Shown here one piece after another: positions 1-64,000 of a DNA stretch of 64,000 nt. The notes under the pieces were generated by a model. The model saw nothing but the letters and a program-made list of their open reading frames with translations, made no database searches and was not told the DNA's origin. The stretch covers positions 74,837,590 through 74,901,589 of the forward strand of contig JAVGWX010000004.1 of assembly GCA_036924085.1 (NCBI GenBank). The letters run 5' to 3'. Both the position numbers and the translations under genes were made by a program. This DNA is from Ariolimax columbianus (Eukaryota > Mollusca > Gastropoda > Stylommatophora > Arionidae). Numbering within the stretch: the first letter of the stretch is position 1; each line of letters starts with the position of its first letter.

Positions 1-637
1 AAGGGGGAGCCATAAACAGGTAAGGTCTATATGTTTGTGCTGTTTTTCAACACTATCACTTTCATCTTCTTGCATCTCATAAATTAACACACACACAACA
101 AAAAAATAACACACACACAACGAAACAAAAACAAGTTTATTTTTAATTATGTCTATACACACATCTAAATCATATCTCTATAGATATGATTTTGTTGTGT
201 GTAGAGACATAATTAATAATGAACAGCAGAAAAAAGGTTACATGCTCTCAAAGTCAGCAACCATAGTAAAATGTGATGTACTGAAAAAATAATGCGGCAG
301 CGTAAATGTTAAGTTAAAATTTACAATGTGTAGTACATAAAACAAAACAACAATAACAATCACAAAGACAAATCTTTGTAAGCACTTTAAAAACATATGC
401 CCAACTCACGTCTTTCTTACAGCGAGGTACATTCATCATCTGAAGGACTGGGGTTTGAATCTTAGGTGACATTTACTTCATTTTATTATCAGTTGTTTGG
501 TGCATGTTCTTCAAGGTGCTAACAAATGCTTGTCTTTCCTATAATTGTCACTACTTTCTTTACAAATGTACTAGTCTTGGAGTCTCTTCTTTACCAAGTA
601 AATAAATGTGAAGTTACAGCATCACCATTATGTGATA
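1..637. other. AT-rich non-coding sequence, nothing recognised
   Basis: No exon or named repeat was recognised. Two short ACACACAACA-type runs (about 89-125) are simple repeats. If the KIF21 gene continues leftward, this is intron. Confidence 0.5.
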
Positions 638-1316
638 TACTCAATGAAAAAGTAACTTACCAGGTAATGTTTTTCATCACATAATTGTTTATTTTATCAT
701 CCAAAAACAACTAAATTTGGGGAGAAAAAATGTTATTCCATAGTTCAAAAATGAAATGACATTTTTGTGTCACGTGTGATTGTCTCCGCAGTGAAGGCGA
801 GCACTGGTGTCATTTTAAAAAATTTTTAACGCTCATTGCTGTGTGCGTTGATCACAGCTCGACATCTGCGCCTCATGGGTCGAATGCAGCACCCCAGTAA
901 ATCTTGTGGAATGTTTTGTCACTCCTGCATGACTTCTTGATGAAATTGTCGTACAGTTTGCAGTGGATACAGTCATTGCTGAAGTCAACGTTTCAGCTCA
1001 TCCCAGACATGCTCAATTGGTGACAGGTCAGGGGAAATGGCTGGACGGGGCAAGATTTCAATGTTTCTGCCTTGGAGTTCATCCCGCTCAACTCTGGCAA
1101 CATGAGGCCAGGCATTGTCATGCTGAAGCACATTGCCTGGGTACAAGATGTCAAGTCGTGGTCAACATACGTGAGACGAAAATAAAATGTCTTTTCAGTT
1201 ATTTTAGCTTCGAACTGTGGAATAACATTTTTTCCTCCCCAAATTTAGTTGATTTTGGATGATAAAATAAAATGATATGATGAATAACATTACCTGGTAA
1301 GTTACTTTTTTTCATT
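638..1316 (-). mobile_element. Tc1-like DNA transposon, internally deleted, long terminal inverted repeats
   Basis: Two arms of about 120 bp are inverted copies of each other: about 645-765 (AATGAAAAAGTAACTTACC... to ...TTATTCCATAGTTC) and about 1192-1315. Between them the minus strand reads as a decayed transposase C-terminus: LQHDNAWPHVARV (second catalytic Asp) and, after about 20 residues, SPDLSPIEHVWDELKR (third acidic residue). Stop codons follow. Only about 430 bp lies between the arms, so most of the transposase is deleted and the element is inactive. It sits in KIF21 intron sequence. Confidence 0.8.
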
Positions 1317-1394
1317 CTTTATTTATTCTTTTCAGAATGTAGTCTCCGTGACTGCAGTTTTGTATGCATCTCTGTTTAGGGCGAGTCGGCTCGT

Positions 1395-1720
1395 GTCATA
1401 AAAAGACATCACCAGATTCAACAGTATGTCCTGATGCCATCTTTGTCGTAGTCATCCTCTTTTCCTTCTTCCAGGAACCCTGCCCTCCATTATCACTCTC
1501 TCTCTTCAGACCGTTATGCCTCTTCACTTGACCAGAATATCTAAGCTTTCTTTTTGTGATGTTGTCTAGGAGCCAACTTTGTGTAACATAGAGCGATTGC
1601 AAAGTTTCTCTATTTGCTTTTTTTTTCTGTCCATGATATTTTCATCATCCTTCTGTAACACTTCATTTCTAAAGGTGTGATCTTTTCTGCAATTGATTTA
1701 TTTAATGTCCATGTCTCACA
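1395..1720 (-). mobile_element. LINE C-terminal fragment, degenerate
   Basis: The minus strand reads LLDNITKRKLRYSGQVKRHN, then GLKRESDNGGQGSWKKEKR. This resembles the LRYFGHvxRHN...EGRxxGRRxRGR stretch after the thumb of many non-LTR reverse transcriptases. It is frameshifted and has no RT core. Confidence 0.55.
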
Positions 1721-1868
1721 ACCTTATGTCTCCACTGAGAAAATGCATGCCCTGATCAGTTGGATATTTGTCTGCTTGCATGTTCTTTGCCACAAATTTA
1801 CAACTGTATTAGTTTGTGTGTAGCAATTGCAATTCTTAGTTTGATAAACTGAAAATAAGTTATTTATT

Positions 1869-2023
1869 CTGCCGAAGACAGATCTGTGAGACCAAAAGGT
1901 GCAAGTACCGCAGTAAAGATGTAAACTAGCAACACGATGCATTCAGTTCTCTGGACTACATTCTGCTATTTGCAAAGCCCTGTTCCGGGCTTGATAGCCG
2001 GAGATTCAGAATGAACGACGAAG
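1869..2023 (+). mobile_element. Family X repeat, 5'-truncated copy
   Basis: This is the 3' half of the X repeat, from its shared core (GAAGACAGATCTGTGAGACC) to the ACGACGAAG tail. It is flanked by a perfect 12-bp target duplication AAGTTATTTATT at 1857-1868 and 2024-2035. A 5' truncation with a precise duplication is the signature of target-primed reverse transcription. Confidence 0.85.
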
Positions 2024-2035
2024 AAGTTATTTATT

Positions 2036-2861
2036 GGGAAAAATGTAAATCATCTAACTTCAGTATGTGTGTATCCTTAAAAGAATCAAGCTTTTGATTA
2101 GTGTAGTAGAGCAGTGTTTCCCAACCACTGGCCCATGAGTGTCTTACAGATGTGTGGCTGTCATGAGAGCGATGTTTTGTAAAGAACATGCTACATGATG
2201 ATTGCTTTCTCCAAAGGTCAAGATTTTCTATTATTATAATTATTTTTTACTGCTCAGTTTCTGATTATTTTTAATAACTATACAATTTTCATTTTATAAT
2301 TAAATATTTTTTTTTAACTACACAAAATATATAAATAGTGTTTTTATAATTCTGTCTGAAGGGTCTGTGAAAATTTGTTCCTGTTTTCACCTGTCCGCAG
2401 GTATAAAAGATTTGGAAACACTGTAGTAGAGCACTCATTTTTCAAAGCAAAGTTACAGAGTTCAACTCCTATTACCAGTATGCTCCAGTTAACCCAGCTG
2501 TAAATGGGTAAAGCTGAGTGTAAATGGGTTTGTATAAATCCTGTGAGGAGAATTGGATATGTACATAAACTTGTTGCAGTTCGTTATTTCTTCTGTGAAA
2601 TTGTTATTTTAGTCTGCAGCTATCCAAATGGAATGCAATGTTTGTCTTGACAACTGATCCAGCTTTATTATCACAAATTTTCACGTGAAAAATGTTTCTT
2701 TTGAAATAGCAGCAAGAAATATGTGTGGTTCTAAATCTGCATACAATTCTATATTTCTTCAAAAGTAATATTTTTAACTACATCTGATGAAAATGCTCTT
2801 TATTGGTAGTTGTTATCTTTATCTGATTACTTATAACATATGAATAATGGAGAATATGAAC
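2036..2861. other. Non-coding, nothing recognised
   Basis: AT-rich sequence without a recognisable repeat or exon. On the KIF21 model this is the start of the intron that follows exon 7. Confidence 0.4.
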
Positions 2862-2990
2862 CTCCTCTTTCACCACTCGGTGTTGTCGTATGTGAAGTGT
2901 GAATATAGCATGAGATCTGGACGATGAGATATTCATGTTGGTTGAGGCTGTAGCTCGGCTCAAAACACCAGATTTGAGACACTGAAGGGT
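2862..2990 (-). CDS. KIF21-like: KIF21-type kinesin, coding exon 7 (switch I)
   Basis: The acceptor is CTCTTTCAG. The exon encodes [20 protein letters not shown] and then [18 protein letters not shown], the switch I region with the NxxSSRSH nucleotide-sensing motif. The 3' end is the least certain border: GAG|GTTCAT is a weak donor, chosen because similarity to KIF21 stops here and the open frame beyond it is not kinesin-like. A donor 12 nt earlier (CGA|GTGGTG) is possible. The following exon with switch II (DLAGSE) is not in the window. Confidence 0.85.
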
Positions 2991-3099
2991 CTGAAAGAGA
3001 TGAGAAGGAATGTTAACTATGCTCCACCTATTAATAAAATAGACTTTGAAAATAATACGAGACCGATTTGAAAACTTTTGTCCTTGAGGAGATCATTTC

Positions 3100-4115
3100 A
3101 TTAATGTGCAAGATTTACACATGGGCTATACATTTTATTAAAGCTTGGAATGTCACTTAGGTAATGTGTCATTATCTTTCAACGTAGTCATCATTTCAGT
3201 CCACACAAAAACGCCAATGTCGGACAAGTTGTTGCATTCTGTTTAGGAAAAAATCAGACTTCTCCGAAAACCATTTGCACACAGCTGCTTGTTCCTGTCT
3301 TGTCAGAAGGGTTAGGGTGTCCTTTGAGGTGTTCCTTCAGCTTCGAGAAGAGGAAGAAGTCATAAAGTGTCTGTTCGGGGCTGTACAATCTCGTCAAACT
3401 TGAGGCGCTCCAATGCATCCACTATTTGTTGACTTGTGTGTGGACAAGCATTGTCGTGCTGAAGAATTGCTTACTTGTTCACATAAACAGGCAGCAATCG
3501 TGCTTGTAGTCTCAGCAAAGTTTTCACATATCGATCGGAGTTTACAGAATTGCCGTGCACCAATAATTCAGTTAGAACTATGGCCCCGCAGTCCCAAAAG
3601 ATGGTCATCATCACTTTTCAAGCCAAGATGATGACCTTGAATATTTTTTATGTAGGTGCGTTCTTATGCCTGTACTCCATAGACTAGTGCTTGTTTTCTG
3701 GGTCATAATAATGTGCTCATGACTTGTCGTCAATGGTAATTTAGTGGATAATGGCATTGCCTTCCTGTTCATATCGTGTCAGACATTCCTGGCATACTTG
3801 CTGTCTGCACTGTTTCATATCTGGTGTCAGCATGAGGGACCCATCTCACACACACTTTCCTATACCCAAGCAATGTGGCAATATCTTTCAGCTTGACATG
3901 GTGATTAACACTAATCAGTTTGTCCATGTGAGCTTGGTGCTGAACATCCTTTGTTTCAATGGGCTCACAACCTTCTGTCGTCAGGAATTCAATCACAGCA
4001 CGTTGCTTCAACCGTATTTTCAAGTAGTCCGCCATTTTAATGTCTGCTCTGTGCATGTGCCACATTCCAGGCCATGCTACTATATATCCATATAGTCACT
4101 TCATTAGACATTATT
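3100..4115 (-). mobile_element. Mariner-type DNA transposon, degenerate
   Basis: The minus strand starts with MADYLKIRLKQRAVIEFLTT, the helix-turn-helix start of a mariner transposase. It continues in broken frames through a GDES-like motif (IDDKS, first Asp), HYYDPENKHSMEYRHKN, MMTIFWDCGAIVLTELLVHG, NSDRYVKTLLRL and ILQHDNACPHTSQQIVDALE (second Asp). The third Asp region is disrupted. There are many stops and frameshifts. It lies in KIF21 intron 6 (between exons 6 and 7). Confidence 0.8.
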
Positions 4116-4406
4116 TTCACATAGTTGTGACGTAGCTCTGAGGACTGTTGTCATAGTTATGGTGCTGGGTGATATAACTTTTCAAATTGCCCTCATACAT
4201 ACTTGGAATTCAAACAAAAAACCAATATAATTTTTTTTAAATGCTAGAGCTAAGTTGTTGACATCTGCATGTGTAAAATAAAGCAAAAATATAGGTCTTT
4301 CTAAAAGTAATCCAAGCCTGTGGCTGTAATCATCTCCAAAATGAACTACTTCCATTTCAATTACATCAAAGTAACAGAATTGGAGATGCCCAAAGGGCAA
4401 ACTTAC

Positions 4407-4499
4407 ATCATCAAGAGAAGAAACTGGCCTTATGGTAACGCCAACTATATATATACCACCACTGGCATCTTCATGGATTCTGTGTGCTGATTTTTTCCC
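4407..4499 (-). CDS. KIF21-like: KIF21-type kinesin, coding exon 6
   Basis: The exon is 93 nt (31 codons), with acceptor TTTGTCAG and donor GAT|GTAAGT. It encodes GKKSAHRIHEDASGGIYIVG and then VTIRPVSSLDD. This aligns with the KIF21 segment around RIHEDSTGGIYTVGVTTR before switch I. Both borders are phase 0. Confidence 0.93.
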
Positions 4500-5034
4500 C
4501 TGACAAAGAAAACAATAGAAAAAGAAAATGAATTACTTTTTATGATATTGCATGGACATTAAGAATAATTACAAACTGAACAGACTGCAAGACACTTATG
4601 ACCATTTAACAAATATCATGACTTAAACTTTAAATAGTTTTTGCACTGGCCTTACCAATGAAACAATAACGCACATGAATTTATACATTAATGTGCAATG
4701 CAATGAAAAGCATTAAAATATCACTAAAGCCACAAAATAATAAAGTCCAACGTGCTATTTTTATAACAAAAAGAGGAACTAAACAATTCCAGCCAAATAA
4801 TGTCTGATTCCTAACAGTACTTATTAATAACAATAATAAACTGTTTCTAGAGCCAGACAGTCCCACTTAAACGACAGAAAAAAACCAATGACAAAAATGG
4901 TAGAAAACTTGTACCTCAATCAGCACATGTATTGACAAAGTACCATTGATCTGTCAATAGAAAGTTATCAACAAGATGCATGACCAATACATGTTTCTCA
5001 AATGATTTGATTAGTAGTAAAATATTAAAGTAAT
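4500..5034. other. KIF21 intron sequence, nothing recognised
   Basis: No coding similarity or repeat was recognised between exon 6 and the CR1-type fragment. Confidence 0.4.
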
Positions 5035-5492
5035 TCATATACTTAACTTAACGTCTTTATACTGGTTTAGAAGACTCTTCAGAGTCTGTATACAACCAGT
5101 TCCAGTTACATTATCTTGCTCTAGAAGCTGTACCCATCCAATCTATTCTTAAATGCATAAACCGTCCCAGCCTCCCCCACCTCACTTGGCAATGTATTCC
5201 AAGCATTCACAACTCTCTGGCTAAAAAAATACTTCCTAATATCTAATCTGGACCTCTCCTTAGTCAACTTGTAGATGTGCCCTCTTGTTCTTGTTGGTGG
5301 TTGTATTTTAAAAAACTTGTTATAGTCTACTTTATCCATTCCTCTGATCATCTTATACACCTTTATTAAGTCACCACAAATTCGTCTCTCTTCTAGACAC
5401 TGTAGGCCGGTTCTTTTTAATCTTTCGTCATAACTGTAATTCTGGAATCCCACTATCAGCTTTGTCGCTCTTTTTTTTTGTATTCTCTCCGA
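5035..5492 (-). mobile_element. CR1-type LINE, 3' end
   Basis: The 126-residue open frame reads ERIQKKRATKLIVGFQNYSY, later LQCLEERRICGDLIKVYKMI, KFFKIQ, TRGHIYKLTKERSRLDIRKY and VVNAWNTLPSEV. This is the conserved C-terminus of CR1/Rex1-type LINE reverse transcriptases. The element ends with the TTGTATACAGACTCTGAAG and TAAAGACGTTAAGTTAAG 3' terminus, also seen at 14.6, 44.8 and 48.4 kb. It is cut at 5492 by LINE copy A. Confidence 0.85.
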
Positions 5493-6866
5493 TAGACACA
5501 AATCTCTATCTAACCAATAGGCCGGAGGATAGCCCTAGCTTCTATTCTAGAACATGGCATACCACCTCTACTCCAGATTTGGCCTTTTCCACAGTGGACA
5601 TTCACCATAAAATAGACCGCCAGGTGCTAAACCAATTGGCAGGTAGCGACCACAGGCCAATTAGGCTAGAAATTGATATGGAAGTAGGCCCACAGGAAAC
5701 AAAACCGCTCCCATGTTGGAATTACAAACGAGCTGACTGGGACAGATTTGCAAGTCTGACAGATGGGCTGTGTGAAACCATCAACACACGGAACAACAAA
5801 ATGAAGCCCATGGTGGAAAGCCTAAGCAAAGCAATAATGCAAGCTGCCACTGAAACCATCCCAAGAGGGGCAAGGAAAAATTATAAGCCCTATTGGAATG
5901 ATGATTTGCAGAAAGCGGAAGACACAGTCACAAATGCTAGGAACATGGCAGAGCGAGAACAATCTATGGAGGCAAATATCACCCTCAAAGCCGCCACGGC
6001 GAAATATAAATACACTCTAAACCAAACAGCAAGAGAAAGCTGGAAAAACAAAACAGAAAGCCTCAATTTAGACAAAGAAGGGAACAAACTATGGAAGCTA
6101 GTCAGAGCCATGAATGACGAAACTCCATCAAACAAACAAATTACCATCAAGCAGAGTGACAACATTATCACTGGAAAAAAGGCAGCAAAAGCCTTTATAG
6201 AACATTATGCCAGAGCAAACCACATTGATGTTCCTACAAATAGGCACACAGACATTAATGAAGAACAAAAGAGTCACGACAACATCAATATGGCACCAGA
6301 GGAGCACATGATGGCAAAACTAACAATGAATGAAATGGAAGAGGCCATGAGAACTCTAAAGAAAAAGAAATCGCCCGGAAAAGATGGGCTAACAAATGAA
6401 ATGCTGATGGGCTTGGGCCAAACAGCAAAGAGGAAGTTACTATCAGTCCTGAACCAAAGCTGGAAAAGGGAAATTGTACAGCAGGCATGGAAAGATGCTG
6501 TAATTATACCAGTACCAAAGAAAGAAAAAGATAGAGCAGATCCAAATGGATACAGGACTATCAGTCTGCTGAGCTGTGTAGGAAAACTGATGGAGCGTAT
6601 GATAAACACCAGACTGATGTGGCATCTGGAAGAAAAACACATACTAATTCCACAGCAAGCAGGCTTTAGACAGCACAGATCTACTGAGGATTAGATCACT
6701 CTGATAGCACAGGAAATAGAGGATGCTTACCAGGAGAAAAAACACACAGTAGCGGTTCGGGTGGACTTGGAAAAGGCATTTGACAAGGTCTGGAAAGAGG
6801 GACTTAAAATCAAGCTACAAAGAAGTGAAGTTTGTGGGAAAATGTACAGATGGATCAGCCACTAGG
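5493..6866 (+). mobile_element. I/jockey-type LINE copy A1, truncated at both ends
   Basis: The copy starts inside the APE endonuclease (TSTPDLAFSTVDIHHKI, then SDHRPIRLEIDM, the catalytic SDH) and runs into the reverse transcriptase (SPGKDG, NGYRTISLLSCVGKLMERM, QAGFRQHRSTED). An in-frame TAG at 6692 interrupts RT. It breaks off at about 6866 in the fingers/palm, where a second copy (A2) restarts at an earlier point of the same gene. It therefore has no 3' end of its own. It abuts the CR1 fragment at its left end. Confidence 0.88.
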
Positions 6867-9440
6867 GCAAAAACTTGCTTTCTGGAAAAAAAGCAGCAAA
6901 CGCCTTTGTTGAACACTATGCCAGAGCAAACCACATTGATGTCCCTGCAGACAGGCATACAGACATTAGTGAAGAGCAAAAGGGGCATGACAACATCAAT
7001 ATGGCACCAGAAGAGCATATGATGGCAAAATTAACAATGAATGAAATGGAAGAGGCCATGAGAACGTTAAAGAAAAGGAAATCTCCCGGAAAAGACGGGA
7101 TAACAAACGAAATGTTGATGGGGCTGGGCCAAACAGCAAAAAGGAAACTACTATCAGTCCTGAACCAAAGCTGGAAAAGGGGTATTGTACCCCAGGCATG
7201 GAAAGACGCAGTACTTGTACCAGTACCAAAGAAAGGAAAAGACAAAACAGATCCAAATTGATACAGGCCTATCAGCCTACTGAGCCGTGTTGGCAAGCTG
7301 ATGGAACGTATGATAAACACCAGACTAATGTGGCATCTGGAAGAAAAACACATACTAATTCCACAGCAAGCAGGCTTTAGACAGCACAGATCCACTGAGG
7401 ATCAGGTCATCCTCATAGCCCAGGAAATAGAAGATGCCTACCAGGAGCAAATACACACAGTAGCGGTTTGGGTGGACCTGGAAAAGGCATTTTACAAATT
7501 CTGGAAAGAGGGACTTAGAGTCAAGCAAAGAAGAAGTGAAGTTTGTGGGAAAATGTACAAATGGATCAGTCACTACCTCAAAAACAGAACGGCCAGAGTT
7601 CAAGTACAAGGGCAGATGAGCAAAAAGGTGACACTTGAGCAGGGAGTACCCCAAGGGGGAGTACTGTCACCCACACTCTTCCTGGTGTATATAAATGACA
7701 TTACAGAGAATATACCAAGAAGAGTCATTAGCTCAATGTTTGCAGATGATCTGGCTATGTGGACCTCTGAAAAGAATCTCACCATAGCAAGAAATCAGAT
7801 GCAGCAGGCCCTAACATCGCTGGAAGAGTGGGCGAACTCATGGCTGGTCAAAATAAACAAGGAAAAAACGACATGTACAATATTCTCGCTATCAAACAAA
7901 CCCCAAAACACAAAATTTAGTCTTAACGGCAAATATCTGCAGCCAAACGACAACCCAAACTACCTGGGAGTCACATTTGATCGGCGCATGACATGGAAAA
8001 GTCAGATCGAGAGAAACCGAATGAGAGCCAGACAAAGAATGGCAATCATGAGGAAACTTGCTGGCACAAGCTGGGGAGCAGACAAAAGTATACTAAAGAA
8101 ACTGTACACTGGAAGAGTGAGACAAGTTCTCGAGTATGGCATTGCGGCATGGACAACAGCAGCAAAGGCAAACTTTGATAATATTAGCAAACTTCAAAAC
8201 CAAGCCATGAGAGTTATAACAGGAGGCATGAAGTCAACGCCAATTGTAGAACTTGAAAAGATTATAAATCTGCAATCCATGACCAACAGAAGAGACTGCA
8301 GAGCCCAGCAGCAAGCAGAGAAACTAAGAATACTGACAGACCATCCAATCCATCAGAGACTAAATAGATTTGGAAATGGGAAACTAAAGCGGAGAAACTT
8401 TGCAGAAATAGCCAAAGCAAAGATGAGTGAAGACCCTATGAACACGTTAACAACACCAAAGCCCATCCCTACTGTATGCAAACCTACCTGGAAGCAGCAT
8501 ATCATTCTGTAGGTGGTAGAAAATATACCAGGTATTGGAAACAAGAACAGCCAGACTGAAAAAGAAAGAAGAGACATAACCCTGAGGTACATAACGGAAA
8601 ACTACCCAAGCATGGACTGGGCCCATGCATTCACCGACGGTTCTGTAACAAACACAACACAGAACGGAGGGGCAGGGGTATTCCTGAGCCTACCAAATGG
8701 TAGAAAAATAACACTGTCAGTGGCAACTGGAAAATACTCAAGCAATTTCATAGGGGAGGCTGAGGCACTGAGGGCTGCAGTAGAAGCAATGCTGACAGAC
8801 AAAAGAAATGAAAGCCAGATAGTCCTGTTTACAGATGTCCTGGCCGTAGTCACAGCACTAAATAGCCAGAAAAATACTGAACTTAATGATTTAAGAGCAG
8901 TACTCTGTCAACTATGCCAGCAGTCCGCACCAAAAAGAGTAGTGGTACAGTGGGTTCCATCCCACTGTAACATCCAAGGCAACGAGGAGGCAGACAGACT
9001 GGCAAAAGAAGGTGCAAGACTACCACAACCAGATTCTAGTCTGACCTACGAAGAGTCCAAAGGCTAATTAGGGCCAGATACATGGCCAAATGGGAAACAG
9101 AACATACTGGCTACACAAAAAATGATGCCTATTACCAGTTGAACAGAAGAGAGCAGGTCGTGGTCTTCAGACTCTGCACAGGCCACTACAGACTGAGGTA
9201 CCACCTAATCAATAAACTGAAGATAGGTGGCACTGACGAATGCACTTGTGGTACATGGAAAATGGCCGCTGAACATCTGCTGCAAAACTGCCCGACATAC
9301 AAGGACCAGAGAAAGCACATGTGGCCATACCAGTGGCAACATTAGACAAGCTCTATGGCAGTGTCGACAGCCTCAGGATGACCGCTGCTTTTTTAGAAAA
9401 AATACAGATTGACGTTTGACATCGTACGAAGAAGAAGAAA
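6867..9440 (+). mobile_element. I/jockey-type LINE copy A2, 5'-truncated, inactivated
   Basis: The copy begins at the KKAANAFVEHYARANHIDV segment and runs through RT: motif A VWVDLEKAFYKFW (consensus DLEKAFDKVW), motif B LEQGVPQGGVLSPTLFLVYI and motif C MFADDLAMW. A linker follows, then RNase H (AFTDGSVTN; FTDVLAVVTAL; VQWVPSHCNIQGNEEADRLA) and a C-terminal cysteine motif (CTCG...H...C). Lesions are a TGA near 7259, a TAG at about 8510 and a frameshift near 9067. The 3' end is CGTACGAAGAAGAAGAA at about 9424. This is KIF21 intron 5 sequence. Confidence 0.9.
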
Positions 9441-9599
9441 TATACTTATGTGAAGCATCAAATTAAATATTAATTAACAGTTATTCAGAACTGGTTCAAG
9501 CCAAATAGGACCAAATTGGTGGTTGTAAGAAGCGACATTCTGCAAAGGATATGCTACTTACATTATATGCTGATTGAATTCAGTCTTTGAAAGCTCTTT

Positions 9600-9960
9600 T
9601 CTTTTATGTCAACTGATTGATTGGTATTCTATCAGTCTCAAGAGACAATGGACCATTGAGAGAGGCTAGAGTCAGTTAATTGTTGCCCTTGCTTTCACCT
9701 TACATGTTTGGAGTCTGCATCTTGGTTTCTCCTGCCTGAAGGCCAGCACACAAAGCCTGTCACCATCCAGGTATGTATCATCTGGAGGTCTTCTGTTATA
9801 ACTGTGGTCATGGTGTCTATAATCCATCAGCCAAGCTTCACTGTAGGCTATTTATATGGGTTGATTTCTGATGTGATCTCTTTCCAGCCCCTGCCTGGCC
9901 ATATTGATGTAAGGACTGCTGTTACCCAGTCAGCAGATCCCCCCCCCCCCTCCCTTTCCA
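9600..9960 (-). mobile_element. RTE-type LINE 3' end, probable
   Basis: The stretch TGATTGATTGG...CTCAAGAGACAATGGAC at 9615-9655 is the reverse complement of the LINE 3' terminus at about 61490-61545 (SLLSLDTDRMPINQ followed by the CAATCAATCAAT tail). The rest is not assigned. A run of C at about 9943-9952 is simple sequence. Confidence 0.4.
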
Positions 9961-10033
9961 CGCAGCCAAGGGAACGACAAGTCGATACTACTTATTAAGT
10001 TATTATTTTCCACTTAATAAAATGTACACTTAC

Positions 10034-10090
10034 TTTAAACAGAGGGTCTTTTGAGGCTTCCAAAAGATCAATTATTTCTTCGTTGTACAG
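10034..10090 (-). CDS. KIF21-like: KIF21-type kinesin, coding exon 5
   Basis: The exon is 57 nt (19 codons), encoding LYNEEIIDLLEASKDPLFK between acceptor TGTTTCAG and donor AAA|GTAAGT. LYNEE follows directly on the FME that ends exon 4, giving the family motif QF(M/L)ELYNEE. Both borders are in phase 0. Confidence 0.93.
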
Positions 10091-10570
10091 CTGAAACAAA
10101 AATTGGTGTAAAATATCTCACAAAAATAACCAAATACAAAAGTCTGTGGCACCCATAAATGAATTTAGAAATCAAGACCAAATTCACATCTCATATGGTG
10201 TTACTGTATATATTCATGGATACTTTAGGTATCAGCACAATTTACTAAGTTCACATAGAAGCACTGACTGATGGGTTCTGGGTTCTGAAAAAAACCTTTT
10301 GTTATTCGACATGACAGGCCCATCTGTATTTTTGTAACAGCACAACATCTAAGACGTCAGTGAAGGAAGTTCGATGTCTGATCTCTACGTTGCAAATTTA
10401 GTCTCGAAGGGAGAACTTCAATGTTTTTCATTACATCGCTCGTTAGGCAACACAAAGTCTATTTGCATCAGCTTTCTGTAGACCCCACACCTTGCTGCCA
10501 TATACCATAGTTGGGGTAACCACGCTGTTGAAGGTGTGAGCTCTAGAGCAGTTGTTCCACATCTGTTGCA

Positions 10571-10952
10571 ATATGGGTTTTCTTCTTCTTCTTCTTCATT
10601 GTTCGTTCTGAAACTCCAGCTACCAAACCCCAAAAATAGGCTTTGCAAGTAGCAGGATGTAAACTGGAGAACAAAATGTGGTGTATCATAGTTTAAAACT
10701 TGACTGCAATGCTTGCACCTTTTGGTCCAACACATCCAACTTCAACATTGAATTTTTTAGTAGCCGGTTAGTCTTCCCTATTCAATCCCTTTTCCTTAGC
10801 CATTCTACACTGTTACAGCCTGTTATCCGAGATCACCACTTGGAGGTGGAGTACGGTCTTGACAGCTCTGGCTCGCTGGCCCTGACGCTAGCAGTCATCT
10901 TTGAGTCACTAACTAATACAGCTCATACACTGATCAGCATCTTGATCCTGTA
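10571..10952 (-). mobile_element. Family X repeat
   Basis: A near-complete copy in reverse orientation: the (TTC)n complement of its tail at about 10579-10597, the core with TCCAACACATCCAACTTC, and the head GATCAGCATCTTGATCC. No coding potential is conserved. The imperfect flanks AATATGGGTTT and TATTAGGGTTT may be a decayed target duplication. Confidence 0.75.
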
Positions 10953-11176
10953 GTATTAGGGTTTAAAACAGTTGAAGCTGAGCCAGCCCGCTGCTATCCA
11001 TCATGAGATCTCCCAATTTATTGAATGGGAGTTCGTGAGCTCTTGGCCCAAGTAGATATTCAAATTTATGTTTTGATGGGACAATCTCCAAGGCGCATAC
11101 CTTCTTTTGAGCAAATGATGTTGTGCATGAACTAGGTTTTTTTTTAAAAATGATTTGTAAGCCAACTGCAATGTTT

Positions 11177-11428
11177 TTTTTTGTTTTTTTTGCGTTCGCC
11201 TTATTTCTCTAATCCCCAGGCGGTGTGCATTGCACTGGGGTTTTTATTTTGTGCCTGTCGGCCCAGTGCATCCGACTTCAGCATGCATTTTATGTAAGGA
11301 TCTGCTTCCTCCTGCATTTTCTAAGGGTTTGCTTCCCTGGGGTAACGGCCCGTGCTGTGGTGGGAATCGAACCCAGCACCTTCGGATTGTGAGCCGTGCC
11401 ACTTAACCACTAGGCCATGCCGTCCCCT
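11177..11428 (-). mobile_element. tRNA-derived SINE (family S1)
   Basis: The minus strand begins GGGGACGGCATGGCCTAGTGG (pol III A box TGGCCTAGTGG) and has GGGTTCGATTCCC (B box) about 40 nt later, as in a tRNA gene. The body contains CTGAAGTCGGATGCACTGG, then GCGAACGCAAAAAA and an A-rich tail. It is flanked by ACTGCAATGTTT (11165-11176) and ACTTCAATGTTT (11429-11440), a 12-bp target duplication with one mismatch. Confidence 0.9.
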
Positions 11429-11515
11429 ACTTCAATGTTTGATCCGCTGTGCTTATTCAGGTTTTTCTCTGCTATTTTGACGCTGTGGCTGACACTATGC
11501 CATCAGTGAATCTTA

Positions 11516-12810
11516 GATCTTCTTCTTCTTCCTCGTTCATCCTCAGATCAAGGTCCCGTTTTCTCTTACAAATGACAATGTTGTTTGTAAGGCTGTTTTA
11601 TCTCCATACAGCTTTTGTCTCATATCTGTCTCGCGAGGCCAGTATGAGCGTGCAGCTTTGCAGGATGTGTTCAACGGTCATGATATGCTCCCCACATGGA
11701 CACTTGCCATCTGTCTCAATCCTCATTTTGCTGTAAAGATGATCCTTGGGTCTGTTATGCCAGTTCTCAGTCTGAAGATGATGACTTGCTCTTCTCTAGT
11801 TAAAGTTGCTGTCTTCTTTTCAGAAGTCTGGGTGTTGATCAGCACATTTTACCCTAAGTTGGCTTTAATTATGGTCTTGGCCTCATTATATGTCATACTC
11901 TGCTCTGTTTGTAGGGATGCTCCTCCCCACTTTGCTAGTTTGTCTGCAGCTACATTGCCTTCAATATTGCAGCGGGATGGAATCCACTGTATGACCAACC
12001 TTGGGTGTTCTGCTGAGAGTTGTGTCAGGGAGAACATACATTGCTTGAGATCTTCATCGTTGTGTTGTTTTAACGCTGCATCAGCCAGGAATATTATGTT
12101 TTCTTGAAGGATATCTTTATCTTGGATAACAGCTCAACTACAGCCTCTAGTGCCTCTGCACGGAAGTTATTGGAGTATTTTCCTGTTGTTAATACTTGAG
12201 TTTTATATTCTCAATTCCTTGATCTGTAATAGACCCCTCCACCGCCATTGGATGTGCCTTTGTTAGATGAGCCATCTGTATATACGTGTATCCATGTTTC
12301 TGGTGGGTATACTCTGCTAAGATATTCTTCTGCAATAAATTTCCTTTCTAAATCTGTCTGAGTTCCCTTTTTCCCTATTCCCTCTATGGTTTCTACCATC
12401 TAAGGGGACTTGGCTTTTTTCCATGGTGGGATTTGGGATGTTTGTTTTAGATCTCTAACCACTGCCTGGCTTATGATTTGGTCTGCTCTTGCAAGTTCTT
12501 TTGTTTTTGTATATGAAATGGTTTCAAATTTAATCTCCCTCTTCCCATGCAATTTATCCTGTCATATATTGAACTTCTCCCCTGCTGGAGTTTTTTTTGG
12601 TCTCTGCGCATCTCCATATTTTTTATTCGTGTGATGTTATCCATTGCATTTATTGGTGTTGTTTTCATAGCTCCAGTGATGATACGTATACCTTGATTTT
12701 GGTTTGTATAGATTTTTTGAAAGTTATTCTTTATTGCTGTGAACCATGCTGCTATCCTGAATTCTAGCAGAACCTTAGATGAATAAACATTTCTCGTCTA
12801 TGTCTCTCCC
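11516..12810 (-). mobile_element. I/jockey-type LINE, second family, RNase H to 3' end, degenerate
   Basis: Minus-strand frames give INAMDNITRIKNMEMRRDQ and DRINCMGRGRLNLKPF (linker). These are followed by ETWIHVYTDGSSNKGTSNGG (RNase H first Asp), LVIQWIPSRCNIEGNVAADK (RNase H C-terminal His/Asp region) and a cysteine-containing end. The 3' tail is (GAA)n at about 11517-11532. It parallels LINE A but is clearly divergent and full of stops. Confidence 0.75.
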
Positions 12811-13300
12811 CAAGGGCCGCTGTGAAGCGGTTTAGAAAGATTCTATCACCTTATCGGACGGTACGTTATCGGTATGGTAATTGGTCTATAGAAGAGGGTG
12901 ATACCTGTTGTGCATCCGCTGTTTATGAAACATCACTAAAGGGACTGATATTGTGTGGCAGTCGGGAACCAAAATTTTTGACTGAACAAGTTCAAGCGCA
13001 AAATTAACGATAGGTGATAATGAACATCATGGAAACATGTCAATGATTTCAGTCTACAAATAAAATTAGCACAACTGTCTTTAACATAAGATAACGCAGT
13101 ATAAGCTTGGGACAGGAAATGAGATGGCACTATTAGATTGATTGTTAAGCTTGCACAGTGGTAATAATCGTAATCATTCTTTAAAGTACATATTTAAACC
13201 CATCAAATAGTGGGATAGAGCATCTATCACATCAGCATTGGACTGTATATGACATTAGACTACTTGGCATCAGGAATGATCCCCTTATTCAAATATGGCC
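12811..13300. other. KIF21 intron 4 sequence, nothing recognised
   Basis: No exon or repeat similarity was recognised. Confidence 0.4.
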
Positions 13301-14625
13301 AAAAAAAAGAATCCAGCAAATTATAGACCAGTGAATAAGGAGCATAGTCTGTAAATTGTTAGAGTCATAAATCAAAGAAAACATTGTAATGCATTTAGAC
13401 AAAGTTTAATCTAATCAGAAATAGTCAGCATGGGTTTACTAAAGGGAGGTCCTGCTTAACAAATCTATTAGAATTCATGAAGGAAAAGTTTACGGAAATG
13501 ATAGATGGAGGGAGTCAGTGGACGTTATTTATCTAGATTTTGCAAAGGCTTATGACAGAGTACCTCATCAAAGATTATTTAGGAAGTTAAAACCTCATGG
13601 AATAGTTGCAAAATGGATTGAAAATTGGTTGAAGGAAAGAGTTGGCATAAATAAGGAGTACTCTGAGTGGTGTGAAGTAAATAGTGGAGTGCCACAAGGC
13701 TCGGTTTTGGGACCAATTACAAAAATATATATTTATAATGAAATTGGATCTATGATTGCAAAATTTGCGGATGACACAAAACTGTGCAGTAGTGTCTCAT
13801 CTAAAGTAGAAGTGTATAGATTGAGGTCGGATTAATTTAAATTTGGGAATGGTCTGAGAACTAGCAAATGGAGTTTAATGTAGATAAATGTAGCCATCCA
13901 CATGGGTAGCTCCAATATGGAAGATAATTACAGAATGGGAGTGAACAATATTAAAAGGATAGAAACGGAAAGGGACCTAGGGATGATATTAGATCATACA
14001 GGTAAAGTGAGTGAGCAAATCCAGGTAGCAGTGAAAAAAGCAAATGCAATGGTATGATAAAAATAAATTTTAAACAAAGGAGCAAGGAAGTGAGTCAAAC
14101 TGTGTAAAGCATTAGTTAGACCTAGGTTGGAGTACTGTGTACAGGTGTGGAGTCCTTATCGTAGAGGAGATATAAACATGCTGGAAAGGATACAAAGAAG
14201 ACCAACAAAACTGATAGTGGGATTCCAGAAATACAGTTTTATGAGAATAAACTTTGAAAAATTCGGCCTACAGTGTCTTGAAAAGATAAGAATTCAAGGT
14301 AACTCAATACAAGTTTATAAGATAATCAAAGAAAAGGATAAATTAACTATAGCAAGTTTATCAAAATACAATCACCTACAAGAACAAGAGGACATAGCTA
14401 CAAATTAATTAAAGAAAGGTCCAGATATTCTGATTTTTTTTAGCCAGAGAGCGGGTGAATGCTTGGAATGCATTGCCAGAGGAAAGAGTGGAAGCAGAGT
14501 CAATTAATGCATTCAAGTACAGATTGGATGTTCATAGTTTCTAGATCAAGGAAATGTAAATGGTTGTATACAGACTCTGCAGAGCCTTCTAAAACATTAT
14601 AAAGACGTTAAGTTTCAGTTGAATG
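13300..14625 (+). mobile_element. CR1-type LINE, RT to 3' end, degenerate
   Basis: The plus strand reads DVIYLDFAKAYDRVPHQRL (RT motif A), NSGVPQGSVLGP (motif B), IAKFADDTKL (motif C), MEYCVQVWSPYRRGDINMLE (thumb) and LERIQRRPTKLIVGFQKYSF. It ends with TTGTATACAGACTCTGCAG and the TAAAGACGTTAAG terminus. Frames are broken. It is the same family as 5035-5492 and 48375-49215, and lies in KIF21 intron 4. Confidence 0.85.
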
Positions 14626-14663
14626 TGCATATTAACTGACACATGCCTGAAATTAATTTGAAA

Positions 14664-14771
14664 CAAGACGACCTAAAATAACGTCATTAGTGTTTTATCC
14701 TACCTCCATAAACTGTGCAAGATGACCTAAAACAGGGTCACATGTGTTTTATCCTACCTCCATAAACTGTG
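14664..14771 (-). repeat. 54-bp tandem duplication covering the exon 4 splice donor
   Basis: Two 54-bp units, 14664-14717 and 14718-14771, share TTTTATCCTACCTCCATAAA. The right unit includes the last 14 nt of KIF21 exon 4 plus its donor. The left unit is an intronic copy of the same exon end and GTAGGA donor. Confidence 0.9.
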
Positions 14772-14946
14772 CTGTAACTTTAAACTCTGGTGTAGGCTCC
14801 TGCTTCTCTAAGGCTAGGCTGCGTCTCTTCTCAATGCCTTTAAAGAGATGGTCCACAGCTCTGGGAACTATACCAATTTCTTCTGTAATGGTTATAATTG
14901 AAGTGTCAAAGCCTGTACCCATAGTGTAAGTTTTACCAGAGCCAGT
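14758..14946 (-). CDS. KIF21-like: KIF21-type kinesin, coding exon 4 (P-loop)
   Basis: The exon is 189 nt (63 codons), with acceptor GTCTTTCAG and donor GAG|GTAGGA. It starts with [14 protein letters not shown], the nucleotide-binding loop. Ser replaces the more usual Ala (GQTGAGKT), a change seen in other kinesins and compatible with function. It continues through [19 protein letters not shown] to [11 protein letters not shown]. The last 14 nt and the donor are repeated 54 bp downstream in the intron. Reading past the authentic donor meets an in-frame TAA at the third codon. Confidence 0.96.
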
Positions 14947-15369
14947 CTGAAAGACACCATGTATATGATATTTTGGAATGTTTTCCACAATACAGCTATG
15001 ACAGTTTTGCTCTCTAGTAGATAATTGCACAAACAAGTATGCCAGTTTGGCCATGGGCACAAATACAAAAATAATAACCTACTTTGTGACCATAGCTCAC
15101 TATGAATAACTAAATAAGCTAAACAATGAATATGGAATTTACTTATTTGACAAACTAGTTACTCAGAAATGATCAAATTTATGATGGACTATTGTTCTGA
15201 AATGAATTATTTGCTACTGCCTTTTTAAATGCCAGGGAACAGAAGGCATCTGACAGAGAGGGATGGCGTGGAGTTGTGAGGATGTCTTTATGTGTGCCTC
15301 AACGACCTCACCGGTTACGGGATGATCTGACCTGACCTGAACCGGTTGTTTATTCTTTAGTCAGAAAGA

Positions 15370-15730
15370 AGCACGGAGGTTGTTGTTGTTTCGAATGCCC
15401 ACAATGAGTAGGTTACTCTTATGTGTGCCCTGAAAAGGGCATTAAGTGATGGGTTGCAGTAGCTTTCCTCACATCCCGAGCGTGCTGATGAAGGTCGATC
15501 GGGATCCTCCAGGCGGTTGTGCTATGCTTGGCCTCATCTGCGTGTCGCTCACTACTACGGAGATCACGTCGAACCTCGCCTTGTTAGCCAGACTGTTGTC
15601 CTCGACAACAGCCTGTTTCCAGGACGACCAACGAGGAAGTTAGGTGAGGGTCTTGGCCAGTATATTTCTCCTGACCCTGGCTAACATCCTCTGATCAGTG
15701 TGTTTTGCCTGACCAGACGTTAGCCTCATC
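15370..15730 (+). repeat. Family Y repeat, copy 1 (tail end at left)
   Basis: This shares its whole length, in inverted orientation, with 17255-17520 and 32880-33185. Shared marks are a GTTGTTGTT end, GGTTACTCTT, a CTGATGAAGGTCGATC stretch, AACAGCCTGTTTCCAGGA and TGAGGGTCTTGGCCA. There is no open frame conserved between copies and no tRNA-like head. It behaves like a short non-autonomous interspersed element with an (AAC)n tail. Confidence 0.7.
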
Positions 15731-15869
15731 ATCCCAAGCATGGAGGTAGAAGAATGTATTTGCACCCATTTAAGAGAGGTAAGGAATGCAAGGATTTATT
15801 TGTCTAAATGGAAGCACAGACTGATGGAAATTGCTCCAATTATTCTGCACTACTCAATTTGTTTTTAGT

Positions 15870-16470
15870 AAGTGAGTACAAATGTATGAAGGCATGTCAT
15901 TAAATAGATCACAAATGGCTATTTAAAAAACAAACTAAATGAGATACAAACTTGAAACTCATTTCATTATTGCACTGACATTGTCCCTTAACTCTCAACA
16001 TAATTTCAACCAACATTGATACACTTATCCCATCACTTTATCAATGCAAGGACAGGACCATTCGGTTCATTTTATGCTTGCTCATCAGTCTGAGTACCTG
16101 GCGTGAGCACTCTTTCTGGAAATTCAACCGATCATGCATTATGCTGTAGGCTAAACCATGCAAACATCATATTGCAGTTGCTACACCACCCCATCTATCG
16201 TTACTCGTCTATCAGTTTGAACCATTTCCCCCACTTGCCACACATATATTTCTGTTTTGATATGAACAGGTTGATCATGAACAGCTTCATCAGCAATTTT
16301 TGAACATCATTGAGAAAATTAATCGGTCCAGTTATGCACCGTTTTATGTGACAAATACTTCTCCCCATAAACAGGAAGTATTTCCCTACGAATATCCTTT
16401 GCAGAAAGTCCTTTTTACCCACACAAAAATATATAACAACACTGTTATTTGATTTTACACTGTTAGCAGG
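15870..16470 (-). mobile_element. Possible DNA-transposon remnant
   Basis: Weak minus-strand similarity to the end of a mariner-type transposase (DKV..VYQCWLKLC, near a W-CIN-GNYVE-type ending) and long AT-rich flanks. No inverted repeats or catalytic residues were found, so this is tentative. Confidence 0.25.
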
Positions 16471-16754
16471 GACGCTGTTTTGTACCTAAACTATGCACCT
16501 GCATTCAACACTTAGTCTCTGATCTCTACATCAATCACAAAGCTGGATGTTGCTGCCACCTAGTGACACCTTTAGAAACTACCAACTACATTTGTCAGCT
16601 ATTTCCATATCAGTTTTGTGACCTTGTTACTGATTTACCTCCATATCTTAACTCTTATATCCCTGTGGAATGCAGCTCAATCTTTCAAAATCAATGAAAC
16701 AAAATTCGAAAAAACAGTAAGTGATTGAAAGCCTTGCTTACATACACAACTTAC

Positions 16755-16797
16755 CTGACCATATGCAAACACTGTAGCATTGTAGCCCTCAAAGCAC
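16755..16797 (-). CDS. KIF21-like: KIF21-type kinesin, coding exon 3 (micro-exon)
   Basis: This 43-nt micro-exon begins with one base that completes a Gly codon and encodes CFEGYNATVFAYGQ. It is bounded by acceptor TTGTTCAG and a consensus donor CAG|GTAAGT. The P-loop is split exactly after Gln: the next exon starts with TGSGKT. The 43-nt length with the phase change fits its neighbours exactly and supports the model. Confidence 0.95.
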
Positions 16798-17029
16798 CTG
16801 AACAATAATAAAATATAACATGATAATAGTACATTTTGGGAGAACAGTATACAAGAAATGTGCCATACATTCTTCATTTCATGTTCAAGGAACTGATTTC
16901 CATAGAACTGGTACATTTTCTACCATGCTGAAAAGCTCATTTAAACAAATCTTGACAATAAACACATTATTTCCATTGTTTGATTTCAGTGACTTTGTGA
17001 GATTCATGGTTTTTGTTTTATATATTTAT

Positions 17030-17260
17030 CTGCAGGCATATCTGTTCGGATAGTTGGCAGAATCTGTCTATCTTTTTCTGTGTCCCCTTAACACTTGTAC
17101 TCAGAACAACCAAATCATCTGCAAAAGCAACATCTTCAAAGGTCTTAGCAACTGTCAATTTTATGCCTAAATGTTTGACGTGGGCATAGTTACGCATTAT
17201 CCAGTCTATGGCCATACTAAATAAAAAGTAGTGAACTATGGGGAACTGAGACGCTAGTCC
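17030..17260 (-). mobile_element. LINE reverse-transcriptase fragment (motif C)
   Basis: The minus strand reads FSMAIDWIMRNYAHVKHLGI, then EDVAFADDLVVLSTSVKGTQ and ICLQINI. This is the region from motif B to motif C of a non-LTR RT; the YxDD-equivalent FADD is intact. It is bounded by a family Y copy. It resembles the fragments at 45420-45640 and 49740-49950. Confidence 0.75.
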
Positions 17261-17520
17261 AGTCAGGCACAAAATACTGACCAAAACGTTGCGTCAGGGT
17301 CAACACACTGACCAAGACCATAATATCTCTTCCATGCAGCATTCCCTGGAAACAGGCTGTTTTCAAGGCAGCCTGGCATAGCACAGCCGCCTGGAGGACC
17401 ACAGTCTACCTTCATCAGCATGCTCGGCATGTGAGGAAAGCTACTACAACCTGCCACTTAACGTCTTTTTCAGGATGCACAAAAGAGTAAACTTACTCAT
17501 TGTGACATTAAACAACAACA
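17255..17520 (-). repeat. Family Y repeat, copy 2
   Basis: Head at left (GTCAGGGTCAACACACTGACC) and tail at right (TAAACAACAACACC). It is inverted relative to copy 1 and lies 1.5 kb from it in the next intron segment. The pair could form a hairpin in unspliced KIF21 RNA. Confidence 0.7.
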
Positions 17521-17739
17521 CCAACTATATGAACTACACAGATTTACCAGCAGAGATTCGCACACTGTGTATTAATGTATAGTGTTTTCATGACAATAAT
17601 ATATTTGGATGGAAAGCCAAGTTGTCAAAGACTTTCCAAAGTGATGGGCTTTCTGATAAACACATCAGAGCTCAACATTCTTCTTCACCCTTATCACCTT
17701 GAGGTGCATAGGCCATCAATTAACCCACTTCAAGCGAAC

Positions 17740-18640
17740 CTTTCCTGTGCTATTTTTTCCAGTTTCTCCATGTTTTTCTTGTATTGGTATCTAGGTTTCT
17801 TCTATATGTGTTCTTTTGCCTTTCTTTGGCCTTCTTTTTCCTGGGGGTTCCAATGACAGAGATCGCTTAGTGATACTGACTTGGGGCTTTCATGGTATGT
17901 GGCCTATCCAGGGCAACATTCTTTTTAAGATTTCCTGTTCAATCTGTCTTTGTCGTGTTCTCTCCTACATGCTTTCATTTGTAAACATGTCTAACCACTA
18001 CAGGTCCAGAATCTATCTCAAGATTTGTTGATAAAACCTTGCAATCTCTTAATATTGAGTTTAGTCATCTGCCATGTTTCTGCTCCATATAATAGGACCA
18101 ACTTCAGATCGGAGGTAAAGGTTCTTAGCTTGGTATTCATTTTGACCATTTAAGAATTCCATGTGCCTTTTGTATCCTGGTTTTTACATCCTCATCTGCA
18201 CCCTAGATATGTGAAGCTCTCTACCTCATCAAATGGTGTTTCTCTCAGTTTTATAGAAGTTGTTGACTTAACTTTTTTTTATTTTTTTTTTAAATTTAAA
18301 TTTTTGCTTTTCTGCATAGATTTTTCTGCAAGATTCTGTCTTCTGCATTTGTAGTTAGCTATGGATAGTAGGGCTATGTTGTCCACAAAATTCAGGTCTT
18401 CTAGCTGTTTAATTAAGGTCCACTGGATTCCATTTCTCTCAAAGACTGCAGTTTCTTTCCTAACCCAATTAACTACTAGCAAGAACAGAAAAGACAGACG
18501 GGGCCCTGACAAACTTCAGATTTAATATTAAATGATTCTGTGAGTCGACCCTTATGCAATACTCTACACTGCATGTCTTCTACAACATCAAGTAGCATCT
18601 CCTTTGCAGAACATTGCTCTCATCACAGCCGATATGTAAG
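17740..18640 (-). mobile_element. LINE fragment, RT motif B to C-terminus
   Basis: The minus strand gives LHKGRLTESFNIKSEV, VVNWVRKETAVFERNGIQWT, QLEDLNFVDNIALLS (decayed FADD), then LVLLYGAETWQMTK and a C-terminal WNPQEKEGQRKAKEHI. These are in the canonical order of a jockey/RTE-like LINE C-terminus. Frames are broken. Confidence 0.7.
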
Positions 18641-18649
18641 ATTCTCAAT

Positions 18650-20210
18650 CTTTAGTCAATTCTTCTGTCTCTGTCAGCATCATCTTCATAACATCATTAA
18701 TGTTGTGTGTCTATCGTCTCCTCGTCTGTCTGCCTCGTTTTTCATGTACCTTACCTTCCAGTAGTTTTTTTCAGACTAATGTGGCATTTTATGGCCAAAG
18801 TATTTTTGCTTCTCCAATGTAATGCAGTTTACCAGTCAATTTTGATCTACTCTATGCTCTTTTATGACATCATATTTTTCTTTCTCACTGCCCATGGTAT
18901 TCTGAAAGCTTTCCTGTAGCATTTTACCTGAAGTTTTCTTCTTTAGTGTTTGAATGATGGTTTATGTTGTGACAGGGAAGATGCATGTCTCAGAAGTTTT
19001 GGTTTTGTTTGTGTTTTGCCATACATTTCTCATTTTATTTAACTTCTGCATGGCCATACTTCTCTTTATTTCTTTTTGACAGTCTCCATTGTTGCTGTTA
19101 ATTTTTCTAGTCCCACTGTACTCTTTGAGATGTTGACTGTTCCTACATGTCTAAGTTCTTAAGTTCTGGTATTTAATTTCCCTCGATTCCAAGAGTGTCT
19201 AATTTTTTGTCTTATATTTCTCATTATGGTTTCTGCATAGATGTTTAATAGATAAGTAGAGAATATGTCTCCTTGTCTTACTCCCTTTTGCATTTCAAAC
19301 CAGTCTGATGTTTAGCCAACTATTCTGAACGTTGCTTCCTGTTTCTGATATAATGCTTTGATTAGGTGAATCAGGTGCATTTGGAACCCCCATATGTCAT
19401 GGTGTTCCCCAGGATTTGATGTTGTGCACAGTCCAAAGCCTTAGTGTAATCTACGAAGCAAGTATGTAGGTGGTCTATAGTGTACTATCTCCATTTTTCT
19501 ATGATAATCATCATGCTAAGGATGTGACTCATTATGCCTTCACCATGTCTTAAATCTGCCTGTGCTCTATGTACTTTCTTGACTGCACTAAACAAGAAAG
19601 TACACACGTCCTCATACATCTGTATTACAAGTGTGCACAATGTGGCTATCTGATATGCACATGATTTGTTTTTGTCTGAAACCTGTTTGTTCATATTCCA
19701 GCTTCGTATTCAGTTGTTTTTTTTAGTCTTTCAAGCATAACTCTGTTTAACACTTTACCAGGTACTGACAAGAGCATTATTCCTCCAGATAGCTTGTCTC
19801 CCCTCTTTTGAATATTTCTGTATCCCATAAATTTCCAATAAAATTGCATGTCGGTGGATGCGTAATATCTGCTGTAATAGCTTCAGCTGGTATCCCATCA
19901 GGTCCTGTCACTTTTCCATTCTTTACACAGGTAACTGCTTCCTTAATCTATTCTTTATTTCACTTATTTCAGCTGATTGACGTCTTCTTGAGGAGTTAAA
20001 ATATCAGATGGTTGAATGGTATTGGCCTATTTAGAAGCTCTTCAAAGTATTTTACCTATCTGTTCTTCCAGATGTGTTATCCTTCATCCCATTTTGTCTT
20101 TTATTGGTCTCTTTATTTTTTCCATTTTCTAAAGTTTTCATACAGACCTTTCAAGTTTCCTCTAGCTGCACCTTTGGCTTGTATAGCCAGACTACCACGT
20201 GGTTCTCACA
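18650..20210 (-). mobile_element. RTE/BovB-like LINE RT, degenerate
   Basis: Minus-strand blocks in order include a motif A region near 19450, WFEMQKGVRQGDIFSTYLLN (motif B, 19270-19330), IYAETIMRNI, and a C-terminal KQKYFGHKMPH near 18790. Stops are frequent. Confidence 0.65.
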
Positions 20211-20319
20211 GTCCATGAATGTTTTTCTGGTTGATAGAAAATAGGTTGGCAAACCAGTTTCCTTCCTGTTATATATGCATTGTTTTTGCTAATGTTACTC
20301 ATAACTACTGGCTGTAGTG

Positions 20320-20470
20320 CATAGTGAGGCTTCTTCGTAAGCCCACCACTATGTCGATCCCCACCTCATTTGCCAAACTGCCATGAAACAGCATGTTTCC
20401 AGAGAGAAGTACTTGGAAGAAGGTGGGGGGTTTTGCCTGAAAGGACGTTAGTCTCCTCTCCCTGCTTTAT
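20320..20470 (+). repeat. Family Y repeat, partial and diverged
   Basis: Shares CCATGAAACAGCATGTTTCC and GGACGTTAGTCTCC-type blocks with the Y copies at 15.4 and 32.9 kb. The alignment is short and diverged. Confidence 0.4.
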
Positions 20471-20529
20471 ATGTGTCATATATACTGCCTTCCTCCGTCA
20501 AGGTTAAATATGTTGATTGATGTTTTTAA

Positions 20530-22010
20530 TGGCAAGATCGTTGTTATGGGAATGGGGGAGCTGGCTCCACTTTCAACCCTCATCTGTACTTGGGACCAGC
20601 TCATTATAGCAGGTAAAATTTAACATTAACCAAACCTTCCACTTCATAAGACGGAAAGTGACACACTCTCGCCAACTATTCCAACATGAATCAAACATAA
20701 TGGTATAGAGTCCAGCTGATTTTACATCACTGTCGCTGTATCGAACACTGACCCCATTCTGAATGCAGAAAAATCTCTTCCCACAAAATCGTGGCAAAAC
20801 ATTTCCTTCATTTGAGTTTATAATGGCGATCCTCACCTTCTCTTTGGACGAAGCGTCTGTCTGACCCTCTACCTTAGGGAGTGATTTGTCTTTGACTAAA
20901 ACAACTGCTGCTACCTGCTTAGGTGGTATTTCCTCAACTACTGCAACTACTGTTATGGCATTACTCTCGCTACTTGCAAGCTGCACTGCAGCCTCGTGTT
21001 TGCCCTATCTGTAATATTTCTTTCTTTTTATTGTGCCTCTTTTTCCTACCTCTTATCCTGAACTGATTTCATCTCTCCTTGGCTCCACCACAGGCTCGCT
21101 ATCTCCGCTAGAGGGTACTCTCCTTTCTCTTTTCGTAGTTCTTCTAGGCATCTCGTAGTCGGGTCCACTGTCCAGGAACTCAGACCCGATGCTAGGCCAT
21201 GAGTTTGTCTCTTCATCAGATGAGGGCTCGCTTTCCTGTACCTCTTGCCTCAGTCTCTCCCTAAATCTATTCTCCCTTCTCTCACTCCTCTGATATAATG
21301 CTAAACATCTCCTTTTGCCAGTCCCCTCTGACTCCGTCACTATGCTCCTCTTGAAGCTACTATTTTGCCTATTTCTTCTCCTTTGTTGACAATCTCACTG
21401 CCTATTTCATCCTTCCCTACATCTAACAAATGATCTAACTCGCCTCTGTCTCCTTCAGTCCCCACTGCCTCGACAGACCCTGTTTCATACACAAAAGATT
21501 TCTCTTTCGAAGACTAAATCAAGGTGATACTAAAAACTGTAATGACATGATAATGAAGACTGAATCAATGTGATAGTGAAGGCTGGATCAATGTGATATT
21601 TAAAACCGTTTATTCGATCAATAAAAAAATATATATTTATCCTTCTTGTAGCTAAGTACCTTAAGATGGCTTTCGCTTAAGAATCAACTCTAGATAATCT
21701 CTACTTTCAGTCTGACTTAATGTCGGTTCCGTTCGTCTACGTCCAGGATGTTTTTTCTCGATTCACCCTTGCCCGCTGGTCTGTACTACCTCGACTGTTC
21801 TAGGCTAACCATCTCTAAATTGTCCAGTTCCTATATTGTCTTTACTTCGCCAGATTACGTGGTCTCCAAACGACTCGTGTTTTTCTGCTCTTGTTAATCA
21901 GCTTATTTCTGCGAGATTTCAGAAAACGCTATCACCGACATGTGTCCTGGCACGCGGTCTTTATTATTGCCAATTGCGTCATGTTATATAGGGCCCCACC
22001 TGTGTAGCTT
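20530..22010 (-). mobile_element. Unrecognised region, possible LTR-retroelement fragment
   Basis: The minus strand has two open frames. One, 20573-20986, encodes 137 aa with no recognised domain. The other, 21053-21340, encodes 95 aa rich in Arg/Glu/Ser (RRENRFRERLRQEVQE, SEPSSDEE). Upstream on the same strand (about 21480-22010) is a GC-richer leader with TATATAACATGACGC, AATAATAAAGACC and three imperfect copies of a GAATCAATGTGATA motif. This could be an LTR with a gag-like frame, but no protease, RT or primer-binding site was found, so it stays open. Confidence 0.3.
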
Positions 22011-22214
22011 TTAATTGAATCTTGGAACAAAGTGTACTCCCTACGATTTAGCTACTTATATTTTTGGCGGGACTGAGTTCAGCTGTACTGACTTGGGTCA
22101 CTTAGTTCAATACCGAAAAAATGGTTGTCTACCCACTTTCCATTCCTTACTCCCAACTCTTTTAACTGTAAACATGTCAAAAATCCTACATACAATACGT
22201 CTACACAGCTAAGA

Positions 22215-22958
22215 TCTATTACACACTTACCTCATCTGCTCACTACACTTACCCCTCCTGCTCAATACATTTACCTGTCTGCTCACTACACTTACAGCAC
22301 CTGCTCACTACACTTACCCCACCTGCACACTACACTTACCTGCCTGCTAACTACACTTATTCCCACCTGCTCACTACACTTACCCCACCTGCACACTTCA
22401 CTTACCTGCCTGCTCACTACACTTACCCCACCTGCTCACTACATTTACCTGCCTGCTCACTACACTTACCTGCCTGCTCACTGCACTTACCCCACCTGCT
22501 CACTACACTTACCCTACCTGTTCACTAAACTTATCCTTCTACTCCCTACACTTATCATTCTACTCCCTACACTTATCCTTCTACTCCCTACACTTATCCT
22601 TCTACTCCCTACACTTATCCTTCTACTCCCTACACTTATCCTTCTACTCCCTACACTTATCCTTCTACTCCCTACACTTATCCTTCTACTCCCTACACTT
22701 ATCCTTCTACTCCCTACACTTATCCTTCTACTCACTACACTTATCCTTCTATTCCCTACACTTATCCTTCTACTCCCTACACTTATCCTTCTACTCACTA
22801 CACTTATCCTTCTATTCCCTACACTTATCCTTCTACTCCCTACACTTATCCTTCTACTCACTACACTTATCCTTCTATTCCCTACACTTATCCTTCTACT
22901 CCCTACACTTGCCCTTCAACTCACTACACTTACCCTTCAACTCACTACACTTACCCTT
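22215..22958. repeat. 21-bp minisatellite adjoining the KIF21 exon 2 splice donor
   Basis: About 35 units of 21 bp. Right units (22909-22958) read CACTTACCCTTCAACTCACT; middle units carry CTTATCCTTCTACTCCCTAC; left units (22230-22510) carry CTTACCCCACCTG or CTTACCTGCCTG. On the gene strand the right units are GTTGAAGGGTAAGTGTAG, that is, the exon 2 end plus its donor. Because 21 is a multiple of three, long frames are open through it; these are not genes. Confidence 0.95.
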
Positions 22959-23134
22959 CAACTAGGTTACTAATGCATGTGTTGTAAACATCATCCTGCT
23001 GTGTGTGCCCATCAAATACAAAGTCAAATGTGAAAGCCTTGTCTTTTCCTAATATCACTTGACGGCCCTTATCTGTGACAGCTGTGCAGATATGGCACAT
23101 GTCCATCTTCTCCTTAGCATTCTGAGGTCGAATT
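22955..23134 (-). CDS. KIF21-like: KIF21-type kinesin, coding exon 2
   Basis: The exon is 180 nt, with acceptor TTCATTGCAG and donor GAAGG|GTAAGT. It encodes [19 protein letters not shown] through [16 protein letters not shown] to [13 protein letters not shown], which matches the N-terminal part of the KIF21 motor. Its last Gly codon is split (GG|G) with exon 3. The donor is the outermost unit of the 21-bp minisatellite next to it at lower coordinates, so the exon end and the repeat share sequence. Confidence 0.95.
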
Positions 23135-23322
23135 CTGCAATGAATTGATAAATAACAAAGATACATAACAATTGGCAACTGTGGATGCTTCTTGAAAATG
23201 AGCAAGTTGTAGCGAAACATGATCATTGCTTATCATCTAGCAGAACACTTTAAGATAGTGTACTGTTCTTGTGGTATATGCCTCACACAAAAAGCATGTG
23301 ATATAGAAAACTAGATGAGGAA

Positions 23323-24271
23323 CTAAATGTATGCCCATACCACTTCTGGGACATCCAGATAAAAAAAATACAAGAACAGCTCCACAGAAAGCAGTTTAGT
23401 AAGCAAATTGCTGATGGTCCTTGTAGCTCGCTGGTTGTACACTCTCCTGCTCCTTCCACTCATGCGCCCCACTCCGCTCAAACCTCGTTTAATGTCAAAA
23501 CTTTGCAGTCTGTGGATTGCTGCTTCATCTATTGCGGTGTCCTCATCCAGCTGGCGGTCATTGATTGATTTCAAAATGTCACTTCTATCCATCACTAGTG
23601 TGCCCATGATGGGAGCTTGTGACGCCATGATGTCAGCTCTTTCATTGCCCTGAACCCTGGCATGAGCAGGACAGTAGATCCATGTCAACCCCTGGAGGTT
23701 TGAGGCCTCAACAGCTGCTATCCACTCGTACCTAAGCCATCCCTTCTGTACTTTCAGAAGTACGGCTTGCGCGTCTGTCACGATGACTGCCCTTGTTATA
23801 GAAGTCTCAGATATCCATTTCAGTGCTGGGGTCACTGGTTCCGTCTCCATTCTCATACTGGAGGTTGTTGACATGTATGCCCTACTGTGCTCAGCAATGA
23901 CCTCTCCTCTCACTTTAGCCGAGAAACCCCAGCCTGATGTCCCACTGCGCACGACTGATCCGTCAGTGTATATGACAGCGTCACTCTCCTGTGTGTTCTC
24001 AGTTATCAGCTGATTTACCTCCTGCTCTGCTCTCCTGTTGCACTGTTCTCTGCATTCCTTGCCTAAGGTTATGATGACTCTCTGGTACTCTATCATTCTA
24101 TCACCAGTGTGGACCCATTCTTTCCCTTTGGCTATCGTCTCAGCTGGAGTGACGTGTCCGATTGTTGTCTCAGCCTGTGCCATCCATGACGACCCTCTCT
24201 TGATTCTTGATCCCTGAGATACTACTGTGCAGAGGGTGCTGCATGTCTGTGGTGACATGTATATAGGCTTT
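23323..24271 (-). mobile_element. LINE RNase H open frame, 311 aa, part 1 of a split element
   Basis: An unbroken frame at 23323-24258 encodes RNase H: DAVIYTDGSVVRSGTSGWGF (first Asp), SSMRMETEPVTPALKW (Glu), AVIVTDAQAVL (second Asp) and IYCPAHARVQGNERADIMAS (His/Asp). A C-terminal segment follows (SGRSRRVYNQRATRTISNLL). It belongs to a LINE whose RT thumb lies at 26062-26225; LINE copy B is inserted between the two. There is a frameshift near its start, so the element is dead although RNase H is open. Confidence 0.8.
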
Positions 24272-26050
24272 CTTCTTCTTCTTCTTCTTACGCAGTCAGA
24301 CAGTAACCATTATTTTTTCGAAAAAAGCAGCGGTCATCCTGAGGCTGTCGACACTGCCATAGAGCTTGTCTAGTGCTCCAGGTAGGTTTTCGTACAGTAG
24401 GGATGGGCTTTGGTGTTAGTGCGTTCATAGGGTTTTCGTGCATCTTTGCTTTGGCTATTTCTGCAAAGTTTCTTCGCTTTAGTTTCCCATTTCCGAAATT
24501 GTTTAGTCTCTGGTGCATTGGATGGTCAGTCTTCTGAGTTTTTCTGATTGCAGCTGGGCTCTGCAGTCTCTTCTGTCGGTCATGGATTGCAGTTTTGTAA
24601 TCTTTTCGAGTTATACAATTGGCATTGACTTCATGCCTCCTGTTTTAATTTTTAATTAAATTTAATTTTATCGAAGTTCGCCTTTGCTGCTGTTGTCCAT
24701 GCCGCAATGCCATACTCGAGAACTTGTCTCACTCTTCCAGTGTACAGTTTCTTTAGTATACTTTCGTCTGCTCCCCAGCTTGTGCCAGCAAGTTTCCTCA
24801 TGATTGCCATTCTTTCTCTGGCTCTCATTCGGTTTCTCTCGATCTGACTTTTCCATGTCATGCGCCGATCAAATGTGACTCCCAGGTAGTTTGAGTTGTC
24901 GTTTGGCTGCAGGTATTTGCCGTTTAGACTTAATTTGGTGTTTTGGGGTTTGATTGATAGCGAGAATATTGTACATGTTTTTTCCTCGTTTATTTTGACC
25001 AGCCATGAGTTCACCCACTCTTCCAGCGATGTTAGGGCCTGCTGCATCCGATTTCTTGCTATGGTGAGATTCTTTTCAGAGGTCCACATAGCCAGATCGT
25101 CTGCAAACATTGAGCTATGGACTCTTCTTGGTATATTCTCTGTAATGTCATTTATATACACCAGGAAGAGTGTGGGTGACAGTACTCCCCCTTGGGGTAC
25201 TCCCTGCTCAAGTGTCACCTTTTTGCTCATCTGCCCTTGTACTTGAACTCTGGCCGTTCTGTTTTTGAGGTAGTGGTTGATCCACTTGTACATTTTCCCA
25301 CAAACTTCACTTCTTCTTAGCTTGACTCTAAGTCCATCTTTCCAGACTTTGTCAAATGCCTTTTCCAGGTCCACCCAAACCGCTACTGTGTGTTTCTGTT
25401 CCTGGTAGGCATCTTCTATTTTCTGGGCTATGAGGATGACCTGATCCTCAGTGGATCTGTGCTGTCTAAAGCCTGCTTGCTGTGGAATTAGTATGCATTT
25501 TCCTTCCAGATGCCACATCAGTCTGGTGTTTATCATACCTTCCATCAGTTTGCCGACACAGCTCAGTAGGCTGATAGGCCTGTATCCATTTGTTTCTGTT
25601 TTGTCTTTTCATTTCTTTGGTACTGGTACAAGTACTGCATCTTTCCATGCCTGGGGTACAATACCCCTTTTCCAGCTTTGGTACAGGACTGATAGCAGTT
25701 TCCTCTTTGCTGTTTGGCCCAGCCCCATCAGCATTTCGTTTGTTATCCCGTCTTTTCCGGGAGATTTCCTTTTCTTGAATGTTCTCATGGCCTCTTCCAT
25801 TTAGTTCATTGTTAATTTTGCCATCATATGCTCTTCTGGTGCCATATTGATGTTGTCGTGCCCCTTTTGCTCTTCATTAATGTCTGTATGCCTATCTGCA
25901 GGGACATCTATGTGGTTCGCTCTGGCATAGTGTTCGACAAAAGCGTTTGCTGCTTTTTTTCCAGTGAGCAAGTTTTCGCCCTGCTTGATGGTAATTTGTT
26001 TGTTCGACGGAGTTTCGTCATTCATGGCTCTGACTAGCTTCCATAGTTTC
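24272..26050 (-). mobile_element. I/jockey-type LINE copy B, 5'-truncated, RNase H deleted
   Basis: Bounded by an 11-bp perfect target duplication ATATAGGCTTT (24261-24271 and 26051-26061). The minus strand carries RT: VWVDLEKAFDKVWKDG (motif A), LEQGVPQGGVLSP (motif B) and MFADDLAMW (motif C). The 3' end is (GAA)n. The RNase H domain is absent: near 24374 the C-terminal end joins directly to the linker (RKPTW), a deletion of roughly 0.85 kb relative to copies A2, C and D. A TGA and an AT-rich patch near 24640-24665 are further lesions. Confidence 0.92.
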
Positions 26051-26061
26051 ATATAGGCTTT

Positions 26062-26225
26062 GACTTGTGCCATTTTATGTCTGGACGTCACCAATAACAA
26101 TCCCAACATGTACCGCATCATCACAATTGGGGTATCTCTAGTGCAGTCCAGAACCAGTCGCATACCTTCATTCTGGATGCGTTCCAACCTTTCACACTGT
26201 GTTCTTGATAGTGGCTGTAATTATT
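26062..26225 (-). mobile_element. LINE RT thumb fragment, part 2 of the element at 23323-24271
   Basis: The minus strand reads CERLERIQNEGMRLVLDCTR, DTPIVMMRYMLGLLLV and SRHKMAQVKAY. The frame continues across copy B into KAYIHVTTDMQHPLH at 24271, which confirms that copy B landed in this element. Confidence 0.75.
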
Positions 26226-26241
26226 TATAGGTAAAAGTGTC

Positions 26242-26640
26242 CTACTCTTCTTTCATAATCACTTTTACTGCATTCCCCCATCGTTTGCAGTAGGGAATCA
26301 TTAGAATAGACAGAGGATAGGCTGGGCTATCCCAAATGTTGTATGAAGAATTAGAGAAAGGTAACAATTTCTTCTTTAATCTCTGTCTATTAATCAACAC
26401 ATCTTTGACGCCATTTTTCAATGTGGTTTTGCTCAGGCTAGAGATTGGTGAACTGTACAGTATCCTCTCTTCTGGATTATATCCAAAAAGGGAGTGTCTC
26501 TGATCACAGAACTGCTTTTTCCTTTCGACTTGTAACTCAACAAATCTCCTGATTTCTGGTGGTGTGATGCCAGCCATTGCATAAACTTTTCTTTTCCCAT
26601 TAGTGTTGGCTTAAGGCACACTGTTACAAAGGTGGAAAAT
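26242..26640 (-). mobile_element. LINE fragment between RT and RNase H
   Basis: The 111-aa frame starts MAGITPPEIRRFVELQVERK and has FCDQRHSLFGYNPEERIL. This resembles the linker following the RT thumb in several jockey-type LINEs. Upstream, MGKEKFMQWLA is in another frame. It carries no catalytic motif. Confidence 0.5.
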
Positions 26641-26989
26641 TATGAAGTATTCATTGACCGAACAAGATGAATATCAATAAGACACATTCCTAGAGGATGC
26701 AGAACATAATACATTCCTGGGCTTAATGAAGACTGAAAAATTCTCCTAGAGGGATATTAGAATTCATATGAACAAGATTCCTTTGCTGAAGAGATGATTG
26801 TGTCAGGTGGAGCATTCATGAATGTGAAGGTCTAGGAAGGTTAGATGGTGTAGGCTAGTGGAAGTGTTTGATATGAAAGAAAATAGTTGTTGTGCATGGA
26901 AATTCATTAAAAATGTAAGCCAAGACCCTGGTGTGAATGCAAGTGCCAGAACACTAATCTTGCTTATTCAGATTATGCATCAACTGTTA

Positions 26990-28640
26990 CTAAAATGGCA
27001 AAACTAAACGGTGTGGAGGGAAATTGCAATTCCAAAGGGAAAGGGGAAATGAAAAGGATAAGTTAGGAACACCTTTCACCGTTGGAGAACTTGAAGGCGC
27101 GACTAATTGAATGAAAATCAATAAGGCAGCTGGAATTAGTAAACTGTGAACAAAGTAAATTAAACATTTTGGTACCATAACCAAGAAGTGGGTACTGGAT
27201 TTAATGAACTCATGTGTAATAGGTCTGCAGATACCAAAAAAGCTGAAGGAACGCCAAAATTATTATGTCACCTTTATAAAGTGTTCGAGAAAATGATTCT
27301 GGGCATTATCAAGCTTTATCAAAGATAAACTGATTCCGTAATAGGCAGGATTAAGGCCCGGAAATTCATGCTACGATCAAGTCCTTAACCTAATTCAATA
27401 TATTGAGGATGGGTACGAACATAAACAGGTGACAGGGGAAGCTTTTATTGACCTCACAGCAGCATACGACACGTAAGTCACAACAAAACTCTGGTATGTG
27501 CATTTTCCCTGAAGAACAGACAAGCGAAAAGTAAATCCAGATCAGTTGGCAGGGGCATGTACTTGAACATAACGATACACATAAGTACTTTGGAATTACA
27601 ATGGATCGCACATTGTCCTACAAGTGACAATGTAAGGCGTTGAAACCAAAAAAAATGTGCGCATGAAATAACGTACTGCATAAATTAATAAACATGGTAT
27701 GGGAAGCATCACCAACGGTGTTGCTCACATTGTCCCTCGCATTGTGCATTTCTGAACAATATGCTGCTCCAGTGCCGATTAGGTCCAAAATAATCTTGGA
27801 GATTCCAGGGTTAATGAAGAAAAGTGAGCAGTCAGAAACAGAACAAAAAATCAACATTCTGCAGGAGCTCAAGAGACAGTGCCCTATCAACTCTTGGACA
27901 TATGTATACACAGATGGATCGACCTCAGTGAGTGATAAAAGGGGAGAACTGAAGCAAGAGCTATTCATGCAGCAACTCAGTCTTATCAGCCAAAATATAA
28001 CTAAAAGGAAAATGGTCATTCTAATAGACTCCAGGAGTGTACTCCAAGCCACCTCAAGCCCCAAACTAGATAGATTCTCACATGAAATAAAATACAACAT
28101 CGGACTGTTGTCTCAACATACAGATTTAGTCCTACAGTGGATTCCAACCAGCTGTGGGATCCTTGGAAATGAGAAAGCAGATGAGTTCGCAAAAGCCGGA
28201 AGTGGCATCAGGCAGATGTGCGATCCACAGAGCTATAAACAAGCAAAGATACTCATAAAATGATCCATGAGGACAGAATGGAGAGACCAGCACAAAGAAT
28301 ACAAACCAGAAAATTACAGTATAGACAAACTTGGCAGAGATGGGCAGACAAAGATCTTCAGACTTAGAACGGGACATTGCAGACTCAAGGCCTCCACAGA
28401 ATGGGTCTCTGAGACACCACCACGTGCGATTGTGGAGCACCCAAACAAACACCAGATCATATTTTGCAGGACTACTCTACCTATACAGACCAAAGAAAGG
28501 AAGTCTGGCCTGAGGAAGCGACCATGCTCGAAAAGCTGTGGGGGACCGGCAAAGACCTGAAACGCACCATCTCCTTTGTGAACCTCACCGAACTAGAAGT
28601 ATAGCATCAGTTAATCGAAAAAGAAACTGCTTCAGTATGG
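26990..28640 (+). mobile_element. Jockey-type LINE, RT to C-terminus, heavily degenerate
   Basis: The plus strand shows FTVGELEGAT (RT start), RPGNSCYDQVLNLIQYIEDG, motif A AFIDLTAAYDT (27450), LGITMDRTLSYK (27590) and the thumb near 27690. RNase H follows at 27840-28260: SWTYVYTDGST, MVILIDSRSVLQATSSPKLD, LVLQWIPTSCGILGNEKADE. The block between the first Asp and the second RNase H segment is shortened, and the C-terminal part KIFRLRTGHCRLK follows. A related fragment is at 39880-40130. Confidence 0.8.
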
Positions 28641-28825
28641 AACAAGTTAGCACACAAGAGAAACGTCGATGTGGCAATAAATTAGCTATCTGGTAAGATA
28701 TATAATCATCATCATGTTTCTTTGACACGAGCCACATCTTGTAGGATATATTTTTAGACTGTATAGATTCTTAAACCTCATCATTTCACCAAGCTGTTTG
28801 TTTTGAAAGTAGCTAGTATTATTCT

Positions 28826-29140
28826 AGGTCTTATTGTAGTCAAGAGGTTAAGGCACTCGCTTCTCACAGCAATGAACGGAAATGGTGGGCGATCGAATCC
28901 CGCAAGTTTCAAGCGTCCCCTGGTCTCACGGGAGGTAAGACCAGAGTGACTGCATCTCGAGTTACCTCCAGTCATCTCGACACAATAGTCTTGCCACTGA
29001 TACAAGGTAACTCGGGATAAGAGTAAAATTGAATACCAGCGCAGCTTCTCCCTCACTATAATCCTCATACAGCCCACATGACATTATTAAGAGAAAACTG
29101 TCTGATGTTGTGGCTATCATGGCTTGGGATGGGCAATAAC
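28826..29140 (+). mobile_element. tRNA-related SINE (family S2), copy 1
   Basis: The head GTCAAGAGGTTAAGGCACTC and GGCGATCGAATCCC (B-box-like) suggest a tRNA-derived promoter. The body has GTCTTGCCACTG and GGTAACTCGGGA, and the end has GGCTTGGGATGGGCAA. The same repeat occurs at 37851-38133 and 51470-51765. Confidence 0.75.
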
Positions 29141-29456
29141 TATTGCTTCCCATTCTATAAGTGCATTTTGTACTTCCTTTGGTAGCATTAGGATCACACT
29201 TTCTCTATGGTGTGCTACTTCTTCCTTGTGCCATGAAGACAGCAGAAATTTCTCCTGTACTTAGTTTTATCCTCTCCACCTTAGTTCAAGCAGTTCCAGA
29301 ATATTGATTTTGTAATTTCTCATTTCTGCTGCAACCTGTGAAGCTTTTTCCTAGAAAAAAAAACTTTAGTCTGAGATGATGATTCATTGGAGGTTTCGCT
29401 TGACAGAGGACAACAAATTTTTGCCTTGGATGGTCCAGTTCTATTTTTCCTTTTGA

Positions 29457-31065
29457 TTGATGATGATCACGTCAAGTGCAGTCTCAGCAATGAAGGTTGG
29501 CTGCAATGGACCTCCAACATCCTCTCTTTTGTGCCTTGATGATACACTCCAACAGACTGTTATTAGTCTATCTTTTGATGTCGCTCACAACCTGTCGGAG
29601 AAGGATCTCCTCAACTTTATCGACTTTGTCAACGACTTCCATCCCTCGATCAAGTTCACGTCTGACATTTCCCTCACGTCTGTCCACTTTCTGGACATCA
29701 CTGTCTCTATCTGCCCTTCAGGCCTCTCCACCACTGTCTACTACAAACCCACTGACGCTCACAACTACCTCCTCTACACTTCCTCCCATCCCCTATCCTG
29801 CCGCGATTCGCTTCCTTTCTCCCAACTCCTCCGCCTCCGACGCCTATGTCAGGATGACGACGACTTCCTCCTCAGGGCCCACGAGATGCTTGACTTCTTC
29901 CGCAAGCGACTCTACCCTGAGACCACTCTCTCCTCCGCTCTTCAGCGGGTTCTTCTTATCTCCCGCCAAGACTCCCTCACTCCCACCCGCCGTCCTCCCT
30001 CTGACCGTGTGAAACTCGTCCTCACCTATCACCCTCACAGCGTCTCTGTCCGGGATATCCTATTCCGCCATCTCCCTATCCTTCACTCTGATCCTGCCAC
30101 TCGCGAAGTTTTTCCCGATCCTCCCCTTGTCGCCTACAAGCGTGACAGGAACCTGAGGGACTTGCTGGTCAGTAGTCGCCTACACACCAGCCCTCATAGC
30201 CTCCCAGGCACCAGGCCGTGCAAAAATTCACGTGGCTGTGTTACCTGCCCTCATGTCATCCTTTCTCGCTCCATTACCTTTCCTAAGGCTGAATTCTTCA
30301 TCAAAGAGGGGTTCACATGCAAATCTCGTAACCTCATCTATTCCATCATCTGCCGCCAGTGTGGTATGACTTACATTGGGGAAACTGGTATGGAACTACG
30401 GGAGCGTTTCCGCCAACACCTCAACGACATCCGCAACCGCACTGGTTCCCCAATTGCCAGCCACTTCAATGGTCCTGAGCACCGGGGTATGGCTGACGTC
30501 AGTGTCACTGGTCTAGTTTCGTGCTTCTCTGACGATCGTCATCGATTCGCCCTTGAGAACAGACTTATCTCTAGTATGGGATGTCTCCAACCACATGGTA
30601 TAAATATCTTCCATACTTTTTCTTAAACCCTCACACTGGCCCCCATCTATTTGTCTTCTTCCCCCCCCCCCCCCCCGCCTCCCCCATTCTTCCATCAGTT
30701 CTCTTCCCCCCTCTCTTATATCAATATCACGCCCTCCCGGCTTATATTGCCTTCTCATTGTTCTCCTATCTGGACCACTATTTGGCCACGCTTGGCTTAT
30801 CAGGCATATTCCGCCACTTTTTGTTTGACCGCTCCTATTTCAGTTTCTATCGAGTACTTGGCACGACAGGTCGCTTAGACAGAAAGCGTCTCCCACCTGA
30901 AACAGATGAGTTGACCATTTTTTCTTATATGTTGATTTGTTAGTTCAGTGTTGTTGTCCCTGATGAAGGCCTATTGGTCGTAACGTAGGTTTTGTTTGTG
31001 TTCTCGTCTCGGTGCGGTATCTGACCATACCCATTTTTTAAATTTTGATTAAGCTCAACCTTAAT
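29457..31065 (+). mobile_element. Penelope-like element, 3' part with intact GIY-YIG endonuclease
   Basis: A 389-aa open frame ends at 30626. From about residue 37 it matches the end of a Penelope-like RT: SIKFTSDISLTSVHFLDITV, YYKPTDAHNYLLYTSSHP, YKRDRNLRDLL. It then has a GIY-YIG endonuclease: CKSRNLIYSIICRQCGMTYI, GETGMELRERFRQHLNDIRN, SHFN and ENRLI. The first ~36 codons probably come from flanking DNA. The catalytic RT half is missing (5' truncation). The 3' UTR holds a C run (30661-30676) and the CTGATGAAGGCC motif at 30960. It lies in KIF21 intron 1, opposite to the gene. Confidence 0.88.
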
Positions 31066-31379
31066 CAACTTTTACTAGTTTTTTTTTTTTTTTTCATGTT
31101 TTTTCCTCACAACCTTATAGTGCTGTCTGTTTCTTGTCCCATTTCGTGGAAAGAAAAGCAAACAAATGAAGAAGTCTGACAAGATTAGAAATGGAAAGAG
31201 AAATACTGAAAGGCATAGAGAATAGGCAGATAAAATATCTTGAACATACAAGGAGACACAGTGCACTGCTGAAAACGATACTATAGAAATTAGACTGAAG
31301 GCCGGCGGATCCATCCTTCTGTATAAATCCACATTTCAAGGGCCTCTATTTTACCCTCCAACTACATTTTTATCACTCA

Positions 31380-31810
31380 CGCTTTCATACCATATAGTAA
31401 TGATTAACATACATAACTTTTATCAATTGATGTTTATTCCCTGTATATGTTAAACAGACAAGGTGACAACATGCACCTCTTTTTATATAGAAATATCTTG
31501 CAAGTAATTCTTTCCAGATCTTACTGTCTCTACCTGTTCCCAATACAGGCTACTGTGTACTGTAATCCAATGTCTTTTTCAACTATATCAATTTATTGGA
31601 GGTACTCAGTTAGCTTTTCATGCTTCAAATGCTTTATTATAGTCTATGATACACATATAGCTTTTGATTGACCTTTCCACATATGTTTAAGTTTGTGTGG
31701 CTTTTAAAGTTTATACAGGATAAGCCCCATACTCGGCCTTTCTTAGTAGCAGGTTCTTGGCATATTTCTAATATTATTATTCTTTGCTCCTCTTTCAGGC
31801 TCCTGTAATA
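31380..31810 (-). mobile_element. RTE/BovB-like LINE RT fragment
   Basis: The minus strand reads IIDYNKAFEA (motif A region), HEKLTEYLQ, and MLSPCLFNIYREYM (motif B) across frames. It is short and decayed. It lies in KIF21 intron 1, just 3' of exon 1. Confidence 0.55.
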
Positions 31811-32203
31811 CTTTAGCGTACGTACTTGCCATTACCAAATGTTAAATATATAATTATATTATCACTATTGAAAAAGGTGGTTCTAATACAGACACTGCTG
31901 GCAGGGATGAAGTGACTTAGAGACTTCAATGTATGATATTCGCAGCTTTTTGTGAGGCATAGTGACAAGTTCTCTTCCTCTTTGCTTTGCCTTGCCTTTC
32001 TTAGCAGTAAGTCAAGCATTCATTTTTATCTGGGGATACTAGCTCGCGTCGCTACTTGGAAGTTAACTTTTCAAGTGAGAAGCAAGCGCTCATCTAGCAC
32101 TATAACCAGTCTGCCATACGCGCACTTATAATTACTATGGCAGTGATTATTATTAGTAATGATACTGGCTCAATTAAACCATGCAGCGCTATAAAGGTCC
32201 TAC

Positions 32204-32262
32204 CTGATTGCAACATGGACACTGCTGTTGTTGTCATCTCTTTCCCCCTGGCATTGGAACAT
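32204..32262 (-). CDS. KIF21-like: KIF21-type kinesin, coding exon 1 (start codon)
   Basis: This 59-nt exon encodes MFQCQGERDDNN followed by SSVHVAI and the first two bases (AG) of an Arg codon, then a GTAGGA donor. The exon at 23134 begins with A and supplies the third base, giving VHVAIRIRPQ, the canonical first motor strand of KIF21 (usually VRVAVRIRPQ). An in-frame TAG at 32271-32269, just three codons upstream, fixes the ATG at 32262 as the first possible start. The N-terminal leader before the motor strand is about a dozen residues, as expected for KIF21. The transcription start and any 5' UTR intron could not be located. Confidence 0.88.
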
Positions 32263-32879
32263 CACTAGCTACCACCGTGTGTCTGGGTTTTCAGAAACGC
32301 ACAATCACATTCACAGTCAGTTGAAGACAGTATTCGCCACACCATTGTTGGGTTGCCTGATAAATCTGCCTTTAAACTATGCTTAGTTACACTGACTCAC
32401 TGCTTTTATAAAATAACCAATGCGAAACTTGTGAGGAGCATGACTAATAGTAATAGTATAATAATAATATTAATACTAATATTAAATTATACATATTTTC
32501 GCTTTCCAATTATTGCAATAAATAATACCACCACGATCAGGCGCCCATTATTCAAACATTCTGAATAATCTAGCAAAAGACTAAGCACTATTTACACAAT
32601 CTTCACTGTCACGATATGGCAATAACTGCTGATTTCTGGTTCTCTTAGTGTCCATATCTGCTTGAATGTTATTGTTTAGGTAATATAAACTAATTTCATG
32701 CGGATGCCCGACCAAAACACGGAAACTAACGCCACCTCACGGAACCAGACAACCATTGATCCAAAAAAAACGTCATTCGGATAATTCGCTATTTTACTTT
32801 TTAAAAATTATGCACCTGCAGTGGCTGTTTCACCAGTAATTTAGTGAAAGAAGACTACCGTCTGATCAGGTAAAATATA
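32263..32879. other. 5' flank of the KIF21-type gene
   Basis: This is upstream of the start codon on the minus strand and should hold the 5' UTR and promoter. No clear TATA box or initiator was recognised. An AT-rich ATAATAATATTAATACTAAT run (about 32459-32490) is simple sequence. Confidence 0.45.
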
Positions 32880-33185
32880 CTGATCAGACATGCTAGTCAG
32901 GGTCAGGCAAAACATATTGGTCAAGACCCTCACCTTGGCTTCCTCGTAGACCTTCCTGGAAACGGGCTGTTTTCATGGCAGTTTGGCTAACAAGGTGAGG
33001 AATCGACATGATCCCCGTAGTAGTGAGCACCACGCAGATGAAGCCAAGCACAGCACAGCTGCATGGATGACCCAGGTCCATCTTCATCAGCACGGTCGAA
33101 ATGTGAGGAAAACTACGACAACCCGCCACTTAACGTCCTTTTCATGGCGTACAAAAGAGTAAACCTAGTCATTGTGGGTATTGGA
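32880..33185 (-). repeat. Family Y repeat, copy 3
   Basis: Head TGATCAGACATGCTAGTCAG at left and tail GGAAACAACAACCAC at right, the same orientation as copy 2. It lies upstream of the KIF21 start. A 78-aa minus frame through it is not conserved between copies. Confidence 0.7.
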
Positions 33186-33299
33186 AACAACAACCACTAA
33201 TTTAGAAACACATCGCAGCTCATCTGTCATCGTTATACTCAAATGTTTTCTGCCATGCGATAACAGTCCTTTTTAATGTAATTTGTCACAACATATAAT

Positions 33300-33660
33300 C
33301 CACACTGTCATCATCTTCTATCCACGTGCCTTTAGACGCCGTGGGGGGGATGTAGTTTTCTGTCAAGTGCCAGTTGTGTCACCGATATTGTTGTAATTCT
33401 ATGTTTCTTCAGTGCCTCAATGACAACATATTTTCATCTTTTTCTTGGTCTGCTTCTTGCTGTGCAACCCTGATGTCTGGTATTGTAGATACACACGCGC
33501 AGCTGGTAGATTTGGTAACATTCTTATCAGGTGTCCGAACCATTTTATTCTTTGCCTTTCCGTGTATTCCATGCACGTGTGGTACACCCACCTCCTGTCT
33601 GATTTCTTCGTTTCGTACTCTGTCCAGCCTTGTGACCAAGACAAATACCTAATTTCACAA
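33300..33660 (-). mobile_element. LINE thumb/C-terminal fragment
   Basis: Two overlapping minus frames together read TRLDRVRNEEIRQEVGV, YTERQRIKWFGHLIRMLPNL and PAARVYLQYQTSG. This is the widespread LINE C-terminal block RLDRVRNEEIRxxxGV...RIKWFGHxxRM. It contains a frameshift. Confidence 0.75.
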
Positions 33661-34435
33661 ACTATGATTTTTCTCCGTGGTCATTAGATTTGATTGTTTT
33701 GGCTATAAGTAGCTCGTGAGGTCGATTCCTCCGTTTAGCTGCGGTGGAGGTGCTAATGATAACACTCAGAATCGACCATACTTGGCTTAAATCCTCTCCG
33801 ATTTCCCGTGCCCTGTGTCTCAGGTCGCTTCCATTGTTTTGTTAAAGTGAATTGTGCAGTAGTGTAAGGAATCAGATCGGACGTAAATGACGTAGAAATT
33901 GTTAATATCGACCTTCAAAAAACGCATTAATCCGGCGTGCCTCTAAATAACGAAATATGCAGCAAACTATAATAACACGATGCCAGTCATCCTACACAAC
34001 AGTAGCATGAGTCCAGACTCTCTATTTATAATTCGAATCAAATTTAATTTATAAACAGTAAAACCCCAAAATATTATTTTCAACCTATCTTTGCAGAGTA
34101 CACAAAAAGGCACCGCCATCTTGGTCGCTATGTCCACCAATACTCGCACTGTACTAGCACAACAACGGAGATGACATCCACATTGGTGCAGGTGAAGGAC
34201 CTTGCCACATTGGGGAAATTGGCTTCATTATTGCCAGACGTCATGTACCAAATGTTCTTTCAGTTGAGATTATCAGTTCCCATATTGCTACACTCCGTCT
34301 CCAGGTACTTGGACAAAGTAAGCATCTACTCATTGTACATGTCTTGCTTGTTATGCGCCTCACAGCGAGTATGCTGATGACGATATCGACAAATTATATG
34401 AATTGCTGGAAGAACAACTACGTCAACCAGCATTT

Positions 34436-34935
34436 GGCTTGGCTTGGCTTGGCTTGGCGTGGCTTGGCGTGGCTTGGCTTGGCTTGGCTTGGCTTGGCGT
34501 GGCGTGGCTTGGCGTGGCTTGGCTTGGCTTGGCTTGGCTTGGCTTGGCTTGGCGTGGCGTGGCTTGGCTTGGCGTGGCTTGGCTTGGCTTCGTTCGTTCT
34601 CAATCTCCAACTAACAAACCCTGAAAGGGCTTAAGTAGCAGAATGTAGTCCAGAGAACGGATTGCGTTGTGTCGTAGTTTACAGCTTGACCCTCGATATT
34701 AGCATCTTTTGGTCCAACACATCCGACTTTAGCAAGCATTTTTTGAGTACCGGGTTAGCATTCCCTCTTCGATCCCTTCTGCTTAGCCAGTCTGCCCTGA
34801 TGCAGCCTGTTATCCAGGATCACCGCATGGAGGTGTAGAAGGGTCTTGGCATCTCTGGTTCGCTGGCCCTGACGCTAGCAGTCAGCTATGGGTCGCTGAC
34901 CACTGCAGCTCATGCGCTGCTCAGCATCTTGATCC
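34436..34935 (-). mobile_element. Family X repeat with expanded (AAGCC)n tail
   Basis: Flanked by a perfect 12-bp target duplication CAACCAGCATTT (34424-34435 and 34936-34947). At left is a run of about 31 GGCTT/GGCGT pentamers (34436-34590); the X body follows to its head (CAGCATCTTGATCC). The tail differs from the (GAA)n tail of other X copies. Confidence 0.92.
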
Positions 34936-36864
34936 CAACCAGCATTTAATAAAAGTTGTCGCTTGAGACTTCAATGGTCGAACGGAAACGACCCGATGAA
35001 CGATACATCGGTGATTTCTCTGACGACATACGCAATGCACGTGGTGAGCGTCTGGCTATCTTTGCTGAAACTAATGAGCTCCATATCATGAGCACGTCAT
35101 TCGACAAGCCATTGGGTGAAAAGATGGTCCTGGCGCTCTCTAAATAAGGAAAATAGGACTGAGATTGATTATTAAAGATCTCAAATGTGTTACTAACGTT
35201 GAAGTTCTGCATCGTCTTCCTATTGATAGTGATCATAGACCAATTCGGGCAACCATGAATTTGAAGACGCCCTCAATTAAAAATCTAATCCATACTCATA
35301 CCACTCTTGATTCTGCTAGACTAGCAAAGGGAGTTCAACGACAATACTGGCAATGTACAGGCTCTCCAACCTGCTAGCTGGAACAATTGCGGGGTCAGCT
35401 GAATAACTGCACCAATGTGGCTAAATAAAACAAACAAGGACAAAACGCAGTATAATCAAGGCTACCACACTAAGATTCATTGCAACCAGAAGACGACTCA
35501 AAGTCAATGTAATAATCAATACAATCGAACTGTGTGAAATCAACAAAATGATTAGATGTAAACTCAGAGAAGATTATGAACAGGCTACAGAAATTGATCA
35601 AAACAGCTGAGACAAGACTGAGTACGATCAAATGTCGAATAGACCTTGACCAGTCAAAAATGCTTATGACGGCTCTAAAAAAACCGGATGGTACAACCTT
35701 GACATACAGAAAAAAAAATTGAAGAAGAATATCGGAGGTTCTACACTGACCTCTTCACATCCAAAGCAGTAATCCATAAACGGCCATTCACTCAGGTTTT
35801 ACGTTATCACCGGAGATCCTAACGTTAGAGCCGATTCATGCAATCAAGCATCTAATAATAGGAAAATTCCCAGGACTGGATTAGAGTCACTGTATATGGT
35901 ATTCGTGCGGGAGGGGAAAACTGGCAAGCGAGCTGACAAAACTGTTTAATAAATGTTTAAATAAAGGCAAAATCTCCAATCAATGGAAAACTTCCAAAAC
36001 AAAACTAATTCATAAAAAGGGGACACAAAAGACCTTGTCAACTACTGTCCGATATGTTTGCTATCATCCTTGTACAAGCTTTTCACGAGAGTAATTCTGA
36101 ACAGATTAAAAAAGCAACTTGATAAAAATCAGACACGAGAGCAGGCGGAATTCGAGAAGGGCTACTCCCCCATTGACCCCCTCCACTGGCTAATGGAGAG
36201 ATCAACGATCGACGTGATCTTTTCTCTACGACTCTCTACGACAGCTACAAGAAAAGTCATGCGAGCAGAATAAGCCTTTTTATATCGCTTTCGTCGACTT
36301 GACACAAACATTTGATTTAGTTAATAGGGATGGATGGACTCTTCAAAATTCTCTCAAAAATAGGCTGCCCTAACAAAACTGATGCAGCCTATAGTGTAAT
36401 TTCATTAGGACATGAAAGGAACAGTCCAATTTATATGTAATGCATCACAACCATTCAGTATTCAATGTAGTGTTAAACAAGGCTGCGTCCTGGCCTCAAC
36501 ACTTTCCGGAATTTTCTTTGCACTGCTACTGAAGCACACATTTGGTAGTGCCACAGAAATGACTTTCCTTCACACTAGATCATATGGCCGTCTATTTAAT
36601 ATTGCGAGACTCAAAGCTAAAAACAAAGATCTGGAACATTACAGCCAGAGAATTGTTATTTACTGATGACGCTGCAATTGTCACTCACAGTTACCAGGAA
36701 CTCCAGAGATTGATAGATAGCTTCTCTAAGGCGTGCACATATTTCAACATTACAATAAGCCTGAGTAAAACAACGTGCTGGGACAAGACGCAGAGGCCAC
36801 CCCAAATATCACTATCGATAACTACGAACTGACAACTGTGGACCAGTTCACTAACTCGAGGTTG

Positions 36865-37231
36865 AGAATGGAATGTAACTGATTTTTCTTCTTCTTCTTC
36901 GTACGCTGTCAGACGTCAACTTGAATTTGTTCGAGGAAAGCAGCTGTCATCATGAGGCTGTCGACATTGCCATAGAGCTTAACATATTGAATAGCCACTT
37001 ATACCGGTTAAAATTGGCTACATTGCCAATGTGTATGTGCGGGCAGGCATTACAGACGTCCGAACGTATCCTGCAAGATTGCCATATGCCTAGCCAATTG
37101 CGTACTGAGTACAAAGCTGTTTGCAAACCTTGAAGAACTCTTCATCACAGCAACCTTTATCCAGAGAACTGGACTTCCCGTATAGACGTAACACGAAAAA
37201 GAACGACGAACAAGAAGAAGAAGAAGAATAC
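36865..37231 (+). mobile_element. LINE 3'-end patch: two 3' ends in opposite orientation
   Basis: 36889-36978 is the reverse complement of the LINE A 3' end: TTCTTCTTCTTCGTACGC, then the KLYGNVDSLMMTAAFLEQI end on the minus strand. 36979-37230 is the plus-strand C-terminus of a related LINE (SHLYRLKLATLPMCMCGQAL, RILQDC) with its own (GAA)n tail at 37208-37229. Together they interrupt the RTE-type LINE between VDQFT and YLGSL. Confidence 0.7.
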
Positions 37232-37850
37232 TTACCTCGGGTCCCTCATCAACGATAAGCCCTTCGACAATCTCATTGGCAAAGCTGCTGCCATATTTTC
37301 TCGTCTCACAACACGTGTCTGGGAAAACCCCAGACTTACTACCAAGACCAAGGCATGGTCTACAATGTATGTGTCGTCAGTACGCTCCTATATGGTAGCA
37401 AAGATGTAAAGAGAAGCAAATATGGCACCCTAACGGCTGCGGGTCTGCATTGCTCTGGAGTTTTAGTTCATTGTGGATGCCGCCAGGCCACGGATTTGCC
37501 TGGAGTTCACACTAGTCGACGACTTACACTCGTGTTTACGGAAACATGTTGTTGCTTTCCGTTTAGACTGATTAATTCGTTCGTTCTATTGTTTTTTCTT
37601 TCTTTGGATTATTCTGGCCTGGATATCGGCTATATGAATTAGCACTTCGTTTAAACCTGGGTCGTATTTTTTGCGGTTGTTCACACAGCTGAACTTCACG
37701 AGATTGGCGCCCTTCACCCTAGCTGCAGACAGCGTCGGTTTTGGTGGGACTGTGTAATTCAGACACGACTATAATTGACCAGAATAAAGCCCGGTAGAGA
37801 TGGCCCTAAGACCTCTAGTGATTATGGAAAAGGCACGAACACAATTATAG

Positions 37851-38133
37851 ATGTCATCCCCCTTCGCTGTCTTGCGGGATACCTGTTTTTGGGAAAGGCT
37901 TCAGGAGCAAACCCTGAGGAAAATCTGCATACTGTGCTACATCCGGTCGTCTAGATAAAATCTTGCCACTGGCGAAAGGTAGCTCAGGATCGAGTGAGGT
38001 TGACAAAAGACGCAGTTTCTTCCTCACTTTAATCCAAATCACAGCACGTCACCCATTTCAGTGGACACAGCAAGAGAAATAACTGTCCATATGGCTGAAC
38101 AAATAGAGTGGTCTTCATCACATGTGATGGACG
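37851..38133 (+). mobile_element. tRNA-related SINE (family S2), copy 2, 5'-truncated
   Basis: Shares TCTTGCCACTGGCGAAAGGT, TAGCTCAGGATCGAGTGAGG and TTCCTCACTTTAATCCAAAT with the other S2 copies. It ends at CACATGTGATGGACGAAC, right beside an X insertion. The promoter part is missing. Confidence 0.7.
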
Positions 38134-38143
38134 AACATCATAT

Positions 38144-38498
38144 GCTTGGCTTCGTTCGTTCTCAATCTCCAGCTACCAAACCCTGAAAGGGCTTAAGTAG
38201 CAGAATGTAGTCCAGAGAACGGATTGCGTTGTGTCGTAGTTCTACAGCTTGACTGCGATATTTGCACCTTTCGATCCAACACATCCGACTTCAGCAAGCA
38301 TTTTCTGAGTACCAGGTTAGCATTCCCTCTTCGATCCCTTCTCCTTTGCCAGTCTGCCTGCTGCAGCCTGTTATTCAGGATCACCACTTGGAGTTGTAGA
38401 AGGGTCTTGGCAGCTCTAGTTTGCTGGCCCTGAAGCTAGCAGTCAGCTATGGGTTGCTGACCACTGCAGCTCATGTGCTGCTCAGCATCCTGATCCCA
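38144..38498 (-). mobile_element. Family X repeat
   Basis: Flanked by AACATCATAT at 38134-38143 and 38499-38508 (10-bp perfect target duplication). The body is near complete; the tail end reads GCTTGGCTTCGTTCGTTCTC, a short version of the (AAGCC)n tail at 34.4 kb. Confidence 0.88.
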
Positions 38499-38799
38499 AA
38501 CATCATATCATATGGTAACGAAACGTGGACAACCTATGCCAAACAGGAGCGAGAGCTCAACAATTTTCACCTAAGGCACCTGAGATCCATCCTTGATGTC
38601 TCATGCAGAGGCAGGCTGACACGAGCAGAGGTGCATTCTCGCACTGGTCTTCCAAGTATGTACACCCTCCTAGCACTAAATAATTGATATATGTATGTTG
38701 TTCTGGGAAAGTGTTTCAATGAAGTGGAGCTGAAACTCACTAAAGCCTTTTACAGATTGGTTGAATACTATGAGGATCATCACCATCATATGGTTTATC

Positions 38800-39870
38800 A
38801 GTCCTGAGACTTGTTGTAAGGTTGTCTGAGTATGTTTCTCCATTTGACCCTACCCTCTGCAGCTCTTTTCATTTCAGCATAACTTCGTACTTTAATGTCC
38901 CTGCATGCCTGAGATGTAAAGGTGAGGTTTGGACGCCCGGGTTCTCTCTTCTCTTGCCCTCTAGTATCTTCTGTAGAAGACTTTGATGTCTCATACTGTG
39001 ACCAACCAGATGTTTTCGTATTAAGTGCAATATTTGTCTTTGTGCGCCCACTTCAGTGAGTACCTTGTCATTGGATCTCCTGTCTGTTCAACTCACTTTT
39101 TCCATTCTATCGTAGCACCATATTTAAAACGCTTCCAATATTTTTTCATCTTTCTTTGCTAGAGTCCATGATTCAGTTCCATACAATCCAATTGGCCATT
39201 TATGAGTGGCAATTATTATTTTCCTCAGTTCTACCCTGATATGCTTTGAGGTTAACAATTTCTTATTTTCTCTTAACCCCCCCCCCCCCCCCCCCCCCCC
39301 AATGCAATAATTGTCTTAGTTTCTGTCTGATTGAAAACATTTTCTGTTATGGTTTACCCTAAATATGTAAACTTATGTACTTGTTCAATTATTTCTCCAT
39401 TGATGACCATATTTATTTGCCTACGTTGCTTGGATATTACCAAGGTCTTTGTCTTCGATGTGTTCATTTTCATGCCAAACTCTTTTTTTCAGGCAGCATT
39501 TGCGACGTTGCTACTGATCCTCTCACTTTCACTTGGTCATCGGCAAATTTGATGGCATTAACTTTCATACCATTAACTTTGACACCCTTATTACAACTGC
39601 GCATAACCTTGTCCATCATCATCTCAGATTATGCGTTATAGAGATTCGATGAAAGCTAGCAGCCCTGTCTTCTTTTGGAAATTGGATCCGTGAGACCTTC
39701 TCAGATTGAAAAAATAGTCTCTTGATTTTCATACAGGTACTGGATTAACTTAATGAGTGATCTTTCTATACCTATTAGTTGCAGAATCTTAAAAAGCTTG
39801 CTTCACGGGACTTGATCAAATGCTTTCTTGTATTCTATGAGGATAATCATCTCAAAATTAGCCCCATCAA
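38800..39870 (-). mobile_element. LINE RT palm to C-terminus, degenerate
   Basis: The minus strand has IILIEYKKAFDQVP (motif A, near 39800), PMTK at the motif C position, KRVWHENEHIEDKDLG, INMVINGEIIEQVHKFTYLG (thumb) and later IRKHLVGHSMRH. A 24-bp C run lies at 39277-39300 inside it. Confidence 0.65.
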
Positions 39871-39879
39871 ATCTCAGGT

Positions 39880-40130
39880 TTGTACATTTCACCTGAAGAA
39901 CAGAGAAGCAAGACGGAAAATCCAGATTAGTTGACGGGCATGAACTTAAACATAACAATACACATAAGTAGTTAGGAATTACAATGGATCGCAATTTGTA
40001 CTACAAGAACACTGTAAGGCATTGATACAAAAAGCTGTCGCAAGAAATAACATACAATCTAAGCTAACAAACACAGCATAGAGAGCTTCACAGCGGTGCG
40101 GCGCACATCCGCAATCACATTGCGTGTTTC
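39880..40130 (+). mobile_element. Jockey-type LINE fragment related to 26990-28640
   Basis: Nucleotide similarity to 27485-27750 over about 250 bp: TTTCACCTGAAGAACAGA, GAATTACAATGGATCGCA. The encoded block is FHLKNREARRK...NYNGS. It ends where the 36-bp array starts. Confidence 0.7.
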
Positions 40131-40134
40131 TGCA

Positions 40135-42168
40135 TCAGTGTTACTTCACCTATCAAGTTGTCTTACTCCTGGTCTATTGTCTCACCTATCAAGTTGTCTT
40201 ACTCCTGGTCTATTGTCTCACCTGTCAAGTTGTCTTACTCCTGGTCTATTGTCTCACCTGTCAAGTTGTCTTACTCCTGGTCTATTGTCTCACCTGTTCT
40301 GTTGTCTTACTCCTGGTCTATTGTCTCACCTGTCGTTGTCTTACTCATGGTCTGTTGTATCACGTGTTCAGTTGTCTCACTCATGGTTTGTTGTCTTACC
40401 TGTCCAGTTGTCTTACTCCTGGTTTATTGTCTCACCAATGATCACCTGTCCAGTTGTCTTACGCCTGGTTTATTGTCTCCCCAATGGTCACCTGTCCAGT
40501 TGTCTTACTCCTGGTTTATTGTTTCATCTGTCCAGTTGTCTTACTCCTGGTTTATTGTCTCACCTGTTCAGTTGTCTTACTCCTGGTTTATTGTTTCACC
40601 TGTCCAGTTGTCTTACTCCTGGTTTTTTGTCTCACCTGTCCAGTTGTCTTACTCCTGGTTTATTGTCTCACCTGTCCAATTGTCTTACTCCTGGTTTATT
40701 GTTTCATCTGTCCAGTTGTCTTACTCCTGGTTTATTGTTTCACCTGTCCAGTTTTCTTACTCCTGGTTTATTGTCTCACCTGTCCAATTGTCTTACTCCT
40801 GGTTTATTGTTTCATCTGTCCAGTTGTCTTACTCCTGGTTTATTGTCTCACCTGTCCAGTTGTCTTACTCCTGGTTTATTGTTTCACCTGTCCAGTTGTC
40901 TTACTCCTGGTTTATTGTCTCACCTGTCCAGTTGTATTACTCCTGGTTTATTGTTTCATCTGTCCAGTTTTCTTACTCCTGGTTTATTGTCCCACCTGTC
41001 CAATTGTCTTACTCCTGGTTTATTGTTTCATCTGTCCAGTTGTCTTACTCCTGGTTTATTGTTTCACCTGTCCAGTTTTCTTACTCCTGGTTTATTGTCT
41101 CACCTGTCCAATTGTCTTACTCCTGGTTTATTGTTTCATCTGTCCAGTTGTCTTACTCCTGGTTTATTATTTCACCTGTCCAGTTTTCTTACTCCTGGTT
41201 TATTGTCTCACCTGTCCAGTTGTCTTACTCCTGGTTTATTGTCTCACCTGTTCAGTTGTCTTACTCCTGGTTTATTGTTTCACCTGTCCAGTTTTCTTAC
41301 TCCTGGTTTATTGTTTCACCTGTCCAGTTGTCTTACTCCTGGTTTATTGTTTCACCTGTCCAGTTGTCTTACTCCTGGTTTATTGTCTCACCTGTCCAAT
41401 TGTCTTACTCCTGGTTTATTGTCTCACCTGTTCAGTTGTCTTACTCCTGGTTTATTGTCTCACCTGTTCAGTTGTCTTACTCCTGGTTTATTGTCTCACC
41501 TGTCCAGTTGTATTACTCCTGGTTTATTGTCTCACCTGTCCAGTTGTATTACTCCGGGTTTATTGTCTCACCTGTTCAGTTGTATTACTCCTGGTTTATT
41601 GTCTCACCTGTCCAGTTGTCTTACTCCTGGTTTATTGTCTCACCTGTCCAGTTGTATTACTCCTGGTTTATTGTCTCACCTGTCCAGTTGTATTACTCCT
41701 GGTTTATTGTTTCACCTGTCCAGTTTTCTTACTCCTGGTTTATTGTCTCACCTGTCCAATTGTCTTACTCCTGGTTTATTGTTTCATCTGTCCAGTTGTC
41801 TTACTCCTGGTTTATTGTTTCACCTGTCCAGTTTTCTTACTCCTGGTTTATTGTTTCACCTGTCCAGTTTTCTTACTCCTGGTTTATTGTTTCATCTGTC
41901 CAGTTGTCTTACTCCTGGTTTATTGTCTCACCTGTCCAGTTTTCTTACTCCTGGTTTATTGTTTCACCTGTCCAGTTTTCTTACTCCTGGTTTATTGTCT
42001 CACCTTTTCAGTTGTCTTACTCCTGGTTTATTGTCTCACCTGTTCAGTTGTCTTACTCCTGGTTTATTGTCTCACCTGTCTAGTTGTCTTACTCCTGGTT
42101 TATTGTTTCACCTGTCTAGTTGTCTTACTTCTGGTTTATTGTCTCATCTGTGGTCACCTGTGAAGTTG
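40135..42168. repeat. 36-bp minisatellite, about 55 units
   Basis: The unit reads CAGTTGTCTTACTCCTGG followed by TTTATTGTCTCACCTGTC. Units differ at a few fixed sites (GTCTCACC/GTTTCATC/GTTTCACC; CAGTTG/CAATTG/CAGTTTT). Because 36 is divisible by three, all three plus frames stay open (up to 692 codons), giving 12-residue periodic peptides. There is no promoter, splice site or conserved protein, so these frames are a by-product of the repeat. Confidence 0.95.
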
Positions 42169-42515
42169 GCTTGACTTCGTTCTCAATCTCCCGCTAACAA
42201 ACCCTGTAAAAGGCTTTGCAAGTAGCAGCATGTAGTCCAGTGAACGGAATGTGCTGTGTCATAGTTTACAGCTTGGCTGCGGTATTTCCACCTTTCGGTC
42301 CAACACATTCGACTTCAGCAGGCATGTTTTAGTTACTGGTTAGCCTTCCCTCTTCGATCCCTTCTACTTAGCCAGTCTGCTCTGTTGCAGGCTTGTTATC
42401 CAGGATCACCATGTGGAGGTGTAGAAGGGTCTTGATAGCTCTGGTTCACTGGCCCTGACGCTAGCAGTCAGCAATGAGTTGATGACCACTGCAGCTCATG
42501 CGCTGCTCAGCATCT
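42169..42515 (-). mobile_element. Family X repeat inserted in the 36-bp array
   Basis: Flanked by TCACCTGTGAAGTTG (42154-42168) and TCACCTGTCAAGTTG (42516-42530), a 15-bp target duplication made of array sequence. The body runs from TTCGTTCTCAATCTCC to the head CTGCTCAGCATCT. Confidence 0.9.
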
Positions 42516-42544
42516 TCACCTGTCAAGTTGTCTTCTATGCATAA

Positions 42545-42735
42545 TCAATTCATGACATCCCTCTTTTGTCTGCAATGTTCTTGCATAATGGGTGTCTTGT
42601 GTCTGCAGTAGCTCACATATGCCGACAGATGTTCAACAATGTATCTCATCTTTATAATAGGAATGACCTCAGTATAATATAGGACCAGTTGCTCCCCTTT
42701 ATTCTGGATGTATTCCAGCCTGGCACACTGTAAAC
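42545..42735 (-). mobile_element. LINE thumb fragment, same family as 26062-26225
   Basis: The minus frame reads QCARLEYIQNKGEQLVLYYT, then EVIPIIKMRYIVEHLSAYVS. This matches the CERLERIQNEGMRLVLDCTR block at 26.1 kb. Confidence 0.65.
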
Positions 42736-43705
42736 TGTTTGGGAAAAACCAGAAACTTACAACAAAAATCAAGGCCAAGGTTTGTAATGCCAGCATGCTC
42801 CTATACGGTAGTGAAACTTGGGCATCCTATGCTAAACAATAGCACATGCTTAGCACCTTCCATCTGCGGCTCCTGTGATCCATTCTTGGAATTACATGGA
42901 CAGACAGAATGACAAATGCAGAGATTCACTCTTGCACTGGTCTCCCAAGTATGTACACTCTCCTTAGGCAGCACAGACTACAATGGCTGAGTCATGTTCG
43001 GCTCATGGAAGATGGTCGCATGTCTAAAGATATCCTCTTAAAACAGCTGGTGGATGGCAAAAGAACAAGTCGGCCTCTTGACAACTGACGTTTTAAGATG
43101 TGTGTTGTTGTTCATCCATCACGCGTGATGAGGACCTTTTCTTTTTCACTTTAGCCATTCCTTCCAATCGAGTATTCTGTACTTCCGGATTGTGGATGGG
43201 TGATAAGTCCGATTTGGGATCTGCATACTTACAGGCAGTGAGGGCATGTAAAGTTCGCATCGTGAGACTATAATATTTCACAGGCTTTTCTGGCCTTTCT
43301 CCGTTGTTCTACTGCAGTCTTTTTTTAGAAGCCTCGCATGACACTGCTCCTCTGCGGAGTGCTGCACGCCAGGTTGTACGATTTTTTGCAGCATATTTCG
43401 AGGTTGATGTTGAGGGCTTTTAAAGACATTTTTAGTGTGTCTTTAAAGCGCTTTTTTTGGCCTCCTTGGCAGCATTTGCCATTCTGCATCTCGTCATAGA
43501 AGATTATTTTTGACAACGATAGCCTGGCATGCGAACCACATAACCCGCCCAGCGAATCTGTGATTGCATCATGATGGTATCAATGTGTGTAAGCATGATA
43601 TGAAGGCATTGGACATGATTCTGACATCCTGGGAAGACAAAGCTGCAGATCGATCCAAGAAGTGCCCTCTCATACTGGGTGAAAAGAAAACCAAAACACA
43701 GTAAG
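42736..43705 (+). mobile_element. RTE-type LINE C-terminus, interrupted
   Basis: Broken plus frames in 42740-43090 give NCLGKTRNL, TLALVSQVCTLSLG and GKRTSRPL. After an interruption at about 43092-43580 the block HDMKALDMILTSWEDKAADR resumes at 43590. Both parts match the C-terminus of the LINE at 37.2-38.7 kb and 61.2 kb. Confidence 0.65.
43092..43580 (-). mobile_element. LINE C-terminus with zinc-finger-like end, nested
   Basis: The minus strand reads IIFYDEMQNGKCCQGGQKKR, FKDTLKMSLKALNINLEI, then CPHCL.VCRSQIGLITH, a C2H2-like finger seen at the end of some LINE proteins. The 3' end TCATCACGCGTGATGGATGA resembles the 3' end of SINE S2. Confidence 0.6.
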
Positions 43706-43709
43706 GAGT

Positions 43710-44330
43710 TATCACTTCCAAGGTCGCATCATCTTATAGTGAGTCGTGACCGAAATACTACTAATAACACATGGCATTACAACTTAATGTTACGAAGTTA
43801 GAACATAAAACACTTCAACCATTATGTTTTCTCCAAAGAATCAACATGAAATCAGAATCATATATGGAGTTTATTATATTCACATTTCCATATATCAAAA
43901 ACATGACAAGATCAAATGTACAGTATATTTGCAGGCAAGCTGCTAATGAGGGCAAGTAATAACTATTTCTTGTTAATCTTAATAATTATATACAGATACT
44001 GTAAATACAGAATGCTATGGGAAAGGGCTGATCATACTATAACAAAATAGTCTACTGTGTGATAGAGGCAGACAAAAATACTAAAAAATTCACTATGTAA
44101 ATTTAACATTATTTTAGTCTCATTGGCTCTTTCCGTTTTGTCAGACGATAGTAAGTTGTGCTTTGAAAAAAAGGGGGATGTAACTACAGTCCATGAATAT
44201 AATGATAGTAATTCGTAAGACCAATCCAAGCTGAGAAACGTCAACACAGTGTGTGCAAGGAAAATCAGGACTGTTTGCGGCATCGCATTGTGTGGCATGT
44301 TTTCTCAAATGCTGAGTCCTTAGCCTGTCC
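43710..44330. other. Non-coding, nothing recognised
   Basis: AT-rich sequence. No exon or repeat was recognised. Confidence 0.4.
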
Positions 44331-44334
44331 ACAA

Positions 44335-44735
44335 TCAGTATCTCATTTGTCTGTATTCCATGATTAATCCTGCCCCTCCATGCAACACAATCCATGACGT
44401 CCTGTTCTTATGATTCCAAATCGAAGTAGTGGCCGGCCCCAAAATCTTTTGGCATTCTGCCATCATCCATCCTCCAAGTGTGTCCCAGCTATCAGAGTCG
44501 TCAAAGACTAAGCATGGAAAATACAGTGACAGTACCTGATCTCTCCAATACCTCTGTGTTAGTGATCTTGTCCTGCCACCCAATCCCCAGGATTGTGCGC
44601 AGACACCTCATGTGAAAGCTATTCAGCCGTCTCTCTTGGTGAGTGTAGGTAGACTTCACTGCTATAAAGAAGGGTGCTAAGGACACGGGTCTGGTAAACA
44701 AGGGTTTTCCTTTTAACAGTGAGCTTCTTGTTCAC
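44335..44735 (-). mobile_element. RTE-type LINE C-terminal fragment
   Basis: The minus strand reads THQERRLNSFHMRCLRTILG, IGWQDKITNTEVLERSG and, in another frame, DSWDTLGGWMM. This is the same C-terminal block as YAKQERELNNFHLRHLRSIL at 38.5 kb. Confidence 0.75.
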
Positions 44736-44779
44736 TCAGGAACATTTTGTTAGTCTGCTCATTGTTGTGGCCGCCTTGT

Positions 44780-44850
44780 GATGTCTAAAAGAAACTGGTT
44801 GTATACATACTCTGTAGAGTCTTCTAAACCAGTTTAAAGATATTAAGCTG
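44780..44850 (+). mobile_element. CR1-type LINE 3' terminus, short stub
   Basis: ACTGGTTGTATACATACTCT, followed by GTAGAGTCTTCTAAACCAG and TTAAAGATATTAAG. This is the last ~65 bp of the CR1 family found at 5.0, 14.6 and 48.4 kb, a severely 5'-truncated insertion. Confidence 0.75.
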
Positions 44851-44959
44851 TTATGTTCCTTAGTGCCAAACATGGCACATAAGGCAGAAACCAGTGTTCT
44901 ACAGTGTGATCTGTATGAAACTATTCTTTTCAGTTCCATGTATGTTGTTCAAGCACATA

Positions 44960-45860
44960 ATGGAGCGCTCTCTGGTGATTGTTCTGCTGAGAGTTTTTTT
45001 TCGGTCTTTCTCTTTTCCTGCTGCCAGATGATGATCACATAAATACTTGCAGAGGGAGTCTGTTGCAGTTCATTCTAAGAACATGCCCTTCCACTGTTTT
45101 TTCCTAATGAGTTATGAGACATATTAGATTGGTGACTTCTTAAATTTACTTGTTTTGTTGGTTATGAATTCCTCCCAGCCAATGTGCAACAGTTTTCTAA
45201 GACACTTATGCTCAAAATACACTTCATTCACATTCATAAGTAAGTATTTGTACTACATTGGAGTTAAACAACCTGAGCTTGGTATGCTTGCTCAGTGATT
45301 TTGATTTCCAGATGTTCATTAGTTAGGTAAAGGCACCTGCAGCTAGAGCAATGCAAGTGAAAATGTCCTTATATGTATCTCCATCTTGAGTCATTTTGCT
45401 TCCTAGATAAGTGAAACTGTCAATTGTTTGCAATATTTCTCAATGCAACTGGATAATTCATGACCTTCGTCCTGTAAGCACTGATCTGAAGGTGGCATAG
45501 CCGATCCAACGTGTTTTGTGTTTCTTCAGAAGTGGGACTCAAGAGGACCAGGTCATCAGCGAACAAGGTCTCTAGAATCATGACATATATCCATTTTATG
45601 CCAAAATGTTTTGCTGGGCATAGTTTTTCATAATCCAATTTATAGCTATGCCAAACAGTGTAGGTGACATAATGCAGCCTTGTTTCACTCCAGTTTCTAT
45701 TAGAAATAAATCAGATTTGCCTGTAGTGGTCCAAATACAGCATTGGGAATTTTGGTTAAAAAGCTGCAATGGTATTTATGTACTTTGGGGGAAAGCCCAG
45801 CTGGAGAGTATTTTCCAAAGTGTTGGTCAATGTAAACTATCAAAAGCTTAATGAAAATCA
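44960..45860 (-). mobile_element. LINE RT fragment (motif B-C to thumb)
   Basis: The minus strand includes LDYEKLCPAKHFGIKWIYVM and LETLFADDLVLLSPTSEETQ, the motif C region with FADD, preceded by a motif-B-like stretch near 45660-45740. It is similar to 17030-17260. Confidence 0.65.
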
Positions 45861-45916
45861 ATAAACTATACACTTAAGAGCAAACACTAAATGGAATGTG
45901 CATCATAAAGATGTTT

Positions 45917-46278
45917 GGAATCAAGATGCTGAGTAGCGCATGAGCTGCAGTGGTCAGCGACCCATAGCTGACTGCTAGTGTCAGGGCCAGCGAACCAGAG
46001 CTGCCAAGACCCTTCTACGCCTCCACACGGTAATCCTGGATAACAGGCTGCAACAGAGCAGACTGGCTAAGGAGAAGGGATCGAAGAGGGAATGCTAACC
46101 CGGAACTAAAAAAATGCTTGCTGAAGTCGGATGTGTTGGACCGAAAGGTGCAAATATCGCAGTCAAGCTGTAAACTACGACACATCGCATTCCGTTCTCT
46201 GACTACATTCTGCTACTTAAGCCCTTTCAGGGTTTGGTAGTGGGAGATTGAGAATGAACGACGAAGAAGAAGAAGAAG
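45917..46278 (+). mobile_element. Family X repeat, full-length reference copy
   Basis: Head GGAATCAAGATGCTGAG, core CTTGCTGAAGTCGGATGTG (about 46118-46136), and tail AACGACGAAGAAGAAGAAG. Target duplication: ATAAAGATGTTT (45905-45916) and ATAAAGATGATT (46279-46290), 12 bp with one mismatch. There is no conserved open frame. Length without duplications is about 360 bp. Confidence 0.9.
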
Positions 46279-46768
46279 ATAAAGATGATTACATGCCCAT
46301 TGGACTCCCCTTATTCTGATTGGATCAGAATACAGTCAAATTACTTTATCATGTACTGTTCACTAAGGTATAAAGTTAATGTTAAGATAACATTTGCACT
46401 TTATGACTCTTAACGAATTACCAAACAAATAATATAATATTAAGTTCACATTACAATATTTCCACTACATGAAGGGCTCTCTGGAGAATTGTAAAGCTGG
46501 CATTAATTTTCAAACGCTTCATGACTAAACAGACACATCTTTATGTGATTCTTGTGATATCAAAATTATTATGCTTCTGCCCCATTAAATCATGGTTGGT
46601 CTCCAAGCAGAAAGCTGTGTCCAAGTATTTATATACTTTGCTATGGTAGTTTTGGTGACACTTTGTTTTCATGAGGTTGCCAGTCTAATATAGATTGTTG
46701 AAAGATAACAACAAAATAAACTGTTATATTCCGCAAATTGTTTTCAAAGTGTCATTTATTAATACCAC

Positions 46769-47459
46769 TTAACGCTTTGAACCTGTGACACCCATATATC
46801 GAGGTGTGTATTCCCAGAGTTACGCATTTGCCAGCATCACGGGTGACCCTTATTTTAAGGTGTATTTTTGGCTTTGCCGCTTGGATTTTGGCCAAAATAT
46901 AGTGATGTCTACACAGTACACACATTTCCGATAACAAATATGGTAGCGCAAATATTAAAGCATGTCTTCACGATGATTTTGATCATTATTGTGATGGAAA
47001 TGGATTTCGAAAATTTTGGGAAACTGCCATTATAAAAGGCTAATAACAGAACAAGTCGCTGAATGTAGTTTCAAGGATTTTGAGGCTGGTAAATTGGATT
47101 TAGATGGTAATTATTCTGAAAAGAATCAGTTATTTGAATGACTACACGTGTGTGATTCGGATTACCATTTGTCCATTGATTAGGATCAAGCTAGATCTGT
47201 TCCTCTGAGGATCAGACCACAGGCCTGGGGGTATCCCTCATGAAGTACATTTGATGAATATATTCCACTCTACTGGAGTAGGAACATTGGAGATTAGCAG
47301 GTCAGTCAATTTGAGATAGAATAACTCAATTAAAGCACACAGTTTTGTCATAGTAAATAGCTTAGCTCAAATGTCTACATTGTATATATTGTGCATATTT
47401 TCTAAGAAGCACAGGGGAATGGAATTTTACAGACTGGGTAGCCCGGTTCAAAGGGTTAA
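46769..47459. mobile_element. TTAA-flanked non-autonomous DNA transposon (piggyBac-like)
   Basis: TTAA at 46769-46772 and at 47456-47459 flank an element of about 683 bp. Its ends read CGCTTTGAACC and, as reverse complement, CCCTTTGAACC (10 of 11 match). TTAA duplications with short CCC-type ends suggest a piggyBac-type non-autonomous element. No transposase frame was found inside. Confidence 0.55.
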
Positions 47460-47526
47460 AGAAGAAACGAATTCACATTTCTGAAATCTAGTATCTGTGC
47501 TTTTTCTTATCATAGTACTTGTTTTC

Positions 47527-47846
47527 TTCTGAGTCTGGTCTATAGACTGTGTACCAATTGGCTATTTATTTCTTAACCTTCTGAGTCTGGTCTATAGACT
47601 GTGTACTAATTGGCTATTTATTTCTTAACCTTCTGAGTCTGGTCTATAGACTGTGTACCAATTGGCTATTTATTTCTTAACCTTCTGAGTCTGGTCTATA
47701 GACTGTGTACTAATTGGCTATTTATTTCTTAACCTTCTGAGTCTGGTCTATAGACTGTGTACCAATTGGCTATTTATTTCTTAACCTTCTGAGTCTGGTC
47801 TATAGACTGTGTACCAATTGGCTATTTATTTCTTAACCTTCTGAGT
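47527..47846. repeat. 52-bp minisatellite carrying AATAAA, at the TRDMT1 3' end
   Basis: Six full units of 52 bp start TTCTGAGTCTGGTCTATAGA and include ATTGGCTATTTATTTCTTAA, followed by a partial unit. Units are almost identical (ACC/ACT at one site). On the minus strand each unit contains AAATAAATAG, hence AATAAA. The array starts about 50 nt past the TRDMT1 stop codon. Confidence 0.95.
47787..47835 (-). promoter_or_regulatory. Candidate polyadenylation signals of TRDMT1
   Basis: The first minus-strand AATAAA after the TAA at 47897 lies at about 47830, within the first minisatellite unit met by transcription. The same hexamer recurs every 52 bp. This spacing gives a 3' UTR of roughly 80-100 nt if the first is used. 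The choice is inference. Confidence 0.5.
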
Positions 47847-47896
47847 GCAGCCTCCTCCTCCTCCTTCCCCCGCCTCTTCTAATATGTATGTTTGTG

Positions 47897-48012
47897 TTAT
47901 GTTCCAACAACATCTTGTGTCATCAGTTTAACAAGTTCAGCTACCACATGAACATTGAGGCTGTTTCCTAACACTCTGTATTTCTGTATTTTAGACACAC
48001 CTGGTGGGAAAT
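47897..48012 (-). CDS. TRDMT1: tRNA (cytosine-5) methyltransferase TRDMT1/DNMT2, last coding exon with stop
   Basis: After acceptor CACAAACTAG the exon encodes (D)FPPGVSKIQKYRVLGNSLNV, then HVVAELVKLM and seven more residues before TAA at 47899-47897. RYRxLGNSLNVHVVA is motif X of the C5-methyltransferases and lies at the C-terminus of DNMT2. The tail TQDVVGT is a few residues longer than in human TRDMT1. The last intron is about 11.85 kb. Just downstream of the stop lies a 52-bp minisatellite whose units each carry AATAAA on this strand. Confidence 0.93.
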
Positions 48013-48374
48013 CTAGTTTGTGGGAGAAAAAAGACAACAGGCATAAAGAATTAGTGACACAATCGTCATCATAACTTTGTAGATTAATTCTCAAGGGTTG
48101 ACAACAAAAAAAAAAAAAAGTCTCCCATACTTTAGTTTTTCAACTGCTGAAGATAGTTCATAGTCTCGTTTCATTATAACTTTCTTTCTTATTGATTTTT
48201 TACCAGTAAAAATGTTAAGAATCCTTTAAATTTAACTGAAGCTCAAAGTACAATGAGAACACAAGAAGGATGGGAAATAAATTTCCTCAGCTATCTTGAA
48301 ACTTTAGTCAATATGAAGAAGGAATATTGATTTAATTTATGAATATATGTATTAAATGACATACAAAAGATGAG
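48013..48374. other. Start of the last TRDMT1 intron, nothing recognised
   Basis: It holds an A run (about 48107-48119) and AT-rich sequence. No exon was recognised. Confidence 0.4.
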
Positions 48375-49215
48375 TACACAACTTAACTTAACTAACTTAA
48401 CGTCTTTATACTGGTTTAGAAGACCCTGCAGAGTCTGTATACAACCAGTTACATTTACATCACCTTGCTCTAAAAGCTATGCGCATCCAGTTTATTCTTA
48501 AATGCATTACCTGTCCCTGCCTCCACTACCTCCCCTGGCAATGCATTCCAAGCAGACACCACTCTCTGACTAAAAAAATATTTCCTAATATCTAACCTGG
48601 ACCTCTCTTTAGTCAGCTTGTAGCTATGCCCTCGTGTTATTGTATGTGGCTGTATTTTAAAAAAACTTGTTATAGTCTAATTTATCGATTCCTCTGATCA
48701 TCTTATAAACCTGTATTAAGTCACCACGAATTCTTCTCTCTTCGAGACACTGTATTATATCTATTATATGTACATTTATAGTTTGAACACTTGATCAGGT
48801 TTTTAAAACAGCCTTACCTCTTCTTTTTAAGTATGTCTTGCTTATTATAATATGCTACACATTTTTATCATACATTCTTTTATTTATCTATGATGATCCT
48901 TAGTATTAACTTTCATCATGACCAAATTGTATGCATTCGTAGACTATTACAATTTAATAAGACCAAATTGTATGCATTCGTAGACTATTACTAATGACAC
49001 CATACATTTATAATCTATTATAACACCTAGGTCCCTTTTCTTTTTTATTGTCCTAATATTATTCTCTCCCATCATGTAATTATAATCCATATTGGATCTT
49101 CCCATGTGGATGACTGTACATTTTTCTACATTAAATCCATCTGCCAGCCCTCAGACCATTTTTAAATCATATCTAAATCCTCTGGCGGAGAAGAGACCCT
49201 GCTACATAATTTTTT
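48375..49215 (-). mobile_element. CR1-type LINE, motif C to 3' end, degenerate
   Basis: The minus strand has IAKFVDDKKL (decayed FADDT) near 49230-49200 and a C-terminal block near 48480-48760 matching 5035-5492. The terminus TTAACTTAACGTC is at 48378-48402. A 33-bp segment (ACCAAATTGTATGCATTCG) is repeated in tandem at about 48920-48990. Confidence 0.75.
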
Positions 49216-50081
49216 GTCATCCACAAATTTTGCAATCATATGACACGGTGTTGTTGACTTCCTTGACACAGATCTTTATTCTTCACGCTGTCCTGTCTCT
49301 CTATGTCCATTATCCTTCATCGACATCTGTTAATGAAGGATTAGCATCTTTGTTCTATTGCTTTGGTCATTCTCCACATTTCAACTCCATACAACAGCAC
49401 TGACTTGACACTGGCATTGAGTATTTTAATTTTAGTGTGAATCTTTATTTCTCTGGATGATGTTTAATGACAGGAATGCTATTCCTGTCTTTCCAATTCT
49501 TGTCTTAACATCTGCATCTCCTGATGTGTCAATTGTGCTGCTCAAACAGGCGCTCTCTCTAGCATGATCAGTTCTTTGTTAATAGGGTTGATTTTAAGGA
49601 ACTTGGTTTTGTTCATGTTCAGCCCCAATTTGACTGATTGCTCTTTTGCCATGTCAATATTTCTCTTGCATTTGGCTATGGCTGTGTGACAGAAGTACCA
49701 GATCATCTGCTTACTTCAGGTCTTTGTGTCCATTGAATACCAGTTCCTATAGTTTGATGTCTTCTTTATCCAATCTAAAGTCAACATGAACAGGAAAAGT
49801 GAGAGAAGGCATCCTTGTCTCACTACTGTTTGCACTCCGAAACTTGTCAGTCAGTGCTCCTTCATGTACCATTCTGCTAAATGTATCTTCATATATACCT
49901 TGTATGAAATGATTTATGTACTTCTCTGGTATTTCATAGTGTCTCAACAGTTGCCAAAAAGTGCATCAATCTACAATGTCTCAACAATCAAGATGTCTTT
50001 TCGCATATTGTCTCAATTGGAATATATGGATGTTTTTCCATTCAATAGTTTGTTCTACTATGATGTACAGAGAAGCTATAT

Positions 50082-50325
50082 TTTAAAAAAAATTATTTTT
50101 TTGCGTTCTCCTTATTTCTCTATTCCCCCGTTACACTGTGGTTTTTATTTTGCGCCTGTCGGCCCAGTCGACTTCAGCATGCATTTTATGTAAGGGTGTG
50201 CTTTCTCCTGCATTTTCTAAGGGTTTGCTTCCCCGGGGTAATGGCCGGTGCTGTGATGGGGATCGAACCCACACCTTCGGGTTGTGAGCTGTGCCACTTA
50301 ACCACTAGGCCACGCCGTCCCCTTC
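50082..50325 (-). mobile_element. tRNA-derived SINE (family S1), copy 2
   Basis: The minus strand starts GGGGACGGCGTGGCCTAGTGG-like with the B box GGGTTCGATCCCC. The body matches the copy at 11.2 kb but lacks part of the core (TGCTGAAGTCGACTGGGC). It is flanked by a perfect 11-bp target duplication AGAAGCTATAT (50071-50081, 50326-50336). Confidence 0.92.
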
Positions 50326-50407
50326 AGAAGCTATATGATCTGTGCACAATCTTCCCTGTCTTTTTCTCTCTGAGGTTTTGTCTACTACTTCCTCTTTTAA
50401 TCTGTCC

Positions 50408-50447
50408 TTCTTCTTCTTCTTCTTCGTACGCTGTCAGACGTCAACCT
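50408..50447 (-). mobile_element. LINE A-family 3' terminus, stub
   Basis: TTCTTCTTCTTCTTCGTACG, then CTGTCAGACGTCAACC. As reverse complement this is the last ~40 bp of the I/jockey-type LINE with (GAA)n. An extremely 5'-truncated insertion. Confidence 0.7.
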
Positions 50448-50926
50448 TTTTTAATCTGTCCAATGTGATTCTGTAGAATATCTTTCCTGGTACGGACAGC
50501 AGTGTCATTACTATAAATTGGTGCAATCTGTCAAGTTTTCATTTTTGTGCAGCTTAAACAATTGTCCTCCTTTCCATTATGTGGGTACTCTCTCTTCTTC
50601 CTATATTTTCTTGAATATTCCTGAATTTAATATATAGATATGAGGCCTTAATCTGCCATTTCTAGCTTTTGCTGCTATCCCGTCTGGACCTGCTATTCTC
50701 CCTTTCTTGGGTTTCAATATAGTCTTTTAGATTTCTATCTTACTTGGTGGGTTGCAGTCCAAGTTTAGGGTCTCCTCCGCTGGTAAAATGTTTGATGTTT
50801 CATGTGGTAGAGGTCTGTTTAGGCTTTCTTTTAAATACTCAACCCATCTTTTCTGTTGTTCCTCTGATGTCAATGTTTTGCCTTGTCTACTATTTTGGAT
50901 TTTTTCTTGGTGGCCAAAATGGTAGT

Positions 50927-51249
50927 GAGATCAAGATGATCTGCAGCAGTCAGCGACCCATAGCTGGCTGCTAGCGTCAGGACCAGCGAACAGAGCTGAC
51001 AAGACCCTGCTTTGGTAATACCGGATAACAGGCTGCAAAAGGGCAGATAGATAATCTAAGGAGAAGGGATCAAAGAGGGAAGGCTAACAGGGTACTCAAA
51101 AATGCTTGCTGAAGTCGGATGTGTCAGACCGAACGGTGCAAATACCACAGTCAAGCTGTAAACTACGACATTCCATTCTCCGGACAACATCCTGCTACTT
51201 ACAAAGACCTTTTCAGGGCTTGGTAGCAGGAGATTGAACGAAGAAGAAG
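50927..51249 (+). mobile_element. Family X repeat
   Basis: Flanked by the perfect 11-bp duplication AAAATGGTAGT (50916-50926 and 51250-51260). Head GAGATCAAGATGATCTGCAG, core GCTGAAGTCGGATGTGTCAG and a short (GAA)n tail. Confidence 0.9.
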
Positions 51250-51469
51250 AAAATGGTAGTCATCCACGGAATTTCTTTGTGGCTCTCACTCCATTTGTGT
51301 CATTCTCCATTTTTCTGGAGGGCCCCTTCTTTCTCAAGGCTAGTTGCTTTTGTTTTGTTGTCAATGTTTCTGTAACTGACTTTCTTTTTATAGATTTGGG
51401 TAGTCTGTCCTAATCCAACCTATTAAACTCTAGGTGAGTTGTTCCTTTTAGTCTATTCTCTTCCCCTAG

Positions 51470-51765
51470 CTGTGGTCGAGAGGTACACTCGCCTCTCAAA
51501 GCGATGAATGGAAATTGCAAGATTTCAAGCGACCCCTAGTCTCAAAGAGGTGGGACAAGAGTGGCTGCATCCTGAGTTATCTCCAATCATCTTGTCTTAT
51601 GTCTTGCCAGTGGCCCAAGGTAGCTCGGGACCAAAGAGTGAGTTTGATGACCAGATCAACCTCTTTCTCACTATAATCCAAATACAGGGCAAGTTACATC
51701 ATCAAGACAAAAAACATCTGATGATGCCGCCATCATCGCTTGTGATGGGCAACTAACTAACTTTT
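51470..51765 (+). mobile_element. tRNA-related SINE (family S2), copy 3
   Basis: Head GTGGTCGAGAGGTACACTCG (A-box-like), body AAGGTAGCTCGGGACC, end CGCTTGTGATGGGCAAC, then a C run (51770-51785). Confidence 0.75.
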
Positions 51766-52002
51766 TTCTCCCCCCCCCCCCCCCCTGACCTGTCCAGCCT
51801 CTGTGACACTTCTGGGCGCTTTCATTTTCTGGGGCCATTGAGACATGCAAGAATCGTCACCTCTTTCAAGGTAATGAACTCGAACGAGCCGAGGTGTGTA
51901 TTTTCCCAAGTTTTTTTAATCTTCTGGGTCTGTTTAAGCTTGATCTTGTTTACATGTATGTTCCTTGGATCTGGTGTGCTGCTAATTCTCATGGTTTCTG
52001 GG

Positions 52003-52175
52003 AACAGTGTAGGCTAGTGGTTAAGTGACACGATTCACAGCCCAAATGTGCTGGATTCATTCCCCATCACAGCATCAGCCGTTATCCCGTGTTAGCAAAC
52101 CCTTAGAAAATGAACTGGGCGGACAGGTGCAAAATAAAAACAGTGCAGAAATAAAGCGAACACAAAAAAATAATA
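52003..52175 (+). mobile_element. tRNA-derived SINE (family S1), copy 3, core deleted
   Basis: GTAGGCTAGTGGTTAAGTGA (A box) and GCTGGATTCATTCCCC (decayed B box), with the end GCGAACACAAAAAAATAAT. The central core present in copy 1 is shortened to ACTGGGCGGACAGGTGC. Confidence 0.75.
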
Positions 52176-52265
52176 ATATCTGTCCCAGGCTGTGTCAAGC
52201 ACACCCATATTATCTGACAGAATTTGGTATTCTGTCAGGAGAAGTTCTATTATTGAATTGGGTAG

Positions 52266-52888
52266 TTCTCTCGCTGCCGCGATTGACTATAACCCAGTAT
52301 TTGTACAGCGATCTCAGTCCCGCCAAACGATGCCATAGCGCGGGCTTGCCGAAAACGCTCGTGCGCCTTTCCCCGTATAGGTATCGGGAAGCGGTTTGTT
52401 TTGTCGTGCCCTCCGCTGAGATGCGCTACTCTGGTCCGTATCGAGAAACTTTGACAGTCAGTGGTGATTTTTCGAAGGCTTATAGCAGAGCTCAACAGTT
52501 CGTCTCGCTGGTGATCAGACTCTCGCAAAGAACTTGTGACCGGCAAATGGAAAGCAGGAATACAGCCTGAAGGCCCTGTCCTAGCCCGACCAACCCTCGG
52601 GAGAAGGGCAGGCCGGCAGGCGAAAATTGTCTCCAGTCCCAGTGAAATTCATCGCCGGGGCCGTTGGGATCCGTTCTGCACAGAGCGCTGCCATCCCTCC
52701 ACGAGCGAGCCCGGTTGGTCGGTCGTCTGGTGTGTGTAGAGGCCCCTGTCAGGCGGTCCTAGGTCGACGGAATGAGGAACGGGGGAACAACCGTCCGTCA
52801 GTCGGTCCCTGTGGCCGTCCCAGTGAGGCTTTTTACACAACCGTCCGCTGCCAACCGGTGTGTGTGGTTCGTACGTCTCCGACAGATG
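52266..52888 (+). other. Putative 5' external transcribed spacer of rDNA
   Basis: A sharp rise in GC content from about 52270 and direct continuation into 18S at 52889 suggest rDNA leader sequence. Spacer DNA is not conserved between phyla, so this rests on position and composition. Confidence 0.5.
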
Positions 52889-54051
52889 TCTGGTTGTTCC
52901 TGCCAGTAGTCATATGCTTGTCTCAAAGATTAAGCCATGCATGTCTAAGTTCACACTGTCTCACGGTGAAACCGCGAATGGCTCATTAAATCAGTCGAGG
53001 TTCCTTAGATGACACGATCCTACTTGGATAACTGTGGCAATTCTAGAGCTAATACATGCTTACCAAGCTCCGACCCTCTCGGAAAGAGCGCTTTTATTAG
53101 TTCAAAACAAATCGTCGTTTCCCCTCGCGGGGTTGCGGCGTCCCCACTGGTGACTCTGGATAACTTTGTGCTGATCGCATGGCCTCATGTGCCGGCGACG
53201 CATCTTTCAAATGTCTGCCCTATGAAATGTCGATGGTACGTGACATGCCTACCATATTTGTAACGGGTAACGGGGAATCAGGGTTTGATTCCGGAGAGGG
53301 AGCATGAGAAACGGCTACCACATCCAAGGAAGGCAGCAGGCGCGCACTTACCCACTCCCGGCACGGGGAGGTAGTGACGAAAAATAACAATACGGGACTC
53401 TTTCGAGGCCCTGTAATTGGAATGATTACACTTTAAACCCTTTAACGAGGATCTATTGGAGGGCAAGTCTGGTGCCAGCAGCCGCGGTAATTCCAGCTCC
53501 AATAGCGTATATTAAAGTTGTTGCAGTTAAAAAGTTCGTAGTTGGATCTCAGGAGCAGGCGGGCGGTCCGGCTCGCGCCGGTTCACTGCCCGTTGTCTCC
53601 TGCCCTACTGTCTGCCGGCTCTCTCCCACGGGTGCTCTTCGCTGAGCGTCCTGGGTGGCCGGCGCGTTTACTTTGAAAAATTAGAGTGTTCAAAGCAGGC
53701 CTCGGCTGCCTGAATAATGGTGCATGGAATAATGGAATAGGACCTCGGTTCTATTTTGTTGGTTTTCGGAACTGGAGGTAATGATTAACAGGGACAAACG
53801 GGGGCATTCGTATTGTGGCGTTTGAGGTGAAATTCTTGGATCGCCGCAAGACGAGCTACTGCGAAAGCATTTGTCAAGAATGTTTTCATTAATCAAGAAC
53901 GAAAGTCAGAGGCGCGAAGACGATCAGATACCGTCGTAGTTCTGACCATAAACGATGCCGACTAACGATCCACAGGAGTTGCTTCGATGACTCTGCGGGC
54001 AGCTTCCGGGAAACCAAAGTGTTTGGGTTCCGGGGGAAGTATGGTTGCAAA

Positions 54052-54082
<31 letters not shown>

Positions 54083-54175
54083 TCACCAGGAGTGGAGCCT
54101 GCGGCTTAATTTGACTCAACACAGCCAAACACTGAAATGATTGACATGCCGAGAGCACTTTCGTTGGGTCTAATA
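52889..54175 (+). rRNA. 18S rRNA, 5' two-thirds, truncated and diverged (pseudogene/orphon)
   Basis: Starts CTGGTTGTTCCTGCCAGTAG (normal form TGATCCTGCCAGTAG) and follows 18S in order: CTTGTCTCAAAGATTAAGCC, CGCGAATGGCTCATTAAATC, GCAGCCGCGGTAATTCCAGC, GTGAAATTCTTGGATCGC, CTTAAAGGAATTGACGGAAG and GCGGCTTAATTTGACTCAAC. Similarity fades after CAACAC and is gone by about 54175. About 1.3 of 1.8 kb is present. Missing are the decoding-site region and 3' end, ITS1, 5.8S and ITS2. It cannot give a functional rRNA. Confidence 0.93.
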
Positions 54176-54251
54176 TGAAAGGGGTGCTGGAATTAGACCC
54201 TCGAAATCTGGGGCTATCCTCTCGGTAGCTTGACTGTCTCGCATCCAGTGT

Positions 54252-54485
54252 TCGTTAAAGGAGTTGACGGAAGGGCACCACCAGGAGTGGAGTCTGCGGC
54301 TTAATTTGACTCAACACGCCAATACTGTAGAACGACTAACAAATCGAGAGCACTTTCGTTGGGTTTAATAGTGAACGTGTGCTGGTATTAGACTCACGGA
54401 AGACAGGTCAGCTCTTTAACCTTCTAATGAAAGAACGCTACGGAAATCGTGTTTAACCCCGCAGAAACCGCAGGTTTCAGATACC
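54252..54485 (+). rRNA. Duplicate 18S segment fused to 28S-like sequence
   Basis: AAAGGAGTTGACGGAAGG to GCGGCTTAATTTGACTCAAC (54257-54315) repeats the 18S block of 54060-54120. Then GAGAGCACTTTCGTTGGG runs directly into TTAATAGTGAACGTGTGCTG and AAGACAGGTCAGC, which resemble the 28S stretch CTAATAGGGAACGTGAGCTGG...AGACAGGTTAG. The same fusion in weaker form follows 54175. Confidence 0.7.
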
Positions 54486-54526
54486 TGGTCATTGACAAAC
54501 AAAAGCCCTCTAATAATTCGTCCGGT

Positions 54527-54750
54527 CTAATAGTGAACGGGTGCTGGAAATATATCATAGGAAAACAGGTCAGTTTTACCCTACTAATGACAGGGCGTTG
54601 CTACGGTAATCCTACTCAATTCGAGAGGAGCCGCATACATTTTGGTTCACGTACCAGGCTGATAAGCCAATGGCGCGAGGCTACCATGTGAGGGATTACG
54701 GCCGAACGCCTGTAAGCCGGAATCCCGCCCAAAATCTCAGCACCACTGCA
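54527..54750 (+). rRNA. 28S rRNA 3' region, including the sarcin-ricin loop, diverged
   Basis: ACAGGTCAGTTTTACCCTAC (54575-54594), GGTAATCCTACTCAATTCG with AGAGGAGCCGC (sarcin-ricin loop region), GCCAATGGCGCGAGGCTACC, GGGATTACGGCCGAACGCCT and AATCCCGCCC follow the order of the 28S 3' end. The loop AGTACGAGAGGA reads AATTCGAGAGGA, a change expected to be harmful, so this is a pseudogene. Confidence 0.85.
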
Positions 54751-55440
54751 ATGGGAGGCTTCGACATGGTCGGGACCTGGGGCTTGCGCCGAAGCCCTAC
54801 CCGGTCGAGCCGCAGAAAGAGGTCTCTGCTATCCGCTGATCAAAGCGGGCGGATAGCTGCTCGATATTCACCCTATACGGCGATGGGGAGCGAAACCACC
54901 AACATAAGACTTAGTTCTTGGTCGGAGTGTCAAAAACAGTAGAGCAGCCACCTCACTGTGAACTGTCGAGATACAACCTATGACCATGAGATTTGTCCGC
55001 ACACCAGGCGAACAACATCTCCGTGACATTACCAGGCTTGTCCCCTGGTTAAATGCACTTCTGCCTTGATCTCTACCTCTATATGCTATCAACCATACCA
55101 ATGGACGCAGAAGAGACTAGCGGACATTGCACATCTGCCCTATTGTGTCAACCTCCCAGGTGGCGGGGAATGCCAGGCGTACCATCACTGCAGAGAAGCT
55201 GAGAAAATAAAGGGAGCAAAGAGATACCCCACTCACATGCAAATGCTACGTTCTGGCAGGACGTGACGATCCTGGGATACAGACACACTGGACTGCCTCT
55301 CTTCCGTGTTAGTACAAACTAGTACATAGTCCATATCATATATCATATCTCATATATCACTGCACCCTATAGACGCTAGTAGTGAAGACTCGTTAGTCCT
55401 GTAAGACAACTTCCATAAGAGAGACAACTCTGATCACAAA
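54751..55440. other. Boundary between rDNA fragment and LINE copy C
   Basis: The first part may be the end of 28S or its spacer; the last part may be LINE 5' UTR. No conserved frame was found. A minor frame at 55066-55266 has several Cys and His residues (LPYCVNLPGGGECQAYHHC) but no recognisable zinc knuckle. Confidence 0.35.
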
Positions 55441-58400
55441 CAACTGCTGCCTTGCAGATAGGCTGGGAACATCCAAAGGCTAAGGAGGGCATCCCTACAG
55501 AAACGCCTGTTGAAATCGGATGCACTGGGCCACAGGCTTAACGAAACAGTATCGCAGTATGATGTCAGTACAACTTATCAGAAAAACGTATGGCGCTCAT
55601 CCTGCGGAGTCCCGCCAGGCAGCGAGAGTGCAGGGCCTCACGCCTCGAAGGGGCCCACCCTTCACTACTGGTGGTCACCCACCCATGTGTCGTGGAGTCA
55701 AGGCACATGGCTATGGGGCAATCTCTATTGACCAAAAACTCAAGACCCTCAAAATACTACAGTGGAATGCGGAGGGAGTCATTAACAAAAAGCTTTCCCT
55801 AACACATCATTTGCATGAAGGTAAGATTGATGTGGCATGTATTCAAGAAACGCACCTCAACAGCAAACATAAATTCTCAATCAGAGGATACCAGGCCTGG
55901 ATAGAGAAGGGCACAAAGGAGGGGGTCTGATACTGACCCGTAACTGCATACCGAGTAGCGCGGTATCTGTCAATCACACCGGACAAGCAGAAATTTTAGG
56001 AGTTGACATAATGGCTCAAGAGACGAAGATCCGCATCTTCAACCTGCATGGACCACCAAATAAGGATCTGTCGCTCTCGAGTATGGAAGTCAAAGACTCC
56101 AACTGAATAGTAGTTGGAGACTTCAACAGCCACTCGGAGAGATGGGGATACTCGGACACAGACAGCAGAGGTGACGAAGTGGAAGATTGGGAGATAGACA
56201 CAAATCTCCATCTAATCAATAGGCCGGAGGATAGCCCTAGCTTTTATTCTAGAACATGGCATACCACCTCTACTCCAGATTTGGCCTTCTCCACAATGGA
56301 CATTCACCATAAAATAGACTGCCAGGTGCTAAACCAATTGGCAGGTAGCGACCACAGGCCAATTAGGCTAGAAATTGATATGGAAGTAGGCCCACAGGAA
56401 ACAAAACCGCTCCCACGTTGGAATTACAAACGAGCCGACTGGGACAGATTTGCAAGCCTGACAGATGGGCTGTGTGAAACCATCAACACACGGAACAACA
56501 AAATGAAGCCCATGGTGGAAAGCCTAAGCAAAGCAATAATGCAAGCTGCCACTGAAACCATCCCAAGAGGGGCAAGGAAAAATTAAAAGCCCTATTGGAA
56601 TGATGAGTTGCAGAAAGCGGGAGACGCAGTCACAAATGCTAGGAACATGGCAGAGCGAGAACAAACTATGGAGGCAAATATCGCCCTCAAAGCCGCCACG
56701 GCGAAATACAAATACACTCTAAACCAAACAGCAAGAGAAAGCTGGAAAAACAAAACGGAAAGCCTCAACTTAGACAAAGAAGGGAACAAACTATGGAAGT
56801 TAGTCAGATCCATGAATGACGAAACTCCGGCAAACAAACAAATTACCATCAAGCAGGGCGAAAACTTGCTCATTGGAAAAAAAGCCGCAAACGCCTTTGT
56901 TGAACACTATGCCAAAGCGAACCACATAGATGTCCTTGCAGATAGGCATACGGACATTAATGAAGAGCAAAAGGGGCACGACAACATCAATATTGCACCA
57001 GAAGAGCATATGATGGCAAAAGTAACAATGAATGAAATGGAAGAGGTCATGAGAACATTAAAGAAAAGGAAATCTCCCGGAAAAGACGGGATAACAAACG
57101 AAATGCTGATGGGGCTGGGCCAAACAGCAAAGAGGAAACTGCTATCAGTCCTGAATCAAAGCTGGAAAAGGGGTATTGTACCCCAGGCATGGAAAGACGC
57201 AGTACTTGTACCAGTACCAAAGAAAGGAAAAGACAAAACAGATCCAAATGGATACAGGCCTATCAGCCTACTGAGCTGTGTCGGCAAACTGATGGAACGT
57301 ATGATAAACACCAGACTGATGTGGCATCTGGAAGAAAAACGCATACTAATTCCACAGCAAGCAGGCTTTAGACAGCACAGATCCACTGAGGATCAGGTCA
57401 TCCTCATAGCCCAGGAAATAGAAGATGCCTAACCAGGAACAGAAACACACAGTAGCGGTTTGGGTGGACCTGGAAAAGGCATTTGACAAAGTCTGGAAAG
57501 ATGGACTTAGAGTCAAGCTAAGAAGAAGTGAAGTTTGTGGAAAAATGTACAAGTGGATCAACCACTACCTCAAAAACAGAACGGCCAGAGTTCAAGTACA
57601 AGGGCAGATGAGCAAAAAGGTGACACTTGAGCAGGGAGTACCCCAAGGGGGAGTACTGTCACCCACACTCTTCCTGGTGTATATAAATGACATTACAGAA
57701 AATATACCAAGAAGAGTTCATAGCTCAATGTTTGCAGACGATCTGGCTATGTGGACCTCTGAAAAGAATCTCACCATAGCAAGAAATCGGATGCAGCAGG
57801 CCCTAACATCGCTGGAAGAGTGGGCGAACTCATGGCTGGTCAAAATAAACGAGGAGAAAACCACATGTACAATATTCTCGCTATCAATCAAACCCCAAAA
57901 CACCAAATTAAGTCTAAACGGCAAATACCTGCAGCCAAACGACAACCCAAACTACCTGGGAGTCACATTTGATCGGCGCATGACATGGAAAAGTCAGATC
58001 GAGAGAAACCGAATGAGAGCCAGAGAAAGAATGGCAATCATGAGGAAACTTGCTGGCACAAGCTGGGGAGCAGACGAAAGTATACTAAAGAAACTGTACA
58101 CTGGAAGAGTGAGACCAGTTCTCGAGTATGGCATTGCGGCATGGACAACAGCAGCAAAGGCGAACTTCGATAAAGTTAGCAAACTCCAAAACCAAGCCAT
58201 GAGAGTTATAACAGGAGGCATGAAGTCAACGCCAATTGTAGAACTTGAAAAAATTACAAAACTGTAATCCATGACCAACAGAAGAGACTGCAGAGCCCAG
58301 CTGCAATCAGAGAAACTCAGAAGACTGACTGACCATCCAATGCACCAGAGACTAAACAATTTCGGAAATGGGAAACTAAAGCGAAGAAACTTTGCAGAAA

Positions 58401-59430
58401 TAGCCAAAGCAAAGATGCACGAAAACCCCATGAACGCACTAACAACACCAAAGCCCATCCCTACTGTACGAAAACCTACCTGGAGGCAGCATATATTTCC
58501 AGAGGTGGTAGAAAATATACCAGGTATTGGAAACAAAAACTGCCAGTCCGAAAAAGAAAGAAGAAATACTACCCTGAGTTACATAACGGAAAACTACCCA
58601 AGCATGGACTGGACCCATGCATACACTGATGGTTCCGTAACAAATACAACACAGTACGGAGGGGCAGGAGCATTCCTGAGCCTACCAAATGGCAGAAAAA
58701 TAACACTTTCAATCGCTACTGGAAAATACACAAGCAATTTCAGAGCGGAGGCAGAGGCACTGAGGGCGGCAGTGGAAGAAATGGTGACAGGTAAAAGGAA
58801 TGAAAGCCACATAGTCCTGCTTACAGATGCACTGGCCGTAGTCACAGCACTGAAAAGCCAGAAAAATACTGAACTTACTGATTTAAGAGCAGTACTCTGT
58901 CAACTATGCCAGCAGGCCGCACCAAAAAGGATAGTGGTGCAGTGGGTTCCATCTCACTGCAACATCCAAGGCAACGAGGAGGCAGACAGACTGGCAAAAG
59001 AAGGTGCAAAACTACCACAACCTGATACTAGTATGACATACGAAGAGTCAAAACGGCTTATTAGAGCTAGATACATGACCAAATGGGAAACCGAACATAC
59101 TGGCTACACCAAAAACGATGCCTATTACCAGTTGAACAGAAGAGAGCAGGTCGTGGTCTTCAGACTTCGCACTGGCCACAATAGACTCAGGTACCACCTA
59201 TTCAACAAATTGAAGATAGGTGTCACCGACGAATGCCCGTGTGGTACCGGGAAAATGACCGCTGAGCATTTGCTGCAAAACTGCCGACATACGAGGATCA
59301 GAGAGAGCAGATGTGGCCATCACCAGTGGCAACACTAGAAAAGCTCTATGGCAGTGTCGACAGCCTCAGGATGACGGCTGCTTTTTTCGAAAAAATAATG
59401 GTTACTGTCTGACTGCGTACGAAGAATAAT
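55441..59430 (+). mobile_element. I/jockey-type LINE copy C, nearly full length, inactivated
   Basis: Domains in order: 5' region with the shared core (55507-55540); APE endonuclease LKILQWNAEGVINKKLS, IQETHLN, VVGDFNSHSERWGY and SDHRPIRLEIDM (55740-56400); RT SPGKDG, VWVDLEKAFDKVW, GVPQGGVLSPTLF and MFADDLAMW (57070-57770); RNase H HAYTDGSVTNTTQ, LLTDALAVVTAL and VQWVPSHCNIQGNEEADRL (58610-59010); C-terminal CPCG...H...C. Lesions: in-frame stops near 55928, 56104, 56584 and 58265, and a one-base insertion near 57429 (CCTAACCAGG for CCTACCAGG). The 3' end is GCGTACGAAGAATAAT. It lies in the last TRDMT1 intron, antisense to the gene. Confidence 0.93.
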
Positions 59431-59440
59431 AATTGGGAAG

Positions 59441-59700
59441 CATAAAACCATGCTTCCTGTGTTGAATTCCACTATTGGTGTTGGAATTTGACCAACTTCT
59501 GTTATTTTCTCCATGTAAATGTAGAATAGTGTGGTGAAGCACACATTCTTGTTGTATTCCTATGCTTATTCCAAGAACATTGGTGATTCCATCAATTGTT
59601 CTCATTACATTTGTATTAATATTGTACAGTGCTGTCATCTTATCTAACAGCTGTTCTTGTATTCTTACTTGAAAAAAAATATTAAAGGTTCAAGAATTAA
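59441..59700 (-). mobile_element. LINE RT motif B fragment
   Basis: The minus strand reads DKMTALYNINTNVMRTIDG and ISIGIQQECVLHHTIL. This resembles the region before and around RT motif B (VGVQQGCVLSPILF). It is decayed. Confidence 0.55.
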
Positions 59701-59863
59701 ATGTTGTTTCATGTTTATAATGAACAGAACTATTCACTGCACTCACTGTTATCTTGTATCTTTACACAACAACACTGTCAATCAGTGAATGAGAGAAGTA
59801 GCAAATGTGGCAAGAAGATAGAAAAAAAATAAATGTTCCAGTAGAACAAAAAGCTGCCCATAC

Positions 59864-60020
59864 CAAACTCTGGAGGAAAACACAACAAATTAGTGACTTC
59901 CTGTGGTGTGAAGTACCGCAATTTTAGTTCTCGAATGATGTCAAGCTCTGCATCTCCCCATTCTGAGCGATTCTTCAGCTTCACAGCACGAGACTTAAAC
60001 TCACTTGCTGCTTGAACATC
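59864..60020 (-). CDS. TRDMT1: tRNA (cytosine-5) methyltransferase TRDMT1/DNMT2, penultimate coding exon
   Basis: TRDMT1 (DNMT2) methylates C38 of tRNA-Asp and a few other tRNAs, using S-adenosylmethionine in a DNA-methyltransferase fold (family knowledge). This 157-nt exon, with acceptor AACATTGCAG and donor GAGTTTG|GTATGG, encodes ELKLRYFTPQEVTNLLCFPP plus EF. It matches the conserved C-terminal LRYFTPxEhANLLgFPPEF of DNMT2. It leaves one base that joins the last exon in frame (TTT G|AT = Phe-Asp). The catalytic exons (PPCQP, ENV) should lie beyond the right edge; none was found between 60021 and 64000. Confidence 0.9.
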
Positions 60021-60179
60021 CTGCAATGTTATCACAACAATACTGATGACAGAAAACCTGAACATTGATGTGAACAATGCCATTCTCCCACATAACTGTA
60101 TTGTTCAAATGTTGAGACAACTTTCAAAGACTATGATTTGGCTCAACAAAATACATACCATGTAAATATTACTTAGTAA

Positions 60180-61200
60180 CAGGCTGTTCTTGCCTTTCCA
60201 ATTCTAGCCCTTAAATCTGTCTCTGTGTTTCCTGAAGTATTAATGATGCTGCTCAAATATGTGAAGGTGTCAATCTCTTCACCTTCAAGCATGACTTACA
60301 CTTTGATTAAGCTTGGTTTTCTTCATGTTAATACATGTATTTAGTCCCAGTCTGGCTGAATGCTCCCTCCCCATTTTTTTGGTTTTATTTTTTTGCATTT
60401 GTCACATTTGGGATCTTGTCATTTAATTTTGATATCATTATTCAGAGCAGGCACCCATTGATGAAAGTTTGAACCTTTGTCATTGCGGGCTTCATTGTTT
60501 CACATGTTACAGAGCCATATGATAGGATAGACTTTACTTTCCAGTTTAAGATTTGTACCTGGTTGGGGCTGCTGTATTGCACTATTAATATGTGCCCAAG
60601 TTATGTTTATCTCCAAAACATTCTATGACTTTTTAGTACATAATATTGACGTGACCCCTTCTTTAGTTGTTTCACTGTGTGATACAGTGAATTGGCAATC
60701 ACTGTGGCTTTTGTAAAAATCGTTTTCTTATGTCTCCAAGCGCTTTGCATTCAATGAGTCTATTTAATCATGAAACGATAGTATCTGTATATTCTATGAA
60801 TAGGACAAATCTTGATCCATTACAGCCTAACATGCCCAATACATTTTGTGTAGAAAGCACAACTATTATTTGGTTCATGCTGTCATACATTGCCCTGATG
60901 TTACCAGTATCCGCTGCCGACTGTTTAGACTTACAGAGTTGAAGCCAGTAGTCATTTGCACATTTCCTTGCCAGTCTCTGTACTGTACTCTTTGCGAATT
61001 TGTAAACCTCCAAGGTTGTGCTACTCAGGGAAATCTTAAACTCCAGGTGAGTAGATCATTTTAATGGCTGGTGCAAGGATGGCACACCCACCCTCAAACC
61101 AGTCACTTCTGCTCATTGTCTTCTTTCCAAAGACTGCCAAGGTTGTGATGTGATCCCACCTTTCTGTAGCACTTCCAATAGTGCGCTATTTTGCCATTAA
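60180..61200 (-). mobile_element. RTE-type LINE, region between endonuclease and RT, degenerate
   Basis: The minus strand has KSTVQRLARKCANDYWLQLC, AADTGNIRAMYDSMNQI and, further on, decayed frames. RRCANEYWxxLC...AADTGNIRxMYxGIK is a standard stretch before the RT of this LINE family. LINE-like debris continues to 60180. Confidence 0.65.
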
Positions 61201-61209
61201 TTCAGAGAG

Positions 61210-61545
61210 GGATTTTGTGAATTCTTCCAATTTACGGAGAGCTGACCATGTGCAAGCGTAAAAAAGGTAGACCCTTCCTCCGCTACAAAGATGTTTGCAA
61301 GCGTGACCTGAAGGTGTTGGATATGAACACCTGCAACTGGGAGGAACTTACCAAAGACAGACCCGGCTGGTGGCAGGCTTTGTGTGTTGGTCTGCAGGCA
61401 GGGAAAGAAAGGATGCGTCAAGATGAAGACTACAAATATTTGCGGCGAAAGCTAGGACAACAACTGACTGTCCCCTCCCTAGCGTGAAGTCTATTGTCTC
61501 TCGATACTGACAGGATGCCAATCAACCAATCAATCAATATCCAGT
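61210..61545 (+). mobile_element. RTE-type LINE C-terminus and 3' end
   Basis: The 79-aa frame reads KRKKGRPFLRYKDVCKRDLK, VLDMNTCNWEELTKDRPGWW, then stops. It ends TCTCGATACTGACAGGATGC with a CAATCAATCAAT tail. This is the C-terminal RPxLRYKDVCKRDxKALDI block of the family at 34-38 kb. Confidence 0.8.
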
Positions 61546-61734
61546 TCAATGTAACCTTTCACTTTTATTTTATACTAGAATAGTATTTTTAAATTCATAT
61601 GTAACAAACAGTACAGGAGTGAGGCAAAGATGTTTGTCTCTGCACTAATGATTATACATTGTCTGTTTCAATGCTTAAGATGTAAAGGGTTAAAAGGAAA
61701 ATAACAAAATATGTTGTTGTTATCCCATAGCTGC

Positions 61735-62560
61735 TGAGTAAGTCTGTTCTTGGCAGCCCAATGTCATTCTTATATATAGATACAGGTCTTCTTCAGTTGT
61801 TTCACTGCTCTGCACAGTGTGTTGGCAATTGTCGGCGGTGCTTGTAAGAATGTTTTCCTCATGTCCGCAGGCGCATTGCACACAATGAGTAGATGTCGAA
61901 CTGTTTCATCAGGATGAGAGCAATGTCTGCACAAGGGCAGGTGCATATATGTTTGAAAGTTGTATTGATGTCATAATTTTTACTTATTTTACTAAACTCA
62001 GCATCAGTTTCCCGGCCATATCGGTCCCAGTTAGCCTTTCTGAAATTCCATGATGGTTCCGAACCATCCTATCCCTCTGCAGTGTTTCAATAATTGTTAG
62101 GAAAGGACAATGATCGCTTTCAACATCGTCCAAGACTTTAGTGCTAGTGTTATCTACCAAGTCAGCCGATACGAGTGACTGATCGGGCCGGCTGGTGGTA
62201 CTGTGTACTCTGAGCTAAAGAGTTGGCAGGGTTTCCAGACTCTAGAGCAGTGTGAGATTAGTACCACTACACAGCTCTTCAATCTCCAGGCCTCTATTTT
62301 TAAACTGGCGGTATCCAAGATTTGGCATATGGGCATTGAAATCTCCCATCAACACTGTTTTCTTTGATGTAGGCTCAAATTCAGTCAGACACGTTTTATA
62401 TGTTGGAGGACAGTAAATGTTATGTAGTATGTATTTTGTGCTATCTTTGCTCCATAACTTTATTGTTTGATGGTCAATATCATCCACAGGATTGTTGGTT
62501 ACAATGGCTTGTGTATCATTCCTGACCAGGGTCATAATGCCCTGGCACTTGTTCATCTTC
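61735..62560 (-). mobile_element. LINE with APE endonuclease joined to C-terminal cysteine motif (RT deleted)
   Basis: The minus strand shows an APE endonuclease: VLMGDFNAHMPNLGYRQFKN (Asp/Asn of GDFN), then VESDHCPFLTIIE (SDH). Close downstream it shows a C-terminal zinc-like motif LPLCRHCSHPDETVRHLLIV plus C. The whole RT and RNase H are missing between them. LINE copy D inserted at its 5' side (62572). Confidence 0.7.
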
Positions 62561-64000
62561 TTCTTCTTCTTCATCGTACGCAGTCAGACAGTAATATTTA
62601 TTTTTTCTAAAAAAGCAGCCGTCATCCTGAGGCTGCCGACACTGCCGTAGAGCTTGTCTAGTGTTGCCACTGGTGATGGCCACATCTGCTCTCTCTGATC
62701 CTCGTATGTCGGGCAGTTTTGCAGCAAATGCTCAGCGGTCATTTTCCCGGTACCACACGGGCATTCGTCGGTGCCACCTATCTTCAATTTGTTGAATAGG
62801 TGGTACCTCAGTCTATTGTGGCCAGTGCGAAGTCTGAAGACCACGACCTGCTCTCTTCTGTTCAACTGGTAATAGGCATCGTTTTCGGTGTAGCCAGTAT
62901 GTTCGGTTTCCCATTTGGTCATGTATCTAGCTCTAATAAGCCGTTTTGACTCTTCGTATGTCATACTAGTATCTGTTTGTGGTAGTTTTGCACCTTCTTT
63001 TGCCAGTCTGTCTGCCTCCTCGTTGCCTTAGATGTTGCAGTGAGATGGAACCCACTGCACCACTACCCTTTTTGGTGCGGACTGCTGGCACAGTTTGCAG
63101 AGTCTGCTCTTAAATCATTAAGTTCAGTATTTTTCTGACTTTTTAGTGCTGTGACTACGGCCAGAGCATCTGTAAGCAGGACTATGTGGCTTTCATTCCT
63201 TTTACCTGTCACCATTTCTTCCACTGCCGCCCTCAGTGCCTCTGCCTCCGCTCTGAAATTGCTTGTGTATTTTCCAGTAGTGAATGAAAGTGTTATTTTT
63301 CTGCCATTTGGTAGGCTCAGGAATGCTAATGCCCCTCCGTTCTGTGTTGTATTTGTTACGGAACCGTCGGTGTATGCATGGGTCCAGTCCATGCTTGGGT
63401 AGTTTTCCGTTATGTAACTCAGGGTAGTATCTCTTCTTTCTTTTTCAGACTGGCAGTTTTTGTTTCCAATACCTGGTATATTTTCTACCACCTCTGGAAA
63501 TATATGCTGCATCCAGGTAGGTTTTCGTACAGTAGTGATGGGCTTTGGTGTTGTTAGTGCGTTTATGGGGTCTTCGTGCTTCTTTGCTTTGGCTATTTCT
63601 GCAAAGTTTCTCCGCTTTAGTTTCCCATTTCCCAAATTGTTTAGTCTCTGGTGCATTGGATGGTCAGTCAGTCTTCTGAGTGTCTCTGATTGCAGATGGG
63701 CTCTGCAGTCTCTTCTGTCGGTCATGGATTGCAGTTTTGTAATCTTTTCAAGTTCTACAATTGGCGTTGACTTCATGCCTCCTGTTATAACTCTCATGGC
63801 TTGGTTTTGGAGTTTGCTAACTTTATCGAAGTTCGCCTTTGCTGCTGTTGTCCATGCCGCAATGCCATACTCGAGAACTGGTCTCACTCTTCCAGTGTAC
63901 AGTTTCTTTAGTATACTTTCGTCTGCTCCCCAGCTTGTGCCAGCAAGTTTCCTCATGATTGCCATTCTTTCTCTGGCTCTCATTCGGTTTCTCTCGATCT
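62561..64000 (-). mobile_element. I/jockey-type LINE copy D, 3' part, continues past the right edge
   Basis: The minus strand has the RT thumb MRARERMAIMRKLAGTSWGA, the linker and RNase H (HAYTDGSVTNTTQNG; LLTDALAVVTAL). The QWVPSHCNIQGNEEAD equivalent has CAA to TAA (stop), and there is a frameshift near 63060. The C-terminus CPCGTGKMTAEHLLQNCP follows, then (GAA)n at 62556-62573. It is very close in sequence to copy C. Confidence 0.9.

What the first reader, a model, noticed from the sequence alone, without database searches (positions are those of the whole stretch)
22215..22958. A 21-bp minisatellite whose repeat unit is a KIF21 splice donor
Seen: on the gene strand exon 2 ends GTTGAAGG|GTAAGTGTAGTGA, and that stretch is the first unit of a roughly 35-unit array extending into the intron. 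Nearest copies keep GGGTAAGT (or GGGCAAGT at about 22912); the long middle block reads GGATAAGT, which destroys the donor GT; distal units read CAGGTAAGT, a full consensus donor. The unit is 21 nt, so frame is kept, and TAA falls in frame in every GGGTAAGT unit. Inference: the array grew from, or captured, the exon border, and the middle units may have drifted so as not to compete.
Basis: partly seen in the sequence, partly recalled or inferred. Interest (0 to 1): 0.82.

Follow-up and report, generated by a model that had tools for sequence, protein, structure and literature searches.

The report
Splice-signal minisatellite at KIF21 exon border
In a kinesin (KIF21) gene of what is likely a mollusc, the predicted end of one exon and the splice signal beside it open a 35-unit tandem repeat that runs into the next intron; the repeat likely grew by local copying errors, and the cell would be expected to ignore it and keep using the first, true signal.

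Summary
The array is real: 35 units on the minus strand, 22963 to about 22218, starting 8-9 nt inside a predicted KIF21 exon and including its donor. Units 1-2 are identical; unit 3 has GC; units 4-21 have AT; 13 of 14 distal units keep GT.

Two corrections. Distal units share only the first 13 intron bases with the border; their flank is no more exon-like than shuffles, so the array has two layers. Donor loss in the middle block fits one mutation spread by repeat turnover; distal donor and flank positions diverge alike (12 of 169, 7 of 104, p = 1.0), so drift to avoid competition is unsupported. All 14 later GT donors would add an in-frame stop.

Exon 4's donor also lies in a 54-bp tandem duplication.

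The kind is known: border-spanning 'mirages' of amphioxus, reported not to disturb splicing (PMC3087553, PMC3902484, passages), and the human 6-16 donor minisatellite. The host is likely a mollusc, new among the papers seen. No transcripts were available.

The parts
22955..23134 (-). KIF21 exon 2 (180 nt, predicted): IRPQ...CISNLVEG; acceptor TTGCAG|A, last base 22955
   Evidence: 64% identical to a recalled KIF21A over 61 aa; Pfam PF00225 for the six-exon translation, E 8e-60
22218..22963 (-). 35-unit minisatellite; first unit spans the predicted exon 2/intron 2 border
22900..22962 (-). Units 1-3: GTTGAAGG|GTAAGTGTAGTGA twice, then GTTGAAGG|GCAAGTGTAGGGA
22522..22899 (-). Units 4-21: 18 units with AT in place of the donor GT; order abcabcabc, then seven a, then two variants
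22218..22521 (-). Units 22-35: 13 of 14 keep GT; consensus flanks CAGGTGGG (mostly 22-nt spacing) or GCAGGCAG (21-nt spacing), not exon-like
16755..16797 (-). KIF21 exon 3 (CFEGYNATVFAYGQ), predicted; phase fits exon 2
14758..14946 (-). KIF21 exon 4 ([10 protein letters not shown]...QFME), predicted
14664..14771 (-). Second border-spanning tandem duplication: 54 bp x 2, 87% identical; the first copy holds 14 nt of exon 4 and its donor, the second repeats donor GAG|GTAGGA at 14703
10034..10090 (-). KIF21 exon 5 (LYNEEIIDLLEASKDPLFK), predicted; weakest match (E 0.054)
4407..4499 (-). KIF21 exon 6 (GKKSAHRIHEDASGG...SSLDD), predicted
2862..2990 (-). KIF21 exon 7 ([12 protein letters not shown]...), predicted; 3' end not settled

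Best explanation
This is a 35-unit minisatellite whose first unit spans the predicted exon 2/intron 2 border of a KIF21 gene, and it likely arose in place by at least two rounds of tandem copying of that border, a 'mirage' in the sense used for amphioxus. Shown: position, unit types, exon-like flank in units 1-21, intron-only likeness in units 22-35, and a stop right after Gly for every later GT donor. Inferred origin: an early round copied the start of the intron (donor plus about 13 nt, with downstream intron as flank), giving the distal 14 units; a later round, in a register that included the last 8 exon bases, gave units 1-3. One descendant lost the donor G and was spread as a 63-bp higher-order block and then as single units, giving units 4-21. 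Inferred working: the first donor is likely still the productive one; the others would be decoys that the spliceosome mostly ignores, and any transcript using one would end at a stop directly after Gly of LVEG and likely be destroyed by nonsense-mediated decay. As long as the first donor is used the protein is unchanged, so such an array would be tolerated on the donor side of an exon. I think it likely has no dedicated function.
For: Array and unit classes. Frame without stops and matching splice phases for predicted exons 2-6. Exon end conserved as L[VIL][ED]G in 29 of 30 aligned homologues (17 of 120 listed, 13 of 120 listed). Proximal and middle flanks resemble the exon end (shuffle P 0.004 and 0.012), distal flanks do not (0.81 and 0.69). 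5 of 8 exon-side against 0 of 13 intron-side differences for each distal consensus, Fisher p 0.003. Middle order abcabcabcaaaaaaaxx. All 14 later GT donors give a stop at residue 61 of the translation. A second border-spanning duplication at exon 4 of the same gene. Mirages in amphioxus are reported not to disturb regular splicing: PMC3087553 (passages), PMC3902484 (passage).
Against: No transcripts: use of the first donor is not shown. By a recalled human matrix six array donors score as high as the true donor or higher, four of them higher; by U1 duplex energy eight are stronger than the true donor (-12.2 to -14.2 against -11.9 kcal/mol). The array RNA is not structured enough to hide them (z +1.2), so mis-splicing could be frequent. 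Units are copies of one another, so the Fisher and shuffle values treat linked changes as independent. The order of the two rounds is inferred. An intronic repeat that later overwrote the border would look similar. 4.5% of all window positions have a nearby downstream match as good as that of the exon 2 border and 2.3% as good as that of exon 4, so a repeat at a donor is not by itself rare here. The assembly itself was not checked.
Confidence: 0.7

Rival explanations
1. The array works as a splicing regulator: donor-like units bind U1 and TAGGGA units bind hnRNP A1-like silencers, so array length would set how much KIF21 mRNA is productive.
For: Of 412 GT sites in intron 2, 23 score 8 or more and 20 of these, the true donor included, lie in the array. 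15 TAGGGA in the array against 12 in the other 63,255 nt of the gene strand. Every later GT donor gives an early stop. A paper seen only in the listing (PMC3223206) reports hnRNP F and A1 on AGGGA sites, there in an enhancer; the silencing role assumed here is recalled.
Against: Repeats multiply any motif, so both counts may reflect single origins. Donor and flank positions diverge equally in distal units, so no constraint on donors is visible. Amphioxus mirages are reported not to alter splicing (PMC3087553, PMC3902484, passages).
Confidence: 0.1
2. The middle block lost GT under selection against competing donors.
For: 19 of the 20 units that lack GT are units 3-21, the block that directly follows units 1 and 2.
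Against: 18 of them fit one mutation plus amplification. Farther donors, four scoring above the true one, were kept. Unit 2, the nearest rival, keeps a perfect copy.
Confidence: 0.07
3. An unrelated intronic minisatellite reached the border and overwrote the first intron bases by conversion, so that the border resembles the array rather than having seeded it.
For: Distal units match only the intron side. Another minisatellite in the window, 40146-42151, carries 27 CAGGTRAG on the same strand, and no KIF21 exon was found beside it, so donor-like repeats can arise without a known border.
Against: Units 1-21 carry the exon flank, which is constrained by coding, and units 1 and 2 are identical.
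Confidence: 0.13

Closest known systems
'Mirages' of amphioxus: minisatellite-like tandem duplications of exon-intron borders in Adh3, globin, TnC and PGBD5 genes (PMC3087553, passages; PMC3902484, passage)
   Same: Tandem units span an exon-intron border and many repeat the AG/GT signals; units are homogenised inside the cluster and less so at its edge.
   Different: Host here is likely a mollusc, not a cephalochordate; 14 of 35 units lack the exon side; the middle units have lost GT; 35 units, against 3 and 6 in the two BflGb6 haplotypes; both 5' and 3' borders are hit in amphioxus, here only donors (2 of 5 settled donors, 0 of 6 acceptors). Splicing and length instability not tested here.
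[quoted passage not shown] 1995; title seen in reference lists; paper not held)
   Same: A minisatellite at a donor in which units carry donor sequences.
   Different: From recall, the 6-16 units are 12 bp and their donors are used; here every later GT donor would add an immediate stop and use is unknown.
Intron gain or change by internal tandem repeats (PMC2812944, passages; models of Rogers 1989 and Zhuo 2007 as cited in PMC3087553)
   Same: Repeats at exon-intron borders offer new splice sites.
   Different: Here no new intron or exon is predicted; the repeat lengthens an existing intron.

Membership tests
Mirage (border-spanning minisatellite) | Tandem array includes an exon-intron border | tested here: met
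   Array reaches 8-9 nt into predicted exon 2; units 1 and 2 identical over 21 nt
Mirage (border-spanning minisatellite) | Repeat units contain both exon-derived and intron-derived sequence | tested here: inconclusive
   Yes for 21 of 35 units; for the distal 14 only the intron side matches
Mirage (border-spanning minisatellite) | Regular splicing of the host gene is undisturbed | not testable with these tools
   No transcripts held; predicted exons 2-6 and their phases are intact
Mirage (border-spanning minisatellite) | Length instability between alleles or cells | not testable with these tools
   Only one copy of the locus was at hand
6-16 type donor minisatellite | Units carry donor sequences | tested here: met
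   15 of 35 units have GT at the donor position
6-16 type donor minisatellite | Using later donors keeps the reading frame open (feature recalled) | tested here: not met
   All 14 later GT donors give a stop at residue 61
Intron gain by tandem duplication | A new intron position created by the duplication | not tested
   Intron position was not compared with relatives' gene structures

The most novel reading that the evidence does not exclude
The KIF21 array is a length-tunable splicing rheostat: its 14 spare donors recruit U1 into unproductive, stop-bearing splices while its 15 TAGGGA motifs hold them off, so that array length sets motor-protein dose; and border copying recurs in this gene, since exon 4 shows a second case.
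Probability: 0.06. Interest if true: 0.75.

Novelty: new member of a known kind. Interest (0 to 1): 0.4.

Why it matters
Border-spanning minisatellites were described mainly in amphioxus in the papers seen here; a long one in a likely mollusc, with a second small one in the same gene, suggests they occur more widely. Such arrays are natural tests of how the spliceosome picks one donor among many equal or stronger copies, and of how introns lengthen without harming the exon.

Tried and rejected
Selection on donors in the array: no difference between donor and flank divergence in distal units. RNA structure hiding the donors: fold no better than shuffles (17 of 20 shuffles folded at least as well). 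Acceptor-side duplications: none at the six acceptors tested (best match 14 of 24; the exon 2 24-mer lay 1 nt off the border). Further copies of the unit core in the window: none outside the array at up to 2 mismatches. Exon 1: not found. Chance that donors lie in tandem arrays: random placement of the window's ten arrays (my merging of the 17 rows) covers at least one of six donors in 30% and at least two in 3.7% of trials, so the exon 4 case is suggestive only. One of those six, exon 7, has an unsettled end; its rows are not centred on a donor and I dropped them, as I dropped the exon 5 row, which is off by one base (one search has it right).

Literature: ten searches, the full cap. One search (mollusc and minisatellite terms) showed 15 of 805 papers and I saw no mollusc mirage among those titles and abstract starts; an abalone intron minisatellite (PMC6905558, passages) is not described there as border-spanning. 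This is no proof that none is in print.

Full report
What was checked. The stretch was read on the gene (minus) strand. The sequence GTTGAAGGGTAAGTGTAGTGA occurs twice in direct succession from 22962, and a related core recurs 35 times down to 22230. Tandem Repeats Finder reports the array within 22223-22963 under periods of 21, 22, 42 and 63. With up to 2 mismatches the 14-nt core has 30 matches in the window, all in the array, against 0.40 expected.

The gene. Six exons of a kinesin were predicted on the minus strand from similarity to a recalled KIF21A query and from splice consensus: 23134-22955, 16797-16755, 14946-14758, 10090-10034, 4499-4407 and 2990 to about 2862 (end unsettled). The exon 5 match is weak on its own (E 0.054). 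The joined translation scores as kinesin motor (PF00225, E 8e-60). The nearest solved chains are a 'kinesin-like protein' (7x4n) and KIF4; the names of the nearest listed relatives are mostly KIF21.

The host. The first protein search admitted only short proteins and put fish first, 64%. The second, with a wider length range, scored only the 7973 candidates sharing most words. Setting aside row P0241, its best rows are molluscan: Plakobranchus, Elysia, Mactra, Batillaria, Tegillarca and Sinanodonta at 68-71% (P0242-P0247 of 120 listed). The margin is small: Limulus and a cuttlefish reach 68%. No amphioxus is among the 120 names listed. For a retrotransposon protein of the window the 12 of 120 listed rows that name an organism are all gastropods, though the top rows are unnamed. 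So the host is likely a mollusc, probably a gastropod. No upstream exon was found in the window.

The border. The exon ends CTA GTT GAA GG and exon 3 starts G TGC, which restores GGG (Gly). The four residues LVEG are kept as L[VIL][ED]G in 29 of 30 homologues that I picked and aligned (17, 13; the exception is LVES). The exon end is therefore under coding constraint and is the likely source of its likeness in the array.

Unit classes. Units 1 and 2 are identical. Unit 3 has GC for GT and the T-to-G change shared by most middle units. Units 4-21 all have AT for GT; their order is abcabcabc, seven a, two variants, a 63-bp higher-order repeat followed by single-unit spread. Units 22-35 have GT in 13 of 14. 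Spacing is 21 nt for the first 20 intervals and 22 (8), 21 (5) or 23 (1) for the last 14.

Two layers. Against unit 1, the distal units differ on average at 5.2 of 8 exon-side positions but at only 1.0 of 13 intron-side positions. Aligned to the exon end, their flanks score no better than shuffles (P 0.81 and 0.69), while the middle and proximal flanks do (0.012 and 0.004). Read in the exon's frame the distal consensus flanks would not encode LVEG. The distal units therefore look like copies of the intron start and not of the exon; the proximal and middle units copy the whole border. These tests treat linked copies as independent and are guides only.

Donor strength. With a recalled human matrix, six array donors score at least as high as the true donor (10.12) and four score higher; three are CAG|GTAAGT (12.61). 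By U1 duplex energy eight are stronger than the true donor. Of 412 GT sites in intron 2, 23 score 8 or more; 20 of these, the true donor included, are in the array. All 14 later GT donors give a stop at residue 61, directly after Gly. The array RNA shows no unusual structure (z +1.2).

If middle units had lost GT to avoid competition, many independent losses would be expected; the data fit about three losses (unit 3, the middle founder, unit 29). In distal units the donor side and the flank have diverged alike (12 of 169 and 7 of 104, Fisher p 1.0; GTAAGT alone 2 of 78, p 0.30; 13 of the 14 units, unit 29 left out).

A second case. Exon 4's donor lies in a 54-bp unit present twice, 14771-14718 and 14717-14664, 87% identical, with 24 of 24 bases around the border repeated 54 nt downstream. 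The second donor would likewise follow a stop (GTA GGA TAA, read). Of the five donors with settled ends, two lie in such repeats and three do not. As a control, 4.5% of all window positions have a downstream match as good as the exon 2 border and 2.3% as good as the exon 4 border, and random placement covers two of six donors in 3.7% of trials. One case was chosen beforehand by the finding, so the pair is weak evidence for a tendency.

A control against over-reading. The 36-bp array at 40146-42151 also carries consensus donors on the gene strand (27 of the strand's 31 CAGGTRAG), and no KIF21 exon was found next to it; exons of other genes were not sought. A donor in every unit is thus not by itself proof of descent from an exon border; the exon flank is the better sign.

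Known relatives. Amphioxus mirages are tandem repeats across exon-intron borders in Adh3, globin, TnC and PGBD5 genes, reported not to disturb splicing (PMC3087553, passages; PMC3902484, passage). The human 6-16 minisatellite with multiple donors was seen only as a title in reference lists. The present array meets the core mirage feature, meets the exon-plus-intron unit feature in 21 of 35 units, and could not be tested for splicing or instability. I file it as a likely new member of that kind in a likely mollusc.

Verdict. A real, border-spanning minisatellite with two layers of growth; likely passive. Interest is moderate because the kind is known, although the number of strong rival donors makes it a good natural test of donor choice.

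Noticed in passing
14664-14771: 54-bp tandem duplication across the exon 4 donor of the same gene, 87% identical.
   Followed up: partly
40146-42151: 36-bp minisatellite, about 55 units, with CAG|GTGAG-like donors on the gene strand (27 CAGGTRAG) and no KIF21 exon found beside it; a stray unit-like piece lies near 42510-42535 (by eye).
   Followed up: partly
52890-54257 and 54554-54994: 18S-like stretch (model 4-1831 in only 1368 nt) followed by a match to the 3' part of 28S: likely a broken rDNA copy.
   Followed up: no
5348-9345, 24288-26220, 55514-59338, 62584-63998: Several copies of what looks by eye like one non-LTR retrotransposon; one copy was searched and its named relatives are gastropod.
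   Followed up: partly
34434-34590: TTGGC pentanucleotide array, about 31 copies.
   Followed up: no
47526-47846: 52-bp tandem array, 6.2 copies, 98% matches.
   Followed up: no
22955-22962: The exon codon is GTT (Val) where 7 of 9 aligned molluscs have Ile; the three b-type middle units carry A at that base, so exchange between exon and array is conceivable.
   Followed up: no
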